Below are positions 1 to 64,000 of a stretch of DNA of 64,000 bases, in pieces. This stretch comes from Bdellovibrionota bacterium. GTDB taxonomy: Bacteria; Bdellovibrionota; Bdellovibrionia; Bdellovibrionales; JAMPXM01. Position 1 is the first letter of the stretch, and each line of letters opens with the position of its first letter. The notes below the pieces were generated by a model. It did not search any database, was not told where the DNA came from, and saw only the letters and a list, made by a program, of their open reading frames with translations. Both the position numbers and the translations under genes were made by a program. The stretch is taken from assembly GCA_963170185.1 (NCBI GenBank), contig CAUJGS010000060.1, forward strand, positions 1-64,000, in the 5' to 3' direction.

Positions 1-1206
1 GAACGATTGCCTCTGTTGCAGCCAAAGGGCCTTCAGGGCTCATATGTTTACAGCGATGCGTACATGGATGACGATCGACTCGTGCACGAGACTCTGCGCT
101 CGGCAGTTGCGCAGGGTGCTCGCGTCGCGAACCGCCTGCGAGCGATTGACGTGCGCATGGAAGAAGGGCGAGTTCGCGGACTTAAAGTGCGCGACGCCAA
201 ATCGGGTCGGGAGTTTGAGATTCACGGCAAGCATTTTGTCAGCACGGTCGGACCGTGGACGGATCGCGTGGCGACGGATCTTTTAAAAGACTGGAAAAAA
301 ATCCTGCGCCCGTCAAAAGGCGTGCATCTTACATTCAAACGATCACGCTTTGACGTGAGCGACGCCATCGTCATGGCGGCTGACAATGACAAACGCATCG
401 TCTTTGGAATCCCTCGGCATGAGATGTACATCATCGGCACAACAGACACGGATTTCTCCGGCGACCCGAAGGACGTCGCAGTGACGGCCGAGGATGTACG
501 TTATCTTTTGGGTGTCGCCGATCATTATTTCCCTGGGGCAAAACTCACAAAGGACGACATCGTTTCTTGTTATGCCGGCGTTCGCCCGTTGGTGGATGAC
601 GGCTCCGCGACGGAATCAAAAACGTCGCGCGAGCATGTGATTCTCAACGATGCTCGAAATGTGACCTTTGTCGCTGGCGGCAAGTACACGACTTATCGCC
701 GAATGGCGCTAGACGCGGTCGAATCGACGCTCGACTATTTTGATATTGAAGACCGTGTGCGTTTCGGCCGTTCGCAGACCACGGTGCCGCTGAATCCGCA
801 CGCGACGGTCGAAGCTTTGTCGCGCGCGCGACACCTTGTTGATCAAGTGTCTCGCGAAACGGGGCTTGCGCGCGAGCATGTCGAGCTTCTCGTCGAACGT
901 CACGCCATGGAGTTTAAGTCACTCCTTCGACATGATCCGGGATCGAGCGTGGAGTCAGGCGAGCGCATGTGGGTGATGGAGGCGAAGCACGCCATTCGTG
1001 AAACGATGTGTGATTCGCTGGTCGATTTCTACGCGCGCCGGGTGCCGCTCTTCTTGGCGGAGTCGGATCATGGTCTACGTTTTCTCGGCCGTATCGCACG
1101 TGCCTTCCAAGAAGAGCTAAGCTGGACAGACGCTGAAAGGTCGGCTCAGTGTTCGGCGCTTCAGGACTACTGCGCGCGCGAACTCGCTTGGCGGGCTCAG
1201 CTTTAA
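1..1206 (+). CDS. glpD: Aerobic glycerol-3-phosphate dehydrogenase, 3' part (5' end outside window)
   Basis: The reading frame is open from base 1 and runs about 401 codons to TAA, so the N-terminal FAD-binding part (the usual protein is about 500 residues) lies outside the window. Visible family features are the segment PLLQPKGLQGSYVYSDAYMD, the TVGPWTDRVA motif, FGIPRHEMYIIGTTDTDFSG and YAGVRPLVDD in the oxidoreductase core. These are followed by GGKYTTYRRMA and a helical C-terminal domain of the DAO_C type. The family oxidises sn-glycerol 3-phosphate to dihydroxyacetone phosphate at the inner membrane and passes electrons to quinone. The assignment rests on motif recognition. No glpF or glpK lies downstream inside the window. 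Confidence 0.88.
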   Translation, partial: ERLPLLQPKGLQGSYVYSDAYMDDDRLVHETLRSAVAQGARVANRLRAIDVRMEEGRVRGLKVRDAKSGREFEIHGKHFVSTVGPWTDRVATDLLKDWKKILRPSKGVHLTFKRSRFDVSDAIVMAADNDKRIVFGIPRHEMYIIGTTDTDFSGDPKDVAVTAEDVRYLLGVADHYFPGAKLTKDDIVSCYAGVRPLVDDGSATESKTSREHVILNDARNVTFVAGGKYTTYRRMALDAVESTLDYFDIEDRVRFGRSQTTVPLNPHATVEALSRARHLVDQVSRETGLAREHVELLVERHAMEFKSLLRHDPGSSVESGERMWVMEAKHAIRETMCDSLVDFYARRVPLFLAESDHGLRFLGRIARAFQEELSWTDAERSAQCSALQDYCARELAWRAQL

Positions 1207-1294
1207 TCGGCTCGTCGCAGACTCTGGCACAAATCCTGTTCTCTCCATCGACTGAAACCTAAGTGGGTCGCAGCCAGTCCCGCCTTTGAGTTCT

Positions 1295-1317
1295 CAAAAC
1301 GCATATACGGCGTTTTG
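1295..1317. terminator. Inverted repeat after glpD, possible terminator
   Basis: Perfect 8-base arms CAAAACGC and GCGTTTTG enclose a 7-base loop, about 90 bases after the glpD stop. The T-run is only four bases, inside the 3' arm, so it may be a weak terminator or a protein site in front of the gene at 1400. The rest of 1207-1399 shows nothing else I can name. Confidence 0.4.
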
Positions 1318-1399
1318 GAGAGGGGCGAGGTGACGAAATCGGGCTCCGACTTTGAGATAATTTCTTTCGTCCCGAGAAGGGGCAGAAGCGAGATCGACG

Positions 1400-2140
1400 A
1401 TGGCACGTGAACCAGGTAAGCGCGGACAATCGAAATCAAAGGCACCACGCAAGGTAATTGCAAAGAAAAACGCTTCCAAGACTGTGCGTCGCGCTTCGAA
1501 ATCTCGCGGTGTCGGTCGCGCAAAATGGATTGGTGCTGGAATCGCTGCGACGATTGTTCTGCTTGCAGCGTTCTTCACGCAAGGCGCATGGGCTCAGGCA
1601 AAGGACCCGGCGTTCATCAAAGACTACAAGACGACGATGCCGGGAGTTCTTCTGCGTGGTGGTTCGCGCGGAGCGAATCCCTTAAACGAACATCAGCTTC
1701 AGCGTCTTTGCCAAGATGGTGTCGGCCACGCGATTTACACGTACGACACCGGTTTTAAACAGGGTCCGGCTCGCACGTGTGTTCGTAAAGATGGAACTCA
1801 AGGCCGCATCGAGTACTCGTACTATCGTTTCCTCGACAAAAAAGGCATCGACGCTTCGATGCGTGCGATTCATAACTCGATCGTGAATCCATCGGCGGGT
1901 TCGGTTTTTGTTCATTGCTGGAACGGCTGGCATGCGAGCGGTGAGATCGCGGCGATGGCGCTGAAGCAGTTCTGCGATTACACGAATGATCAGGCGATCG
2001 AGTACTGGAAAGCGAACATCGGCGACAAGGGCAATCTTCCTAAGTACGGCCGTGTTCTCACTCGGATCAGCAATTTCCAACCAGATCCGCAATTGAAGGT
2101 CGGCCTGAAAGCTCAGCGCGCTTTTTGCCCGAACCCGTAA
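1400..2140 (+). CDS. Membrane-anchored protein-tyrosine-phosphatase-fold protein lacking the catalytic arginine
   Basis: This 246-residue protein has a very basic N-terminus (about 42 residues, Lys/Arg/Ser rich). One hydrophobic segment at about 43-60 ends in an AWAQA-like cleavage region, so it is either a signal anchor or an exported protein. The rest resembles a dual-specificity phosphatase domain: VLLRGGSRGANPL, then VFVHCWNGWHASG at about 169-181. The P-loop of active enzymes reads HC-x5-R. Here H172 and C173 are present, but Ala179 stands where Arg is expected, which argues for a pseudophosphatase or an altered chemistry. It stands alone between glpD and a convergent gene. The start ATG is preceded by a GAGATCGACG stretch that could serve as ribosome site. 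Confidence 0.6.
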   Translation: MAREPGKRGQSKSKAPRKVIAKKNASKTVRRASKSRGVGRAKWIGAGIAATIVLLAAFFTQGAWAQAKDPAFIKDYKTTMPGVLLRGGSRGANPLNEHQLQRLCQDGVGHAIYTYDTGFKQGPARTCVRKDGTQGRIEYSYYRFLDKKGIDASMRAIHNSIVNPSAGSVFVHCWNGWHASGEIAAMALKQFCDYTNDQAIEYWKANIGDKGNLPKYGRVLTRISNFQPDPQLKVGLKAQRAFCPNP

Positions 2141-2169
2141 GCAAGTATTCGATAGTCACAGTCTTAGGA

Positions 2170-2640
2170 TTAGCGTTTTCCCAAACGTCTAAGAAAGTCG
2201 ATGACTCGAGTGGGTGAGCTAAGACCCGTTTGAGCCAAGAAGGCGGCCACTTTTGGGCCGCCTGTCGCGACGACCTCCAAATACCCGTTACGCAGAACTG
2301 ACAAAAGTCCCCCTGGCATTCGAACGGCCACACTTCCGGTCAGCATCTCCTTGAAAATTCCGAGTCCAATTTCTCCGACATCGTCTTGCGTGTCGTTGGC
2401 GAGAACAGAAACGGTTTCTGGGGACAGAGAGAAAACAAAGTCCGGCTTCTGCGGTTGGCGTCGTTCGATACGCACGTCGGAGCCTTGGCGAAAAACTGTA
2501 CATTCCACGACTGGACTGCGTTTGGCGCCGATCTCGATTCCGATCTCAACGCCTTCGCGAAGAGCCGCCAGCGCGCGGCGCGGAGCTTGTCGCTCTTGGA
2601 AAAACTGAGTGAGTAGGAGATAGGCATCATCGGCTGTCAT
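2170..2640 (-). CDS. SCP2-like lipid-binding-fold hypothetical protein
   Basis: This is a 156-residue cytosolic-looking protein with no signal or membrane segment. A middle part with the pattern of SCP2/sterol-carrier-like domains (PDFVFSLSPETVSVL, then IGLGIFKEMLTG and AVRMPGG) is followed by an amphipathic C-terminus ending in FLRRLGKR. The family binds lipids or serves as an accessory domain, but the substrate cannot be told. It is convergent with the phosphatase-fold gene (29 bases between stops) and divergent from mreB across about 196 bases. The family call is tentative and a plain hypothetical label would also be fair. Confidence 0.5.
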   Translation of the reverse strand: MTADDAYLLLTQFFQERQAPRRALAALREGVEIGIEIGAKRSPVVECTVFRQGSDVRIERRQPQKPDFVFSLSPETVSVLANDTQDDVGEIGLGIFKEMLTGSVAVRMPGGLLSVLRNGYLEVVATGGPKVAAFLAQTGLSSPTRVIDFLRRLGKR

Positions 2641-2746
2641 GCTTCGAGAGAATCACATATTCAAGATTCGGTAAATCGACCCTCGCACGATCCGATGGGG
2701 AATTTTCGATCGACAAAATCGCCCCGAAACCGTCACTTGAAGAGGG

Positions 2747-2770
2747 TGGTCGGGGCAGGCCGCCCGACCA
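2747..2770. promoter_or_regulatory. Inverted repeat upstream of mreB
   Basis: Perfect 8-base arms TGGTCGGG and CCCGACCA enclose an 8-base loop, ending 66 bases before the mreB start. It could be an operator or a leader-RNA hairpin. No T-run follows it. Confidence 0.35.
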
Positions 2771-2799
2771 AACGCGTTAGAGACTTCTAACCTGCCGAA

Positions 2800-3880
<1,081 letters not shown>

Positions 3881-3889
3881 GATGGGGAC

Positions 3890-4360
3890 ATGAGGCAGGA
3901 GCAGGCGCGCGATATCGGACTTTTCTTTCTTCTGGGCCTGATGGACGAACGCGTCTCTTTGGCCGCGGCCGGCCGAGCGATTGCTAAAATCAAAGCCACC
4001 GAAAAATCTCCTTCTGATTTGGTTGAGCCTGCGGACTTAATTCGCGTTTGCCGGGAGTCTTGGAAGGTGCACCGTCGCCTCATTCCGCGCAATCAGCCGG
4101 TCGAAGCTCCAACATCCGCGTGGGTAGTTCCCGCGGAGATCGACATCGCTATTTGGGCGCGCTACCAAAAAGATGCGCCTGACGAAGACATCATGACGAT
4201 TCTCTTTTCGTTGATTCTCGGATTCAGCGACGTGGATTTGGCGGATGGCTTCCAAACCTCCACGGGCACAATCCGCTATCGGTTGGGCAAAGGAATTCGT
4301 CAGTTAGGTTTGGTCGTTCGCGGTCAAAAGTCGGCACTTTCACCTGGGGCAGTCACGTGA
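3890..4360 (+). CDS. Small sigma-factor-like protein (region-4-type helix-turn-helix only)
   Basis: This 156-residue protein has a C-terminal part (about 112-145) with the pattern of a sigma region 4 helix-turn-helix: LILGFSDVDLADGF, then TSTGTIRYRLGKGIRQLG. The N-terminal half does not show a recognisable region 2 (no -10 recognition or core-binding signature that I can see), so it is not a standard ECF sigma factor. It may be a highly diverged sigma factor or a DNA-binding regulator derived from one. Its stop overlaps the next start by four bases (GTGA), the usual arrangement of a sigma factor with its membrane anti-sigma partner. A short GGGG stretch precedes its ATG. Confidence 0.55.
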   Translation: MRQEQARDIGLFFLLGLMDERVSLAAAGRAIAKIKATEKSPSDLVEPADLIRVCRESWKVHRRLIPRNQPVEAPTSAWVVPAEIDIAIWARYQKDAPDEDIMTILFSLILGFSDVDLADGFQTSTGTIRYRLGKGIRQLGLVVRGQKSALSPGAVT

Positions 4361-5364
4361 AAGAGAACGACAAACGCAAGCTAACGCCTTTTCTTGCTCA
4401 TGAAATGCTTTTTGACTACGTCACGGATCAACTCGATCACGAGCGCCGAAAGGCGGTGGAAGAGTTTATCAAAGAGGATCGCGAGAGTCAGAATCTGCTT
4501 GAGGCTATCCAGCGCGGCATCTCTTACGCGGAATCGCTGAAGCGTATTGAAATCTCGGCCGAGGCGCTCGATGAGCTTGATCATAGCGAAAACCTCGTTT
4601 CGCTTTCGCGTCGATTGGCGCGCTGGTCACAGTGGCCCGACTCTTTGCGCTGGTCACTTGTCGCACTGATGATATCGATGTGCACGGCCGGCACGGTGAT
4701 GATCATTCCTTGGAACACGATTCCGCTTTTCAAATCGACACCGGGTTTTGAGTCTGGAAGTTTCGAAATCGCGCGTGTGCAGGGTCGTAAAGCGGGTGGT
4801 GACGACGGACAGATCGTGGCGGACCAACAAGAAGACGGTCTCGATGCGCAAACGGGTCCGCTAGAAGGTTCTGGTGACGAAGAGTTCGCCGAGGAATCAT
4901 CTGGTGCTCGCCCGACCATTCAAGTTCCGCCACCTGTCGTCGCGGTTCCTCCGGCCGCAACGAGCACGGCTGCCACTGTGTCGGCGGCTACGCGAGTTCC
5001 GACACCAGCTCCTGTCCAGACGACAGTGGCCCATGTGCCGGCGCCAGCGCCGACGAGCGCGCAGAAGGCAAGTCGCGGGTATGTTTACCGGGCCTTCATG
5101 ACGCTTTCGGATCTCGAAAACATCGCACCCAAGATCACGCAGCAGTTGAAAGAGCTTGGCGCCGAAAAAGCGGGCGAGGTGGAGCTTGGCTGGCGTCGAG
5201 GTTCGGGTCGCTATTACCACTTTAGTCTTCCTGAAATGAGCGAACAGAAACTGATGGAAACTCTGCGCGGCTATGGTCCAGTCCGGATCTCGAAAGATCC
5301 GCACCCTCGAGTGATGCCCCAAGGGCAGCTTCGATTTATCCTATGGATCGAATCGGGCGTTTAG
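4357..5364 (+). CDS. Membrane protein, probable anti-sigma-factor-like partner
   Basis: This 335-residue protein has a GTG start overlapping the preceding stop. An N-terminal helical domain (about 1-85, HEMLFDYVTDQLDHERR) resembles the cytoplasmic part of anti-sigma factors but lacks the HxxxCxxC zinc site. A single membrane segment follows at about 99-117 (LVALMISMCTAGTVMIIPW). Then comes a long Pro/Ala/Thr/Val-rich linker, presumably in the periplasm. The C-terminal domain (about 240-335, GYVYRAFMTLSDLENIAPKI onward) looks like a compact sensor or binding fold. The arrangement suggests signalling across the membrane to the upstream sigma-like protein; the signal is unknown. The function is inferred from layout more than from family hits. 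Confidence 0.5.
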   Translation: MKENDKRKLTPFLAHEMLFDYVTDQLDHERRKAVEEFIKEDRESQNLLEAIQRGISYAESLKRIEISAEALDELDHSENLVSLSRRLARWSQWPDSLRWSLVALMISMCTAGTVMIIPWNTIPLFKSTPGFESGSFEIARVQGRKAGGDDGQIVADQQEDGLDAQTGPLEGSGDEEFAEESSGARPTIQVPPPVVAVPPAATSTAATVSAATRVPTPAPVQTTVAHVPAPAPTSAQKASRGYVYRAFMTLSDLENIAPKITQQLKELGAEKAGEVELGWRRGSGRYYHFSLPEMSEQKLMETLRGYGPVRISKDPHPRVMPQGQLRFILWIESGV

Positions 5365-5409
5365 GCTTCGATTGGGCTTGGTAACTAGGCGCTTCATCGG
5401 GGATTTGCG

Positions 5410-7341
5410 GTGCAACAGAATTCGGTCTTTCGAAATCGCCGACCAAAGCGATCGCTTCGCACGATCTTGCTAATCTGGTTTTTGCTGCTATCGCTCGTGC
5501 CGCTGATGTTCGTTACGGGTTATTCGCTCGTGAAGTACGAAGAGGCGATCGACAATGAGCTGGTTCAGCGACTTCGCGCCAACTCGCGAGAAGTTTCAGC
5601 CACGATCTCCGAATACGAGCGATATCTCGAGGGGCGCCGTAATCGAATTCGTGGTGACGCTCAGTTGGTCTTTCATCTTTCAACAGGAAACATCCAACAG
5701 GTTCGTGAGCTTGCTCCCGGGCTGATCGCGAATTCATTGGTTTCAGGTCTCAGCATCTTCGATCGTGAGTCACAGCAGATCGCCATCGTCACGCAAGACG
5801 ACGTCTTGCGAAATCGTTCGGCTCGTACGCCGGAACCGCCGGTCTATCTAAGTGACGCTTTTCAAACGGTTTTAGAAAAACAGGGTCAGGTCACGGTCGC
5901 CGACGTCGGTGTCGGTAACAGCCTTGATCTCATTTCTCTTGCTCGTCTTGAGACCAAGGGAAACCGCGTAGCCGGAGCGGTCGAAGAGATCATCACTCTC
6001 GGCCCGGCGTTTCTTGAGAATCTCAAAAAACGTTTGGGCCTCGAGATCGTCTTGTTCGATTCGCGAGGACATATCGTCGGAGCCAGCCAGCCCGACATCC
6101 TGCTTTATCAGAAAGATCTGTTTTCTCGCTCTGTTCTTGGCAGTGAAGAGGTGGTCTTTGACCTGGCGCTTCGGAACGAGCCGTTCGGCTTCATGGTCAC
6201 CAAAGTGAAGTGGGGTGACTCCTATTTCTTTATCGGTATTGGTGCCTCCAAGCAAAAATCCAAAGCTGTTCTTCGCAACATCAACTATGCGTTTTTCACG
6301 GTTATCGGAGCGGTCGGACTGCTTCTTATTCTGACGGCGTTTGTGACGTCGAAGATCGTGCTCCGCCCGTTGAACGACTTGGTCGAGGCTCTTCAATCCA
6401 TGGACCGGCAAGAGGGTCCCGTGGCGATGCCGGTGACGACAGAAACCGAGATCGGTGTCTTGACCGAGAGCTTCAATGAAATGTCGAAGCGAATTCATGT
6501 CGCGAAAGAAGAGCTTCGGTCGAAAATCACCGAACTCGAGGCGGCCAACCGGGAGATTCGAGAAACCCAAGCTAGGCTTGTTCACACAGCGAAGATGGCT
6601 AGTTTAGGTCAGCTAGTCGCGGGTGTGGCCCACGAGCTCAACAACCCGATCGGATTCGTTTATTCCAACATGGCCACGCTGCGTGACTATGTCGAAAAAC
6701 TGCACGAAGCGATTCGGGCAGCCGAGTCTGGTCCAAAAGCCTTGGAAAAGAAAAAGGCAGAGATCGACTACGACTTTATCGTTTCCGACCTGCCAAAACT
6801 GATCGCCTCCAGCGAAGAGGGCGCTCGCCGTATGCGCGACATCGTCGTGAAGCTGAGAAACTTCTCGCGTCTTGATGAGGCAAAACTCAAACGAGTGAGC
6901 TTACAAGAGGGAATCGAAACCACACTCTCGCTTCTTCAAGGCGAAATGAAGAATCGAGTGCGTCTTCATACCGATTTCGCCGATGTTCCCGAGGTGCTCT
7001 GTTACGCGAGCCAAATCAATCAGGTGTTCATGAACATCCTTTCCAATGCTTCGCAGGCTATTGGCGAAGAGGGGGATATTTGGATCAGCCTTAAGGTGGT
7101 GCGAGAGACATTCGTGCAGGTCGTGATTCGTGACTCCGGGCCTGGCATTAGTCAGGAAGTTTTGGAGCGAATCTTCGACCCATTCTTCACGACAAAAGGT
7201 GTCGGTCAGGGCACCGGCCTTGGTCTCAGCATCTCCTACGAAATTATTAAAAAGCATGGCGGTGAGATCGTGGTGAAGTCGGAAGCTGGTCGTGGCGCCG
7301 AGTTCACCATCGAAATCCCGATTGAAGGCCCTAACTCGTAG
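5410..7341 (+). CDS. Membrane sensor histidine kinase with HAMP domain
   Basis: This 643-residue protein has a GTG start. A membrane segment at about 18-40 is followed by a large periplasmic sensor region (about 45-290), then a second membrane segment at about 293-318. A HAMP linker runs to about 375, and a coiled stretch (EELRSKITELEAANREIRE) leads to the phosphoacceptor helix with LVAGVAHELNNP, where the phosphorylated residue is His408. The HATPase domain shows the N box (QVFMNILSNASQAI), the G1 box (DSGPGI), the F box (IFDPFFTTK) and the G2 box (GTGLGLSISY). No response regulator gene adjoins it, so it is an orphan kinase. A hairpin terminator follows at 7358. Confidence 0.9.
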   Translation: MQQNSVFRNRRPKRSLRTILLIWFLLLSLVPLMFVTGYSLVKYEEAIDNELVQRLRANSREVSATISEYERYLEGRRNRIRGDAQLVFHLSTGNIQQVRELAPGLIANSLVSGLSIFDRESQQIAIVTQDDVLRNRSARTPEPPVYLSDAFQTVLEKQGQVTVADVGVGNSLDLISLARLETKGNRVAGAVEEIITLGPAFLENLKKRLGLEIVLFDSRGHIVGASQPDILLYQKDLFSRSVLGSEEVVFDLALRNEPFGFMVTKVKWGDSYFFIGIGASKQKSKAVLRNINYAFFTVIGAVGLLLILTAFVTSKIVLRPLNDLVEALQSMDRQEGPVAMPVTTETEIGVLTESFNEMSKRIHVAKEELRSKITELEAANREIRETQARLVHTAKMASLGQLVAGVAHELNNPIGFVYSNMATLRDYVEKLHEAIRAAESGPKALEKKKAEIDYDFIVSDLPKLIASSEEGARRMRDIVVKLRNFSRLDEAKLKRVSLQEGIETTLSLLQGEMKNRVRLHTDFADVPEVLCYASQINQVFMNILSNASQAIGEEGDIWISLKVVRETFVQVVIRDSGPGISQEVLERIFDPFFTTKGVGQGTGLGLSISYEIIKKHGGEIVVKSEAGRGAEFTIEIPIEGPNS

Positions 7342-7357
7342 GGTGCTCTCGAAAAAT

Positions 7358-7379
7358 TCGCGATTTCACGCGAGTTTTT
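7358..7379 (+). terminator. Rho-independent terminator after the histidine kinase
   Basis: TCGCG and CGCGA arms enclose a 6-base loop and are followed by GTTTTT, 16 bases after the kinase stop codon. Confidence 0.55.
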
Positions 7380-7390
7380 CAATTTCTCTC

Positions 7391-7418
7391 TCAAGTTCGT
7401 CTCAGATTTAGCCGATAG
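7391..7418 (+). promoter_or_regulatory. Candidate sigma-28 (FliA-type) promoter for the gene at 7482
   Basis: TCAAGTTC and GCCGATAG are separated by 12 bases. The enterobacterial flagellar sigma consensus is TAAAGTTT-N11-GCCGATAA, so both boxes fit except for three bases and one base of spacing. A start about 7 bases further would give a leader that contains the palindrome at 7459. Confidence 0.35.
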
Positions 7419-7458
7419 GGAACCATCTAGACCAAGGGTGCGTTTTTGCACTTTCTCG

Positions 7459-7473
7459 GTCTCATTTTGAGAC
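7459..7473. promoter_or_regulatory. Palindrome GTCTCA-TTT-TGAGAC (site A of a repeated family)
   Basis: Perfect 6-base arms with a 3-base spacer, 8 bases before the ATG at 7482. The same arms and spacing recur at 26704 and 60752, and with a 5-base spacer at 33336. It probably binds a regulator of the gene at 7482. Confidence 0.6.
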
Positions 7474-7481
7474 GGAAAAAA

Positions 7482-8435
7482 ATGGGCGCGAAACAGAAAG
7501 TCAAACAAGTCAAAACCAGCAAACGCGAGAAGGCTCGCCGTGCTGAAGAGTTGAAGGCGTTGTTTGAACAAGTGGAGCCCCAGCAGACGACCGCACCCGT
7601 TTCGGAGATGACTTCGAGCTACGCGACGCCAACGCCGACACTGACAGAGCTAACGGAGTCTCAAAAACGAGTTCAGCAGATCGAATCCACGCGAACGATG
7701 ACGTCACCAGGCGCTGTGTCTTATGCGCGACCGCGGGAATCCACTTCGCTTCGAACGGTGATCGCCCACCAGCCATATAGTCCCGCGCGTCGTATGGATC
7801 AGCCATCAGTCGTCTCGCCGAAGGTGGAAAAAGCCGAATCGGAACCAAATCGCGGGCTCGGAGTCATCTTGCTGTGCGCGGCCGCTCTTTTGGGCTTCGT
7901 CGGTTACTGGAATGTTCAGTATTCGCAAAAGCAGACGATCGTTCGCACGAAGCCAGCAGCCTCCGAAAAAGGCGCGAGTGCGGAAGATCGTTCGCGTGTT
8001 GATTTTTACCGTCAGCAGATGGGGCATCGCTTAAATCAGCAGCGGGTCGATGTCGAAGTTCAGAACTACACTCGAGCGCCGAGTCTTTCTACGAGTGACC
8101 AACCCGGTGCGGGTGGTTCGAAAATGATGATGGGATTGCCACTGGCGCCTCAGACTGTTGAAAATTCAACCGGCGTGTATTCGTCACGTTTCCGCACGAC
8201 GCCGATCTCGCCGGACCATCCGGATGCACGCATTCAATACGGCCTTCAGGAAGAAGAGCATCGCGACGAGTACACTCGCCAAGTGAATCGCGACTATGTG
8301 GAAGAGTTTGTGCGAAATGCTCAGCGCGAGGGTTTAAAGGTCGAAATCGACAGCGATTACAACGTGATCGATATCAAGCGCAACGGCAGCAGTGTTATGC
8401 GAAACCCTGGTTCCGAGCAGGGCCCTGCTCGCTAG
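7482..8435 (+). CDS. Single-pass membrane protein of unknown function
   Basis: This 317-residue protein is counted from the ATG at 7482. A TTG 36 bases upstream is in frame but would place the palindrome at 7459 inside the coding region, so I prefer the ATG. The N-terminal 120 residues are charged and then Thr/Pro/Ser rich and lack a signal peptide. One membrane segment lies at about 126-144 (GVILLCAAALLGFVGYWNV), followed by a periplasmic portion of about 170 residues with no recognised domain. The topology is that of a TonB- or FtsN-like bitopic protein, but no such domain is visible. The 3' end overlaps the convergent JAB-domain gene by 41 bases. I do not recognise the family. Confidence 0.6.
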   Translation: MGAKQKVKQVKTSKREKARRAEELKALFEQVEPQQTTAPVSEMTSSYATPTPTLTELTESQKRVQQIESTRTMTSPGAVSYARPRESTSLRTVIAHQPYSPARRMDQPSVVSPKVEKAESEPNRGLGVILLCAAALLGFVGYWNVQYSQKQTIVRTKPAASEKGASAEDRSRVDFYRQQMGHRLNQQRVDVEVQNYTRAPSLSTSDQPGAGGSKMMMGLPLAPQTVENSTGVYSSRFRTTPISPDHPDARIQYGLQEEEHRDEYTRQVNRDYVEEFVRNAQREGLKVEIDSDYNVIDIKRNGSSVMRNPGSEQGPAR

Positions 8436-9021
8436 TCTCCCGAAAAAAATCGGGCTTCATTACCGCCATCGACCGATGGTTTTTCCGTGTTACGACAAGA
8501 TGATCCAGTAGCGGTATTCCAATGACGGCAGCGGCCTTTGTCAGTTGGCGAGTGAAGATCCAATCGCTTTCCGACGGCAACGGGTCTTGGCTTGGATGAT
8601 TATGTGCGACGATGAAGCTCGAGGCGTTGAGCTGACAGAGGTAGCGAAAGATGTCGCGAGGATGTGCCTGGCAACTGTCGACGGTTCCTCGAAACAACAG
8701 CTCCGCACCGAGAACTCGTTTCCCAGGACAAAGGGCGAGGACCCAGAGCTCTTCTTGGTGATCCGACATCAGTTGACGAAAGATGCGCGCTGCGGAGCGG
8801 GGCGATTGCACCGTAAAGCGTGGCAGCTTGAGCTTCCCCGTGCGTTCGTCGAACCTCAGCGCCGCGAATGTTGCGGAATTGCTCGAAACTGGCACAGATT
8901 TGGAACATCCTTTAGGCCGAAGTGCGTCGGGATGCTTCCTACTGATTGCGAGGGGTTGTGTCGGCCAACTACAATTTCCAGAGTAACTCTGTTCGTAGGA
9001 AATCAATTTCGGAGGTAGCAT
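8395..9021 (-). CDS. RadC-family JAB/JAMM-domain protein
   Basis: The C-terminal half holds the JAMM zinc motif in full: HNHPSQDPLPSESD, which fits H-x-H-x7-S-x2-D with His140, His142, Ser150 and Asp153 in this numbering, plus GAELLFRGTVD upstream as the glutamate-bearing strand. This is the DUF2466/RadC domain. The helix-hairpin-helix part of classical RadC is not evident in the N-terminal 60 residues. The biochemical role of the family is unsettled despite the name. I chose the ATG at 9021 because GGGAGA precedes it; an in-frame ATG at 9033 has no ribosome site. The start codon shares the bases CATG with the divergent lipoprotein start at 9020. Confidence 0.7.
   Translation of the reverse strand: MLPPKLISYEQSYSGNCSWPTQPLAISRKHPDALRPKGCSKSVPVSSNSATFAALRFDERTGKLKLPRFTVQSPRSAARIFRQLMSDHQEELWVLALCPGKRVLGAELLFRGTVDSCQAHPRDIFRYLCQLNASSFIVAHNHPSQDPLPSESDWIFTRQLTKAAAVIGIPLLDHLVVTRKNHRSMAVMKPDFFRETSEQGPARNQGFA
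8414..8431. repeat. Perfect 18-bp palindrome shared by two convergent gene ends
   Basis: Arms CGAGCAGGG and CCCTGCTCG meet without a spacer. Both overlapping genes read through it in the same frame phase, so each protein carries the residues SEQGPAR near its C-terminus. A second inverted repeat, CCCGA-A6-TCGGG, follows at 8439-8454. The pair may work as a two-way terminator. Confidence 0.45.
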
Positions 9022-9655
9022 GACTTCTCCCATTCTTAAAACTCAGGTTTGGGGTCCCATGAATCGTTTTTTTGCAATTTGCGCGATCTTTGTAGGCTTG
9101 GTGACGGCGGGCTGCGGTCCCAAAGCTTACGTTCGTGGCGATTACGATGATGTCGAGCGCGAAAACAATCTGAACGACCAATGGTCGGAAACAGACATGC
9201 AAAAAGTCGTTGCGGATCTTGTGGCGTCTTTGGTGAGCCATCGTGAGATCGCGAATGCGGCTCGTCCGCCGATCGTCATGGTGACAAAGCTGCAAAACAA
9301 AACCAGTGAGCATATCGACACACAGTCGATCATGGACATGATCCGCGTCGAACTATCGCGCGGTGGCCGCGTGTCGTTCGTCGACAAAGAGGCGCGTGAG
9401 GATGTCGCTGCCGAGTATGAGTACCAGAACTCGGGCATGGTTTCTGACGAAACGAAAAAGGACAAGGGCGGCCAGATCGGTGCCGATTACATCATCAACG
9501 GTCGTCTGGACACGATTGTTCAACAAGCCGGCAAAGATAAAACGGTTTATTACAAAGTGACGTTGAACCTCACGAACCTGAAAAAGAACCTCATCGTTTG
9601 GACGGACTACAAACAGCTTCGCAAGAAGTACCGCAAACAATCGGTTGGTCTGTAA
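9020..9655 (+). CDS. LpoB-like outer-membrane lipoprotein, PBP activator family
   Basis: This 211-residue protein has lipoprotein signal FVGLVTAGC with acylated Cys32. The mature part has the LpoB/CsgG-like pattern: PPIVMVTKLQNKTSEHIDT, MIRVELSRGGRVSFVDKEAR, QIGADYIINGRL and YYKVTLNLTNLKKNLIVWTDY. In enterobacteria LpoB reaches through the peptidoglycan and activates PBP1b. The ATG at 9020 has GGAGG five bases upstream and is preferred over the in-frame ATG at 9059. The next gene starts 6 bases after the stop and encodes the COG3014-type lipoprotein that often accompanies LpoB homologues, so the two probably act together in wall synthesis. Confidence 0.75.
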   Translation: MTSPILKTQVWGPMNRFFAICAIFVGLVTAGCGPKAYVRGDYDDVERENNLNDQWSETDMQKVVADLVASLVSHREIANAARPPIVMVTKLQNKTSEHIDTQSIMDMIRVELSRGGRVSFVDKEAREDVAAEYEYQNSGMVSDETKKDKGGQIGADYIINGRLDTIVQQAGKDKTVYYKVTLNLTNLKKNLIVWTDYKQLRKKYRKQSVGL

Positions 9656-9661
9656 TTCTCC

Positions 9662-10951
9662 ATGAATTCCCTGAAGAGGGTCTCGGCCATAACATTATGG
9701 ATCGCGACGGCCCTGGTAGCTACCGGATGCGCGAACTACCAGGTGAAGGTCGACGAATCGAGACGCCTCTTGGCAAGCAACCCAGAGTTAGCTTGCGAGA
9801 AGCTTAAGCCCCTTGCGCTAGAAGAGGGGCGTGATCAGCTCGTCTATCTCCTCGACTATGCCACAGCCCTCCAGGCCGCCGGACGCTACGAAGACAGTAT
9901 CAAAGTATTTCTTCAGGCTGAGAAACTCTCGGAGCTTATCGACTATCATTCGATATCGAAAGTCGCGACGTCTCTCGCTTTAAGCGAAGAGATGGTGCAG
10001 TACAAAGGCGAGGATTTCGAAAAAGTTCTTATCAACAACATGAATGCGATGAACTTCTTGGCGCTTGGTCAGCTCGAAGAGGCCTTGGTAGAAGTTCGTC
10101 GTGTGAACGAGAAGCTCTATAAACTGCAGGCCGACGGCAAAAAAGACTTCAATCAAAGCCCTCTTGCTTTCTATTTGGGAGCAATGATCTGGGAGAGCGA
10201 TCGCAAATATGACGACGCCTACATCGCTTACAAAAAAGCCTATGACGTGCTCCCGAGCTACCGACCGCTGCGAGAGGATCTCATTCGTGCGGGCATTCGT
10301 GCGCAGCGACCGGAAGAGGTTGAGAAATGGAAAAAACAGTTTCCGGAAGTCGTGATCAAACCCGAGTGGCGTGATCGCACGATGGGCGAGATCGTCGTCG
10401 TTTATATGCACGGGTGGGGGCCGCGTAAACAGCCTCGCCCCGAGAGCCCTCGTTTCCCACACTTAGTTTCTGTGACAAGAGGCTTTCCAAGCTTTTCAGT
10501 TTCTGTTTACCCAGGCGAGTACTCGCCCGAACAGACGAAGATGACGAGTTACGCGAGTGGTTTTCCAATTTATTCGGTCGACGATGTCGCAATCAAAGCG
10601 CTTGAGGGCGACTACGCGCGATTGGTTGGTTCGCGTCTTGCGGGAATCGCGACGAAGGCGGTGCTGGCAGAACAGCTTCGTCAAAAAGACAATGCTCTTG
10701 GCCAACTGGCTTGGATCGCAATGAATCTCGCGGATCGCGCGGATCTTCGTCAGTGGTCGACCTTGCCTTCGAGTTTTTCTATAGCGCGTATTCCGGTAAA
10801 AGCCGGACAGTACAATGTGCGCATGGAGAGCAATGGGGTTATTGTTCGAGAAGGCATGGATGGAGAGCAGAGGACTCCATTTGCGGGTGTGCGTAGTGTC
10901 ACCGTGAAGGGTCTCCAGAAGACTTTTCTAATTTGGCGTCGTCTTCATTAA
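9662..10951 (+). CDS. COG3014-type lipoprotein with TPR-like N-terminal half
   Basis: This 429-residue protein has signal peptide and lipobox LVATGC with Cys23. Residues about 30-230 look helical and TPR-like (QLVYLLDYATALQAAGRYED; QSPLAFYLGAMIWESDRKYD). The C-terminal half is beta-rich, with GEIVVVYMHGWGPRKQPR followed by FPHLVSVTRGFPSFSVSV. This layout matches the COG3014 family, whose members commonly sit beside LpoB-like genes. Its role is unknown, but an envelope or cell-wall function is implied by partner and location. It is translated in the same operon as the LpoB-like gene. The penicillin-acylase-family gene begins 24 bases after its stop. Confidence 0.65.
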   Translation: MNSLKRVSAITLWIATALVATGCANYQVKVDESRRLLASNPELACEKLKPLALEEGRDQLVYLLDYATALQAAGRYEDSIKVFLQAEKLSELIDYHSISKVATSLALSEEMVQYKGEDFEKVLINNMNAMNFLALGQLEEALVEVRRVNEKLYKLQADGKKDFNQSPLAFYLGAMIWESDRKYDDAYIAYKKAYDVLPSYRPLREDLIRAGIRAQRPEEVEKWKKQFPEVVIKPEWRDRTMGEIVVVYMHGWGPRKQPRPESPRFPHLVSVTRGFPSFSVSVYPGEYSPEQTKMTSYASGFPIYSVDDVAIKALEGDYARLVGSRLAGIATKAVLAEQLRQKDNALGQLAWIAMNLADRADLRQWSTLPSSFSIARIPVKAGQYNVRMESNGVIVREGMDGEQRTPFAGVRSVTVKGLQKTFLIWRRLH

Positions 10952-10975
10952 ATATTGATGTATGCTTAAGGCCGG

Positions 10976-13378
10976 ATGAATTTTCTACGAAGATCCGGTT
11001 CTCTTTTATTCGTGAGTTCTATCACGATGCTTGTCTTGGGCTGTGCGTCTTTGGACGGCGCGACTCGGTCTCGAGCGCCCGGAATTGTCTCCTCAGAGTT
11101 TAGCAGGTCGCACGCCAAAGCGATGGAGCGGTCTAAGCGGTCGGCGTCGGCCGTGCTCGACGAAAACGCGGTTCCGCACCTTTTTGCAAATAACCGGAAT
11201 GACCTGTTTTTTTCTCAAGGGTATACACACGCCTACTTTCGGTTGTGGCAGATGGAGACGAACTCACGAATTGTCGAGGGAACACTTTCCGAGGTCATAG
11301 GCCGCCGCGGTCTTGGTTTTGATGAATACGTCTTTGTCATGAACTTGGAAGAATTGGCGATTCAGGCTCTTCGAGATTTGGAGTCGGATCCTCCGACGCA
11401 TGAAATGATTCGTCATTATATTGCCGGAATTAACGCGCGGATCGACGAACTGGAGGCGAACGAGAGTTTGATCTCCAGCGAGTTTCGTTCGCGAGGTCTT
11501 AAGCCTCGGCGGTTTTCGAGTCTCGACATTGTTCGCTTGGGCTTTGCAAGGTCTGTTGGACAGTTCGATCCCTTTTCGGAGCTTCGGCTTTCTTTGTCTC
11601 GAGTAAAAATGGGCGAAGAGATGTTTGATGAGATGTTCCCATGGCCTCATTCTGATCAAACGCCGGTCCCATTATTTAAGGATGCCAAAGTGCAGCCGAA
11701 GCGTCCGCCGGCGGGTGTGCCGGCCATTGCGCGTGACGAGTTTCCTCTCGATCGTCTGCGAGGCACTTGGATCAGAGGTCGCGATAGCACCGGAAGCAAT
11801 GCTTGGACGCATGCGCCGGCTTCGACCAGCGACGGGAAAAGCTACTTAGCCAATGATTTCCATGTTCACTTTCGCCTCCCCGGACTCTACCTGCCGATGC
11901 AGATGTCGACCCCTGAAGTCGACTTCTTGGGTGGATCCATCGCCGGTCAGCCGGGATTGATCAATGGGTCCAATGGCAGAGTTGCCGTCGGGTTTGTTGC
12001 GTCCATGGCGGATGCCGGAGACTGGTACCGTTTGCGTACACATCCGAGCGATCCGATGAAGTATCGATGGAACGGCGGATGGAAAAAGTTCGAGCAACAG
12101 TCTCGCACTATTCGGGTGCTCGGAGGCAAGTCGGTGGAGGTTTCTCGCCGCCGGTCCGAGGCGGGCTTAATGGTGCCCGCCCTAAGAGATCGGTCGGGCA
12201 AAGGAAAAAGAATCGAAGCGGCCTATCGGTGGACAGGCTTTTCGTATTCACGTCCTATGCACGCAGCCGTTCGGCTTTTTGATCTTCGCGAAGCTAAGGA
12301 CTGTGGCGCTCCTGAAATTCTGCAAAACCTCGGCTGGCTTGTGCTGACTTGCATAGATGATCAAGGGCGTAGCGGCTATTGGATCGCCGGGCAAAGTCCT
12401 CATCGAAGTCTCAAGTCCGATCCGAGGCTTATTCAATGGGCCGAGAGGGACGAGGACATTTGGCAGGGCGTGAGCCCTGTTTCCGAAAACTCTGCAAGTT
12501 ATCCCGCCGAGGCCGGATGGCCACTTGCAAATCAGATGTCTCTTTCTAACAAGTCTGGAAACTACATCGGCTGGAACTTTTCGCCGCCATTTCGTGCGAT
12601 GACATTAGAAAAGAGATTGCACGAACGCCTTGGGAAAAAGTGGGATCTTGATTCGATCACTCAGGTGCAGTCCGACATTTCGGACGAGCGTTTTGCGATG
12701 GTGAAAGACGAACTGGTTCGAATCGGTAAGCCGTTTCTAAATTCCGACGGCACCTGTGAGCGAACATTCGTCGAAGAGATAACAAAGTGGGATGGTCTCA
12801 TGCAGGCGGATTCTCTGGGGGCGACGCTTGCGATTTCGTGGCTGCGCCACATATCTATTCAGCTGGCTCGCGCGTGGTATGGCGAGGCCGCTGATATCGC
12901 CGAGCCGTTTTCGCAATGGCAGGTGGTGCGGGCTATTCGAGCGCCAAGAGATTTCAAAGTGTGGAAGCTTTCCGATGGAAGAGTGGACAAAGAGGAATTC
13001 ATCAGAGGTGTATTGGTGAAAGTTTGTCGGACTCGTTTCAATAAGCTCTCGACGCAACCGGAGGAGTACCACTGGGGGCGTATCAACAGACCTAGATTTT
13101 CTTCCCTAACGGGCGACTTGCCCGAGAAGACGGCCAATCTTCGCCTCGCCGGCAGTGTCTTCTCCTTGTTTTCCCAAGGCGGAGATCACGGAACTATTTT
13201 GCGAGCGGTGATGAAGGTGAGCAATCCTCCCGAGTACTATTTCGCGGCTCCAGATGGACCGGACGGCGATCCCATGTCGCCGCTGAGTTCTGTTTGGGCG
13301 AAGAACTGGGAGGCGCGTTCTGTGATGAAGCTCCCAAGCTACTCGCGGAAAGAGATAGAGGCCGAACATGGCAAATAG
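10976..13378 (+). CDS. Penicillin-acylase-family (S45) Ntn hydrolase, lipoprotein
   Basis: This 800-residue protein has a lipoprotein signal ending LVLGC (Cys23), so it should be tethered to the outer or inner membrane on the periplasmic side. The alpha-chain region shows VPHLFANNRNDLFFSQGYTH and RLWQMETNSRIVEGTLSEV, typical of the family. TGSNAW at 272-277 is the autoprocessing site: Ser274 should become the N-terminal nucleophile of the beta chain, and YLANDFHVHFRLPGLYLPM follows as in known members. The family cleaves amides such as beta-lactams, acyl-homoserine lactones and cyclic lipopeptides, but the substrate here is unknown. Its last 11 bases overlap the carrier-protein gene, which suggests that both belong to one process. 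Confidence 0.85.
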   Translation: MNFLRRSGSLLFVSSITMLVLGCASLDGATRSRAPGIVSSEFSRSHAKAMERSKRSASAVLDENAVPHLFANNRNDLFFSQGYTHAYFRLWQMETNSRIVEGTLSEVIGRRGLGFDEYVFVMNLEELAIQALRDLESDPPTHEMIRHYIAGINARIDELEANESLISSEFRSRGLKPRRFSSLDIVRLGFARSVGQFDPFSELRLSLSRVKMGEEMFDEMFPWPHSDQTPVPLFKDAKVQPKRPPAGVPAIARDEFPLDRLRGTWIRGRDSTGSNAWTHAPASTSDGKSYLANDFHVHFRLPGLYLPMQMSTPEVDFLGGSIAGQPGLINGSNGRVAVGFVASMADAGDWYRLRTHPSDPMKYRWNGGWKKFEQQSRTIRVLGGKSVEVSRRRSEAGLMVPALRDRSGKGKRIEAAYRWTGFSYSRPMHAAVRLFDLREAKDCGAPEILQNLGWLVLTCIDDQGRSGYWIAGQSPHRSLKSDPRLIQWAERDEDIWQGVSPVSENSASYPAEAGWPLANQMSLSNKSGNYIGWNFSPPFRAMTLEKRLHERLGKKWDLDSITQVQSDISDERFAMVKDELVRIGKPFLNSDGTCERTFVEEITKWDGLMQADSLGATLAISWLRHISIQLARAWYGEAADIAEPFSQWQVVRAIRAPRDFKVWKLSDGRVDKEEFIRGVLVKVCRTRFNKLSTQPEEYHWGRINRPRFSSLTGDLPEKTANLRLAGSVFSLFSQGGDHGTILRAVMKVSNPPEYYFAAPDGPDGDPMSPLSSVWAKNWEARSVMKLPSYSRKEIEAEHGK

Positions 13379-13607
13379 CGATGCGATCGCGAAGGAAAAA
13401 ATCGAAGCCTTCTTTATCCGGGAGTTCGGAAAAGGTGTCACGGATCAAGTGTGGACGCTGAAACGAGGAAACGCTCCCTGGGACTCGTTGAGACATATCG
13501 AACTTATCAACGCCTTTGAGTTGCAGTTTTCAGTTCAGCTAAACTTCGATGAAGCATGTAGCCTATCTAAGGCCGAAGACTTCGTGAAGATTCTCGAGAG
13601 CCGTTAG
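13368..13607 (+). CDS. Acyl-carrier-protein-like protein (possible DltC analogue)
   Basis: This 79-residue protein has the length and helical pattern of a carrier protein. The phosphopantetheine site is NAPWDSLRHIELI with Ser40 in the DSL motif. It differs from FabH-pathway ACPs (no DSLD, a less acidic helix II) and is separate from any fatty-acid gene. It overlaps the penicillin-acylase gene by 11 bases and its stop overlaps the stop of the convergent SGNH gene by four bases. With the ligase at 18756, the MBOAT at 14649 and the SGNH protein, it completes the parts list of a Dlt-like pathway. The family call is firm but the specific role is inferred. Confidence 0.75.
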   Translation: MANSDAIAKEKIEAFFIREFGKGVTDQVWTLKRGNAPWDSLRHIELINAFELQFSVQLNFDEACSLSKAEDFVKILESR

Positions 13608-14662
13608 TTACCTTCGGGTTCTCGGCAAAACTGTAAATCGCGTGCGAGATTTTGACTGAAGGCGATCGCGCTCGACCATTTTAAATGAGAGGCGTCGGTA
13701 AAGTAGGAGTCGATCATCCAGTGAGCTTTCAAGAGGTTCACGACATGGGGATTTGATTCCGTGAGTCGGGTGAGGTGGGCTATTGCGTCGGCTAGCCAAG
13801 CCTCGCTTGCCGGAGTGCGGATGGATTCCGCTAGGGGGCCGTACGCTACGACAAGACGGATGCCGCGTTGTCTGGTGAGTTCGACTATTTTCGCGATATA
13901 GAGATCAAGGATCGGGTCAGGCACGAAGGGTTTTTTAAAAAACTCTTGGTTGGGTCCGTCGAAAGACTGCTCCAACCAGATAGGTCGCCGGGTAAGGGGG
14001 CCAGCGCCGCTCATGCGGCGAAATGTGCGGTAAGAGCGCTGCGGATGAAGAAACGTGAGACCGGGGCGGAAGACAATCTGATTAAGCGTGCCGAACTGTA
14101 GATGGTAGTCGAGACTCTCGCGGAAGATGTTCCACAGGAATGACCCAGATTGAAAATCCGTCGAAGGCCAAGCCCGAATTTTTTCCGACTCGCGATAGAG
14201 ATCAAAGGCCTCTTCGGAAGTGATCAATCCATGTCCGATGATCAATGGCCAAAAGAAATTGCTGACATGATACCCATGCGCTCCGTAGGAGGTCATCAAC
14301 ACCACACACTGAGGCGCCACGCGGGCTTCGACCGTGGGAGTGTCGAGATATCGCTTTAGAATATAGTAGCTTTCGATGGCACTGATGCCGGAGGCCGCCG
14401 TCGAAGCAGATCTTAGGTCGACAAGATTTGGTGGCAGGATGTTTTGCGCAGCCGTCGAATCTCCAATGACTAAGACGTCAAGACCTTCTAAGTGAGGGTA
14501 GTCGCCACGGAGAAGCTCTTTTTGGTACCGAACCATTTGGTGTTGAAAACCCATGGTTCGATCAGAAAGAATCCATGATTGTAGCCACACGTAGGCCACG
14601 AACAACACGATGCCACTCAAAGTGAGCCCAAGAAATTTTGCGTAGACCCTAGTGGTTGACAT
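13604..14662 (-). CDS. SGNH-hydrolase-like membrane protein (DltD/AlgJ-like partner of MBOAT)
   Basis: This 352-residue protein is counted from the ATG at 14662. The frame extends to a TTG at 14686, but GGGG precedes the inner ATG. One N-terminal membrane segment (FLGLTLSGIVLFVAYVW) is followed by an extracytoplasmic domain with the SGNH block I motif VLVIGDSTAAQ (Ser69 as nucleophile) and the block V motif TDASHLKW (Asp323, His326). Proteins of this shape sit beside MBOAT enzymes and move the acyl group onto an extracellular target, as in DltD, AlgJ/AlgX and PatB. Here the start overlaps the MBOAT gene by 14 bases, so the pair is translationally linked. The acceptor polymer is unknown. Confidence 0.72.
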   Translation of the reverse strand: MSTTRVYAKFLGLTLSGIVLFVAYVWLQSWILSDRTMGFQHQMVRYQKELLRGDYPHLEGLDVLVIGDSTAAQNILPPNLVDLRSASTAASGISAIESYYILKRYLDTPTVEARVAPQCVVLMTSYGAHGYHVSNFFWPLIIGHGLITSEEAFDLYRESEKIRAWPSTDFQSGSFLWNIFRESLDYHLQFGTLNQIVFRPGLTFLHPQRSYRTFRRMSGAGPLTRRPIWLEQSFDGPNQEFFKKPFVPDPILDLYIAKIVELTRQRGIRLVVAYGPLAESIRTPASEAWLADAIAHLTRLTESNPHVVNLLKAHWMIDSYFTDASHLKWSSAIAFSQNLARDLQFCREPEGN

Positions 14663-16097
14663 AGCTAAACCCCAGAGAAGCTTCAAACTCCGCGAAGATC
14701 AAAAATAGAATGAAGCCAATAAGCAGGATGACTCCTCTTGGCCACGGCGAGAGTGCCGCAAAATCCCATGAGCTTTGAACATCCATTGAAGCGCGAGAGG
14801 CTTGCCTACGGCGGTTGAGCCACAGGAGGCCTTCGTATCCGATCGCAATCAACAGGTAGGGGTACATTGTACGGTGAATCAGGGAATCGCCGTCATAGAT
14901 CTCCGTAAGACGAAGCCAGCTTGTCGCAAGGCCGTGGTCTGGTTTGGAGAAAACAGTCAAAAGCGTCGCGAGATCTGTGCGGATAAGAAGAGTCGGCAAA
15001 ACGAGAAACAGCAAAAGCATGGCGGGCGCAACCGTTGCTCGGTAGATTAGAAAGAGCCAACCACGTTGCTTCTCGGCGTTCCGCCAGCTCCATTCGGAGA
15101 TCAAAACGCCGAGTCCTTTTACAAACCCCATCGCAAGAAAGCTTACCGTGATTCCGTGCCACAGACCGAGACCGGAGAAGGCGACCATGAGGGCGACGAC
15201 CATTGCAAGCTTTGGAGAAATCCAGCGGCGAAGCGGGCCAAGAGCGATCGGTGAAAAGACGTAGTCTTGCAGCCAGAGAGAAAGGCTCATGTGCCATCGT
15301 CTCCAGAATTCGGCGAGACGCAGAGTTTGAAATGGGTAGTGAAAGTTATTCGGGAGTCGATACCCTAAAAGATGTGCCCCTGCGCGAGCCCAGTCAGTAT
15401 GCGAACTAATTTCCGCCCAGATGGCATAACGCAAGAGAAAAGCCATGCCGATGGCGGTCACCCAACCGTGCTTAAGCGGTTCTGTGAAGTAGCGATCGAG
15501 AATGAAAAGAAAGGGAGCGGCCAGAACCATTTTCTTAAACAGTCCCTGGCCAAAAAGTAGCAAAGCTTCATTTCCGTGTTCTTTGTTAAAGGTCATCGGA
15601 GTGTCGATCGTGGCGCCGAGCTCTTTCCAACGTGCAATTGGCCCCGCAAGAAGATTGGGAAAGAATATACTAAAGGCCATCCACCTAGCGAGAGTCCGAG
15701 GTGGCTCGGCTCGATTCCAGTAAATTTCGAGTAAAGCGCCGCAAGACTGAAGGCAGAAGAAGGCTAAGCTGCCGCTCATCCAAATGCCGCGCAGCCGACT
15801 GATGTTTTCCGCTTCTAGAGGCCAGCGAAATAAAATCAAAGGCCCAAGTGTGATTAAGATGCCAAAGGCCAGCCACCAGTGTGCTCTCTTCGATGGTGGC
15901 GATTGTAATCTTCGAGCGATAAAGTATGTGGCAAACGAAGATGTCAGAACAATCGCCGAGCTTTCACGAAGCCAGAAGACCAGGAAGATAAGATTGAATA
16001 GGCAGATGGTAAAAGCACGTCGACTCTCGCCAGCCGACCAAACGAGAAGGGGAATAATTAAAAAATAGAGAAAGCTTTGCCAGGAAATCAGATCCAT
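14649..16097 (-). CDS. MBOAT-family membrane O-acyltransferase (AlgI/DltB-like)
   Basis: This 482-residue multi-pass membrane protein has FSIFFPNLLAGPIARWKEL (about 142-160), LRLAEFWRRWHMSLSLWLQDYVFSPI (split signature around 259-284) and the catalytic histidine in FSGLGLWHGI (His314). These are the hallmarks of the AlgI/DltB branch, which takes an acyl or aminoacyl group from a cytoplasmic donor and delivers it across the inner membrane. In the Dlt pathway the donor is a charged carrier protein, and such a protein is encoded at 13368. It starts 13 bases after the ABC permease stop and belongs to the same minus-strand operon, which begins at 18691. Confidence 0.85.
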   Translation of the reverse strand: MDLISWQSFLYFLIIPLLVWSAGESRRAFTICLFNLIFLVFWLRESSAIVLTSSFATYFIARRLQSPPSKRAHWWLAFGILITLGPLILFRWPLEAENISRLRGIWMSGSLAFFCLQSCGALLEIYWNRAEPPRTLARWMAFSIFFPNLLAGPIARWKELGATIDTPMTFNKEHGNEALLLFGQGLFKKMVLAAPFLFILDRYFTEPLKHGWVTAIGMAFLLRYAIWAEISSHTDWARAGAHLLGYRLPNNFHYPFQTLRLAEFWRRWHMSLSLWLQDYVFSPIALGPLRRWISPKLAMVVALMVAFSGLGLWHGITVSFLAMGFVKGLGVLISEWSWRNAEKQRGWLFLIYRATVAPAMLLLFLVLPTLLIRTDLATLLTVFSKPDHGLATSWLRLTEIYDGDSLIHRTMYPYLLIAIGYEGLLWLNRRRQASRASMDVQSSWDFAALSPWPRGVILLIGFILFLIFAEFEASLGFSYVNH

Positions 16098-16110
16098 TCA
16101 AGCTGCCTCA

Positions 16111-16893
16111 TCAAACAGCCCGTTGAGAGACTGAGAATTTCTCTCCGAGCCAATCAAAAAAACCGAAGATCAAAAAGCCCGTTAAACTAATGAGATAAAA
16201 GATCGCAAAGAGATCGACGAAATTGAACTGATCCCATGCGGCCCATAAAAGTACTCCGACACCAAGACGTGTGACGATCATTTCCCCTACGAGAAGCAGA
16301 ACGAGGCCATAGCTGAGTCCCAGCTTCAAGCTATGCATGAACTCCGGAAGGAGTCCGGGGATCAGGACCTTTCGCGCAGTCATGCGTCGATTGAGTTTCA
16401 TGGCGCGAGCCAGCTCCAGATAGCCGGCGGCTTCAAGTCTTTGCAGGCCTGCCAGCGATGTTGCAAGCATCATGGCGACCGACCCCAGTACGATTAACGC
16501 GATATGTGCACCGTTGTTGATCCCAAATACCAAGAGCAAGAGAGGAAACACGGCGGACTTTGGAAGTGGATAGAGAAAGCCAATGATCGCAGAGCTCATG
16601 CGCTTGATGGTCACACTGATACCTGAGCCCAGGACCAAGAGAAAACTAAATAATGCGGCTATGCTTACGCCACTTAAAAAGCGAACAAGGCTTGCAGAAA
16701 GATGTTCGTAGAAGGTGCCAGAAGTCGACATCTCATTATTGAAGGCGAGATGAAAAAGCCGAATCAAGGCGGAAGAGGGCCTCGGAAAATATCTCGGATC
16801 GAGCCAGTTCGAGGCGCTACAGATTTCCAGAACAAGAAAGAGAATCAGCAATCCCAAAAGACCGGCGAAGGATCGCAAGCGAAGTCGGATCAT
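16111..16893 (-). CDS. ABC transporter permease (TauC/SsuC-like)
   Basis: This 260-residue integral membrane protein has the BPD_transp_1 loop that docks to the ATPase: EAAGYLELARAMKLNRRMTA followed by VLIPGLLPEF, in the form typical of nitrate/sulfonate/taurine-type importers. About six membrane segments are visible. Its start overlaps the upstream ATPase stop by four bases. The operon order is binding protein, ATPase, permease, then MBOAT and SGNH, so this importer is tied genetically to the acyltransferase module. The transported compound is not predictable from sequence. Confidence 0.8.
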   Translation of the reverse strand: MIRLRLRSFAGLLGLLILFLVLEICSASNWLDPRYFPRPSSALIRLFHLAFNNEMSTSGTFYEHLSASLVRFLSGVSIAALFSFLLVLGSGISVTIKRMSSAIIGFLYPLPKSAVFPLLLLVFGINNGAHIALIVLGSVAMMLATSLAGLQRLEAAGYLELARAMKLNRRMTARKVLIPGLLPEFMHSLKLGLSYGLVLLLVGEMIVTRLGVGVLLWAAWDQFNFVDLFAIFYLISLTGFLIFGFFDWLGEKFSVSQRAV

Positions 16894-17645
16894 CGAAGAG
16901 CCTCATAGATTTCTTGTTGCAGGCCGGGCTCGTTTGACCAGCTTGAAGAGGTGGTTTTCGACTTCTCGCTATTTCGATCAGCCTTGTGGTCGATGGAAAA
17001 CTCCGTACCTTCTTTCGAAAGAACGACTACGCGATTTGCAAGCTTCGTCGCTTCTTGCAGATCATGGGTAACAAAGATCGTAGCGGGTTTGGTTTCCGCC
17101 CAAAGTTCGTGCGTCAGCTCATGGAGAAGATCGCGTTTGACGACGTCTAATCCGATAAAGGGCTCGTCTAAGAGAATGACCGGTGCTTCGTCGTTTGCGG
17201 ATCGAGACGAAGTGTCCAGCATGAGGAATGCACGAACGAGACTGGCTCGACTGCGCATGCCACCCGAAAGCTTATGACTTTTTAGTTTGAGGTGATCTCC
17301 CAAGCCCGCGCGAGTCAAAACTTGAACGGCATGTTCGCGAAACTCAGTCGTAGGCGTGGTTAGGGGTTTTGCGAGTTCGACATTCTCGAGAACCGTGAGC
17401 CATGGCAATAGGGGGGCTCGTTGGGGAGCAAAAGCGATGCGCCTCGGACCACGAATGGCGCCGCTTGCAAGAGGAACCTCTCGCATGATCGCGCGAAGCA
17501 GGGTCGATTTGCCAGACCCGCTTGGACCGAGAAGCGCGACGAACTCGCCGGGAAAGATCGTCAGGCTGAGATCCCGAAGTACAAAGTGCCCGTCATATTC
17601 GACGGAAACTTGGTCGATTTCTAGAGCCGCTTTAGCCACACTCAC
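16890..17645 (-). CDS. ABC transporter ATP-binding protein (TauB/SsuB-like)
   Basis: This 251-residue protein has Walker A GPSGSGKST (about 41-49), Q-loop FAPQRAPLLPWLTV, signature LSGGMRSRASLVRAF, Walker B VILLDEPFIGLD and the H-loop ATIFVTHDLQEA. The motif PWLTVLENVEL is characteristic of the nitrate/sulfonate/taurine importer ATPases. It overlaps both the binding protein gene (at 17642-17645) and the permease gene (at 16890-16893) by four bases, a tightly coupled operon. The C-terminus carries an extra Lys/Ser-rich stretch of about 30 residues without recognised function. Confidence 0.88.
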   Translation of the reverse strand: MSVAKAALEIDQVSVEYDGHFVLRDLSLTIFPGEFVALLGPSGSGKSTLLRAIMREVPLASGAIRGPRRIAFAPQRAPLLPWLTVLENVELAKPLTTPTTEFREHAVQVLTRAGLGDHLKLKSHKLSGGMRSRASLVRAFLMLDTSSRSANDEAPVILLDEPFIGLDVVKRDLLHELTHELWAETKPATIFVTHDLQEATKLANRVVVLSKEGTEFSIDHKADRNSEKSKTTSSSWSNEPGLQQEIYEALR

Positions 17646-18691
17646 TTCGCGCGAATTCCAACCAGAGCGTCATCGACGATCGATGTATCCACAAATTTGG
17701 CGAGATCCGGTGGGCTTTTCAGATAACCTTGGCTCAAGTAGTATTTTACGTCCGCTTTCACGGACTCGACATTGAGTTTTCCATCGGGATCGAGGCCGGC
17801 GGGAATCATTGTTTCGTAGACGGTGCGATCTTTCACACTGGTCCACTTTGTCAGAATAGTAACGCCGCGATCGAAATCCTCCGGCTTTCGCCCGGGGCCA
17901 ACCGATTTAAGATATTCGCGAATTCCACGTATGTAAGCGCGCATGAAGCGGACGGCGACGTCGCGACGTTCTTTGATGAGTTTTGGCGAGTAGAAGATGC
18001 CGGCGGATTGTTGATTGGGGTGCATCTCATAGACGCCTCCCACAACCGAGGCGATTCCCATTCGAACGGCTTCGGAGACGTAAGGCTCTAGCTGAACGTA
18101 GGCGTCGAGAGACTTCGAAGCGAAGGCCTTGTTGGCATCCGCATACCCAGTTTTCATGAAGGTCACATCTTTTGTCGACAATCCGGCTTTCGCTAGATAC
18201 AGGGCGAAGGTCGCTTCCTGGGATGTTCCGCCCAGAGCGGTCACGCCAACACGAAAACCTTTAAGGTCTTTCAGTGATTTATAGCGCCCAGAGTCCACGA
18301 GATCCTTGCGTACCATGAGCTTCAGATAGTCGAAGTCTTTTCGCGCGGACCCTTTGTCCGCAACCAGCACGATTCCACCTTGAGCGGCATCCGCTGTTGA
18401 GAACAGGCCGGCCGCGATGACGCCGCCGCCGACATCGAGTTCACCCTTTGCGAGCAGGGGAATCATCGGGGCTGTGCTGGTTGGGAAAACCTGCATTTCG
18501 ACGTCGAGGTTTTCGTCTTTAAAAAAACCAAGCTCTTGCGCAAAGAAAATTCCCGCTGTGCTGGTCGCGGGTGAGACGCCCACTCGGACCTTGGCCGTCT
18601 TTGCTGTCGATGGAGGGCTGTCTTTTGCTTCACTGTGAGCGGAGAGAAACATCAGGAGCAAAACACCAAGTACAATCCGAGTCGTGCGCAT
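17642..18691 (-). CDS. ABC transporter substrate-binding protein (NMT1/TauA-like)
   Basis: This 349-residue protein is counted from the ATG at 18691. The frame is open further upstream to 19051, but that part overlaps the divergent ligase gene. The chosen start gives a clean signal peptide (MRTTRIVLGVLLLMFLSAHSEA) with a GAGG ribosome site. The mature protein follows the NMT1/SsuA pattern: VRVGVSPATSTAGIFFAQEL, GFFKDENLDVEMQVFP, LLAKGELDVGGG and FRVGVTALGGTSQEATFALY. Ligands in this family include sulfonates, nitriles, thiamin precursors and aromatic acids. As the first gene of the operon that ends with MBOAT and SGNH, it may supply the small acid used by the adenylating ligase; this is inference. 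Confidence 0.8.
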   Translation of the reverse strand: MRTTRIVLGVLLLMFLSAHSEAKDSPPSTAKTAKVRVGVSPATSTAGIFFAQELGFFKDENLDVEMQVFPTSTAPMIPLLAKGELDVGGGVIAAGLFSTADAAQGGIVLVADKGSARKDFDYLKLMVRKDLVDSGRYKSLKDLKGFRVGVTALGGTSQEATFALYLAKAGLSTKDVTFMKTGYADANKAFASKSLDAYVQLEPYVSEAVRMGIASVVGGVYEMHPNQQSAGIFYSPKLIKERRDVAVRFMRAYIRGIREYLKSVGPGRKPEDFDRGVTILTKWTSVKDRTVYETMIPAGLDPDGKLNVESVKADVKYYLSQGYLKSPPDLAKFVDTSIVDDALVGIRAK

Positions 18692-18714
18692 CGTGGGCCT
18701 CGCTTTTCGGGCGA

Positions 18715-18742
18715 TTGTTTGAGCGATAGATTCCTCTATAGA
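18715..18742 (+). promoter_or_regulatory. Candidate promoter for the adenylating ligase
   Basis: TTGTTT (18715-18720) and TATAGA (18737-18742) are separated by 16 bases in the 64-base divergent gap between the ABC operon and the ligase gene. The start would lie very close to the first ATG, so translation may begin at an internal ATG (18795 or 18804). Confidence 0.35.
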
Positions 18743-18755
18743 TTGTAAATATCTG

Positions 18756-20252
18756 ATGAACATGATGACAACGTGTGCGGGTACGATTGATGCTATGCAG
18801 ACTATGGCGGTGCCGACGGCTGAAACGTTCCTTAACGAAATCAAGGCGACGATCATCGATCCGTTGTCGAACACGACCGTGACGGCATCTGACTTCAAAA
18901 CACTGGTTAAGAATGAGTTGGACCATTTCAAGCATGCTGGCTTACGCGCTGGTCGGCGCGTATTTCTTGAGGCACGCTCCGATGTGCAGTTTTTGTCGCG
19001 TTTCATTGCCGTGATGGAACTCGGTGGCATCGCGATTCCCTTTGATGCCAAAGGTACAGTGGCCGAACAGCAGCGATTGGTCGAAAGCTCGAGGCCAGAC
19101 TATCGATACCTCGCTGGTTCGCAACAGCTGGAAGCTTTGTCGCAAGTCTCGACGGAGGAGTATCCGCTTCCGGATGATGTTCGTCTTTTTTTGCTCACGT
19201 CAGGCACAACGGGAACTCCGAAGGCCGTGATTCACGGTGTTTCAAATCTCAAAGCTCGAATTGAAAATGGCCGACGAGCAATTGCCCTAGAGCACCGTCG
19301 TTCGTGCCTCAGTGTCCTGCCGCTTCATTTTAGTCATGGTCTTATCGGTGTTGTGCTGCAGGCGTTACTCGACTCCGAGCGTCTGGTGCTTGTTCCGCCG
19401 GATTTGGGTGATCCTCGTCTCACGTCGCAAATAGGTAAATGGATCGACGCCTATGGGGTGACGTTTGTGTCGGGGACACCTGGGACTTGGTCATACATCA
19501 CGCGCATGAGCTCTCCTCCAGCCGCCCGCTCCTTGGGACGCGTGCAAATGGCGTCGGCTCACGCAACCGAAGGCCTTCAGCGAAAAATTCGCGAGTGGGC
19601 TTCCGGCGCGGACTTCTTCAACTGTTACGGCATGACGGAAACCGCTACTTGGGTCTCCGACCGTCTTGTCGGAGACGGCGTCGAGCCTCACAATGTTGGC
19701 TCTGGTCGAAACTGGAATTCTGTATTTGAGATCCTTTCCCCTGATGAAAACGGAGTGGGCGAAGTCGCGGTTACGACCTCAAGCCAGTCCTACGGATACC
19801 TGCGAGACTGGAAAGGGGAGCGCCAAACAGAAGGGCGGTATCTGACCGGCGACTGGGGCCGGGTCAATCAGCAAGGAGAGCTTTTGCTCTTGGGCCGGCG
19901 CAGCCGGATCATCAATCGCGGCGGTTTAAAGGTGTCCCCCGAAGAGATCGAGCGAGAGATCATGAGCCTTGGGATTGTGAACGACGCGGTGGTGTTTGGA
20001 GCGTCTGATCTCAATGACCAACGCACGAGTGTCGATTCAATCGTTGGTATTCTTGTTTCAGCCGGTGGTGTAGCGGGCGAGACTCTCGATGGGCCAGAAA
20101 TGGAGAAGGCCCTCACCCAGGGCCTTCTTAAAACTCTTTCTTCTCACAAGATCCCAAACCAATGGTTGGTTTGGGATTCGATTCCCCGGCGGCCAAACGG
20201 CAAGCCAGATATGGTCGCGATCAAGGCGAAGTTTCGCCAGAAGACGCCTTAG
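18756..20252 (+). CDS. AMP-binding adenylating ligase (possible DltA-like carrier-protein ligase)
   Basis: This is a 498-residue member of the ANL superfamily. Core motifs are A3 LLTSGTTGTPKAVIHG (about 147-160), A5 NCYGMTETATW, A7 YLTGDWG, A8 RRSRIINRGGLKVSPEEIE and A10 RPNGKPD, whose lysine is needed for adenylation. It should activate a carboxylic acid with ATP and pass it to a thiol, either CoA or a carrier protein. It is divergent from the ABC/MBOAT/SGNH operon, and a stand-alone carrier protein is encoded 5 kb away at 13368, so a DltA-like role is plausible. The substrate cannot be read by eye. The exact start among several ATGs is uncertain. Confidence 0.8.
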   Translation: MNMMTTCAGTIDAMQTMAVPTAETFLNEIKATIIDPLSNTTVTASDFKTLVKNELDHFKHAGLRAGRRVFLEARSDVQFLSRFIAVMELGGIAIPFDAKGTVAEQQRLVESSRPDYRYLAGSQQLEALSQVSTEEYPLPDDVRLFLLTSGTTGTPKAVIHGVSNLKARIENGRRAIALEHRRSCLSVLPLHFSHGLIGVVLQALLDSERLVLVPPDLGDPRLTSQIGKWIDAYGVTFVSGTPGTWSYITRMSSPPAARSLGRVQMASAHATEGLQRKIREWASGADFFNCYGMTETATWVSDRLVGDGVEPHNVGSGRNWNSVFEILSPDENGVGEVAVTTSSQSYGYLRDWKGERQTEGRYLTGDWGRVNQQGELLLLGRRSRIINRGGLKVSPEEIEREIMSLGIVNDAVVFGASDLNDQRTSVDSIVGILVSAGGVAGETLDGPEMEKALTQGLLKTLSSHKIPNQWLVWDSIPRRPNGKPDMVAIKAKFRQKTP

Positions 20253-20258
20253 AGCCTG

Positions 20259-21335
20259 TTAGTTCGTCTTTTCAATCGCTTCGATCAGGTCCGCGCCGAA
20301 CATCGGTTTGAACTCCTGATAAAGCGACTGAGTCGCGGTTTTCATCTTAGCTACTTCCGAAGCCGGCATACGTACGACTTTGAATCCGTTGCTAGCAAAC
20401 TGTTTGCGAAGTTGCGCCTCGTCCGTTAGCGAATCTTGTCGCTCAAGCTCTGCCGCATTTTTAGCAGCCGTGCGAATGACGGCTTGCTGATCGGCCGGAA
20501 GCTTCGCGAAAAACTTCTCATTCACGACCATCGACGTCAAAAAGAGGCTGTGCTGAGTGTCGTTCAAAATCGGCGTCGCTTTTTGTTGAGCGCCGTCGAA
20601 GCGAGCGATGGTGGTCTCAGTCGCCATCAGTGAGCCGGCTTTCACGCTTTGGATTCCCGCGTCGTGGTTCATTTGCGCAACGTCGGCTCCAAGCTTTTTG
20701 AACGTCGCTTTTGCGACAGGGCTTCGCGCTGTTCGGATTGTGAGGTTTTTAAAGTCTTCGACTTTGCTCAGGGGTTTTTCGCGAGTCGAGATCACGCGAT
20801 ATCCGCCGGAATAGGTGAATGCCAGGCCACGCACATCGCTTTCAAGCAAACCGGCAAGAATTTTCTGACCGATCTCGCCGTCCATGACTTTCTTTGCGTG
20901 CGCATGATCGCGGAACAAGAAAGGCAAATCGAGCACCCACATTTTCGGGTTGAGATGGCCGAGCTCAGTTGTGTACGTCTGGGTCATTTCAATGCCGCCT
21001 GCTTTGAGCAGAGCGACGTCGTCGATCAGGCCATCGTGCGTGAATTTCTTTTCGACGCCGTACTTCGCTTTGTACTCGGACACCGTGAGAATCTCGACAG
21101 CGATTTTGCCATTCGACTTTGTTTCGACCTCTTCTTTGAACTGCTTGGCGGCACGTTCAAAAACACGCACAGGCTCGTGCGCGAGAAGCCAGCGAATCGT
21201 GTGTTCGGCCTTCGCCGTCTTTGTCGTGGTCGCCTGCGAGTCGGCAGCCATGGTCACGGTCGACGTCGACACAAGTCCGACGGTCGCCAAAATTCCAAAG
21301 AATCCGAAAGCTTTTTTGAACATCGTTTCAGTCAT
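20259..21335 (-). CDS. TRAP transporter substrate-binding protein DctP-like, no membrane subunits nearby
   Basis: This 358-residue protein is counted from the ATG at 21335, which follows an AGGGAAG ribosome site. It has a cleavable signal ending VTMAA. The mature protein has the DctP pattern: WVLDLPFLFRDHAHAKKVMDGEIG, LAFTYSGGYRVISTREKPL, FKNLTIRTARSPVAKATFKK and LFLTSMVVNEKFFAKLPADQ. TRAP systems need a DctQ and a DctM membrane subunit, and neither lies next to it in the window. It is convergent with the ligase gene, 6 bases between stops, and may belong to a transporter elsewhere or act as an orphan binding or signalling protein. Confidence 0.8.
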   Translation of the reverse strand: MTETMFKKAFGFFGILATVGLVSTSTVTMAADSQATTTKTAKAEHTIRWLLAHEPVRVFERAAKQFKEEVETKSNGKIAVEILTVSEYKAKYGVEKKFTHDGLIDDVALLKAGGIEMTQTYTTELGHLNPKMWVLDLPFLFRDHAHAKKVMDGEIGQKILAGLLESDVRGLAFTYSGGYRVISTREKPLSKVEDFKNLTIRTARSPVAKATFKKLGADVAQMNHDAGIQSVKAGSLMATETTIARFDGAQQKATPILNDTQHSLFLTSMVVNEKFFAKLPADQQAVIRTAAKNAAELERQDSLTDEAQLRKQFASNGFKVVRMPASEVAKMKTATQSLYQEFKPMFGADLIEAIEKTN

Positions 21336-21514
21336 GATTGTCACTTCCCTCAAAGAGAGCCATGGCTCTTCGAGTTAATCAGTTTAAAGGAATAGCCTGC
21401 TTTACCCCAACAGTATTTCAGCGAGTTTCCTCTTTGGGAAGCCTCTTCTGGAGAACGGCTCTTGAGAATGTGTTGAAGTCGTGCGTTGATTCATTACGAG
21501 ACAGGGGGCTTGCG

Positions 21515-22222
21515 TTGAACTTAAAGCGAATCTGGAACCCGACCAACGTCCTATCCGCGCTGCTTCTGGCAATTATGTTGGGTGCTCTGATATTCGCCTT
21601 AGATTGGCGATACAAGTTTTCGTATTCGGCTCCGCCGGAAACGATGGTAGGCGATCTTGGCTTTCGTTATCGCCAGGATCAGCGGGCGTGCAGAAACTCT
21701 CTAGACGAAGAAGGGCGCTCGAAGGACTTCCTCGGGGAATGTGGGAGACTCGAGGGCCGCCACATGCGGCGGGTTCAACTTCGCACATACAACATCATCG
21801 CAAGTTTGAATCAGGATCTGGTGATCGAGGGGTCGTTCATCGAATGGCTGAGTGCCCAAGTGTCGCGCTGGGAGAATGTGCACATGCTTTCCACCAAGCT
21901 ATGGGACTCCGAATTTCAACACTCGGTTTTAGAGAATGTGGTTTTCGACGCTGTGGATTTGCGCGGCGTTTCCTTTCGTGAGGCGAAACTCGTCAACGTC
22001 ACGTTTCGCAATGCGAAGATGATGGATATGAGTTTTCGTGGGGCTCGGTTGCAGGGCGTGAAGTTCGAAAACACGACATGTCAGATCTGCGACTTTAGCG
22101 GTGCGGATATGGGCGACACGCAGATGGACCTTCCCTTTCAAAAGGCGTCTTTTAGTTTGGGAACCCGTCTGCCTTTTCCCTACGAACAAGTGGGGAAGTA
22201 TGGTTTTGAGCTTCGTGATTAG
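21515..22222 (+). CDS. Membrane-anchored protein with pentapeptide-like repeats
   Basis: This 235-residue protein is counted from a TTG at 21515 that has an AGGGGG ribosome site 7 bases upstream. The frame is open to 21338, but that stretch overlaps the divergent TRAP gene. This start puts a membrane segment at about 13-31 (VLSALLLAIMLGALIFALDW). The C-terminal half shows the A(D/N)LxX rhythm of pentapeptide repeats: DLRGVSFREAKLVNVTFRNA, MMDMSFRGARLQGVKFENT and CDFSGADMGDTQMD. Pentapeptide proteins form a right-handed beta helix and have no single function. It ends just before a bidirectional hairpin. Confidence 0.6.
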   Translation: MNLKRIWNPTNVLSALLLAIMLGALIFALDWRYKFSYSAPPETMVGDLGFRYRQDQRACRNSLDEEGRSKDFLGECGRLEGRHMRRVQLRTYNIIASLNQDLVIEGSFIEWLSAQVSRWENVHMLSTKLWDSEFQHSVLENVVFDAVDLRGVSFREAKLVNVTFRNAKMMDMSFRGARLQGVKFENTTCQICDFSGADMGDTQMDLPFQKASFSLGTRLPFPYEQVGKYGFELRD

Positions 22223-22230
22223 GCATAAAA

Positions 22231-22256
22231 AAAACGGACCCTATCGGGTCCGTTTT
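22231..22256. terminator. Bidirectional rho-independent terminator
   Basis: Perfect 11-base arms AAAACGGACCC and GGGTCCGTTTT enclose a 4-base loop. There is an A-run before and a T-run in the 3' arm, so it can end both the + strand gene at 21515 and the convergent - strand gene at 22310. Confidence 0.8.
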
Positions 22257-22309
22257 CACAGCGAGTTAATTCGCGGCGCTTGCGCCAGTGGTGAATTACC
22301 AGAGGCGAA

Positions 22310-22924
22310 TTAATTGTCGAGAGACTTGTTCGAGTTTGGAAGGCTTGGAGTTTCGTCGCTCGCGAACTTGTTCGCGAAGTCCGAAGAATCTGCCGCAGCT
22401 GCCTTCGCAACGCGATTTTCCAGTGATTGCTTCAGGTCGTCATTCGAGTTGCGCTCAGGAGCTGCAACAACAGCTTCTGTGCGAGCGAAGTCCTGCGGAA
22501 TCGCGCCAAGCTTCGCGAGGTAGCTCGAGATCGAACCGTTCGCGTTTTGGATGATTTCGCGGAGTGTGAAGAGCGGTGCGTAAGCCGACGCCTTCTTTTC
22601 TGCTTCGAAAATGATCTGAGTCAAAGTCGCTGCAGTGATGTCGTTTTTCGTTTTGTTGTCGATGACCATCACTTCTTCGTTTGTGCGGATCATTTTCGCG
22701 ATATCGTCGAGAGTAACGTAGCAGCTCTGCTGAGTGTCGTAGAGCTTACGGTTTTGATAGCGCTTAATGATCTTCGTTTTCGCGTTGGCGCGTGGGCTCA
22801 CACTGTTTGTGACCATGCTGCTTCCGCTCACGCCGCCGCCCATCAGGACAGCTTCTTGCGAAGATTGTGTGTTCACCGCGTTGACCGGTCCGTGTCCGTT
22901 GCTATTGATCAAAGTGCCTCCCAT
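22310..22924 (-). CDS. PhaR-type polyhydroxyalkanoate regulator, DNA/PHA-binding N-domain
   Basis: This 204-residue protein is counted from the ATG at 22924, which has a GGGGGAG ribosome site; an ATG at 22951 is the alternative. After a Ser/Asn/Gly-rich lead of about 50 residues comes the PHB_acc_N signature IIKRYQNRKLYDTQQSCYV followed by TLDDIAKMIRTNEEVMVID. A helical part with LREIIQNANGSISSYLAKLG follows. PhaR-type proteins bind PHA granules and repress phasin genes. No PHA synthase or phasin is in the window, so here it may control carbon storage encoded elsewhere or have been adopted for another role. A good candidate promoter lies upstream at 23006. Confidence 0.8.
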   Translation of the reverse strand: MGGTLINSNGHGPVNAVNTQSSQEAVLMGGGVSGSSMVTNSVSPRANAKTKIIKRYQNRKLYDTQQSCYVTLDDIAKMIRTNEEVMVIDNKTKNDITAATLTQIIFEAEKKASAYAPLFTLREIIQNANGSISSYLAKLGAIPQDFARTEAVVAAPERNSNDDLKQSLENRVAKAAAADSSDFANKFASDETPSLPNSNKSLDN

Positions 22925-23281
22925 TTGGAGATCTCTCCCCCAGTTTTCCATCCGAGTAATCCATCAAGGTCTTAAAACTACTAAGTTTCCCCCGAATCCG
23001 AGCGCACCATATTCAGGGCGCCACAGCTTGTCAAGTAAGCCTCATGTGTTCTTTAAACAGGCTCAAACTATTGAAATCCCATACATTTATTGAAACTTTT
23101 GACATAGACCAGGGCCTCGCTGCGCATTGTCATAGCATCAGAAAGTGGCGTTTATTCAACGACGCGCGTCCATTGCACTGTGGTTAGTTCGATTCGAAAG
23201 CCTCTCAAGTTTCAAGACCAAGGTGCCGATCTCTTCTTCAGTCACCAGACATTCGCTGGACGAAAGCAAGAGAGGCTTGGC
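22925..23281. other. Intergenic region between the PhaR-type gene and the pseudopilin-like gene
   Basis: A 357-base gap between divergent genes. It contains the minus-strand promoter candidate at 23006-23034 and a lone TTGACA at 23099-23104 on the + strand without a matching -10 box. Nothing else can be named. Confidence 0.6.
23006..23034 (-). promoter_or_regulatory. Sigma-70-type promoter for the PhaR-type gene
   Basis: On the minus strand, TTGACA (23034-23029) and TATGGT (23011-23006) are separated by exactly 17 bases, about 80 bases before the start codon. Confidence 0.6.
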
Positions 23282-23785
23282 GTGCGTAATTCAACATCGA
23301 CTTTAGGCAATCGCCCCGATTCGAATTCTGCACTTCCACCGCGGCGCTTCGGCACGACCGATCTTGCGATTGTGCTCGGGCTTTGGAGCGCGATGGCGGT
23401 GCTGGTCGGCGGTGTGCTGTCGGAACTTGCAAGCGACACGGATACGCCAATGGCGAAAGCACAGAGCGAAGCCTATGCTCAGCAGCTTGCTCTGGCGGGA
23501 AGTCCGGAAGAGGGCGATCGCCCTGGTCGTGGACCCGCGTCATTGCCAGCTGACAAGGCGCTTCGCTCGGGCACTCTCGGTAAAGACCCGTGGGGCAAGC
23601 CTTACTACTACCGAATTGTGAAATCCGCCGTCGTGGTTTGGTCGGGCGGCCGTAACCAAGAAGCCGATTCTGAACCGGCGATTGATCGTCTCGAATCGGG
23701 ACAGCCGCTACAAGACTTCCGCTTCATGGGTGATGACGTGGGTTTTGTGCAAGTGCGCCATAATGAAGTTTCATACCGTCAGTAG
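23282..23785 (+). CDS. GspG-like (type II secretion pseudopilin-like) membrane protein
   Basis: This 167-residue protein is counted from a GTG at 23282 with an AAGAGAGG ribosome site. The frame can extend to a GTG at 23180. One hydrophobic segment (DLAIVLGLWSAMAVLVGGVL) lies near residue 25-45. The C-terminal half resembles major pseudopilins, with LGKDPWGKPYYYRIVKSA and VVVWSGGRNQEAD, which corresponds to the DPWG and final Gly/Asp-rich region of GspG. A typical prepilin peptidase site (G before FTxxE) is not evident: the stretch before the hydrophobic segment reads RRFGTTDLAIV. It may therefore be a GspG-derived protein anchored by an uncleaved segment. No other secretion genes adjoin. Confidence 0.5.
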   Translation: MRNSTSTLGNRPDSNSALPPRRFGTTDLAIVLGLWSAMAVLVGGVLSELASDTDTPMAKAQSEAYAQQLALAGSPEEGDRPGRGPASLPADKALRSGTLGKDPWGKPYYYRIVKSAVVVWSGGRNQEADSEPAIDRLESGQPLQDFRFMGDDVGFVQVRHNEVSYRQ

Positions 23786-23892
23786 GCATTTAACGGTGGT
23801 CCAGTCCTGATTTTCGCCAGGGACATCTGGGATTCATCGGATTCCTTCAAGACCGCATCAAAACAGGCCGATCCGAGTACTGGAGGGTTTTT

Positions 23893-25824
23893 ATGCCCAG
23901 TGCTCGAAGTCGAATTTTAAGCAAGAATTTGTCTCTGACGATAGCGGCTGTCGCGATTTCCGGAATCGCTTCCGGGTGTGCGACGACTCGATCGAAAACT
24001 TGGACAAGCGACTCTGCTCCGGTGGCTTACACGGAGAGCACGGTGGATCTCACGGATCGCGCGCCGGCCTCGATGGCGATTCCGCGCGACGTCGAGACGA
24101 CTCTCGACAATCACTCGATGCGCGCTCAGGCAGACTACCATTTCGCGCTAGGGGAAACTTACGCTCTCGAGGGTAACCCGGCAAAGGCGGTCGAAGAGTA
24201 CCGACTGACTTTGGTTTACGATCAGAATTCGACGACGGTGCGTTTGCGTCTGGCGGGGGAATACGTCAAGCAGGGTATGGTTTCGGAAGCTGTTAATCAG
24301 GCGAAGACGGCTATCGAGATGAACCCAAACAGCATTGAGGCCCGTATGCTTCTTGGCGGTTTGTATTCGTCGCTCCGTATGTTTGATGAGGCGATGAAAC
24401 AGTACGAGGCGGTTCAGAAACTGAGCCCCAATAACTTCGATGCGCAGATGTTTGTCGGCGCATTGTTCGCCGAGCAGAAGAGATTCGCCGAAGCGGCCAC
24501 GCGCTTTGAGAAGCTTGCGAAGAATCCAGAAAACCCAAACGCCCACATCGGTTGGTACTATCTTGGCCGCGTGCGCTTGGAAGATAACAAAGACGACGTC
24601 GGTGGTCGCGCGGAGTACGCGTTTCAGCAGGCGATCGCACAAAAGCCATCTTTTGTAGATCCGCTATTGTCGTTGGGTGCGCTTTACGAATCGACTGGAC
24701 GAAAAGAGAAGGCTCTTCAGCTGTACTCGAACTACCAGGAAAAACATGGTCCCAACGCGGTCGTGGCCGAGTCGTTGGCTCAGATGTACATCGAGCGCGA
24801 GCAGTTTGATAAAGCTTTGGAGCAGTTTTCGGTCATGGAGGCTGCGGATCCGGACGATTTGAACGCTCGCATGAAAGTCGCGTTCATCTTGATTCAGGAA
24901 AAGCGCTATAAAGAAGCGATCGTGAAACTCGAGGAGCTGCTTGGAAAGGTTCCGACCGCCGACAAAGTTCGTTTCTATCTTGGAGCGGTTTACGAAGAGG
25001 TGAAGGACTACAAGTCCGCGGCGCCACACTTTTTAAAGATTCCGGTTGGCAGCACCTACTACGGCGAATCGCGCATTCACGCGTCGTACTTGTATAAACT
25101 GATTGGCGAGAGCGATAAATCCGTCGAGGTCATCGAGGATGCGATCCGCAACATGCCAGACCATGCGCCGTTCTACTCGCTGTACGCGTCGCATTTGGAT
25201 GAGCGCCGTGAGTACAAAAAGGCGCAGGCGATGTTGAAAGACGCCGTAAAGCGTTTCCCGCAAAGCACGCAGCTTCTCTACTTCCTGGGTAATATGCATG
25301 ATCGCCTCGGTGATCGCCCGGCCACGATCGAAACGATGAAGTCGGTTCTCGCGATGGAGGAAGACCATGTACAGGCCTTGAACTTCCTCGCGTACACGTA
25401 TGCTGAAACGGGTTCCGAGCTTGATTCGGCGGAAAAAATGGCACGTCGCGCTTTGGAACTGAAGCCGGACGACGGCTACATCATGGATACTTTGGGCTGG
25501 GTTCTTTTCAAGCGCGGCCAGTTTGAAGACGCGGTGAAGGTCTTGGAAGACGCACATCGTCTGCAACCAAACGAAGCGATCATTGCCGATCATCTCGGAG
25601 ACGCCTACTATTACTTCCGAATGCCAGAGCGTGCAAAACGTCTCTACGAAAAGGCCGCGGCCTTGGCGGAAGAGGACAAGCGACGTGCCAAAGAAGGTGG
25701 TGCGGGCGACGCCGGCGGAACTACGGGAGTTTCGGTTGAGAAAGTTCGAGCTAAAATCGTCATCATTGATCGCCAGAAAGACGCTATCTCTCCTACGGAG
25801 CGTCGTCCGGCTTCCGCGAAATAA
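23893..25824 (+). CDS. Large TPR-repeat lipoprotein
   Basis: This 643-residue protein has a lipoprotein signal ending GIASGC (Cys29). Residues about 80-600 consist of tandem tetratricopeptide repeats, for example HFALGETYALEGNPAKAVEE, VRLRLAGEYVKQGMVSEAVN, LLGGLYSSLRMFDEAMKQYE and YIMDTLGWVLFKRGQFEDAV. I count roughly a dozen units. Such proteins act as scaffolds in envelope assembly, often with LPS, capsule or outer-membrane machinery. The neighbouring downstream gene encodes a LolB-like lipoprotein whose 5' end overlaps this gene, so the two are likely co-translated and may act together at the outer membrane. The ATG has GGAGGG upstream. Confidence 0.85.
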   Translation: MPSARSRILSKNLSLTIAAVAISGIASGCATTRSKTWTSDSAPVAYTESTVDLTDRAPASMAIPRDVETTLDNHSMRAQADYHFALGETYALEGNPAKAVEEYRLTLVYDQNSTTVRLRLAGEYVKQGMVSEAVNQAKTAIEMNPNSIEARMLLGGLYSSLRMFDEAMKQYEAVQKLSPNNFDAQMFVGALFAEQKRFAEAATRFEKLAKNPENPNAHIGWYYLGRVRLEDNKDDVGGRAEYAFQQAIAQKPSFVDPLLSLGALYESTGRKEKALQLYSNYQEKHGPNAVVAESLAQMYIEREQFDKALEQFSVMEAADPDDLNARMKVAFILIQEKRYKEAIVKLEELLGKVPTADKVRFYLGAVYEEVKDYKSAAPHFLKIPVGSTYYGESRIHASYLYKLIGESDKSVEVIEDAIRNMPDHAPFYSLYASHLDERREYKKAQAMLKDAVKRFPQSTQLLYFLGNMHDRLGDRPATIETMKSVLAMEEDHVQALNFLAYTYAETGSELDSAEKMARRALELKPDDGYIMDTLGWVLFKRGQFEDAVKVLEDAHRLQPNEAIIADHLGDAYYYFRMPERAKRLYEKAAALAEEDKRRAKEGGAGDAGGTTGVSVEKVRAKIVIIDRQKDAISPTERRPASAK

Positions 25825-26542
25825 CCGACCCCGACAATTTCCAACTGCAAAAACGGTCGCGCCTTGTGGCGTGACCGTATTTGTTTTCGCTAGTGCCCTA
25901 GCTCTCAGTGGGTGCGTGACGACTGTTGAGCAGAAGTGGGTTCCCAAGAAGAGCTCCGTCACATCGGATTTCGGTCAGTGGCGCGGTCAGGGTACGGCGA
26001 CGAAGGTTACGTCGAAGCCCGATGGCGACAAGACGGAGAATTGGACGATCGGACTTGAGGTCGTTTCGCGCACTCCGGGTTTTGGTCGCATCGAGGTGTC
26101 GGGCGCCATGGGAGTTTACGGTGGAACTGTTGCATGGAACCGAGAAGAAACGCGAATTCTGCTTCCGATGCAAAAGCGGTTCGTGATCGCGCCGAATTCT
26201 TCGCAGGCTTTCCGCAGCATCTTGCCGCTTGATATTTCGCCGGCCGAAATTGAAGCGATTCTGTTTGATCGCGAGTTTTCGAAAGAGTCTTTCAAGAAGC
26301 GAGGAATCACATGTCGTTTTGTCGACATTTCGGAAAAAGATCAGACGGCGAAGGAAGTTTGTCGATCGGAGAAAGGGTTCGCGCTCGAGCGGACTCGGGG
26401 ATTTGAGGTTACCAGTTTTGAGGTTCGTTCAGCTGACGGCAGCCGATTGAAAATGAACTTGAAGCCGGTCCAGTCTAAGGTCGAGGAGCGACCTGCACTT
26501 TGGTCCTTGGAGGCGCCTCGCGGCTTCAAGGTAATTCGCTAA
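25766..26542 (+). CDS. LolB-like outer-membrane lipoprotein
   Basis: The signal-like segment FVFASALALSGC ends in a lipobox Cys. The mature part has the LolB/DUF4292-like pattern: FGQWRGQGTATKV, WTIGLEVVSRTPGFGRIEVSG, GTVAWNREETRILLPMQKRF and SILPLDISPAEIEAILF. LolB accepts lipoproteins from LolA and inserts them in the outer membrane, and related proteins bind lipids. The start is uncertain. A TTG at 25766 lies inside the TPR gene and gives a long but positively charged lead. A GTG at 25871 lies after the TPR stop but leaves a signal with no charge. I list the longer form. Confidence 0.55.
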   Translation: MIARKTLSLLRSVVRLPRNNRPRQFPTAKTVAPCGVTVFVFASALALSGCVTTVEQKWVPKKSSVTSDFGQWRGQGTATKVTSKPDGDKTENWTIGLEVVSRTPGFGRIEVSGAMGVYGGTVAWNREETRILLPMQKRFVIAPNSSQAFRSILPLDISPAEIEAILFDREFSKESFKKRGITCRFVDISEKDQTAKEVCRSEKGFALERTRGFEVTSFEVRSADGSRLKMNLKPVQSKVEERPALWSLEAPRGFKVIR

Positions 26543-26702
26543 CGGCAGTTTTGCTTATATCAGGCATCAATCGGGCTCGCGATTCGGAGCGTTTGGACGT
26601 CTAAAAATGAGCCCCTTATAAAAGCTCCTTCCAGCAATTACATGAATGCGATGTTTTGATTTGGTTCATGGCCCCTAGTCTGTCACAATTTTTATAGGGG
26701 AA

Positions 26703-26719
26703 AGTCTCACGCTGAGACT
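26703..26719. promoter_or_regulatory. Palindrome AGTCTCA-CGC-TGAGACT upstream of prkA (site B)
   Basis: Perfect 7-base arms with a 3-base spacer, ending 31 bases before the prkA ATG. It is the same GTCTCA-N3-TGAGAC core as sites at 7459 and 60752. It is placed as expected for an operator controlling the prkA-yhbH-spoVR operon. The rest of 26543-26702 holds an AT-rich stretch with no convincing promoter boxes. Confidence 0.65.
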
Positions 26720-26750
26720 CTCTAAAAAATCAAGGCGGAGGGATCAGCCG

Positions 26751-28841
26751 ATGTCGACAGGAAACTCAAACCATACTTTCGACTTCGCAAGTCTTGTAAA
26801 AGACTGGAACGGGAATCAGAAGTTTCGCGACCTCACTTGGTCGGGAACCTTCGACGAGTACCTAGCGTTGGTAAAAGAAAATCCGAAGGTGACGAGAAAC
26901 GCCTTTCAGCGCATGTACGACATGATCGTTGAAAAGGGCACCGAGGAATACACCGACTTCAAAAAACAAATCGTACGTTACAAGTTCTTTGACGACGCCG
27001 AAAACGACGGGCGCGATGCGGTGTTTGGTCTCGACGTTCCGTTGATGAAGCTCGTGAATGTTCTTCGTTCGGCGGCCCTTGGCTACGGAACTGAAAAACG
27101 TGTCATTCTTCTTCATGGTCCGGTCGGTTCAGCGAAATCGACAATCTGCCGGTCGCTAAAAAAAGGTGTCGAGCGCTACTCAAAAACCGATCAAGGCGCG
27201 ATGTACACCTTTGAATGGGTTGACGAGAAAGGTGAGCTTCAGGGCCTTCTTGGTAAAGACGTGAAGTCCTACGCTTCGCCCATGCACGAAGAGCCGCTGC
27301 TTTTGATCCCAGACGAGCTTCGCCCGCGCATCGTGGAAGAGCTCAACCGCGGTAACAAAACGGAATTTAGAATTTCCATCGACGGCGAACTTTCGCCACC
27401 TTCGCGCTTCATCTTCCGTCAGTTGATGGAACGTTATAACGGCGATGTTTCGAAAGTGCTTTCACATGTGCGCGTAAAGCGCCTGGTGCTAAGCGAAGCC
27501 GACCGCATCGGGATCGGTACTTTCCAGCCAAAAGATGAAAAGAACCAAGATTCAACCGAGCTCACGGGCGATATCAACTATCGTAAAATCGCTGAGTACG
27601 GTTCGGATTCAGACCCTCGCGCTTTCAACTTCGATGGGGAATTCAACGTCGCAAACCGCGGTATGATCGAATTCGTCGAGGTTTTGAAGCTGGACGTCGC
27701 GTTCTTGTACGACCTCTTGGGCGCTTCGCAGGAACACCGAGTGAAGCCGAAGAAATTCGCGCAAACTCATATCGACGAAGTCATCATCGGTCACACCAAC
27801 GAGCCCGAATATCGCCGTCTTCAAGACAACGAGTTTATGGAAGCCCTTCGCGATCGTACGGTGAAGATCGACATTCCTTACATCACGAAGTGGCGCCACG
27901 AAGTGAACATCTATAAAAAGGATTTCAATTCGCGCAAACTTCGTGGTGTATCGATTGCTCCGCACACGGTCGAGATGGCCGCGATGTGGGCTGTTCTCAC
28001 GCGACTTGAAAAGCCAAAGAAAGCAAACCTCACACGTTTGCAAAAGCTAAAGCTTTACGACGGAAAAACGCTTCCCAACTACACAGAAGACAATGTGAAG
28101 GAGCTTCGTAAAGAGGCGACTCGCGAAGGCCTTGACGGTATTTCGCCACGCTATATCCAGGACAAACTTTCTAACGCCTTGGTAAATGCTCAGCAGGCGA
28201 ATCGTGGTTCGGTGAACCCGTTCATGGTTTTAAACGAACTTGATTCGGGTCTTAAGAGCCACGCGCTGCTTTCAAACGAAGAGCTTCGCAATGAATTCCG
28301 CGAACTTCTTGGTGTCGTGAAGCAGGAGTACGAAGAGATCATCAAAGGTGAAGTTCAGCGCGCGATTTCGGCCGATGATTCAGCACTGGCTCGTTTGTGC
28401 GCGAACTACATCGATCATGTGAAGGCGTTCACGCATAAAGAGCGAGTTCGCAACCACTTCACGGGTCACGATGAAGAGCCAGATGAGCGTCTGATGCGTT
28501 CGATCGAAGAGAAGATCGAGATCCCAGAATCCCGTAAGCAAGATTTCCGAAGCGAAATCATGAACTACATCGGAAAGCTTTCGCTAGAGGGCAAAAAATT
28601 CGACTACAAAACGAACGAACGCCTACACAAAGCTCTCGAATTGAAGCTTTTTGAAGATCAAAAAGATTCAATCAAGCTCACCTCTTTGGTCTCTTCGGTT
28701 GTCGATAAAGAGACGCAAGAGAAGATCGATATCGTGAAGTCGCGTCTGATAAAGGATTACGGTTACGACGAGATTTCGGCGACAGATGTTCTCCAATACG
28801 TTGCAAGTATCTTTGCTCGTGGAGACGTGAAGAATAAGTAG
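26751..28841 (+). CDS. prkA: PrkA/YeaG family serine protein kinase (AAA+ type)
   Basis: This 696-residue protein has the usual length for the family. The AAA part has the P-loop GPVGSAKST (about 123-131) in the context [20 protein letters not shown], then [11 protein letters not shown] and the long helical PrkA C-terminal domain with the kinase-like fold ([39 protein letters not shown]). PrkA proteins are induced by starvation, stress or sporulation and work with YhbH/YeaH and SpoVR, which follow directly. GGCGGAGGG lies before the ATG. The palindrome at 26703 marks the likely control site. Confidence 0.93.
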
Positions 28842-28846
28842 GTGCT

Positions 28847-29944
28847 ATGTCGATTCGTGAGGACCAGAACCGCTTCCGCGACATCGTTCGCGGACGGATC
28901 AAAGAGAATTTCAAGAAGTACGTCACGCATGGCGAGATGATCGGAAAGCGTGAAAACGACTTCGTAAAAATTCCGGTGCCTTCGATCGACATCCCCCGTT
29001 TCAAGTACGGTCCCAAGCAACAAGGCGGCGTCGGCCAAGGGCAAGGTAAGCCAGGCGACGCCATGAACGGCGAGCCGCAAGAGGGCAGTGGCGAAGCGGG
29101 GAATCAGCCTGGCCAGCACCAAATCGAAGTCGGCGTCACGATGGAAGAGCTTGCAGCCATTTTAGGCGAAGAACTTGAGCTTCCAGACATCAAACCCAAA
29201 GGTCGCCCGCGACAAGACGCAATCAAAACCAAGTACTCAGGGCTTGCTCCGGTGGGGCCAGAGGGTCTGCGACATTTTAAATCCTCATATAAGCGTGCGC
29301 TTAAGCGCTACATTTCGAGCGGTGTCTACACGCCCGAAAACCCCGTCATCGTTCCCATTCGCAGCGATTTTCGCTATCGCTCGTTTAAGCAAGTCGTTCA
29401 GCCGCAGGCAAACGCTGTTGTGATTTACATGATGGACGTTTCGGGTTCGATGGGTGAAGAGCAAAAAGAGATCGTTCGCCTAGAAAGCTTCTGGATCAAC
29501 ACGTGGCTTAAGAAGCATTACAAGGGTCTTGAAACTCGCTTCATCATCCACGATGCGACAGCCAAAGAAGTTGATGAAAAGACATTCTTTTCAACCAGTG
29601 AGTCTGGCGGAACGTTGATCTCGTCGGCCTTTAAGCTCGCCAAAGACATCATCGAAGCTCACTATCCGCCGGATCAATGGAACATCTATCCGTTTCATTT
29701 TTCGGACGGTGACAACTGGTCGGGCGAGGACACGCGTCTTTGTATGCGACTTTTGCACGAGTTTTTCCTCCCGAATGTGAACCAGTTTGGTTACGGCCAG
29801 GTTGAGTCGAAGTACGGTAGCGGCCAATTCGCTAAGGATCTCGAGCGCGAGTTTCCAGATGACGAACGCCTGGTGATTTCGAAGATCGAAAATCGCGACA
29901 AAATTTTGAATTCGATCAAAGACTTCCTCGGAAAGGGGCGCTAA
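28847..29944 (+). CDS. yhbH: YeaH/YhbH (DUF444) family protein with VWA-like domain
   Basis: This 365-residue protein is five bases downstream of prkA. The N-terminal [20 protein letters not shown]-type stretch is followed by a Gly/Gln-rich linker around residues 55-90. The C-terminal part is a von Willebrand A-like domain with the MIDAS motif DVSGSMG at about 197-203, [19 protein letters not shown] and [11 protein letters not shown]. Family members are always found with prkA and spoVR and probably act as adaptor or metal-dependent binding protein in that system; the molecular role is unproven. Confidence 0.92.
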
Positions 29945-29946
29945 CG

Positions 29947-31473
29947 ATGGCGAACCTCACGCCTGAACTCGAAAAGTGGCGGGTTAAGATTCTCAAAATC
30001 GCCGAGGGCTATGGTCTCGATATGTTCGAGACGATTTTTGAACTCATCACTTACGATCAGATCAATCAATTCGCCGCTTATGGTGGTTTTCCAGTGCGTT
30101 ATCCACATTGGCGCTTTGGAATGGAGTACGAGCAGCTTTCAAAGAGCTATGAGTACGGACTTTCTAAGATCTACGAAATGGTTGTGAACACCGACCCTTG
30201 CTATGCGTACCTGATGGAAGGCAACCGCATGGTCGATCAGAAGCTCGTCATGGCCCACGTTTACGGCCACTGCGACTTTTTTAAGAACAACCAGTGGTTT
30301 GCCCCGACGAATCGTAAAATGATGGATCAAATGGCGAACCATGCGACTCGCATTCGCCGTTATATCGACCGCTATGGTATCAACACGGTTGAAGATTTCA
30401 TCGATAAGGTTCTTTCGTTGGAAAACCTTATTGATCGTCATTCTCCATACATACAAAAGCGAACCCCTCAAAAACGTGCAGTCGAAGAAGAAAGCAGTAG
30501 CGAAGTGTCGCTGCTTAAGATGGTGAATCGCGACTACATGGATGAGTACATCAATCCAAAAGAGTTCGTGGATCACCAAAAACAAAAGGCGGCCGAAGAG
30601 TCGTCACGCCTAGCGAAGTTTCCAAGCGAACCACAGCGCGATATCTTGGGTTTTTTGATGCACCATGCGCCACTTAAAAACTGGCAGCAGGATATCATTT
30701 CGATCATCCGTGATGAGGCCTATTACTTTGCTCCGCAGGGCATGACGAAAATCATGAACGAGGGCTGGGCATCGTACTGGCACTCGAAAATGATGACCCA
30801 AGATATTATGAGCGATTCGGAAATCATTGATTTCGCCGACGCGCATTCGGGCACCATGGCGATGTCGCCTAACGGATTTAATCCCTATAAAATCGGGATC
30901 GAACTTTTCCGCAATATCGAAGATCGCTGGAACAAAGGTCAATTCGGCAAAGAGTGGAACGAGTGCGACGACATTCGTCAGAAGCTCAACTGGGATAAAA
31001 AACTTGGCCAGGGCCGCGAGAAGATCTTTGAAATTCGACGCAACTACAATGACGTCACGTTCATCGATGAATTCCTAACGGAGGATTTCTGTGTCGAGAA
31101 CAAGATGTTCGTTTATAAGTTTAATAAGCGAACTGGCCAGTATGAAGTCGACACGCGCGATTTCCCTCTGATCAAAAAGCAGCTTCTGTTTCAGCTCACG
31201 AACTTTGGTCAGCCGATTATTCAGGTTGAAAATGCCAACTTCGAGAATCGCGGCGAACTATTGCTGACGCATCTGTTTGAAGGCATCGAAATGCAGCCGG
31301 ATTACATGCGTGAAACGCTTAAAAACCTACAGGCAATCTGGGGGCGGCCGGTTTGTATTGCGACTGTGCAAGATGAACAGCCGAAGCTGTATCGCCATGA
31401 TGGCTCAGAAATACAAGAAATCGCCATCGGCGATCCGCGCGCGCAGGAATCTGAAGCGCCTTCAGACGACTGA
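29947..31473 (+). CDS. spoVR: SpoVR family protein
   Basis: This 508-residue protein begins 2 bases after the yhbH stop. Motifs include YPHWRFGMEYEQLSKSYEYG, MVVNTDPCYAYLMEGN, MAHVYGHCDFFKNNQWF and GMTKIMNEGWASYWHSKMM, all characteristic of the SpoVR/YcgB family. In Bacillus it affects spore cortex formation. In Gram-negatives it is part of the conserved PrkA-YhbH-SpoVR set and is tied to stationary phase or stress. No sporulation genes are present, so the stress role is more likely here. It is the last gene of the operon, with a single base to the convergent ankyrin gene. Confidence 0.93.
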   Translation: MANLTPELEKWRVKILKIAEGYGLDMFETIFELITYDQINQFAAYGGFPVRYPHWRFGMEYEQLSKSYEYGLSKIYEMVVNTDPCYAYLMEGNRMVDQKLVMAHVYGHCDFFKNNQWFAPTNRKMMDQMANHATRIRRYIDRYGINTVEDFIDKVLSLENLIDRHSPYIQKRTPQKRAVEEESSSEVSLLKMVNRDYMDEYINPKEFVDHQKQKAAEESSRLAKFPSEPQRDILGFLMHHAPLKNWQQDIISIIRDEAYYFAPQGMTKIMNEGWASYWHSKMMTQDIMSDSEIIDFADAHSGTMAMSPNGFNPYKIGIELFRNIEDRWNKGQFGKEWNECDDIRQKLNWDKKLGQGREKIFEIRRNYNDVTFIDEFLTEDFCVENKMFVYKFNKRTGQYEVDTRDFPLIKKQLLFQLTNFGQPIIQVENANFENRGELLLTHLFEGIEMQPDYMRETLKNLQAIWGRPVCIATVQDEQPKLYRHDGSEIQEIAIGDPRAQESEAPSDD

Positions 31474-31474
31474 T

Positions 31475-33133
31475 TTACTTCTTTTTATCAGGCAAAGCGG
31501 TCGGGACTCGTTTTTTCGAGCCCGATTTGCTTGCGGTCTTTTTCTTCGGCTCTGGATCGAGAACCTTCAAGATTCGGTTTTGCTTCATGCGTTTCGCAAG
31601 AGCAAAGGCCGTCTCGCCACCATGGCGCTCGATCTTGAGGTCTGTTTTAGGAGCTAAGAACTTTACAACATCCTCGCGACGGCGGAACACAGCCCACATT
31701 AGGGGAGTCGCTCCGGAGCCATCAAGAACGTTGACGTCCGCTTTCATGCGCAGCAGGAACTTCACTGTTTGCAGATCGCCGTTGGCTGCAGCTAGGTGGA
31801 GAACCGCATACCCCTTTTGACGTGATAGGTTCACATCAACGACACGCTTCTCGATGAGTTCTTTGATCTTCGCTTCATCACCGGCTTCAACCGCTGCGAA
31901 AAACTGAGTCGTCGCCATTGGGTCGAAACCACCGGATGCGTCCTCAAACGGATTGCCCGTAGGGGCCGAGCCGCCGGTCGCCATAGGAACCGGTGCCGGA
32001 ATAAGAGCGTTTGGAACCACGGCCGGGTCTGATTCTGCGATCGCCGCTGGCTCGGGTTTAGTCTCCGGACTCGAAGTGACTTGGGTCGGCTCCGAATCGG
32101 GAAGATCCATAGGTTTCATTTCGTCGGTTGGCGACTCCGAGGTTTGCTCGCTTGCGAGTTCGGTGGACTCCGTCGTTTGGCCGCCGAACTTGGGGCCGAT
32201 CGCGAGGTAGGCCAACACGAGAACAAGTGCGGCGCCACCGACCATCATATGCTTTTTCTGAAGAGTAAATCCGGGACGGGCTGGCACTTCGCCGATGTCT
32301 GTTTGGTCGGCGACATAGCCAGTCGAAGTATTGCGTGTGAACGTACCTGTCGTCGTGGCGTCGGAACGATTTGCCGGCTCCAGCGTCGAGTAGTTCGAAT
32401 ACGAGTTTTGGCTAGGTGGCATGGCGCCTGGAACCTGAAGACGACGAATAATAGCTGTCGAGTCCTCTGGGTCCGGACGATGCACCTCAGGCTGATACTG
32501 TTGTTGAGCAACCTGTTGCGGCACCTGATACTGCGGCTGTGGAGCCGGCTGGTATTGTGGAGCTGGTTGGTACTGTTGTGGCGCCGGTTGTGCTTGAGGC
32601 ATTGGAGCCTCGGGCACGCGTGGGGCTGGTGTAGGTGTTTTATTGTGCGAAGCCTGCGGCACTGGTGGTGGCTGCGGAGCATACGGCAGTTGCGGGCTTG
32701 CTGGCTGATTGGCCACCTGAGGAAGCGGAGTGAATTCTCCTTCGTCCTTCATGTCGCGTGGAAGAGCCGCTACGACGGTAGCCTCGATCATTTCGTTGAT
32801 GTTCACGAATCGCGTTGCCTCTTCCATCGGAAGCGGCTCGGGAAGTTCCAAGAACTCGATCGAGTACTGATCGAGCCCGACAGTGTCGTTCACGTTGAGG
32901 GTGTGCTCTTTCGCCGGCTTTCCCGCGATCGTGAGGGTGTGTCCGGTGCCAGGTCGGCAAACGATCGCACCAGGGACGAAGTCCACACGCAGTGTAAGCG
33001 GAAGGCCGATATATCGTTGATCGATCTTCAGAGTTCGTCGCTCGGGGAAAGTGACGAGAAACTTTTGTCGTCTACCGTCAGGGTGTACAACAAGCAGTTT
33101 TATTCTGAAGTCTGATCCTGAATTTCCTGTCAC
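31475..33133 (-). CDS. Ankyrin-repeat membrane protein with FHA-like N-terminal domain
   Basis: This 552-residue protein has a GTG start. The N-terminal 110 residues resemble an FHA-type beta sandwich: LTLRVDFVPGAIVCRPGTG, HTLTIAGKPAKEHTL and NVNDTVGLDQYSIEFL. A long Pro/Gln-rich linker (about 135-225) follows. A single membrane segment lies at about 291-310 (HMMVGGAALVLVLAYLAIG). A second linker leads to a C-terminal ankyrin block of about four units (KGYAVLHLAAANGDLQTVKF; SGATPLMWAVFRRREDVVKF), which would lie in the periplasm. No signal peptide is present, so the FHA-like part is cytoplasmic and could read phosphothreonine marks. The 59-residue gene upstream overlaps its start by four bases. 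Confidence 0.65.
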   Translation of the reverse strand: MTGNSGSDFRIKLLVVHPDGRRQKFLVTFPERRTLKIDQRYIGLPLTLRVDFVPGAIVCRPGTGHTLTIAGKPAKEHTLNVNDTVGLDQYSIEFLELPEPLPMEEATRFVNINEMIEATVVAALPRDMKDEGEFTPLPQVANQPASPQLPYAPQPPPVPQASHNKTPTPAPRVPEAPMPQAQPAPQQYQPAPQYQPAPQPQYQVPQQVAQQQYQPEVHRPDPEDSTAIIRRLQVPGAMPPSQNSYSNYSTLEPANRSDATTTGTFTRNTSTGYVADQTDIGEVPARPGFTLQKKHMMVGGAALVLVLAYLAIGPKFGGQTTESTELASEQTSESPTDEMKPMDLPDSEPTQVTSSPETKPEPAAIAESDPAVVPNALIPAPVPMATGGSAPTGNPFEDASGGFDPMATTQFFAAVEAGDEAKIKELIEKRVVDVNLSRQKGYAVLHLAAANGDLQTVKFLLRMKADVNVLDGSGATPLMWAVFRRREDVVKFLAPKTDLKIERHGGETAFALAKRMKQNRILKVLDPEPKKKTASKSGSKKRVPTALPDKKK

Positions 33134-33309
33134 GTCAGATCCTCGCTTAATGGCTTCATGCTTTTCAGCTCACGAATCATTTCGGTCGATAAACCCGAGT
33201 CATTGAGAAAAAACACAAAAGACTCGACTAGACTTGGCGAAGGTCCAGGTGCCATCTTCTCATTGTAATACCGCCGGAAGCGAAAAAACAGGCGATCCGT
33301 CCTGTCCAT
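33130..33309 (-). CDS. Small protein, 59 residues, coupled to the ankyrin membrane protein
   Basis: ATG at 33309 with AAGGAA about ten bases upstream; the TGA at 33130-33132 overlaps the GTG of the next gene as GTGA. The protein begins MDRTDRLFFRFRRYYNEKM and ends IRELKSMKPLSEDLT. It is basic in the first half, has FVFFLNDSGLS in the middle and lacks a signal or membrane segment. The four-base overlap, the ribosome site and the palindrome at 33336 in front of it make a real gene likely, although it is short. I do not recognise the family. It could regulate or chaperone the FHA/ankyrin partner, which is inference from layout only. Confidence 0.55.
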   Translation of the reverse strand: MDRTDRLFFRFRRYYNEKMAPGPSPSLVESFVFFLNDSGLSTEMIRELKSMKPLSEDLT

Positions 33310-33475
33310 TCATTGGCCGCTTCCTTTGAGATGCTGTCTCATGACGTGAGACGAATATTGAGCAAATCCTCACAATCGGGTCGAGTCTAGTTTTGGCCTA
33401 TGCGGTGGTCCGGGCGGGGTCCTGACCGTATTTGCTAGACTTCATTTTGCCATAAGCCGCTCCGATAGATCGCTT
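33310..33475. other. Divergent intergenic region between the small gene and the MotB-like gene
   Basis: 166 bases holding the palindrome at 33336-33352. No other feature stands out. The ATG at 33476 has only a weak purine-rich stretch upstream. Confidence 0.5.
33336..33352. promoter_or_regulatory. Palindrome GTCTCA-TGACG-TGAGAC (site C)
   Basis: Perfect 6-base arms as in sites at 7459, 26704 and 60752, but with a 5-base spacer. It ends 26 bases before the small gene at 33309 (minus strand), the same kind of distance as at prkA, and 123 bases before the MotB-like gene. An overlapping TGAGA-N5-TCTCA also occurs at 33327-33341. Confidence 0.5.
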
Positions 33476-35473
33476 ATGGGATTGGATTTTGATCGCATCA
33501 AACACAAGGTTGAACACGGCACGGGTCACCAGTGGACTTCGTATTCCGACTTGTTCCTCGTTCTCTCTGTGACATTCCTTCTGTTGTACACGGTCGCGAA
33601 TCTTCGCGGTGGTGCAGCGGCGGTTGTCGCGCAAGAGCAGCTACGAGTATCAAGTATGCGAATGAGTGAGCTTGAAAAACAAGTTCGCGCTTATGAAGTC
33701 TTAAAGGACGACTACATCGAAAAAGGCGCTTCGCGTGACGAAGTCGCGATGTATCGAGACCTAGAGGAACAGCTTTCGCTTCTCGAAGAGCAGGCTCAAG
33801 CGGAGTATCAAGACGCCGCCGAGCGTGCTCGCGAAGCAAAAGTCAAATTCAACGGTCTGAACCGCTACCAAGCTCTCATCAAAAACATCGTGAACGCGAA
33901 CCTCGTTTCGTCGGCTAAGTCGAAACGTCAGTTGACGATGTTGGATGATCGCGACGGACGTATCGAAGAAAAAGATTTCAAGATCGACGAACTCGACGAA
34001 GAAACAAAACGTCAAGAAAAGACGATCGAGTCGAACAAACGTCGTATCGCGAAGATCAAAGACGATTTGGCATCACGCGAACGTTCGATCAAGAACTTGA
34101 AGAACGTAAGCGCAAAACAACGTCGCGAAGCCGAGGAAACTTTAAAGGCCGAGCGTTCGATCGCTTCGACCAAGATCGCCGAGCTTGAAGGACAAAACCA
34201 AGAAGCAAGCCAGCAGCTTCAGAAAACCCAGCAGGAGCTTGATCGTAAGTCGCGCCTTGCTACGCGTCTCTCATCGGATTTGAAGAAATCGAAAGAGGAT
34301 TTCGAAAGTCAGATGTCCAAGGCCAAGGCGGATCATGAAGCTCGTGTCGCACGCGAGCGCGCAGAGTATGAAGAACAGATCAGCGCGGCTAAGATGACAG
34401 CGGCTCAAAAAGCGGCGGCGGCGAAAGAGCTTCAGGCTAAGCTAGCTCAATCCGAACGCGAGATGAACGACAAGATCTCAGCTCTTGAGGGCGAACGTTC
34501 GGCGACCAACAAGCGTCTTGGTCAAGTCGAAGCGGATCTGGCCGCGAAATCGCGTGAAGCCGAAAAGCTCGTCGGACAGTTGCAGCGGCAGGCTGGCGAG
34601 TATGAAAAGGCACTTGACGGAATTCGCGGTGAACACGAAGCGGCTGTCGCGCGTGAGCGTGGTAAGTATGAAGCGGCTTTGAAAGCGGCAAAAGGTTCGG
34701 CTGCGGAAAAGGCGGCAGCGGAGAAAGCTCTTAAAGAGCGTCTTGCTGCTGCCGAGCGTGAGATGAATGATAAAGTCGCGGGTCTTTCGGGCGATTTGGA
34801 AGGCGCGAAACGTCGTCTTGCCGCCGCCGAGAGACAGTATGGCGATTCGATTGAAAATCTTCAAAAGACGAATCAGTCGCTACAGCGTGATCTCAATGCA
34901 AGCGTCAACAAGCTAAATGCTCAACGCCGACTTGCTAACCAGATCAAGGCGAACCTTCGCGCGGCTGGTGTCGACGCCGAGGTCGATCCGAAGACGGGTG
35001 AGGTCACGATCTCGTTTGGTGATGAATACTTCGATACGGGTTCTGCGACCCTGAAGCCGGGCATGGTCTCGGTCGTTCGCAAGACATTGCCGGTTTACGC
35101 ACGTAGCTTGTTCGAGAACAGTGAAATTGCCCGAAAGCTCGACTCGGTTGAAATCGTGGGATTTGCCTCACCGACTTTCCAAGGTCGTGTGGTTGATCCC
35201 CAATCGATGGCAACTAGAGATCGTGCGGCGGTCAACTACAACATGGACTTGAGCTACCGTCGCGCTCGTTCCATCTTCGATTTCGCCTTCGACCCGAAGA
35301 AGATCACGTTCGACAAACAACGGGATCTTCTGCCGCTGGTGAAGGTATCGGGACGAAGCTACCTTTCTGCGGATCGAGCGCCTGCGGGCTCGGGTGCGGA
35401 TTCCAACTATTGCGAGAAGTTTAACTGTAAGAAACACCAAATCGTCGTCATACGATTTACATTGAAGGAATAG
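33476..35473 (+). CDS. MotB/OmpA-like inner-membrane protein with very long coiled coil
   Basis: This 665-residue protein has an N-terminal membrane segment at about 20-42 (SYSDLFLVLSVTFLLLYTVA) that carries an aspartate at its start, as in the proton-conducting helix of MotB/ExbD-like stators. Residues about 50-500 are a continuous, highly charged coiled coil with Ala/Lys/Glu repeats. The C-terminal part (about 515-665) resembles an OmpA-like peptidoglycan-binding domain: ISFGDEYFDTGSATLKPGM, VEIVGFASPTF and MDLSYRRARSIFDFAF. It should span the periplasm and bind the wall. The next gene, 6 bases on, encodes a MotA/TolQ-like protein, so the two form a stator-type motor. Confidence 0.75.
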   Translation: MGLDFDRIKHKVEHGTGHQWTSYSDLFLVLSVTFLLLYTVANLRGGAAAVVAQEQLRVSSMRMSELEKQVRAYEVLKDDYIEKGASRDEVAMYRDLEEQLSLLEEQAQAEYQDAAERAREAKVKFNGLNRYQALIKNIVNANLVSSAKSKRQLTMLDDRDGRIEEKDFKIDELDEETKRQEKTIESNKRRIAKIKDDLASRERSIKNLKNVSAKQRREAEETLKAERSIASTKIAELEGQNQEASQQLQKTQQELDRKSRLATRLSSDLKKSKEDFESQMSKAKADHEARVARERAEYEEQISAAKMTAAQKAAAAKELQAKLAQSEREMNDKISALEGERSATNKRLGQVEADLAAKSREAEKLVGQLQRQAGEYEKALDGIRGEHEAAVARERGKYEAALKAAKGSAAEKAAAEKALKERLAAAEREMNDKVAGLSGDLEGAKRRLAAAERQYGDSIENLQKTNQSLQRDLNASVNKLNAQRRLANQIKANLRAAGVDAEVDPKTGEVTISFGDEYFDTGSATLKPGMVSVVRKTLPVYARSLFENSEIARKLDSVEIVGFASPTFQGRVVDPQSMATRDRAAVNYNMDLSYRRARSIFDFAFDPKKITFDKQRDLLPLVKVSGRSYLSADRAPAGSGADSNYCEKFNCKKHQIVVIRFTLKE

Positions 35474-35479
35474 GCCGTC

Positions 35480-36388
35480 ATGGAAATGCAAGATAATGTT
35501 AGCCAAGCGTTAATGACGAACGTGTTCAACACAGCCTCGAACAATATCGTACCAATCATGTTGGTGATGTTTGTGATCGCGGTGTTTATGCGCGTCTCGT
35601 TGTTCTGGGTTATTCGCGCAAAATTGCGCTTCGCGCGTGAGTTTGCGGTTCGCCTGCACTTCTATCTTCGTGCAGTTGCTCAAGGCGAAGCTCCTCGTGT
35701 GGGATCTTTCTCGCGCCTGATCCGAGCTCTGCTCGAGAAGACCTATCTCGAGTGTTTCGAGATCAATGACCGCTACAAACTTCGCAGCCTCGATAAAGTC
35801 GAATCGCTTGCGGATCGTTTGTTCATGCTCCACTCGGCTCTTCAGCGCTTTGTCGAAGAACTTGTCGTGCATGTCGGTTATCTCAAGAAGAGCGTCGAGC
35901 GTTCGGGCCGCGCGGATTTCCAAGATATCGTTCGTTCGTCGTTCGATACGAATCCGTACTTCTCGCGTGTTTTCGGTATTCTTCCGATTTCGACGGCGAA
36001 CGAATTGCTCGCGACATTGCCAGGTCTTTTCCTTGTCTTGGGTATCTTCGGTACCTTCATGGGGATCGCGGCCGGTCTTCCAGAACTTGGAAACATGGAC
36101 TTGAGCAACATCGAGAACACGAAAAAAGTTATGGACGGGTTCCTTGTTCATATCTCGGCTGCGATGATCAAGTCGATCGTGGGTATCGGTCTCTCGGCTT
36201 TGATGGGTGTCTTGAACACGCTTCTTTCGGTCGAGACGACCTACTACACAGCAGTTACTCGTATGTCGGACTCTCTCGCTCTTGCATGGCAAGAAACAGA
36301 CGTGAACGAGCGCGTGGCACCAAGCAGCCACTCGGTTCCAACAAACACGGCAGGCGCACCAACACCGCCACCCGCAAAGTCCGCCTAA
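35480..36388 (+). CDS. MotA/TolQ/ExbB-family membrane protein
   Basis: This 302-residue protein has an N-terminal membrane segment (VPIMLVMFVIAVFMRVSLFW) and a cytoplasmic helical domain of about 120 residues. It then has the paired C-terminal membrane segments of the MotA_ExbB fold: LLATLPGLFLVLGIFGTFMG, IAAGLPEL and MIKSIVGIGLSALMGVLNTL. The TFMG and GL motifs are those of proton-channel-forming subunits. It pairs with the MotB/OmpA-like protein encoded just upstream. No flagellar, Tol-Pal or TonB gene adjoins, so the pair is an orphan motor of unknown output (motility, envelope energisation or surface transport). A terminator follows at 36433. Confidence 0.75.
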   Translation: MEMQDNVSQALMTNVFNTASNNIVPIMLVMFVIAVFMRVSLFWVIRAKLRFAREFAVRLHFYLRAVAQGEAPRVGSFSRLIRALLEKTYLECFEINDRYKLRSLDKVESLADRLFMLHSALQRFVEELVVHVGYLKKSVERSGRADFQDIVRSSFDTNPYFSRVFGILPISTANELLATLPGLFLVLGIFGTFMGIAAGLPELGNMDLSNIENTKKVMDGFLVHISAAMIKSIVGIGLSALMGVLNTLLSVETTYYTAVTRMSDSLALAWQETDVNERVAPSSHSVPTNTAGAPTPPPAKSA

Positions 36389-36432
36389 GGTACCTCCTTG
36401 TTTTTTGATTTGCGCCGCGTAAAGCGGGCAAT

Positions 36433-36462
36433 AAAAAAACCCGGCTCATGGCCGGGTTTTTT
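36433..36462. terminator. Bidirectional rho-independent terminator
   Basis: Arms AAAAAACCCGGC and GCCGGGTTTTTT with a short loop, between the MotA-like gene and the convergent GcvH-like gene. It can act on both strands. Confidence 0.85.
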
Positions 36463-36505
36463 GCTTTTGGATACGAGCCAATTAGACGGACGATACGTTT
36501 CGAGA

Positions 36506-36871
36506 TTACTCGTCGTCGCCAGAGTCGGCGTTGGTTAAATCATCAAGGTCTTCAGGGTCCGTCGCTTCAACGCGGAAGAGCCATCCGTCGCCGTATGGGT
36601 CTTCAAACAGGAGCTGCGGGTTTTCAACGACAGCCGCATTGATTTCCACCACTTTGCCTTCAACGGGGCTGTAGAGATTGAGCGGGCCGGAATCGGTTTC
36701 GATTTCACCGCAGACTTCGTCGGCTCCGATTTCTTCGCCTTCGGCAGGAAGATTGATCGCCGACACTTCGGTCAGCTCTTCAAGTCCTTCTTCACTGATT
36801 CCGATTGTGACGGAACCGTCTTCTACCTGCAGCCACTCGTACGCGAGAAATGGAATAAATTCGTCTTTCAT
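36506..36871 (-). CDS. GcvH-like (glycine cleavage H-domain) protein lacking the lipoyl lysine
   Basis: This 121-residue acidic protein follows the H-protein fold: VTIGISEEGLEELTEVSAIN, LPAEGEEI, LYSPVEGKVVEINAAVVENP and FEDPYGDGWLFRVE. In H-proteins the lipoyl lysine sits in ES(V/T)KA followed by YSP. Here the stretch reads ETDSGPLNLYSP, so Ser61 occupies the lysine position. It therefore should not carry lipoate. No gcvT or gcvP lies nearby. The C-terminus is an acidic tail (DPEDLDDLTNADSGDDE). It is either a GcvH-derived protein with a new role or a degenerate copy. The fold is well supported; the function is unknown. Confidence 0.7.
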   Translation of the reverse strand: MKDEFIPFLAYEWLQVEDGSVTIGISEEGLEELTEVSAINLPAEGEEIGADEVCGEIETDSGPLNLYSPVEGKVVEINAAVVENPQLLFEDPYGDGWLFRVEATDPEDLDDLTNADSGDDE

Positions 36872-36942
36872 GGCTTAGGAGCTAATCCGGTCCGACCAAA
36901 ATGGTCAATCGCCAACCTTTGACTCTCCGCCGGAGAAATGAA

Positions 36943-36969
36943 AAGGACCGCCCTTGCGGTGCGGTCCTT
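36943..36969 (-). terminator. Rho-independent terminator of glnA
   Basis: On the minus strand the arms AAGGACCGC and GCGGTCCTT are followed by TTTTCATTT, about 65 bases after the glnA stop. Confidence 0.75.
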
Positions 36970-37033
36970 AATGCGCTGCAAATCAAAAAACAAGGCGGTA
37001 CCTTGAGCCGGGTTGGGCCCCGTAGCGCATGAT

Positions 37034-38446
37034 CTAGATATCGAAGTACAGCATGAATTCGTAAGGCGAAGGACGCTGTTGCATTGGGATAACTTCGCGT
37101 GAGTACTTGTAGTCGATCCAAGTGTCTACGAAGTCTTCCGAGAATACATCGCCCTTGCGCAAGAAGGCCGCGCCTTCTTTTAAATTCTCAAGCGCTTTGT
37201 CCAAAGTCGGAGGTACCGACGGAACGTTTGCAAGTTCCTGCGGGCTCAAACCGTAGATGTCTTTGTCGAGTGGATCGCCTGGGTTGATCTTGTTTTGGAT
37301 ACCGTCGATACCCGCCATCAAGAGTGCCGCCAAGCAGAGATAGATGTTCGCCGAAGGATCTGGCGTACGGAACTCGATGCGCTTCGCTTTCGGGCTTGTG
37401 CCTGTGTTTGGAATACGGATCGCAGCCGAACGGTTGCGGTAGCTGTAAGCCAAGCGAACAGGAGCTTCGAAGCCTGGAACAAGACGCTTGTACGAGTTTG
37501 TCGAAGGGTTCGTGATCGCGCACATTGCTGGCGCGTGCTTCAAAATCCCGCCGATGAAGTGCAGAGCCATCTGCGAAAGGCCTGCGTACTTGTCGCCGGC
37601 GAAGAGGTTTTGGCCGTCTTTCCAGAGCGACATGTGGCAGTGCATACCCGAACCGTTGTCACCAAAGATTGGCTTTGGCATGAAGGTCGCTGTTTTGCCG
37701 TGGCGGCGAGCAACGTTCTTTACGATGTATTTGAACCACATCAAGTTGTCGGCTGTTTCGAGCATTTTGTCGAAGCGGAAGTTGATTTCACCCTGACCGG
37801 CGCTTGCAACTTCGTGGTGTTGGCGCTCAACAACCATTCCGACTTTTTCCATTTCCAAACAGATCTCCGTGCGCAGGTCATGGAGAGTGTCGTGTGGCAA
37901 AGCTGGGAAGTAACCTTCTTTAGGGCGTGGCTTGTAGCCAAGGTTTTTGCCTTCGTCGCGGCCCGTGTTCCAGTGCGCTTCATCCGAATCGATTTGGTAG
38001 AAAGCGCCGTTTTGATTTTGTTCGTAACGGATGTCGTCGAAGATGAAGAATTCCGCTTCTGGTCCGAAGTACGCCGTGTCCGCGATCCCGAGAGACTTTA
38101 AGTAAGCGAGAGCTTTTCTGGCGATTTGGCGCGGATCGCGGTTGTAGGGTTCGCCTGTTTCTGGAACGTGAACGTCGCAAAGAAGTGAGAGAGTCGGAAC
38201 TTCCATGAACGGCTCGATGCGAGCGGTCTTTGGATCGGGCTTAATCATCATGTCGGACTCGTGGATATTGCGCCATCCACGGATCGAGCTACCGTCGAAC
38301 ATGAGGCCGTTTTCAAAAACCTCTGGCTCGAGTTGATGAAGGGGAATTGTGAAGTGCTGCCAGAGTCCTGGCATATCGACAAACTTCAAGTCGACCATCT
38401 TCACGCCGTTTTTTTTCGCGAACTCAATTACTTCAACCGGGGACAT
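37034..38446 (-). CDS. glnA: Glutamine synthetase, type I
   Basis: At 470 residues this is the length of the adenylylated GSI-beta type. It starts [20 protein letters not shown] and has FDGSSIRGW, the metal ligands in [25 protein letters not shown], the ATP loop [21 protein letters not shown] and the Glu flap [17 protein letters not shown]. The tyrosine for adenylylation is in [12 protein letters not shown] (Tyr398). It makes glutamine from glutamate and ammonia. glnB starts 102 bases upstream on the same strand, the usual nitrogen-control pairing. Confidence 0.97.
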
Positions 38447-38492
38447 AGTCTCTCCTTTTCCTCGGGTCTGGTTCCAGTGCGAGTGGCGGGGA

Positions 38493-38527
38493 TTCCCACA
38501 AGCATTTTTCTTTCACATTTCCCACAA
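38493..38527. repeat. Two direct 9-base repeats upstream of glnA
   Basis: TTCCCACAA occurs at 38493-38501 and again at 38519-38527, 26 bases apart, in the short gap between glnB and glnA. They could bind a nitrogen or transcription regulator. No sigma-54 box is seen. Confidence 0.4.
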
Positions 38528-38547
38528 ACGATCGGCGGTCTGTTTCC

Positions 38548-38898
<351 letters not shown>

Positions 38899-39013
38899 TC
38901 AAATTAGGAGCCACTCACCATCAGAGTCAAAAGAAACTCCGAACAGTGAGAAGGTTTCCCAATCAGTAGAGCTAGGGCTCCCGAAATGGAGCGAGCTGTG
39001 TCATAACCTCGGC

Positions 39014-39562
39014 ATGTCGCAATCGCCGAAAACCATCCAGACGACGAATTTCCTGCCGCCGCAGCAGCGGCTGGTGGACCCACTTTGTCGCGTGGTTTTG
39101 GTGGAACCCCTGATTCCCGAGAATACGGGGAATATCAGCCGAACGTGTGTAGGGACGGGGTCGGAGCTCCACTTGATCGAGCCGTTGGGTTTTGAGCTCA
39201 CGGAATCTCGGGTCAAGCGGGCGGGTCTGGATTACTGGCAGGATCTGGCGATGGATGTTCATCCTGATTTTGCGACGTGGTCGAGCCGGGTTGCCGCCGA
39301 TCATGACCCTAGCCGGGTCTTCTATATCGAGACCTGGGGTGAAACCTCGATTCACGAGGTCCAGTTCCAGCGTGGCGATTGGCTGGTTTTTGGGAAAGAA
39401 ACCGTGGGTCTGAAGGACCAGGCAGAAATAATTGACCCCTCTAGAGTGCTTAAAATCCCGATGCCGGGAAAAGTGCGGAGCCTGAACTTGTCAAACGCCG
39501 TGGCGGTCACAGTGTTTGAGCTTATGCGCCAAACCGGTCGACGGGCCGATGCGGCGCCCTAA
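39014..39562 (+). CDS. trmL: tRNA (cytidine/uridine-34-2'-O)-methyltransferase, SPOUT family
   Basis: This 182-residue protein is counted from the ATG at 39014. The frame is open back to 38852, but that part overlaps glnB. Motifs of the TrmL group are [20 protein letters not shown] (the knot-forming start), [34 protein letters not shown] and the SAM-binding knot [20 protein letters not shown]. It methylates the wobble base of leucine tRNAs. It stands between glnB and secA with its own gap and may be co-transcribed with secA. Confidence 0.9.
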
Positions 39563-39615
39563 ACCTCCGATTTCTCGGGTGCCTCCCGGGCAATGGAAAA
39601 GGTAGTGTATACGCT

Positions 39616-42327
39616 ATGATCAACGCTGTTCTCACCAAAGTTTTCGGTACGGCTCACGAGCGCGAAATGAAGCGCCTTGGACCAGTTATTTCCCAAATCA
39701 ACAGTCTCGAGCCGCGCTACCAAGCCATGTCGGACTCTGAACTGCAAAATCAGACGGTGCTTTTTAAAGAGCGATTGGCGAAGGGTGAAACTCTCGACGA
39801 CATTTTGCCAGAAGCATTTGCAGTTTGCCGTGAGGCGAGCCGCCGAGTTCTCGGAATGCGGCACTACGATGTTCAGCTCATCGGTGGGATGATTCTTCAC
39901 CGCGGTTCGATTGCCGAAATGAGAACCGGTGAAGGTAAAACTTTGGTGGCGACATTGGCCGCGTACCTAAATGGTCTCGAGGGCAAGGGTGTTCACATCG
40001 TCACGGTGAACGACTATCTCGCTCGCCGTGATGCCGAGTGGATGGGGCGTCTTTACGGATGGCTGGGGCTTACGACGGATGTCATTGTCCACGGTCAGTC
40101 GGAAGACGAAAAAATTCGCGCCTACCGCGCGGACATTTCCTACTGCACGAACAACGAACTCGGTTTTGATTATCTGCGCGACAATATGAAGTTCGACCTA
40201 AGCGAATTCGCTCAACGGCCGCTGAATTTTGCGATTGTCGACGAGTGTGACTCGATCCTGATCGATGAAGCCCGTACGCCGCTGATTATTTCGGGCCCGG
40301 CCGAGGATTCGACCGACAAGTACTACATGATCAACGCGATCATTCCGCATCTGAAGAAAGAACAGCACTTCACGATGGAAGAAAAGTCGCGAACGGTTGC
40401 TCTGACGGAAGAGGGGAACTCGAAAGTCGAAGAGCTTTTGAAAATCGAAAACCTCTACGATCCGCAAAACATCGAACTCATTCACCATGTGTATCAAGGC
40501 CTTAAGGCGCACCACCTCTACCATCTCGACGTCGATTACATGATCAAAGATGGCGAGATCGTGATCGTCGATGAATTCACTGGCCGTTTGATGGAAGGTC
40601 GTCGCTGGAGCGATGGTCTTCACCAGGCGGTTGAAGCCAAAGAAAACGTGAAGGTGAAAAACGAGAACCAAACTCTTGCGACCATCACCTTCCAGAACTA
40701 TTTCCGCATGTACAAAAAACTTGGCGGGATGACGGGTACTGCGGAAACCGAAGCTGTCGAGATGAAGAAAATCTACGGCCTCGACGTTTCGGTGATCCCG
40801 ACCAATCGTCCGATCAAGCGTGTCGACCATGAAGACGTTGTCTTTAAAAATGCCAACGGCAAGTACACGTCCATCGTTCGCGACATCAAAGAATGTCAGG
40901 CGAAAGGTCAGCCGGTTCTGGTCGGTACGGTTTCGATCGAGCGTTCGGAGCTTCTTTCGCAATACCTGAAAAAGGCCGGAGTTCCGCACAAGGTTCTCAA
41001 CGCCAAACACCACGAGCAAGAAGCCGAGATCGTCGCTCAGGCGGGCCGCAAAGGGGCCTGCACGATTGCGACAAACATGGCCGGTCGCGGTACCGACATC
41101 GTTCTTGGTGGAAACGCCGAGTTCATGGCGCGTCAGGTGAACCCGGATACCGAGTCGCCGGAATATCAAGAGGCCTTGAAGAAGTTCAAAGCTCAATGTG
41201 AGAAAGAAAAAGAAGAAGTGATCGCGGCCGGTGGTCTTTACATCATCGGTACCGAACGTCACGAATCTCGTCGTATCGACAACCAGCTTCGCGGTCGTTC
41301 GGGCCGTCAAGGTGACCCGGGTGCTTCGCGCTTCTATCTTGGTCTCGATGACGATCTGATGCGCAAGTTCAACGGTGAACGCGTCAGCAAAATCATGGAC
41401 ATGATGAATGTCCCTGAAGACGAACCGATTACGGCCCGCATGGTTTCGCGCTCGATCGAAGGTGCCCAACGCAAGGTCGAAGGTCATAACTTCGATATTC
41501 GTAAACACTTGATCGATTACGACGACGTCATGAACAAGCAGCGTTCCGCGATCTACGGTCTTCGCCGCGAAGTTCTTCAGGGCGAAAAGATCGACGAGAT
41601 CGTGCGTGAAATGCTTGGTGATCAGGTTTCTTCGATTCTCGATTCACACGTCGATGAACGTTCAAACCGTGGAGATTGGAATCTCGAAGGCTTGCAGGTC
41701 ACTCTTCGCCAGCAATTTGGTGTGGAAGTCGATTTTGGCGACGAGAAGTCGATCAGTGCGGATCAGGTGGTGGAAAAGGTAAAGACCGCGATCTTGGCGG
41801 GCTTGGAATTCCAAAAGACACATCTCGGTCCGTTCTACCTTCAGGTCGCGAAGATGATCTTGCTGCAGACGATTGACCAACGCTGGAAAGAGCATCTTCA
41901 GCGCATGGATCAGATGCGCGAGTGGATCGGACTTCGTGGATACGCTCAGAAGGACCCTCTTGTGGAATACAAACAAGAGGCCTTCCGTATGTTTGGCGAG
42001 ATGAATGGCTTTGTTCGTGGCGAGGCGCTGGAAAAGCTCTTTAAGATTCAGCTCGTTCTGAACTCTCCAGATGCTCCGCAGGGCGATGTCGGTGCTCCAC
42101 CGGAATACGCACAAGAGATGAACGGCGGCGGGGGCAGCAGCCCGGCTCGCCGTCCGGCTCCAGATCAGGTCGCAGAAGCTGAAGAACAGCTAGAGGCGTT
42201 GAAGCCGAAGAAAACACGTCTGACGTTCGGTCCTCCAACGGACGATGGTGGTCCTTCGGGCGGTGGCGGCGGGGGAATATCTCGCGCCGATCGTCGTCGT
42301 ATGGAGCGCGACAAGCGTAGACGGTAA
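39616..42327 (+). CDS. secA: Preprotein translocase ATPase SecA
   Basis: This 903-residue protein has helicase motif [11 protein letters not shown] (about 101-110), motif [22 protein letters not shown], the preprotein cross-linking region, and motifs V-VI in [17 protein letters not shown] and [20 protein letters not shown]. SecA drives proteins through SecYEG. The C-terminal end is Gly/Arg-rich ([20 protein letters not shown]) and lacks the CxCx8C(H/C) zinc motif that many SecA proteins use for SecB binding. This is a known variant. The start ATG has no strong ribosome site but the N-terminus [19 protein letters not shown] is as expected. Confidence 0.97.
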
Positions 42328-42329
42328 AT

Positions 42330-43055
42330 ATGGCGACGACACCGACTTGCCCGAAGTGTTCGACTCCGTTGCGGGATGATTACGGCATGGTGACATGCCC
42401 GACTTGTGCGGTCGTTCTCTTTGTGGACATGGAAGGTGTTGCTCACGCGGCCGGTGATGAACCGGAGCCTTCCCAGGAGCCGGCGGATCAAGGCGGCGGT
42501 TTTGATCTCGGAGCTTTTCAGATCCCGACCGAGACACCTAGTGAAAATCAGCAAGCTCCACAGGATCTGGGCGGGCAGCTCCCGACCTTTGATCCACCCC
42601 CAGCTGTGGCACCAGTTGCGGCCCCGGCCTCGTCAGACGAAGCGCCGGTCGAAGACCTCAATATGGAGGCCTTTCTTGGATACGACAGCTCGGGTACGGC
42701 GGGTGGCGATTCGTCTCAAACTGATCCAAACGACCCGTTGGGAATATCGGCCTATGCCAATAGCGAACTGAGTTCGGCCAAGGACGGGTCTTTGGTCGTG
42801 ACCGTGACGATTTCCGGAATCGACACGAAAGATCTGCGCACTGAAATCCGACAAGCATTACAGGACTCGCGTTTCGGCTGGGATGCGAGCGCCGTGATGT
42901 CGACGATTCGTGGAGGGATGTTGCGCCTAGAGCGCATAAGTCCGGTGAAGGCCACGATCGTCATTAATCGAATCAAGAACCTCGCGGTTCAGATTCGGTG
43001 GGAGCAAAGTGCGATTACGGAACTTGATATCTCAGAGTCCGATTCGGCCACGTGA
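42330..43055 (+). CDS. Zinc-ribbon protein of unknown function
   Basis: This 241-residue protein starts 2 bases after the secA stop. The N-terminus has a zinc ribbon with CPKC at 7-10 and CPTC at 23-26. A Pro/Gln/Asp-rich linker (about 45-140) follows, then a C-terminal folded domain (about 145-241): SLVVTVTISGIDTKDLRTEI, GMLRLERISPVKATIVINRI and KNLAVQIRWEQSAI. The domain is not one I recognise. Co-translation with secA suggests some link to export or simply shared transcription. The next gene overlaps its 3' end by 47 bases. Confidence 0.65.
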   Translation: MATTPTCPKCSTPLRDDYGMVTCPTCAVVLFVDMEGVAHAAGDEPEPSQEPADQGGGFDLGAFQIPTETPSENQQAPQDLGGQLPTFDPPPAVAPVAAPASSDEAPVEDLNMEAFLGYDSSGTAGGDSSQTDPNDPLGISAYANSELSSAKDGSLVVTVTISGIDTKDLRTEIRQALQDSRFGWDASAVMSTIRGGMLRLERISPVKATIVINRIKNLAVQIRWEQSAITELDISESDSAT

Positions 43056-43635
43056 GTTTTCTAAACTCACGCCTGCTGCCATGGGTTTCATCCTTGCGTT
43101 CGTCGCCGTTCTTTCGTCGCCGAAAGCAATAGCAAGCGCCCCTAAAGCTGAGAAGGCGGAAAAACCCAAGCCCGCCATGCACACGGAAAAAAAATGTCGT
43201 TGGACAGAGCACGAGTCTCGGTTGACGAGTTTCGCGACCAAGATTCGTAGTCTCGAAAAAGAGATCTCGGATCTCATCGAACACAAAAAGAGCCTCGATA
43301 ACCCAGAGCGGGTGAGACTGGTCACTCAGCAAATCTCTTTTAAGTATAGCGATCTCTCGAAGGTGATCCGCGACTACGAAGAAGAGCGTTTGCATGTTCG
43401 CTTTCAGCATCCGGATCGCGATCGCGAAGAAGAGCGGCGTTACCAGGCGGTGCGTTTAAAGTCGCTAGAGGAAATCGAAGACGCCTTTGGGCTCGATGGT
43501 CGTCTGGATCGTCTTCGCCAACAGGTGAAGATCGTGTACCCGATCGCCGTTCCGCAGCCGTTGATTCAGATTCGTGCGCCAGCCTCTGTCCAAGAGGATG
43601 AAGACATGCCCGAGCGCATTCACCTGGTGAAGTAG
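43009..43635 (+). CDS. Small exported coiled-coil protein of unknown function
   Basis: This 208-residue protein is counted from a GTG at 43009 with GGGAG upstream. An ATG at 43081 is an alternative. An N-terminal hydrophobic signal (GFILAFVAVLSSPKAIASA) is followed by a Lys/Ala stretch and a helical, charged part (HESRLTSFATKIRSLEKEIS; LVTQQISFKYSDLSKVIRDY) likely to form a coiled coil. A single Cys (KKCRW) is near the start of the mature part. No family is recognised. It overlaps the upstream zinc-ribbon gene, so it belongs to the secA operon. Confidence 0.55.
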   Translation: MRLRNLISQSPIRPREFSKLTPAAMGFILAFVAVLSSPKAIASAPKAEKAEKPKPAMHTEKKCRWTEHESRLTSFATKIRSLEKEISDLIEHKKSLDNPERVRLVTQQISFKYSDLSKVIRDYEEERLHVRFQHPDRDREEERRYQAVRLKSLEEIEDAFGLDGRLDRLRQQVKIVYPIAVPQPLIQIRAPASVQEDEDMPERIHLVK

Positions 43636-43673
43636 GCGCACAGAATTCATTTTCGTAAAATTGAAATCGAGAT

Positions 43674-44144
43674 TTAGCGAGCCGTTCCGCCTTGGGATTT
43701 TTGTTCGAGGATGACGGGGCCCTCTTCTTCGTCGTCGACTGGAACAAATCGTTGGATCTCGTACTGTTTATTGACGCTCGAGTAGTCGACACGCTCGCGC
43801 TCTTCGGCCTCACGATTTTTGATTTCGTTGATTTGATCCTGTTGATCTGCGCTAACAGCTGGCAGCTGCTTTGGTCCGACGTAGGTCGAAACACCTTCAA
43901 AGAAATGGACTTCGCGAACGGTTTTCCCATCCGGATGATCATGCAGGTTGTAGGTCCATCGGTCGACGCTCTGTTTGCGATCACGGTTTGACGGGTTGCC
44001 GGCCACGCTGAGCACCTGCTCTTTCGACATGCCGACCTTCACCTGCTCGAACTCGCGGTAGCGAGGGGTCTGGCATGCGCTTAAGAAGAGCGAAAGCCAA
44101 ACAACTGAGAGGCATAGGAAATAGCTCTTTGAGCGACCCATCAT
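43674..44144 (-). CDS. BamE/SmpA-OmlA-like lipoprotein
   Basis: This 156-residue protein has a signal ending LFLSAC (Cys24). The mature part has the BamE signature EFEQVKVGMSKEQVLSVAGN followed by PSNRDRKQSVDRWTYNL and VREVHFFEGV. BamE is a small part of the outer-membrane beta-barrel assembly machine. This one has an extra C-terminal stretch of about 60 residues, highly charged (QINEIKNREAEERERVDYSS), so it may be a BamE-domain relative. It lies 66 bases after the acyl-CoA ligase gene and has the weak palindrome at 44208 upstream. Confidence 0.7.
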   Translation of the reverse strand: MMGRSKSYFLCLSVVWLSLFLSACQTPRYREFEQVKVGMSKEQVLSVAGNPSNRDRKQSVDRWTYNLHDHPDGKTVREVHFFEGVSTYVGPKQLPAVSADQQDQINEIKNREAEERERVDYSSVNKQYEIQRFVPVDDEEEGPVILEQKSQGGTAR

Positions 44145-44207
44145 CCCTCTAGCGTACAGTGAATCAGACTGAGATTCACCTCGACCTTCGTCGGAAGCGT
44201 GCTCGTT

Positions 44208-44222
44208 GTCTCAAATCGAGAC
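44208..44222. promoter_or_regulatory. Imperfect palindrome GTCTCA-AAT-CGAGAC (site E)
   Basis: One mismatch from the GTCTCA-N3-TGAGAC family. It overlaps the ligase stop codon and lies 63 bases before the BamE-like start (minus strand). It may be chance. Confidence 0.3.
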
Positions 44223-45776
44223 GAGGTTTAGGCGTAATTCGCGCTTGAGGATCTTTCCGGAGTCCCCCTTTGGGAGATCTTGGAAGAACTGCACCCTTTT
44301 TGGGATCTTGTACTTCGCGAGCTTGTCCGCGCAGAAGCGAATAACCTCGTCTTCCGTGAGTGTCGTACCGGCGACAACACTGACGCAGGCGCAGCCGACC
44401 TCGCCCCATTTCGCGTCGGGCACGCCAATGACAGCGACCTCGCGGATCGCAGGAAGCTGGCTTAAGACGCGTTCGACTTCCACGGGGTACACGTTTTCTC
44501 CGCCAGAAATGAACATGTCCTTCTTGCGGCCTGCGACGTAGAAGTAGCCTTCTTCGTCAAAGCGCACGAGGTCGCCGGTATGAAACCATCCATCGACGAT
44601 CGACTCTTTTGTCGCCTTCTCGTTTTTCCAGTAGCCAGGCGTGCAGACCGGGCCCGAGAGCAGCAGTTCGCCGATTTCGCCCGGCCCAACCTCTTTACCG
44701 TGGTCGTCGACGACTTTGGTGCTGATGTAGAAATTCGGAAAACCGATGGACCCGATTTTTCGAATCGCGTCGGTTTCGTTGAGCGAAAACACGTTTGGTC
44801 CAAACTCGGTGAGTCCGAACCCCTGACGGATAGGAACGCCCTTTTCCTGCCAGGTTTTGATGAGTTCGATCGACATGGGCTCGCCGCCAACAATGGCATA
44901 GCGAACTTTGGCGAGTTGCACGTCGTGGAAGCGGCGGCTATGTGCCATCATCTCCATCGTTGTCGGAACGCCAAAGAGAATCGTGGCGCCTTCTTTTTCA
45001 CAAAGCTCGAGAATGCGATCGGCATCGAACTTTTTCATCAGCACAATGCGTGCTCCGCGATGCAGGAACGGTGTCAGCAAAACGTTCCAGCCGCCAGTGT
45101 GGAAAAAGGGAAGGAAGCTTACGAACACGTCGGATTGCGAAAGGTTGAGTCGCAACGTGGTGTTGATCGAGTTCCAGTGAAGCATCTTTGGCGTGATGCA
45201 CGCGCCCTTCGGCGCGCCCGTGGTTCCCGACGTATAGAGAATCATGCAGGGTTCGTTGGTCTCTGCAAGCAAGGGCAGATGCCAGGTCGAAGTTTTGTAG
45301 GAAAGCACTGTTTGGTTTTCCGGGCTCGATGCGCGGAAGCTTTCGAGTTCGGTCTGAACGCGGGCGGTAAAGTCTTCGAAGAGGACGGTGTTCTTGGGTC
45401 GTGCCTCGTTTGAGACGCTTTCTAGAACGGAAAGAAAGTTCTTTTGTACGAAGAGGGCCTGCGAGGCGGAGTCTTCGAGGATGTGTTCAACTTCGCGACC
45501 AGTGAGTCGGAAGTTCACTGGGACCAGCATCGCTCCTGCGCGTAGGCAGCCGAAGAAAAGGGGGACGGCCTCGATCTCGTTGGTCGCGAGCATCGCAACC
45601 CGAGATCCCTTGGTGACACCGTATTCCTTTGAGAGCGTGTGAGCGAGGCGGCAGCTCAGGTAATAGAGCTCGCGATAGGTCAGAGATTTTCCAGAATCGG
45701 CATCCTGGATCGTGACATTTTGTGGAGCGAGTCGCGCCCAGTGTCTCAGCCAATCAAAATCGCCGAGTTCGTTCAT
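44211..45776 (-). CDS. Acyl-CoA synthetase (AMP-forming, FadD-like)
   Basis: This 521-residue ANL enzyme has A3 LYTSGTTGAPKGACITPKML, A5 QGFGLTEFGPN, A7 GWFHTGDLVRFDEEGYFYVA, A8 RKKDMFISGGENVYPVEVE and A10 LPKGDSGKILKREL. It should activate a medium- or long-chain acid to an acyl-CoA. It is the last gene of a five-gene minus-strand operon with an SDR, two alpha/beta hydrolases and a KAS III homologue, and 39 bases separate it from the latter. It differs from the ligase at 18756, which has a shorter A8 loop and a different A10. Confidence 0.85.
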   Translation of the reverse strand: MNELGDFDWLRHWARLAPQNVTIQDADSGKSLTYRELYYLSCRLAHTLSKEYGVTKGSRVAMLATNEIEAVPLFFGCLRAGAMLVPVNFRLTGREVEHILEDSASQALFVQKNFLSVLESVSNEARPKNTVLFEDFTARVQTELESFRASSPENQTVLSYKTSTWHLPLLAETNEPCMILYTSGTTGAPKGACITPKMLHWNSINTTLRLNLSQSDVFVSFLPFFHTGGWNVLLTPFLHRGARIVLMKKFDADRILELCEKEGATILFGVPTTMEMMAHSRRFHDVQLAKVRYAIVGGEPMSIELIKTWQEKGVPIRQGFGLTEFGPNVFSLNETDAIRKIGSIGFPNFYISTKVVDDHGKEVGPGEIGELLLSGPVCTPGYWKNEKATKESIVDGWFHTGDLVRFDEEGYFYVAGRKKDMFISGGENVYPVEVERVLSQLPAIREVAVIGVPDAKWGEVGCACVSVVAGTTLTEDEVIRFCADKLAKYKIPKRVQFFQDLPKGDSGKILKRELRLNLVSI

Positions 45777-45815
45777 TTCCCCAAGCTCCTCTTCGGTGTC
45801 TTTCCGTCTATCTTT

Positions 45816-46847
45816 CTAGGTATCGTAACCCCATCGCATTGCCATTGCGGACATCGACATTCCACCGCCTGAACCGAGTACCATGACAAGATCGCCCTTT
45901 TTAAGTTTGTGCTGGCGAGCTGCATCCGCAATCGCCATCGGAATGCAGGCGCTGCCCGTGTACCCAAAGCGATCCATGATATTGTGCGCTTTCTCAAGTG
46001 GTGCGCCAAGCTTTCCCATGGTTTCGACAATTGAGCCGATATTGATTTGTGTGAAGAAGAAGTGGTCGACATCGCCCACCGACTTTCCAATGCGATCCAA
46101 AATCGCGTTGGTCAGTTCGGGCCAAATGCGGCCGTTGGTTTCTGGTGGAATGCGCTTGGTGAACTGAAGGAGATGCATGCGTTTACCAAGGGTCTCTTCG
46201 GAAATCGGGAACTTGGTTCCGCCTGCATAGATGCCCATGTAGTCATGGTACTGACCGTCGGTCGCAAGCTGCGAAGCAAGGATTCCGGTTTCCGAGTCTT
46301 GTGCGCGACCGATAACCGCGGCGCCCGCACCGTCGGCGAAAACCGAGGTGACTTTGTGATCGGTCCAATCGAAATACTTCGACATTCCATAGGCGCCAAC
46401 AACCAAGATGTTTTGGTAGCGCTCATCGGCCACCAGGTACTTGGAGGCGACATCTGTCGCTGTCACAAAGCCCGCGCACGCCGTATTGAGATCAAATGTG
46501 CCGGCTCGGGTCGCTTGCAGTTTGTACTGAACGACCGCGGCGGTAGATGGTGAAACATAGTCGGGTGTATCGGTCGCGATGAGAATGAGATCGAGGTCTT
46601 TTGCTGTGACGCCAGCGTTTTTCATCGCCTCTTCCGCCGCCGGGATGATCAGATCCGATGTCGCTTGCTCGGGAAGCATGAAGTGGCGTTGTTTGATATT
46701 GCGCTGCTGAAGCAAGAAGGTGTTGATGTCGCGATCGTACTTCTTGTTGAAGAACTCGTTTTCCACGAGATTGGGAGGGGCATAGAGCCCCATTCCCTTG
46801 ATCACGGCTTTGGGTGCGGAACTAGCGGCGTGCGTACTAACGGACAT
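45816..46847 (-). CDS. KAS III (FabH)-like ketoacyl synthase without active-site His and Asn
   Basis: This 343-residue protein has the thiolase fold. The nucleophile is present in FDLNTACAGFVTA (Cys124). In FabH the other catalytic residues lie in HQAN and GNTSAAS. Here the first reads FFFTQINIG (Thr266 in place of His) and the second FGYTGSACIP (Tyr296 in place of Asn). Without His and Asn, decarboxylative condensation is not expected, so it may transfer acyl groups, condense without decarboxylation or use other residues. The C-terminal glycine loop GSGGGMSMSAMAMRWG is normal. It sits between the alpha/beta hydrolases and the acyl-CoA ligase. Confidence 0.75.
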   Translation of the reverse strand: MSVSTHAASSAPKAVIKGMGLYAPPNLVENEFFNKKYDRDINTFLLQQRNIKQRHFMLPEQATSDLIIPAAEEAMKNAGVTAKDLDLILIATDTPDYVSPSTAAVVQYKLQATRAGTFDLNTACAGFVTATDVASKYLVADERYQNILVVGAYGMSKYFDWTDHKVTSVFADGAGAAVIGRAQDSETGILASQLATDGQYHDYMGIYAGGTKFPISEETLGKRMHLLQFTKRIPPETNGRIWPELTNAILDRIGKSVGDVDHFFFTQINIGSIVETMGKLGAPLEKAHNIMDRFGYTGSACIPMAIADAARQHKLKKGDLVMVLGSGGGMSMSAMAMRWGYDT

Positions 46848-46874
46848 GATTCATCCTTGATAACAAGCCCGTCT

Positions 46875-47681
46875 TCACGGGCGTTGGAACAAAAACTCGT
46901 TCACTTTCTTCACGAAAAGTTCGGGACTTTCCACGTTTGCCGAGTGTCCGTTGTTTTCAAGGACATCGAGACGCGCGTTTGGAAGTCCAGCGGCAAGAAC
47001 CTTCGCGGTATCTAGCGGGATCACCGGGTCGTGCTGCCCGTGAAGGACGAGAATCTGGTGATTTATCTTTCCGAGGTCAGCCGTCATGTTTGTGACGTGA
47101 AGCATGCGCGGAACGCCGTGCCAGTTGATCTTCGCGATTCCGAACGCATCATCGACGATGCGTTGAAAGAGCGGAGACTTGGCATCGTTGTTTTGAATCG
47201 TGCCGTTCATCACGGCCTCGCAGACACCGCGATCTTCGCTCATCTGCGTGAAAGCCGCGTACATCTCGGGGCCAAACTGCACGCCTGATGCGCCGACGGA
47301 ATCCAAGAGAACCGCGCGATCAAATAGCTCGGGCGCTTTGAGCATCGCGTACAGGGCGATGATTCCACCTGTCGAGTGACCGACGAGGCAGGCCTTTTTG
47401 ATGCCCAGTTTATGACAAAGTTGAATGTAGTCTTCTGCGAGAGCCGCAGGGTGAAGCTGCTCTTCGGTCTTGGGTGCCGCCGACTTTCCGCAGCCGCGCC
47501 ATTCGGCCATGACCGCACGGCCTTCGAGCCCTGGTTTTGCCTGAGCTTTCCAGAGTGCGATCGAAGGTTCCCACCACGTATTGGATGCGAGATTGCCGTG
47601 AAGGAAGATCGTATCCATCGGCAAGCAGGCGGGGATAACGTCTGCGTTCATTCCGTGTCCCATGAGATCGACAATAGCCAT
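46875..47681 (-). CDS. Alpha/beta hydrolase, cytosolic
   Basis: This 268-residue alpha/beta-fold hydrolase has FLHGNLASNTWW as oxyanion loop, GHSTGG with nucleophile Ser103, LVLHGQHDPVIP with the acid Asp, and NNGHSANVE with the catalytic His. No signal peptide is present. The ATG has an AGGAGG ribosome site. It lies 17 bases after the exported hydrolase gene and 27 bases before the KAS III-like gene. The substrate is unknown; thioesterase or lactonase roles would fit the operon. Confidence 0.8.
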   Translation of the reverse strand: MAIVDLMGHGMNADVIPACLPMDTIFLHGNLASNTWWEPSIALWKAQAKPGLEGRAVMAEWRGCGKSAAPKTEEQLHPAALAEDYIQLCHKLGIKKACLVGHSTGGIIALYAMLKAPELFDRAVLLDSVGASGVQFGPEMYAAFTQMSEDRGVCEAVMNGTIQNNDAKSPLFQRIVDDAFGIAKINWHGVPRMLHVTNMTADLGKINHQILVLHGQHDPVIPLDTAKVLAAGLPNARLDVLENNGHSANVESPELFVKKVNEFLFQRP

Positions 47682-47698
47682 CGAAGCCTCCTAATCAA

Positions 47699-48823
47699 TT
47701 AGTTCACTTTAATGCGTTCGGTTCCGCTAGCCGCGTAACCAAGGAAGGTTCCGCCTTCCCATGTGCGACCGTCTTGCAGACGTTCGTCGCCTTCGACGAT
47801 CATGCGAACCCATTTTGCCGAGAAGCTTGGCATCGCCTCTGGGATTTTGTGTTCCGAGTGGTTGATGATCAGGCGGCTCTGACGAGCGCGTTTTGGAATC
47901 TGCTTCCAAAGGTCTTCGAGAATCTTCGGAGCGATGTATTGATCCCAATCGGCAACCATCAAGTGCACCGATGCGTCCGGAAGCTGGTCCACGACGTTTT
48001 CAGCTTTGAATTTACGAACACCTTGCACGAGACGGAAAGTCGCTTCGAGCTTCCAGGGATGCTCAAGAACGATCGGCTCAACCATGGGATACGTCGCATA
48101 GACGATTTGCTTTAAGAAGAAGTCGTAGAGTTCGTCGTCCGAAGCGGGATTGAGCGGATACATCGCGCGCGTTTGAGCGATGTGAAGACGGATCTGTTGA
48201 TCTTGGCTATCAAGTGGCTTTGTGAATGGAGCCATCAGGATCAGGTTTGCAACCTTGTTCGGATAAGCGATCGTGAACTGCGTGCCAATCGCACCACCGT
48301 AGGAGAGGCCGACAAGGTGTACCGCTTTGCGGATACCCAAAACAGAAAGCAGGGAGTTTAGGTCTTTTACTTGTTCGTCGGACTCGATCGCTTCGTTAGG
48401 CAAACCGGACTTCGCCAGGGTTTTGCCGTGTCCCATTGGATCGTAGCGCAAGATTCCGAGGCCGTCGCCTTTGAGTTCTTTGACGAAGCTGTCCCATACT
48501 CCCGTGCGGTACGTGAGACCATTGAGCAGAACAACGACGGGTTTTCCAGCGGCTGGTTTGAGGTAGTCGACAAAAAGCTCGCGTTGACCGCGGATTTTCA
48601 CGAACGCCTGAAGGCGCTCTTGCTTTGTCGTGGCATCTTTTGAAACGACGGGCTTGAAGTCGGTTTCGTAAGCCGCGAGACGGTCGTCAACGCGTGCCTT
48701 GTCGTTGTTTTTTGCCATAGCGGGAGAGCTGCTGCCAAAGACAGCGGCCGCCAATAGGCCTGATGCGAATAGACCTGTAACGGTCGCGAATTTGATCTGT
48801 TGAGCGCGAGCGATGAAGTTCAT
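47699..48823 (-). CDS. Exported alpha/beta hydrolase
   Basis: This 374-residue protein has a cleavable signal of about 37 residues ending SSSPAMA. The mature hydrolase has VVVLLNGLTYRTGVWDSF, the nucleophile elbow VGLSYGG with Ser174, the acid in MVADWDQYI and the base in INHSEHKIPEA. It should act in the periplasm or outside. The C-terminal stretch DGRTWEGGTFLGYAASGTER is not typical. GAGGGG precedes the ATG. It is the second gene of the minus-strand lipid-type operon. Confidence 0.8.
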   Translation of the reverse strand: MNFIARAQQIKFATVTGLFASGLLAAAVFGSSSPAMAKNNDKARVDDRLAAYETDFKPVVSKDATTKQERLQAFVKIRGQRELFVDYLKPAAGKPVVVLLNGLTYRTGVWDSFVKELKGDGLGILRYDPMGHGKTLAKSGLPNEAIESDEQVKDLNSLLSVLGIRKAVHLVGLSYGGAIGTQFTIAYPNKVANLILMAPFTKPLDSQDQQIRLHIAQTRAMYPLNPASDDELYDFFLKQIVYATYPMVEPIVLEHPWKLEATFRLVQGVRKFKAENVVDQLPDASVHLMVADWDQYIAPKILEDLWKQIPKRARQSRLIINHSEHKIPEAMPSFSAKWVRMIVEGDERLQDGRTWEGGTFLGYAASGTERIKVN

Positions 48824-48927
48824 AGTCCCCTCTTGATTCGTCTATGAATCGTTTGTTTGTCTCGTCGGTATCTCGGGTTTCATGACCGGGCCCCACGCAC
48901 CGGAAGATTCCCATCCGTCTTGGATCG

Positions 48928-49683
48928 TTAAACGACCAGGGCTCCGTCGACGGAAATCACGGTGCCACTGATATAGGAAGCCTCTTCGGACGCAAGGAAC
49001 ATGCAGGCATTCGCAATATCGGAAGGCTTTCCAAAGCGACCTGCTGGAATTTTTTCTTCGATGGTCTTGCGCGCCTCGGCCGGCATCGCCTCAACCATAG
49101 GAGTCATGGTGAATCCCGGAGCAACCGCGTTGACCGTGAAGCCTTTGCGCGAAAGCTCTCGTGCCCAAGTCTTGGTCATCCCGATCACGCCGGCTTTCGC
49201 CGCGACATAATTGGTCTGACCGAAGTTTCCGTACAAAGCGACGACCGACGAGATCGAGATGATGCGTTTGTCGGGAGTGTCGGCGAATTTCGGCATGAGT
49301 GACTTTGTGCAATTGAAGACGCCCGTCAGGTTGGTGTCGATAACCGCTTCAAAGTCTTCATGTGTCATTTTACCAAAGGACTTATCGCGGGTTATGCCGG
49401 CGTTGTTGATGAGAATATGTGCAGCAAACGGAAGGCTTTGAGCGGCCTTTTCTGTCGATTCGAACTTCGAGACGTCGACCTGTTGAAAGTGAACGCGTGA
49501 GCCGAAGGCCGCGAGTTCTGACTTGGCTGTTTCGATCGACTCCGTCGAGTATTCCCAAACGGCGACGTTTGCGCCCGCTTCCAAAAACTGACGAGTCAGC
49601 TGAAGGCCGATCCCGCGAGCGCCGCCAGTGACGACCACGTTTTTGTTTTGAAAGTTAAATTTGAGATTAGATTGTGTTGTCAT
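48928..49683 (-). CDS. Short-chain dehydrogenase/reductase (FabG/PhaB-like)
   Basis: This 251-residue classical SDR has the Rossmann motif VVVTGGARGIG (about 17-26), NNAG at 93-96, the catalytic Ser146, and Tyr159/Lys163 in YVAAK. The C-terminal region is FTVNAVAPGFTMTPMV. It probably reduces a 3-oxoacyl thioester. It is the first gene of the five-gene minus-strand operon. The resemblance is to FabG and PhaB; OleD-type reductases are longer. Confidence 0.85.
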   Translation of the reverse strand: MTTQSNLKFNFQNKNVVVTGGARGIGLQLTRQFLEAGANVAVWEYSTESIETAKSELAAFGSRVHFQQVDVSKFESTEKAAQSLPFAAHILINNAGITRDKSFGKMTHEDFEAVIDTNLTGVFNCTKSLMPKFADTPDKRIISISSVVALYGNFGQTNYVAAKAGVIGMTKTWARELSRKGFTVNAVAPGFTMTPMVEAMPAEARKTIEEKIPAGRFGKPSDIANACMFLASEEASYISGTVISVDGALVV

Positions 49684-50236
49684 GGGTTGCGGTCTATCGG
49701 TTTCAATTCGTTCTCGTCAACGGATAAAGAGCTTTCACTCAGCCGAGTTAAACGCGAAGCATCACTAAATTGCGATGCATCAAGATACTGGTATCACTGC
49801 GTTTTGACCACACATACTAGAGTAAATGCTCTAATTGAGGCAGCCGAAAGTGGGGGGGCAGGGGCTTTTCAGGTGCTTCGGAAACGAGATTCTGAGGCGT
49901 GTGACTCTGCCACAAATTGCTGCTGGAGAAAGGTCAAAAAACGAGCAGTTTTGTCCGGAATTTTTACCGCTCTGATGGGTGCGTTTTGGTCGCCGGAATG
50001 ACAGTTCGAAGACGAAACCAAGTTCTGTCGAGATCATCGAAATAACTCGTGGATTCAGCTTGCTTCAACGGCATTGAAGTGAGAACTAGAGACTCAATTA
50101 TCAAATAGTTTGCAGCAATATGTTGCGGATCTGGATGTCGCTGGTTCGGTGTCTCCGAACTCGGCCTCGGCTTCCTGCTCGATTTGATAAGGGCATTTTT
50201 GATTTTTGATAAGAGCGACCTTGATGCGGAGTTAAA
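49684..50236. other. Long divergent intergenic region, no gene seen
   Basis: 553 bases between the SDR operon and the cytochrome operon. Open frames here are short and lack ribosome sites and family patterns. It contains a TAGAG-N6-CTCTA inverted repeat at 49818-49833, a G-run near 49850 and the TTGAT repeats at 50184-50210. Confidence 0.6.
50184..50210. promoter_or_regulatory. Repeated TTGAT elements upstream of the cytochrome oxidase operon
   Basis: TTGAT occurs at 50184, 50199 and 50206. Two copies sit in a longer direct repeat TTTGATAAG at 50183 and 50205, 22 bases (two turns) apart. FNR/ANR half-sites are TTGAT, but no matching ATCAA partner is found. The repeat lies 24-53 bases before the ATG at 50237. 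Confidence 0.35.
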
Positions 50237-50833
50237 ATGGCAAATCAGAATCGTCCAGACGGAAACCACCCAGACGCGGATCACAGAGAAGAGAGTCAGG
50301 ATGGCGTCAACAGTGGTGGCGTTGTCGCATTTATCTTCAGCATGGTGGTGACGTTTGCGTGTTTTATCTACGTTACCTTCTTCAGCGGCGGTGTTGATCT
50401 TAAAGAAGTGAAGGCGACGGACGACTCAGGAGCAACTCAGACAGTTGCTAAGGTCGAAGAAAAAGTCGACGTGTCCGACGTGACAGAGCCATGGCTTGCC
50501 AACGAAAAAATGGTGAAGCATGGCGCGGCTGTTTACAAAATGAACTGTGCTATGTGCCACGGTGTTGCGGGTGCTGGTGATGGCGTCGCAGGCGGTGGTC
50601 TTAATCCTAAGCCGCGCAATTTGATCGAGGGTAAGTGGAAACAGGGTGGAACATCGCTTCAGCTTTTCGCGACTCTCCAAAACGGTATCCCAGGCAGCTC
50701 GATGCAAGGCTACAAGGATGCGCTTCCGGCGAAAGACCGATGGGCGCTTGTGCAGTTCATTCGCTCGATCACGAAAGATCTTCCGGCGGATGTTGAAGCG
50801 GATCTCAAGGCGAAAGCCCCTGGCCTGAAGTAA
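50237..50833 (+). CDS. Membrane-anchored monohaem cytochrome c
   Basis: This 198-residue protein has an uncleaved membrane segment at about 29-50 (VVAFIFSMVVTFACFIYVTF). The haem site CAMCH is at 104-108 in YKMNCAMCHGVAGAGDGVA. A distal Met for the axial ligand is in GSSMQGYKDAL. It likely delivers electrons to the terminal oxidase encoded downstream. GCGGAG lies upstream of the ATG. It is the first gene of the oxidase operon. Confidence 0.88.
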   Translation: MANQNRPDGNHPDADHREESQDGVNSGGVVAFIFSMVVTFACFIYVTFFSGGVDLKEVKATDDSGATQTVAKVEEKVDVSDVTEPWLANEKMVKHGAAVYKMNCAMCHGVAGAGDGVAGGGLNPKPRNLIEGKWKQGGTSLQLFATLQNGIPGSSMQGYKDALPAKDRWALVQFIRSITKDLPADVEADLKAKAPGLK

Positions 50834-50849
50834 CGAGGCGAGTGACTCG

Positions 50850-51767
50850 ATGGCGGTAAAGCCGGCTAACAGCCCTCAGACGAAAGCAAGATACAGCGCC
50901 GACAGCGGCGTTCGGGCTCGCTCGCGCGTTCGGGCTCTTGTGTGGCTGGTGGCTGGGGCCTTGGCTTTGATGGCTTCGGTCAATAGCGAGGCGCGAGATG
51001 CTTTGAAGGAGCGCGAAGGTCTTGCCAACGAAGTTCCTAAAGAACTAACAGACCTCGATATCCAGCAGAACCTGGGCGCGAAGGTCGACATCGACGCTCC
51101 TTTTGTCGATCAAGACGGAAAGACGGTTCGCCTGCGCGACTATATGGCGTCCGGCAAGCCGGTCTTGCTGAGCCTTGCGTACTACAACTGTCCGAGTCTT
51201 TGTAACTTCCATCTCAACGGGCTCAACGACGCATTCAAAGCGTTGCAGAAACCGCTGGGTGAGGAATTCCAGGTCGTCATCATTAGTTTCGACCCCAAAG
51301 AGAAGCACGAGCTGGCGGCTGCCAAGCGCGAAAGCTATCTCAAAGAATATGGGCGCGCAGACGGAGCCAAGGGTTGGCACTTTCTAACGGGTGAAGCGAG
51401 TTCGATCGAGCCTTTGGCTAAGGCCATCGGATTTAAGTACCGCTGGGATGAAGAGCAAAAACAGTACGCGCACGCGGCGGCTGCCTATGCGATTTCTCCA
51501 GACGGCACCATCAGCCGTTATTTCTTCGGGATCACGTTTGAACCAAAGGCGTTGCGCCTGTCGATGATCGAGGCTTCAAAGGGCCAGGTCGGAACGCTGG
51601 TCGATAGACTGACTTTAGCTTGCTTTCATTGGGATCCGAAAGAGGGTCGTTTCACGATCGCGGCGTCACGTGTGATGCGCGCAGGTGGTGTGATGATCAT
51701 CTTGGTTCTTGCCGCGTTCTTGTTGCCGTTTTGGCTACGGGCTCGTCGCGAGCAGCAGGACACGTGA
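50850..51767 (+). CDS. SCO1/SenC-like copper chaperone for cytochrome oxidase
   Basis: This 305-residue thioredoxin-fold protein has an N-terminal membrane/signal segment (LVWLVAGALALMASVNSEA) and a C-terminal membrane segment (VMIILVLAAFLLPFWL). The copper-binding CxxxC is CPSLC at 114-118, and the conserved His is in YAHAAAAYAISPDG. SCO proteins load copper into the CuA site of subunit II, encoded right after it. The C-terminal anchor is unusual but not unique. It starts 16 bases after the cytochrome c stop. Confidence 0.88.
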   Translation: MAVKPANSPQTKARYSADSGVRARSRVRALVWLVAGALALMASVNSEARDALKEREGLANEVPKELTDLDIQQNLGAKVDIDAPFVDQDGKTVRLRDYMASGKPVLLSLAYYNCPSLCNFHLNGLNDAFKALQKPLGEEFQVVIISFDPKEKHELAAAKRESYLKEYGRADGAKGWHFLTGEASSIEPLAKAIGFKYRWDEEQKQYAHAAAAYAISPDGTISRYFFGITFEPKALRLSMIEASKGQVGTLVDRLTLACFHWDPKEGRFTIAASRVMRAGGVMIILVLAAFLLPFWLRARREQQDT

Positions 51768-51828
51768 AGGCACGATTGAATTTGTAGATAGAATTTCGGG
51801 CGTCAGGCGCTCGAAGAGGAGAGACTTC

Positions 51829-52899
51829 ATGAAACTCAAGCCCCGTTTGTTTGCGGGATTGTTGGCAGCAGTAGGAGCTGTCGTGGCGGGTTCGACGGCC
51901 ATGGCTAGCACGTTCATGCCGCCGGCAGTGACATCCACAGCAGCTGAGGTCGACAAGATCTATGCGTTTCTTTTGATCGCGAGTTTGATCTCGTTCATCA
52001 TCCTGATCGGGGGGATGTTCTACTTCGTCTACAAGTATCAGCGCCGCTCGGCGACGGATAAGACGGCCTACATCTCGCACAACTACACGTTGGAATTCTT
52101 GTGGTCGTTCATCCCATTCTTGATCTTCATGTTCGTCTTCGTATGGGGCTGGAAGGTCTATCATGACATGCGAAACGTTCCGGCGGATGCGTTGGAAGTT
52201 CACGTCATGGCGAAGAAGTGGGACTGGCGTTTCCTTTATAAGAGCGGAAAAGAAGTGGTCGCGGGCCTCGATGACAAAGGTCAAAAAACTCCGGCGACGA
52301 TGGTTGTACCGGTTGGCCGTCCCGTGAAGCTGATCATGGGTTCGGAAAAGATCTCGGCGAACTCGACAGACCCGACGGATCGTCCGGTTCTGCACTCGTT
52401 CTACTTGCCTGCTGCGCGTGTGAAACAAGATATCGTTCCTGGCCGTTACACGATGCTTTGGTTCAATATCGAAAAGCCAGGTGACTACTGGGTTTTCTGT
52501 ACCGAGTTCTGCGGTTCTGGCCACTCGGCAATGAAGGCGATGGTGAAAGCGGTTCCGATGCCTGAATTCGAAGCGTGGTTGGCCTCGGAAGGCGGAGGAG
52601 CCTTGACCCTGGCGGATCAAGGAAAAGCGCTCTTCGCGGCAAAAGCCTGCGTCGGCTGCCATAGCGCCGATGGCTCGCGCGTTGTCGGTCCGACTTTCAA
52701 AGGGCTTTGGGGCTCGAACCGTACCTTCGACGGCGGTGGCTCGGCAAAAGCGGACGAAAACTATATTCGCGAATCAATCTTGAACCCGAATGCGCATATC
52801 GTTGCGACTTTCCCGAAGGGCGTAATGCCAGCTTATGCTGGTCAGCTCTCGGATGACGAAGTTAACGCGATTATCGAATTCATTAAGACACTGAAGTAA
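51829..52899 (+). CDS. coxB: Cytochrome c oxidase subunit II fused to cytochrome c (caa3 type)
   Basis: This 356-residue protein is counted from the ATG at 51829; an in-frame start at 51709 overlaps the SCO gene. A signal peptide and two membrane segments are followed by the CuA cupredoxin domain with HSFYLPAAR and CTEFCGSGH (Cys224, Cys228, His232). A C-terminal c-type domain with CVGCH (274-278) and a Met in [10 protein letters not shown] follows. The c-type fusion defines caa3 oxidases. It is followed by subunit I. Confidence 0.95.
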
Positions 52900-52912
52900 G
52901 GAGGTGGGCACC

Positions 52913-54491
<1,579 letters not shown>

Positions 54492-54505
<14 letters not shown>

Positions 54506-55181
54506 TCACGGAAATACCCACTCGGTTCGCCACCACGCTCATCATTATGAAAGTGCTGAGCACGAGCATCAGAGTTCAAAAGAGGGAGTTTGGGTTTTCC
54601 TCTGCACAGAAATTTTGATGTTTGGTGGACTCTTCGTCGCCTACGCGATCTTCCACCATCTCTTCCCAGAGACGTTCAAGATCGGTTCAAAGTTCACGGA
54701 TGTGAGATATGGAGCGACGAACACAGTAGTTCTTCTCTTCAGTTCTTTGACGATGGCTTTGGGGATTTACTACTGCCAGATCAAAGATCAAAAGAAGGCT
54801 GTGATCGCGTTGTCGATCACGATCCTCTGCGGATTCATCTTCATGGGAATCAAGTACCTCGAATACTCGCACAAGATTCACCTCGGTCTGTTGCCTGGTG
54901 ACTGGTACGCTGGAAACGCGGACATGATCGCGTCTGAAATCGGAAATTTGAAGCTGCCGGAGAACATCGGGCTGTACTTCTCGTTCTATTTCATGATGAC
55001 GGGAATTCACGGGATTCACGTACTTATCGGCATGGGCCTCATCGGCTGGGTATTGATTCGCACGATGAGAGGCGAATTTGGTCCGAACTACTACACTCCA
55101 GTTGAGGGTGTTGGTTTGTTCTGGCACTTGGTTGACTTGGTTTGGATCTACCTTTTCCCACTGCTTTACCTGGTAGAATAA
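54492..55181 (+). CDS. coxC: Cytochrome c oxidase subunit III
   Basis: This 229-residue protein overlaps coxA by 14 bases. The His-rich N-terminus ([17 protein letters not shown]) is followed by five or so membrane segments with [40 protein letters not shown] and [20 protein letters not shown]. This is the standard short bacterial subunit III. It is part of the core oxidase complex. Confidence 0.93.
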
Positions 55182-55193
55182 AGGAGAAAGAAA

Positions 55194-55514
55194 ATGGGAA
55201 ATACTTCACACGGCGCTCACGAACATCACATCATCCCGCTTAAGACCTATTTGCAGGTTTTTGCGGCCCTGATTTTCCTGACCTTCATCACGGTTGCGGT
55301 AACGTGGTTCGACTTCGGCGCGTTTAACGCTGTGGTTGCGTTTGGAATCGCTTCGGTGAAAGCGGCGCTCGTTCTCGCCTATTTCATGCATTTGAAGTAC
55401 GACAATATGATGAACCGAGTGATCATTGGCACGGGCGTTTTCTTCTTGCTGGTGCTGTGGTTCTTCTCGATTCTCGATATCGTGACACGAGTTTCTGAAC
55501 AGTCCACTCTGTAA
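55194..55514 (+). CDS. coxD: Cytochrome c oxidase subunit IV (small prokaryotic type)
   Basis: This 106-residue protein has a His-rich start (HEHHIIPLKTY) and three membrane segments; LVLAYFMHLKYDNMMNRVII matches the COX4_pro family. AGGAGA precedes the ATG, 12 bases after coxC. It ends before the hairpin at 55574. Confidence 0.85.
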   Translation: MGNTSHGAHEHHIIPLKTYLQVFAALIFLTFITVAVTWFDFGAFNAVVAFGIASVKAALVLAYFMHLKYDNMMNRVIIGTGVFFLLVLWFFSILDIVTRVSEQSTL

Positions 55515-55573
55515 GCTTTGAATTGATCAAAGCTTGGGCCAAGAGTGCTTGACGGCACTGGGTCAAAAAGCGA

Positions 55574-55602
55574 CAAAACCCCATCGAAACGGTGGGGTTT
55601 TG
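55574..55602 (+). terminator. Hairpin terminating coxD and overlapping the ctaB ribosome site
   Basis: Perfect 10-base arms CAAAACCCCA and TGGGGTTTTG with a 9-base loop are followed by TTTTT. It is a normal-looking terminator, but its 3' arm contains GGTGGGG (55591-55597), the likely Shine-Dalgarno of ctaB (TTG start at 55606). Confidence 0.7.
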
Positions 55603-55605
55603 TTT

Positions 55606-56538
55606 TTGCGTTTATTTTTCGATCTGACGAAATCTGGAATCGTGGTTTTTGTTCTGGTCACGGGAGCTGCTGGCTATGCCATGAGCCATCCGTTTCAAAC
55701 GTCTTGGGACCTTGGCCATATACTGGCCACCTTTGCCGCCCTTTACTTTCTGTCCGCTGGTAGCTTCGCCTTGAATCAAGCACAGGAAAGCCTGATAGAT
55801 GCGCAAATGCCGCGCACGGCGAAGCGACCCATCCCTTCCGGCAAGGTTTCTCGCACGCAAGCATGGATCTTGGGATTTGGGTTCGTCGCAATCGGCGCCA
55901 TGGCGGCGATTTTGGTGAACCAGACGGTGTTCTGGCTCGGCGTTGGAACCGTCATTCTCTACAACCTGCCGTACACGCTTTGGTGGAAGAAGCATTGGGC
56001 ATTTGGCGCCGTGCCTGGCGCGATTCCTGGCGCGACCCCGGTGTTGATCGGTTATGCCGCCAATCAGCCGATGATTCTCATGCCGGAACCGATCTACCTC
56101 TTCTTGTTGATGTTCTTGTGGCAGATGCCGCACTTCTGGTCGCTGGCGATTCGTTTTAAAGATGACTACGAAAAAGGTGGTATCCCGGTTCTTCCGACAA
56201 GAGTGGGAACCGAGCGCACGCTGTACCACATGGCGCTCTATATGTTCGCGTACGTCGCGACGGCGGTGGCGGCTCCTTATTTCACATCGGCTCGCTGGGC
56301 GTACGCGATTTTGGTTTTGCCACTGTCGGCCGTTGTCGTTTGGCAGTTCTGGAAGTACTTCCGCTCGGTTTATGGCGGTGAACCGAAAACTCGCTGGTTG
56401 CCATTCTTTTTGTGGACGAATCTTTCGATTCTCATCTTTCTGGCCGCACCTGTGATGGATCGTTGGATCCAACACGCGGTCAATATGGCGCAAGTCGAAG
56501 CGGCGCTCGGCAATGAGCGAGTGGGAGAAGAACGATGA
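55606..56538 (+). CDS. ctaB: Protohaem IX farnesyltransferase (haem O synthase)
   Basis: This 310-residue protein is counted from a TTG at 55606; the frame is open to 55534, but the hairpin at 55574 lies inside that stretch. It is an eight- or nine-pass membrane prenyltransferase with LNQAQESLIDAQMPRTAKRP as the allylic diphosphate-binding site. The first Asp of the usual NxxxD is Glu here. LWQMPHFWSLAIRFKDDYEK is the second motif. It makes haem O for haem A synthesis. Its stop overlaps the ctaA start by four bases. Confidence 0.88.
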   Translation: MRLFFDLTKSGIVVFVLVTGAAGYAMSHPFQTSWDLGHILATFAALYFLSAGSFALNQAQESLIDAQMPRTAKRPIPSGKVSRTQAWILGFGFVAIGAMAAILVNQTVFWLGVGTVILYNLPYTLWWKKHWAFGAVPGAIPGATPVLIGYAANQPMILMPEPIYLFLLMFLWQMPHFWSLAIRFKDDYEKGGIPVLPTRVGTERTLYHMALYMFAYVATAVAAPYFTSARWAYAILVLPLSAVVVWQFWKYFRSVYGGEPKTRWLPFFLWTNLSILIFLAAPVMDRWIQHAVNMAQVEAALGNERVGEER

Positions 56539-57590
56539 CTCTGAAATCCTACCGAATTTATCTGATAGTGCTGGCCGTGATGATCTTGGGTTTGATGGCG
56601 CTCGGAGCTGGCGTTCGCACGATGAACGCAGGGCTTTCTTGCCCCGACTGGCCGCTTTGTTTTGGCAAAGTGATTCCGGATTTCCACCCGGCTGTGTGGT
56701 TTGAATTCGTTCATCGTGCCTACGCGGGTGTCGTAGCGCTTTTGTACGCGGCAGCGCTTGTGATCGCGTTTCGTCGCAAGGATCTCAGCCAAATATCGCG
56801 CAAGAGTCTTCGCTTGGCTGCGGGATGGGGGACGTTGTTTCTTTCTGCGCAAATCATCATGGGTGGACTCACGGTTTTGATGCTGGTGAAAGCGGTGATC
56901 GTGACGACACACTTGCTGCTGGCGACATTGTTTTTGGGTGCCGTTCTTTGGATGTACTTCGTTGTGGATCGTGAGCTCTCCTCCCAAGCGGTGTCCGAAA
57001 CTAAGACTTCTCTGAAGTCGGAGACATGGTTGCCAGGTTGGCCCGTCGTGATTCTTCCGGTTTTGGTTTTTTCTCAGATCGCAATTGGCGGATTGGTCGC
57101 TTCGACGTATGCGGGTTCGGTCTGTGTGGATTGGCCTTTATGTAATGGGAAGTGGGTTCCGACATGGAAGGGTGCCATTGGCCTTCAGGTCATTCACCGC
57201 TTCGTGGCTTACGCGCTTGTGGCGCTCTTTGTGGGTCTTGCGGTTTGGGCAGTGACGGCAGCAAGGGCGGGCGCGAAGACAGTTCTCCCGGCGCGCGTTC
57301 GCGGTCTCTTTCTCTTTGCAGGTGTGATCGTCATCCTGCAAACGGTGGTGGGGATCTTGAATCTCTTGTTTTATATCCCGCCACACATCACGGTGCCTCA
57401 TCAAACTTTGGCGATGATTCTTTTGGGAATCACACTTCGTCTGTGGTTCGAGGCCCGTTCGGCTCGTCTCTTGGGCGCGGTCGAACTAGTTGGCGGCGGG
57501 GTAAGTGATAAAGCCTCGCGTGCGCAGGCAGGTCTCCAGGCCTCCGAGGCCGGCGGCGGTCAGACAAGTGTTGATGTTGTCTTGAGTTAG
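56535..57590 (+). CDS. ctaA: Haem A synthase (COX15/CtaA)
   Basis: This 351-residue membrane protein has eight segments, with the Cys pairs LSCPDWPLCFG and SVCVDWPLCNGKW and conserved His in FEFVHRAYAG, TTHLLLATLF, QVIHRFVAYA and VPHQTLAMIL. It oxidises haem O to haem A. The C-terminal extension (about residues 317-351) lies wholly in the stretch that overlaps the convergent Cys-repeat gene and may not be functional. Confidence 0.9.
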   Translation: MTLKSYRIYLIVLAVMILGLMALGAGVRTMNAGLSCPDWPLCFGKVIPDFHPAVWFEFVHRAYAGVVALLYAAALVIAFRRKDLSQISRKSLRLAAGWGTLFLSAQIIMGGLTVLMLVKAVIVTTHLLLATLFLGAVLWMYFVVDRELSSQAVSETKTSLKSETWLPGWPVVILPVLVFSQIAIGGLVASTYAGSVCVDWPLCNGKWVPTWKGAIGLQVIHRFVAYALVALFVGLAVWAVTAARAGAKTVLPARVRGLFLFAGVIVILQTVVGILNLLFYIPPHITVPHQTLAMILLGITLRLWFEARSARLLGAVELVGGGVSDKASRAQAGLQASEAGGGQTSVDVVLS

Positions 57591-58868
57591 GCCAGCCGGA
57601 AGCATCCCCGAACCATCTAAACAAGCTGCCACGCCCGTAGGGTCATTGAATCGGTGGCAGGCTGCGAACGTCGGCTGATACGGATTGGCGACAAGCTTTT
57701 GCCTAGCGGTAACAAGGCAGCGAGCAACCGAGCCGAGGCCCACGTTGGTTATGCACGTGTCGATGTCTGTTTGCGCAAGTGTTTGTCCGGCGACGCTATT
57801 GGAAGCCGTGCCGTTGACGTCGACCATGCCGTTGGCCGCCAGGCACGAGTAGATACGATCATTGCCGACAAGGGCCGCGCAGTGGTTGATGTGCGCCTGC
57901 ATGATCGATCTTTCGATCACGTTGCGACCGCGTAGACAGCGAGCGATGTTTGCGGAGCCGACAGATTCGTTGCATTGATCGATTGTCGCCTGAAGGGTCG
58001 CTGCGGGAAGAAGTGAGTCGTAAAGGTAGCCGTTTGCTTCCAAGCAGGCGGCGACGCGTGTCGGACCGACGGCATTCACGCAAACATTGATATTGGCCTG
58101 CATGATGACTCTTGGTACGAGGCGATTGCTTCGTAGACAGCGAGCGATAGCCGTTGGCGCATTGATCATACAGGTGTCGATGTTGGCTTGCGTGACGGCC
58201 GTGGTGATGACCTCGCGATTTAAAAGACAGTTTCGAATGACGATGCCGTTAGTTCCTTGTTCTGTGACCTTCGCGCAAAGTGTGGCGTCGCCGTTTGAGG
58301 GAAAGGGGTATAGCGAAAGAAACGCATTTTTCCGTAGGCACTTTTCGGTGTTAGCCAGACCAACGGCGCCGATGCATTCTTCGATTTTCGCTTGAGTGAG
58401 ATTGGCCGGAAGAATGCCGTTTTTCTCGAGACAGCTAGCGATGCGATTGGTGCCAACACGCGAGGCGCAGTTGTCGAGATCCCACTGTAGCGGTTCGCGA
58501 TAATTGAAAATCGGAAAGCCAGCCTTCGTGAGACACATGGCCGAGTCAAGCTGCGCGGGAGCAGGCGTGCCGCTTGTGCACCGAGTGACATCCTCGGATT
58601 TCAATACGCCTTTGAGTTCGCTCTTGGCTTCTAAGCAGTCGTAAATGGGGTCGGTGCCCGATAGGCAGATGCGGTAATCCGACGCTGTTACTCCGGCTTT
58701 CAGTGTCGGTGTTTCCGAGGCGAGCTCAGAAAAACCCGCTAGACCGGGGTCAACCGCAAAACCGCTTCCGCAGTTTTGAAAGAGCCCGATCAATGCGGCT
58801 CCCGCGATCGAAAAAAAGAGTGTGAGTTTCTGTGAACGAGACAGACGACGCCAGAGGCCAGTTTTCAT
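57486..58868 (-). CDS. Exported protein with ten Cys-pair repeats, unknown function
   Basis: This 460-residue protein has a signal-like hydrophobic segment (LTLFFSIAGAALIGLFQNC) that ends in FQNC; the Cys33 is placed like a lipobox Cys but with Asn before it. From about residue 125 the protein is a tandem array of about ten units of 30-42 residues with the pattern T(Q)AxI-xxC-x11-C-L-xxNG. Examples are IEECIGAVGLANTEKCLRKN, INVCVNAVGPTRVAACLEAN and IDTCITNVGLGSVARCLVTA. The two Cys per unit are 11 residues apart in most units and probably form disulfides. I know no named domain with this form. Its 3' end overlaps ctaA by 105 bases. Confidence 0.72.
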   Translation of the reverse strand: MKTGLWRRLSRSQKLTLFFSIAGAALIGLFQNCGSGFAVDPGLAGFSELASETPTLKAGVTASDYRICLSGTDPIYDCLEAKSELKGVLKSEDVTRCTSGTPAPAQLDSAMCLTKAGFPIFNYREPLQWDLDNCASRVGTNRIASCLEKNGILPANLTQAKIEECIGAVGLANTEKCLRKNAFLSLYPFPSNGDATLCAKVTEQGTNGIVIRNCLLNREVITTAVTQANIDTCMINAPTAIARCLRSNRLVPRVIMQANINVCVNAVGPTRVAACLEANGYLYDSLLPAATLQATIDQCNESVGSANIARCLRGRNVIERSIMQAHINHCAALVGNDRIYSCLAANGMVDVNGTASNSVAGQTLAQTDIDTCITNVGLGSVARCLVTARQKLVANPYQPTFAACHRFNDPTGVAACLDGSGMLPAGLTQDNINTCLTAAGLGGLETCLRTRGFITYPAAN

Positions 58869-58990
58869 AGGAATGTCCCCACCCGGTATTCATCTCATGA
58901 TGGCGCGATTCTCATAAAACTTCCATCAAGCCGGGTTGAAAGCCGGTTTGACGGATATGTATCAAGAGGATCGTCTCGTCTTGAAACGCC

Positions 58991-59656
58991 TTAGGTTTTT
59001 GGAGCGTCCGGGACTTTGGTGGGGCTAGCTTGAATGAACGCCGGCAGTTTTTCGCAGCTCTCGCGAATACGGCGCAATGTTGGATACGGAGCGAGATCGA
59101 CTTGGAACCTATCCGCATTTGCGAGGTTCGGAATCATGAAGCAGTCCGCGGCGCCAGGCGTGTCGCCAAAACAGAAGGTCTTAGCTGTGGGCGCCACGAG
59201 CTTTTCCAGCGTGTCGAAGCCATATGTGAGCCAGTGACGGGTCCACTCGTTTTTCTGTTCTTCGCTGGCGTCGAATTTTGCCGCTAGCAGTTTTAGAACA
59301 CGCAAATTGTGAAGCGGCTGAATGCCGCTGTTGATCACTTCGCAGATCTGAAGAACCTTTGCTCGTTGCGCAGGATCTTGTGGAAAAAGAAGTGGAGAGG
59401 GTGCAACACGGTCGAGGTAGTCGATGATCGCCACCGATTGGCCGATCAGGGTTTCTTGGCCGTTTTTGCGGTGGACCAGCGTCGGTACCTCGCGGCTGGG
59501 GTTGAGTGCCGCGTAATCTGTTTTTAACTGCTCTCCGCCATCGTTGAGAAGGTGGACGGCGCGGTATTCGTAATCGATTCCTTTAAGCCCCAGGGCGATA
59601 CGGACACGATAGGACGCGGAGCTTCGGAAATAGCTATAGAGAGCAAATTCTTTCAT
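58991..59656 (-). CDS. maiA: Maleylacetoacetate isomerase (zeta-class GST)
   Basis: This 221-residue protein is counted from the ATG at 59656. It has the GST N-domain with the zeta motif SYFRSSASYRVRIALGLKGI, the glutathione-binding LNPSREVPTLVH and GQSVAIIDYLD, and a helical C-domain (CFGDTPGAADCFMIPNLANA). It isomerises maleylacetoacetate to fumarylacetoacetate in tyrosine and phenylalanine breakdown. It is divergent from the hydrolase for the next step with only 38 bases between starts. Confidence 0.88.
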   Translation of the reverse strand: MKEFALYSYFRSSASYRVRIALGLKGIDYEYRAVHLLNDGGEQLKTDYAALNPSREVPTLVHRKNGQETLIGQSVAIIDYLDRVAPSPLLFPQDPAQRAKVLQICEVINSGIQPLHNLRVLKLLAAKFDASEEQKNEWTRHWLTYGFDTLEKLVAPTAKTFCFGDTPGAADCFMIPNLANADRFQVDLAPYPTLRRIRESCEKLPAFIQASPTKVPDAPKT

Positions 59657-59694
59657 GTTTGTGTTATACGTGATGCTGCACCAAGGAGCAAAAG

Positions 59695-60732
59695 ATGAAG
59701 TTGGGAAGTTTGAAGTCCGAGTCACGAGATGGAGCTCTCTGCGTCGTGAGCCGCGACTTGTCGAAAGCCGTCAAGGTTTCGGATCTCGATCGTGCGGTAT
59801 TTGGTACGCTCTTGCCCTCGGGAAAAAACCCTCCAGCGAGTCTGCGTGAAGCTGTCGAAACCTGGGCCGTATCGCAACCACTTCTAGAAAAGGTTGCGAA
59901 AGACCTCGAATCCGGAGCGTTGGCGACCAAAGCCTTTGCAGTCGATCAGACCAGGTTTCACTCTCCTCTTCCGCGTGCGTTTCAGTGGGCCGACGGGTCG
60001 GCTTTCTTGCATCACGTGAAACTGGTACGGATGGCTCGTAAGGCCGAAATGCCGCCGTCTTTTTATCATGATCCGTTGATCTACCAAGGCGGAAGTGACG
60101 ACTTCTTGGCTCCGAACGATCCTGTTCCGCAATTGGATTTTGCGCATGGAACAGACTTCGAGGGCGAGGTGGCGGTTGTTACGGACGATGTTCCGATGGG
60201 TGTTTCGCCCGAGAGTGCGCTTAAGCACATTAAACTCTTGATGATCGTCAATGACGTATCGCTACGCGGTTTGATCCCTGACGAACTGGCTAAAGGCTTT
60301 GGTTTTTTCCAAAGCAAACCTCAGTCGGCATTTGGCCCGTTTGCGGTCACGCCGGATGAGCTCGGAACGGCGTGGAAAGATGGACGCATTCATCTGCCAT
60401 TGAACGTGACATACAACGGGCAGTTCTTTGGCAAGGCCAACGCCGGTGAAATGCATTTCCATTTTGGTCAGCTGATCGCGCACGTCGCTCGCACACGCAC
60501 GATGGGGGCGGGGTCAATTATCGGAAGCGGAACGGTATCCAACGAAAACCCCGAGATGGGCAGCTCCTGCTTGGCGGAAAAGCGTATGATCGAGCAGATC
60601 AACGAGGGCGCCGTAAAAACACCCTTCATGAAAGTCGGCGATCGGATCCAGATGGAGATGAAAACTCCTGCGGGTCAGTCCATCTTCGGCCAAATCAACC
60701 AGGTCGTCGTGAAAGCTGAACCGGCGGGCTAA
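59695..60732 (+). CDS. fahA: Fumarylacetoacetate hydrolase family protein
   Basis: This 345-residue protein has an AAGGAG ribosome site before the ATG. FAH-fold motifs include LIYQGGSDDFLAPND, DFEGEVAVVTDDVPMGVSPE, LMIVNDVSLRGLIPDEL and GSIIGSGTVSNENPEMG. It cleaves fumarylacetoacetate to fumarate and acetoacetate, next to maiA, which makes the substrate. The upstream enzyme homogentisate dioxygenase is not in the window. Confidence 0.85.
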   Translation: MKLGSLKSESRDGALCVVSRDLSKAVKVSDLDRAVFGTLLPSGKNPPASLREAVETWAVSQPLLEKVAKDLESGALATKAFAVDQTRFHSPLPRAFQWADGSAFLHHVKLVRMARKAEMPPSFYHDPLIYQGGSDDFLAPNDPVPQLDFAHGTDFEGEVAVVTDDVPMGVSPESALKHIKLLMIVNDVSLRGLIPDELAKGFGFFQSKPQSAFGPFAVTPDELGTAWKDGRIHLPLNVTYNGQFFGKANAGEMHFHFGQLIAHVARTRTMGAGSIIGSGTVSNENPEMGSSCLAEKRMIEQINEGAVKTPFMKVGDRIQMEMKTPAGQSIFGQINQVVVKAEPAG

Positions 60733-60747
60733 TCGGAGAGCGTGTTT

Positions 60748-60770
60748 GACCGTCTCATTATGAGACGGTC
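60748..60770. promoter_or_regulatory. Extended palindrome GACCGTCTCA-TTA-TGAGACGGTC (site D)
   Basis: Perfect 10-base arms with a 3-base spacer. The inner part is GTCTCA-N3-TGAGAC as in sites at 7459 and 26704. It lies 15 bases after the fahA stop and 104 bases before the secreted protein gene at 60875. No T-run follows, so it is more likely an operator than a terminator. Confidence 0.6.
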
Positions 60771-60874
60771 CAAGCCCTTGCCGGAATTTCATCTATTCGA
60801 AGGTCGAGTATCAATTCGGGTCGACAATCGACCGATACGGAAGAAGTCGGAAAACGCCTTTTGTGGGGTTTGTA

Positions 60875-63730
60875 ATGCTTCGGTCCGTTCGGCAGACAGT
60901 CGGATTTTTGTGGATTCTTGTGATCTCGGTGATGGTCTCATGGGCTTCGCCTGAGTTTGCGAAAGCGAATTCCTCCGATAAATTCCGCCGAGAAGTGGAG
61001 TCACTTCTCGGGGCGGCTGTGCAAACGAAACAAGGTGTCGCGCAGATTCGCCAGAAGCGAGATGAACAAGGGCGTGTTCGTCGACTTTTCATTTCAGGTC
61101 GCGGTTTTAGCGAGCTTCAAATGGATGAAAATGGCGATGGGACGGTCGACTTTTTAGAAATCAGTAGAGAGAACAAAACGATCACGGCTTCCCACCCTTA
61201 TCGCGGGCGATTCTTGCGTTTGGTGGTGAGCGAGAAAAACGCAAGCGGTCGTATTGAAGCGACTTATGTTCTCGATTCCAGCGGTCGTAGGTACTCGCTT
61301 CTTAAATCACGCTTGTTCACGCCGGACGCCGTATTAAACGCCGATGGCGACGTACCCGACGACTTTGTGGCAACCGACGCCATCGCGCCAGCCGCTATGG
61401 ATACGGTCGTCGCGGCGTCTGCCGCATCCTCTTCGACCGATGGTGGTAAAACCACCGTGGATCTTCCGGACGACGAAAACTGGCGTAGCTACCAGGCGAA
61501 TACGTGGGGGCCTGATCTCACATGTGTTTCCGACGAAACTGCGATCGGTCGTTTGGCGTCGTTTCAAAGAAACTGGTGGAAGACTTTGAAGTATGACTTC
61601 GATGGCAACACCGAAAAACTGAACGAACGACTTTCGACGGCTAAGATTTTCGATGAGTCTTGTCGTAAGGCGGGGCAAGAAGCGAATTTCAAAGCGTTGT
61701 CGTCGGCGCTGTCGGACGTGATGATGTCGAGTTCCAAAGGCGAGGCTTTGCCTTCGACGGCGACACGCGGGCGCTACTTACGCTGTTTAGAGCTATCCGG
61801 ACTTGGTCAGGTCGCTGCGAAAATCGAAATGCACTTCCTGCAAAGCTTGGATGGCGGAACCGGGGTTCAACGTCCCATTCAATGTGACTTCCGACCTGGG
61901 CAAGCGGGCACTTCTAAGCCTGCGTTCATGTTCCCAGATACGAAGCATATCAAAGTCCAGCTAACGGCGGCGGATCAGGGAAAAACCAAAACAGCGCAGG
62001 GAAGTCCGATCAATTACAAAAATGCGCTTTTTCACGAGTTGATCCACGTCGCGGGTGTTTCTTCCGAAGACATGACTCATGCGGCTCAGGCTTGCTGTGG
62101 TGACTCGACGGACGACCGTCCCGGGGCATGCGCAAAGCTGGATAATTTAGTTTTGGAAGAGCGTCGTTTCTTGGAGCTGGAAACGTTCTTGGCGCGCTCC
62201 GGATTAATGGACCCTCTGTACTCGGACCTCTATGGCAAGTTTGATGACCCTTACACGAACGACTTGTACAGAAAGTTCATCTTGGGTTTAGATGTCTACA
62301 AAAAGGGTTCACTCTTTGAAAGTGGACTACTTAGCAACGAAGAGTTCACAAAGTGCGTAAAGGCTGAGTCCGAAGTGGCTTGCCGCGAAAAGTGGACGCG
62401 TCATATCGCCAATTACACGGCCGAATTTTTTAGCAAGGAATGTCGTAAGTACGTTCCGGCGACGAAGCGCAAAGAGTGCTCGGCTCTTGGTAAAAGTGCA
62501 ACATTCCAAAACCAGATGGCGACGGCTGTCGCCCATTCTTTGATTCGCTTGTCTGTTGATCCGGTTGAACCCGGCGCACCAGCATTGTGTGGTTCGGCCC
62601 GTGTGAAAACGGAAGAGCGTTCTTCACACTATGCAAAAGCGATTTTGGCGATTTTTGGTATCGGTTCGGCGGTGGCAAACGACGCGTCGGTGGATTGTGA
62701 AGGCTCGTCAGGTATTCAGACGGGCGAACCACCGGCTCCGGTTCGACCGGCACCGGGCGCCACGGCGACAGGAGAAGTTCCGCAGCTTGTGCTTACTCCA
62801 CCGACCTCTGGTGGACGTGGCGACGTGGCGACACCAGGACCCGGTCCCAAGTTGGTCACACCTGGAAAGAATGATTTGGACAATGCGGCCGGCGGCGGTT
62901 CGGCACCTGGAGGCGATAGCGGGGTTGTCGCAAATCCGGGACGAACACCGCGTAACCCGAATCGTTCGCCATTGCCAGTAAGTGAAGTCACAAGCCCCGG
63001 CGGCGCTCGCAATGTCGTGGATCGTACGTACCGACGTGCGACCGATGTCGCGGGTCTCACGACCCGAGGCCTTAGAGATTTACGGAATTCCATTCTTCCC
63101 AAAGCCGTCGCTAGCGAGCGCGATCGCAAAGATCGGGTGAGTCAGGGCGGCAGTGCCGAGTTCTTGGCGTTCCGACCAAAGCGCGAAGAGGCTCAGTCGA
63201 TGAAGATCGATAACCCATTTGCAAGCGGAAGCTCGTTGATCTTGGCCTCGGCGGGATCGGCACCGGGTGGATCGGGATCAACCTTCGATGTGGGTGCGGC
63301 GGCGGGTGCGGCTTCGGCGAATATTCCATCGGCATTTGTATCGAAAGACAAACAAGGCGATGCGCCGGCTGCGCGCTCTGCTGGTGGCGCCGGAGCTGCT
63401 CGACAGGCGATCAGTGGAACAGGTGGTGCTGGTTCTGTTGCGGGTTCCTCTGCGGCAGCTTCCGCATCGGCCTCGGGCAGCAAGGCCTCGACGGAAGGCG
63501 GAGCGAAGGCCGCTAGAGCGCCTGCAAATGTGGACATCAATCTGATCTTGCGGATGCGATATCGTGATCTTGAGCCTCGGTTGAACGAAATCTCAGTCCA
63601 ACAAGCTTTGATCGACAAGCGTATTCAAGTGATTCGAGCCAACGGGTCAATCGTCGGTTCGAAGCGAGGTGTGCAAGCCTGCTACAAGTATAACGGCCAA
63701 GAGAAGCCGTTAAAAACTCCGTGCGAGTAG
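60875..63730 (+). CDS. Large exported HEXXH-motif protein with an EF-hand-like loop
   Basis: This 951-residue protein is counted from the ATG at 60875 with GGGG upstream. The signal peptide ends near FAKAN. Residues about 80-91 (DENGDGTVDFLE) fit the 12-residue calcium loop of EF hands. The central part contains the zinc-protease-like HELIHVAG at 387-394 with many Cys around it (AQACCGD). From about residue 570 the protein becomes Pro/Gly/Ala/Ser rich, with linker-like low complexity up to residue 895, then a compact end with VQACYKYNGQEKPLKTPCE. It may be a secreted metalloprotease. The third zinc ligand is not certain. Confidence 0.6.
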   Translation: MLRSVRQTVGFLWILVISVMVSWASPEFAKANSSDKFRREVESLLGAAVQTKQGVAQIRQKRDEQGRVRRLFISGRGFSELQMDENGDGTVDFLEISRENKTITASHPYRGRFLRLVVSEKNASGRIEATYVLDSSGRRYSLLKSRLFTPDAVLNADGDVPDDFVATDAIAPAAMDTVVAASAASSSTDGGKTTVDLPDDENWRSYQANTWGPDLTCVSDETAIGRLASFQRNWWKTLKYDFDGNTEKLNERLSTAKIFDESCRKAGQEANFKALSSALSDVMMSSSKGEALPSTATRGRYLRCLELSGLGQVAAKIEMHFLQSLDGGTGVQRPIQCDFRPGQAGTSKPAFMFPDTKHIKVQLTAADQGKTKTAQGSPINYKNALFHELIHVAGVSSEDMTHAAQACCGDSTDDRPGACAKLDNLVLEERRFLELETFLARSGLMDPLYSDLYGKFDDPYTNDLYRKFILGLDVYKKGSLFESGLLSNEEFTKCVKAESEVACREKWTRHIANYTAEFFSKECRKYVPATKRKECSALGKSATFQNQMATAVAHSLIRLSVDPVEPGAPALCGSARVKTEERSSHYAKAILAIFGIGSAVANDASVDCEGSSGIQTGEPPAPVRPAPGATATGEVPQLVLTPPTSGGRGDVATPGPGPKLVTPGKNDLDNAAGGGSAPGGDSGVVANPGRTPRNPNRSPLPVSEVTSPGGARNVVDRTYRRATDVAGLTTRGLRDLRNSILPKAVASERDRKDRVSQGGSAEFLAFRPKREEAQSMKIDNPFASGSSLILASAGSAPGGSGSTFDVGAAAGAASANIPSAFVSKDKQGDAPAARSAGGAGAARQAISGTGGAGSVAGSSAAASASASGSKASTEGGAKAARAPANVDINLILRMRYRDLEPRLNEISVQQALIDKRIQVIRANGSIVGSKRGVQACYKYNGQEKPLKTPCE

Positions 63731-63737
63731 AGGTGCG

Positions 63738-64000
63738 ATGAAGAAACGGCCGATTGTTCTTATTTTCGCTTTCGTTCTTGTTGCAGTTTATTATCTGCAA
63801 CATCGCATGGACGTGCGCTCTTCGATCTTGAAGGGTTTCGAAATCGTCCTGACGAAGCGAGAAAGAGACGTTCGCTTGCTTTCCGCAATCACGGAAACAC
63901 TGCTAACGACGGGGCGCCAGGATATTTTAGAAGGGCATCTGACCGATGCGATTCGCGTTCGGTGGATCGACTTCTACATGATCACGTACCGCGATGAAGT
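63738..64000 (+). CDS. Membrane-anchored hypothetical protein, 5' part (runs off the window)
   Basis: Starts ATG at 63738 with AGGTG upstream, 7 bases after the stop of the HEXXH protein, and stays open for 87 codons to the window end. MKKRPIVLIFAFVLVAVYYL is a signal anchor and the rest is hydrophilic (EIVLTKRERDVRLLSAITET). No family can be named from this part. It may be the first part of a membrane sensor protein. Confidence 0.55.
   Translation, partial: MKKRPIVLIFAFVLVAVYYLQHRMDVRSSILKGFEIVLTKRERDVRLLSAITETLLTTGRQDILEGHLTDAIRVRWIDFYMITYRDE

Follow-up and report, generated by a model that had tools for sequence, protein, structure and literature searches.

Which kind of protein is built almost entirely from evenly spaced pairs of cysteines, and what it may do in the cell envelope, are the questions raised by one gene in the window (the whole 64,000-nucleotide stretch analysed here, from a Bdellovibrionota bacterium). 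The analysis of its repeats, export signal, predicted fold, relatives and neighbourhood is presented below, and the features of the gene are listed in Table 1.

The protein consists of a signal and twelve cysteine pairs

A preliminary description had placed an exported protein with about ten tandem Cys-x11-Cys repeats at 57486-58868. The placement was correct, with the reading frame on the minus strand, and the repeat is real, but the count was too low: the protein has twelve pairs of Cys, and eight of them have exactly 11 residues inside. The numbers of residues inside the pairs are, in order, 9, 14, 11, 11, 15, 10, 11, 11, 11, 11, 11 and 11, and the pairs are separated by 18-29 residues, mostly 18. 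These widths and gaps give a unit length of about 28-41 residues, close to the 30-42 proposed at first. The 25 Cys of the protein are C33 in the FQNC of the signal and the 24 of the 12 consecutive pairs, and none is spare. A Cys-Cys distance of 12 occurred eight times in the mature sequence, while the mean was 1.26 and the maximum 7 in 20,000 residue shuffles.

Table 1. Features of the repeat gene and of its product (positions in the window).
Feature	Residues	Cys pair	Positions	Strand	Remarks
Whole gene, 460-aa exported Cys-repeat protein			57486..58868	(-)	ORF, 6 other-genome homologues, dN/dS test
N-terminal signal: basic N-region, hydrophobic helix, FQNC with Cys33	1-33		58770..58868	(-)	
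Unit 1	60-87	C-x9-C	58608..58691	(-)	
Unit 2	89-124	C-x14-C	58497..58604	(-)	
Unit 3	126-155	C-x11-C	58404..58493	(-)	
Unit 4	157-188	C-x11-C	58305..58400	(-)	
Unit 5	190-223	C-x15-C	58200..58301	(-)	
Unit 6	225-253	C-x10-C	58110..58196	(-)	
Unit 7	255-289	C-x11-C	58002..58106	(-)	
Unit 8	291-320	C-x11-C	57909..57998	(-)	
Unit 9	322-362	C-x11-C	57783..57905	(-)	Long linker
Unit 10	364-394	C-x11-C	57687..57779	(-)	In AF2 fragment (residues 363-458)
Unit 11	396-425	C-x11-C	57594..57683	(-)	In AF2 fragment
Unit 12	427-460	C-x11-C	57489..57590	(-)	In AF2 fragment; overlaps ctaA 3' end, opposite strand

Six homologues supplied 45 canonical units, and the consensus of these is roughly (L/I)-T-Q-A-D-I-D-T-C-x-x-x-V-G-x-x-x-I-A-x-C-L-R-K-N-G-x-L-P. 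The conserved, core-like positions are Q-6, I-3, C0, V4, G5, I9, A10, C12 and L13. The CL(R/E)xNG-like end noticed earlier was recovered as C-L-x-x-N-G, which closes the predicted second helix; the second Cys is followed by L in 41 of the 45 units, and N stands at +4 in 23 and G at +5 in 26. The units of the window protein share a mean identity of 31% (range 17-50%), and on this basis the array is considered old. Each unit of the window protein matched best the same-numbered unit of the nearest homologue (12/12), and nearly all did so in the next one (11/12); against the distant homologues, this one-to-one correspondence is lost for many units.

The family is small and keeps every cysteine

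Using a profile of the repeats only, family members were found in 7 of the 369 genomes of the phylum, in four genera of one order: three in the genus of the window, a pair in a second genus and single members in two more. An earlier profile was swamped by the haem domain of some homologues; with that domain included, matches appeared in 167/369 phylum genomes, at loci that were otherwise unrelated where sampled. No relatives were found on plasmids, phages or viral contigs. Judged by its sequences, this is a small undescribed family with a narrow distribution. Both Cys are kept in all 78 units of the seven homologues, 53 of them at x11 spacing, and the linkers vary from 17 to 29 residues. Whole units are gained or lost as Cys pairs, giving arrays of 10 or 12 units. 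Since both Cys are always kept while the linkers vary and the units come and go as pairs, pairing of the Cys within a unit is favoured. The proposal of disulfide-locked repeats is therefore plausible, with three DSBA-domain proteins in the genome as a further point in its support. The repeat gene is under purifying selection (pN 0.237 and pS 0.79, the latter saturated, against a 67%-identical homologue).

The export signal carries Asn before the putative lipidated cysteine

The ATG of the gene is at 58868, and a purine-rich, ribosome-site-like stretch, GGGTGGGG, stands ahead of it. Residues 1-33 have the organization of a lipoprotein signal, namely a basic N-region, a hydrophobic core and, at the end of the core, a Cys within about 35 residues, and FQNC occupies residues 30-33 (codons 58770-58781, minus strand). 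The small residue (Gly, Ala or Ser) of a lipobox is lacking at -1, and all seven homologues have Asn there; QNC is invariant among them. Export of the protein, as first proposed, is supported. This genome has 28 FQNC-coding sites, and by reading, about 15 of them lie near an ORF start, after a hydrophobic stretch, with a long ORF continuing. The permuted string FNQC, used as the control in the same genome, gave two sites, neither of them after a hydrophobic N-terminus. Across the class, roughly a dozen unrelated proteins also have QNC after a hydrophobic helix. The string FQNC had no match in the open-access papers searched. Given its recurrence in about 15 exported-looking proteins of this genome, FQNC is probably a lineage-specific variant of the lipobox, with putative acylation of the Cys, and the surface anchoring suggested for it earlier is plausible. 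The related export motifs YQNC, FNNC and FNSC likewise occur in unrelated proteins of the class.

Each unit is predicted to fold as a helical hairpin

The structure of units 10-12 was predicted by AF2 from an alignment of 11 rows, made of non-overlapping three-unit windows of three proteins; an alignment of overlapping windows was dropped, as its rows were merely tiled. The model had a pLDDT of 84.5 and a pTM of 0.65, and contained six helices in pairs (4-14/16-26, 36-46/48-57 and 67-77/79-88 in the numbering of the model). A single residue splits each pair, and in units 10 and 12 it is the conserved Gly. Each unit is thus predicted to be a helix-turn-helix hairpin. The full-length prediction from four rows was poor (pLDDT 56); its helix pairs, of low confidence, agreed with those of the fragment. 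The overall shape is therefore unproven and may be rod-like, superhelical or that of a compact bundle, and the stiff rod imagined in the preliminary description is unsupported. Foldseek with the three-unit model found no solved structure alike (best E 4), and the full-length model gave only meaningless matches, as expected at its pLDDT.

The repeat resembles known families without joining them

No match to the repeat was found above the cut-offs in Pfam, NCBIfam and PHROGs, and a search of the PDB by sequence also gave no repeat match, with cytochrome c6 as the only hit when the haem domain of the homologues was included. The profile searches thus agree with the early statement that the units belong to no named family. 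The nearest family was PF00839 (Cys_rich_FGFR, GLG1-type), against which the window protein scored 13.6-14.9 bits, below the 22-bit Pfam cut-off, and one other homologue 10.3 bits. A profile-profile comparison with PF00839 gave a 12-column local match with a probability of 57% and a score of 18.1. Shuffled profile controls, in which Cys, or Cys plus Gly and Leu, were kept, reached 15.9 at most, and none of 400 column shuffles attained the observed score.

Like the GLG1/ESL-1 type, the window family is an exported tandem Cys repeat; both have the core G-x6-C-L-x-x-(N/H) and, ahead of the preceding Cys, an acidic-hydrophobic step, and the C2-x12-C3-L segment of PF00839 resembles its C-x11-C-L. 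However, the PF00839 units of Bdellovibrionia, of which we extracted 22, have four Cys in the arrangement C-x7-C-x12-C-x11-C and a period of about 51 residues, whereas the window family has two Cys per unit, at C-x11-C, with a period of about 31 residues. The four-Cys pattern appeared in none of the 78 units. With no outer Cys pair, a different spacing and a sub-threshold score, the protein was not filed as a member of PF00839, and the resemblance may be either remote homology or convergence. Many small secreted PF00839 proteins, mostly with two four-Cys repeats, occur in Bdellovibrionia itself, in 38 of 144 genomes of the class (L061-L072).

Two systems of Helicobacter pylori are also comparable. 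HcpB and HcpC consist of 36-residue disulfide-bridged alpha/alpha repeats (cited in PMC2581425). Like these Sel1-like repeats, the window protein is an exported protein with alpha/alpha repeats bridged, as proposed here, by disulfides; unlike its units, theirs are 36 residues long and follow another consensus. Sel1 and TPR profiles had no match to the window protein at E up to 10, nor to the seven members at E up to 1. The repeat region of CagY, in the type IV secretion system, has 38-39-residue A motifs that are Lys/Glu-rich and contain three Cys (PMC2581425). It shares with the window protein the tandem alpha-helical units (predicted here), the regularly spaced Cys and the location in an envelope protein, and no sequence match was found between the two. 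With it, an unregistered two-Cys helical-hairpin repeat joins the short list of disulfide-bridged alpha/alpha arrays known so far.

A cytochrome c domain and an accessory locus

In four of the seven homologues the array is followed, after unit 10 or 12, by a C-terminal CxxCH domain. Three of the four were scanned with profiles, the fourth being nearly identical to one of these, and the domain matched PSCyt1 (E 3e-6) or Cytochrome_CBB3 (E 4e-6) and contains CxxCH followed further on by Met-Pro. Neither CxxCH nor the cytochrome domain is present in the window protein and its two nearest homologues, and the genus of the window is without the domain. The tree of seven rows was too divergent to separate gain of this domain from loss. 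The window protein shares its export-signal class with exported PSCyt1 (PF07635) and Cytochrome_CBB3 (PF13442) proteins of Bdellovibrionota but, unlike them, lacks CxxCH and the cytochrome domain. The domain is common on otherwise unrelated exported proteins and is thus a mix-and-match module, and its fusion to the array hints at the function and does not prove it. The phylum abounds in exported proteins with a PSCyt1-like cytochrome c domain at their end, and the genes for these often lie side by side in pairs (L041-L053).

A cytochrome oxidase cluster of COX2, COX1, ctaB and ctaA, in which SCO1 and cytochrome c genes are also present, ends at the repeat gene, which is tail to tail with ctaA and adjoined by a GST-family gene. 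This order is kept in G004 and not in G001, G036, G029, G127 or G123. Since synteny holds only with G004, the cox cluster was rejected as a general functional partner of the gene. In two genomes of the same genus, G003 (L114, G003:C36:62500-67500) and G002 (L115), the repeat gene is missing and ctaA stands directly beside the GST gene. The empty site indicates that the repeat gene is accessory, through either gain or loss, and its function should not be read from the cox neighbourhood. GC and GC3 of the gene resemble those of its neighbours, and a search around it yielded no consensus promoter or terminator.

The repeat gene and ctaA converge and overlap by 105 bp at their 3' ends (57486-57590). 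Relatives do not conserve the tail of ctaA past residue 311 or so, and there is no such overlap in G004. Elsewhere in the window, 60863-63730 (+) encodes a secreted protein of 955 aa that has a zinc-metallopeptidase-like HELIH motif and no Pfam match; G004 has two tandem copies of it (L031).

Function of the array

With middling confidence, we favour a lipid-anchored, disulfide-braced array of alpha-hairpins that serves as an envelope spacer or scaffold and carries a cytochrome in some lineages. The protein would be secreted to the envelope and probably lipidated at its N-terminus. Its mature part would consist of twelve alpha-alpha hairpins of about 30 residues each (helix, one-residue turn, helix), and in every hairpin one disulfide would join the Cys of the first helix to that of the second. 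Such an array could act as a disulfide-stabilised, presumably elongated spacer or scaffold at a membrane of the cell envelope. In related lineages it would bear a C-terminal monohaem c-type cytochrome, and in the genus of the window it ends on unit 12.

Adhesion, the role proposed in the preliminary description, would make the array an outward-facing rod for attachment to prey or surfaces. Repeat arrays are common as adhesin stalks, Bdellovibrionota include predators, and the gene is accessory, as adhesins often are. A precedent is Bd0875 of B. bacteriovorus, a lipobox-bearing surface adhesin important in prey invasion (PMC11003981). However, there is no adhesin domain, ligand-binding tip or predation-gene neighbourhood to support this role specifically; a repeat unit is the last element of three members and a cytochrome that of the other four, an outward orientation has no support, and the family is rare (7/369 genomes). 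Adhesion is possible, and we regard it as unlikely. The cytochrome c on four of seven homologues points to a scaffold or redox role at least as much as to adhesion.

A peptide- or protein-binding solenoid of the Sel1/TPR kind, with a groove along the array that holds an envelope partner as in the Hcp proteins of H. pylori, appears quite unlikely. It would fit the predicted tandem alpha/alpha units of about 30 residues and has its precedent in the 36-residue, disulfide-bridged repeats of HcpB and HcpC (cited in PMC2581425), but the Sel1, TPR and Foldseek searches gave no match, and the right-handed superhelical packing of antiparallel units seen in such proteins would be hypothetical here. The fusion in relatives and the position beside the cox/ctaB/ctaA cluster with its SCO1 and cytochrome c genes, shared with G004, would agree with a periplasmic redox or haem-related protein, whose Cys pairs or hairpins would have a direct part in electron transfer or in supplying haem or copper to the neighbouring cytochrome oxidase. 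This role is very unlikely in our estimate, as the neighbourhood is not kept in five genomes with the gene and ctaA occurs without the gene in G003 and G002. His (0.7%) and Met (1.4%) are also rare in the protein, which argues against metal storage as well. To our knowledge, C-x11-C is not a haem or copper motif.

Within the favoured scaffold reading, a more specific and more tentative picture is that of 10-12 tandem single-disulfide alpha-hairpins, lipid-anchored by a lineage-specific Asn-Cys lipobox, as disulfide-laddered tethers that would present a c-type cytochrome, or go without it, according to lineage. A remote kinship of the repeat with PF00839, if real, would reveal how four-Cys and two-Cys hairpins interconvert. 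The recurring FQNC suggests that envelope proteins of Bdellovibrio relatives escape lipoprotein prediction by the standard lipobox, a point of relevance to catalogues of their surface proteins.
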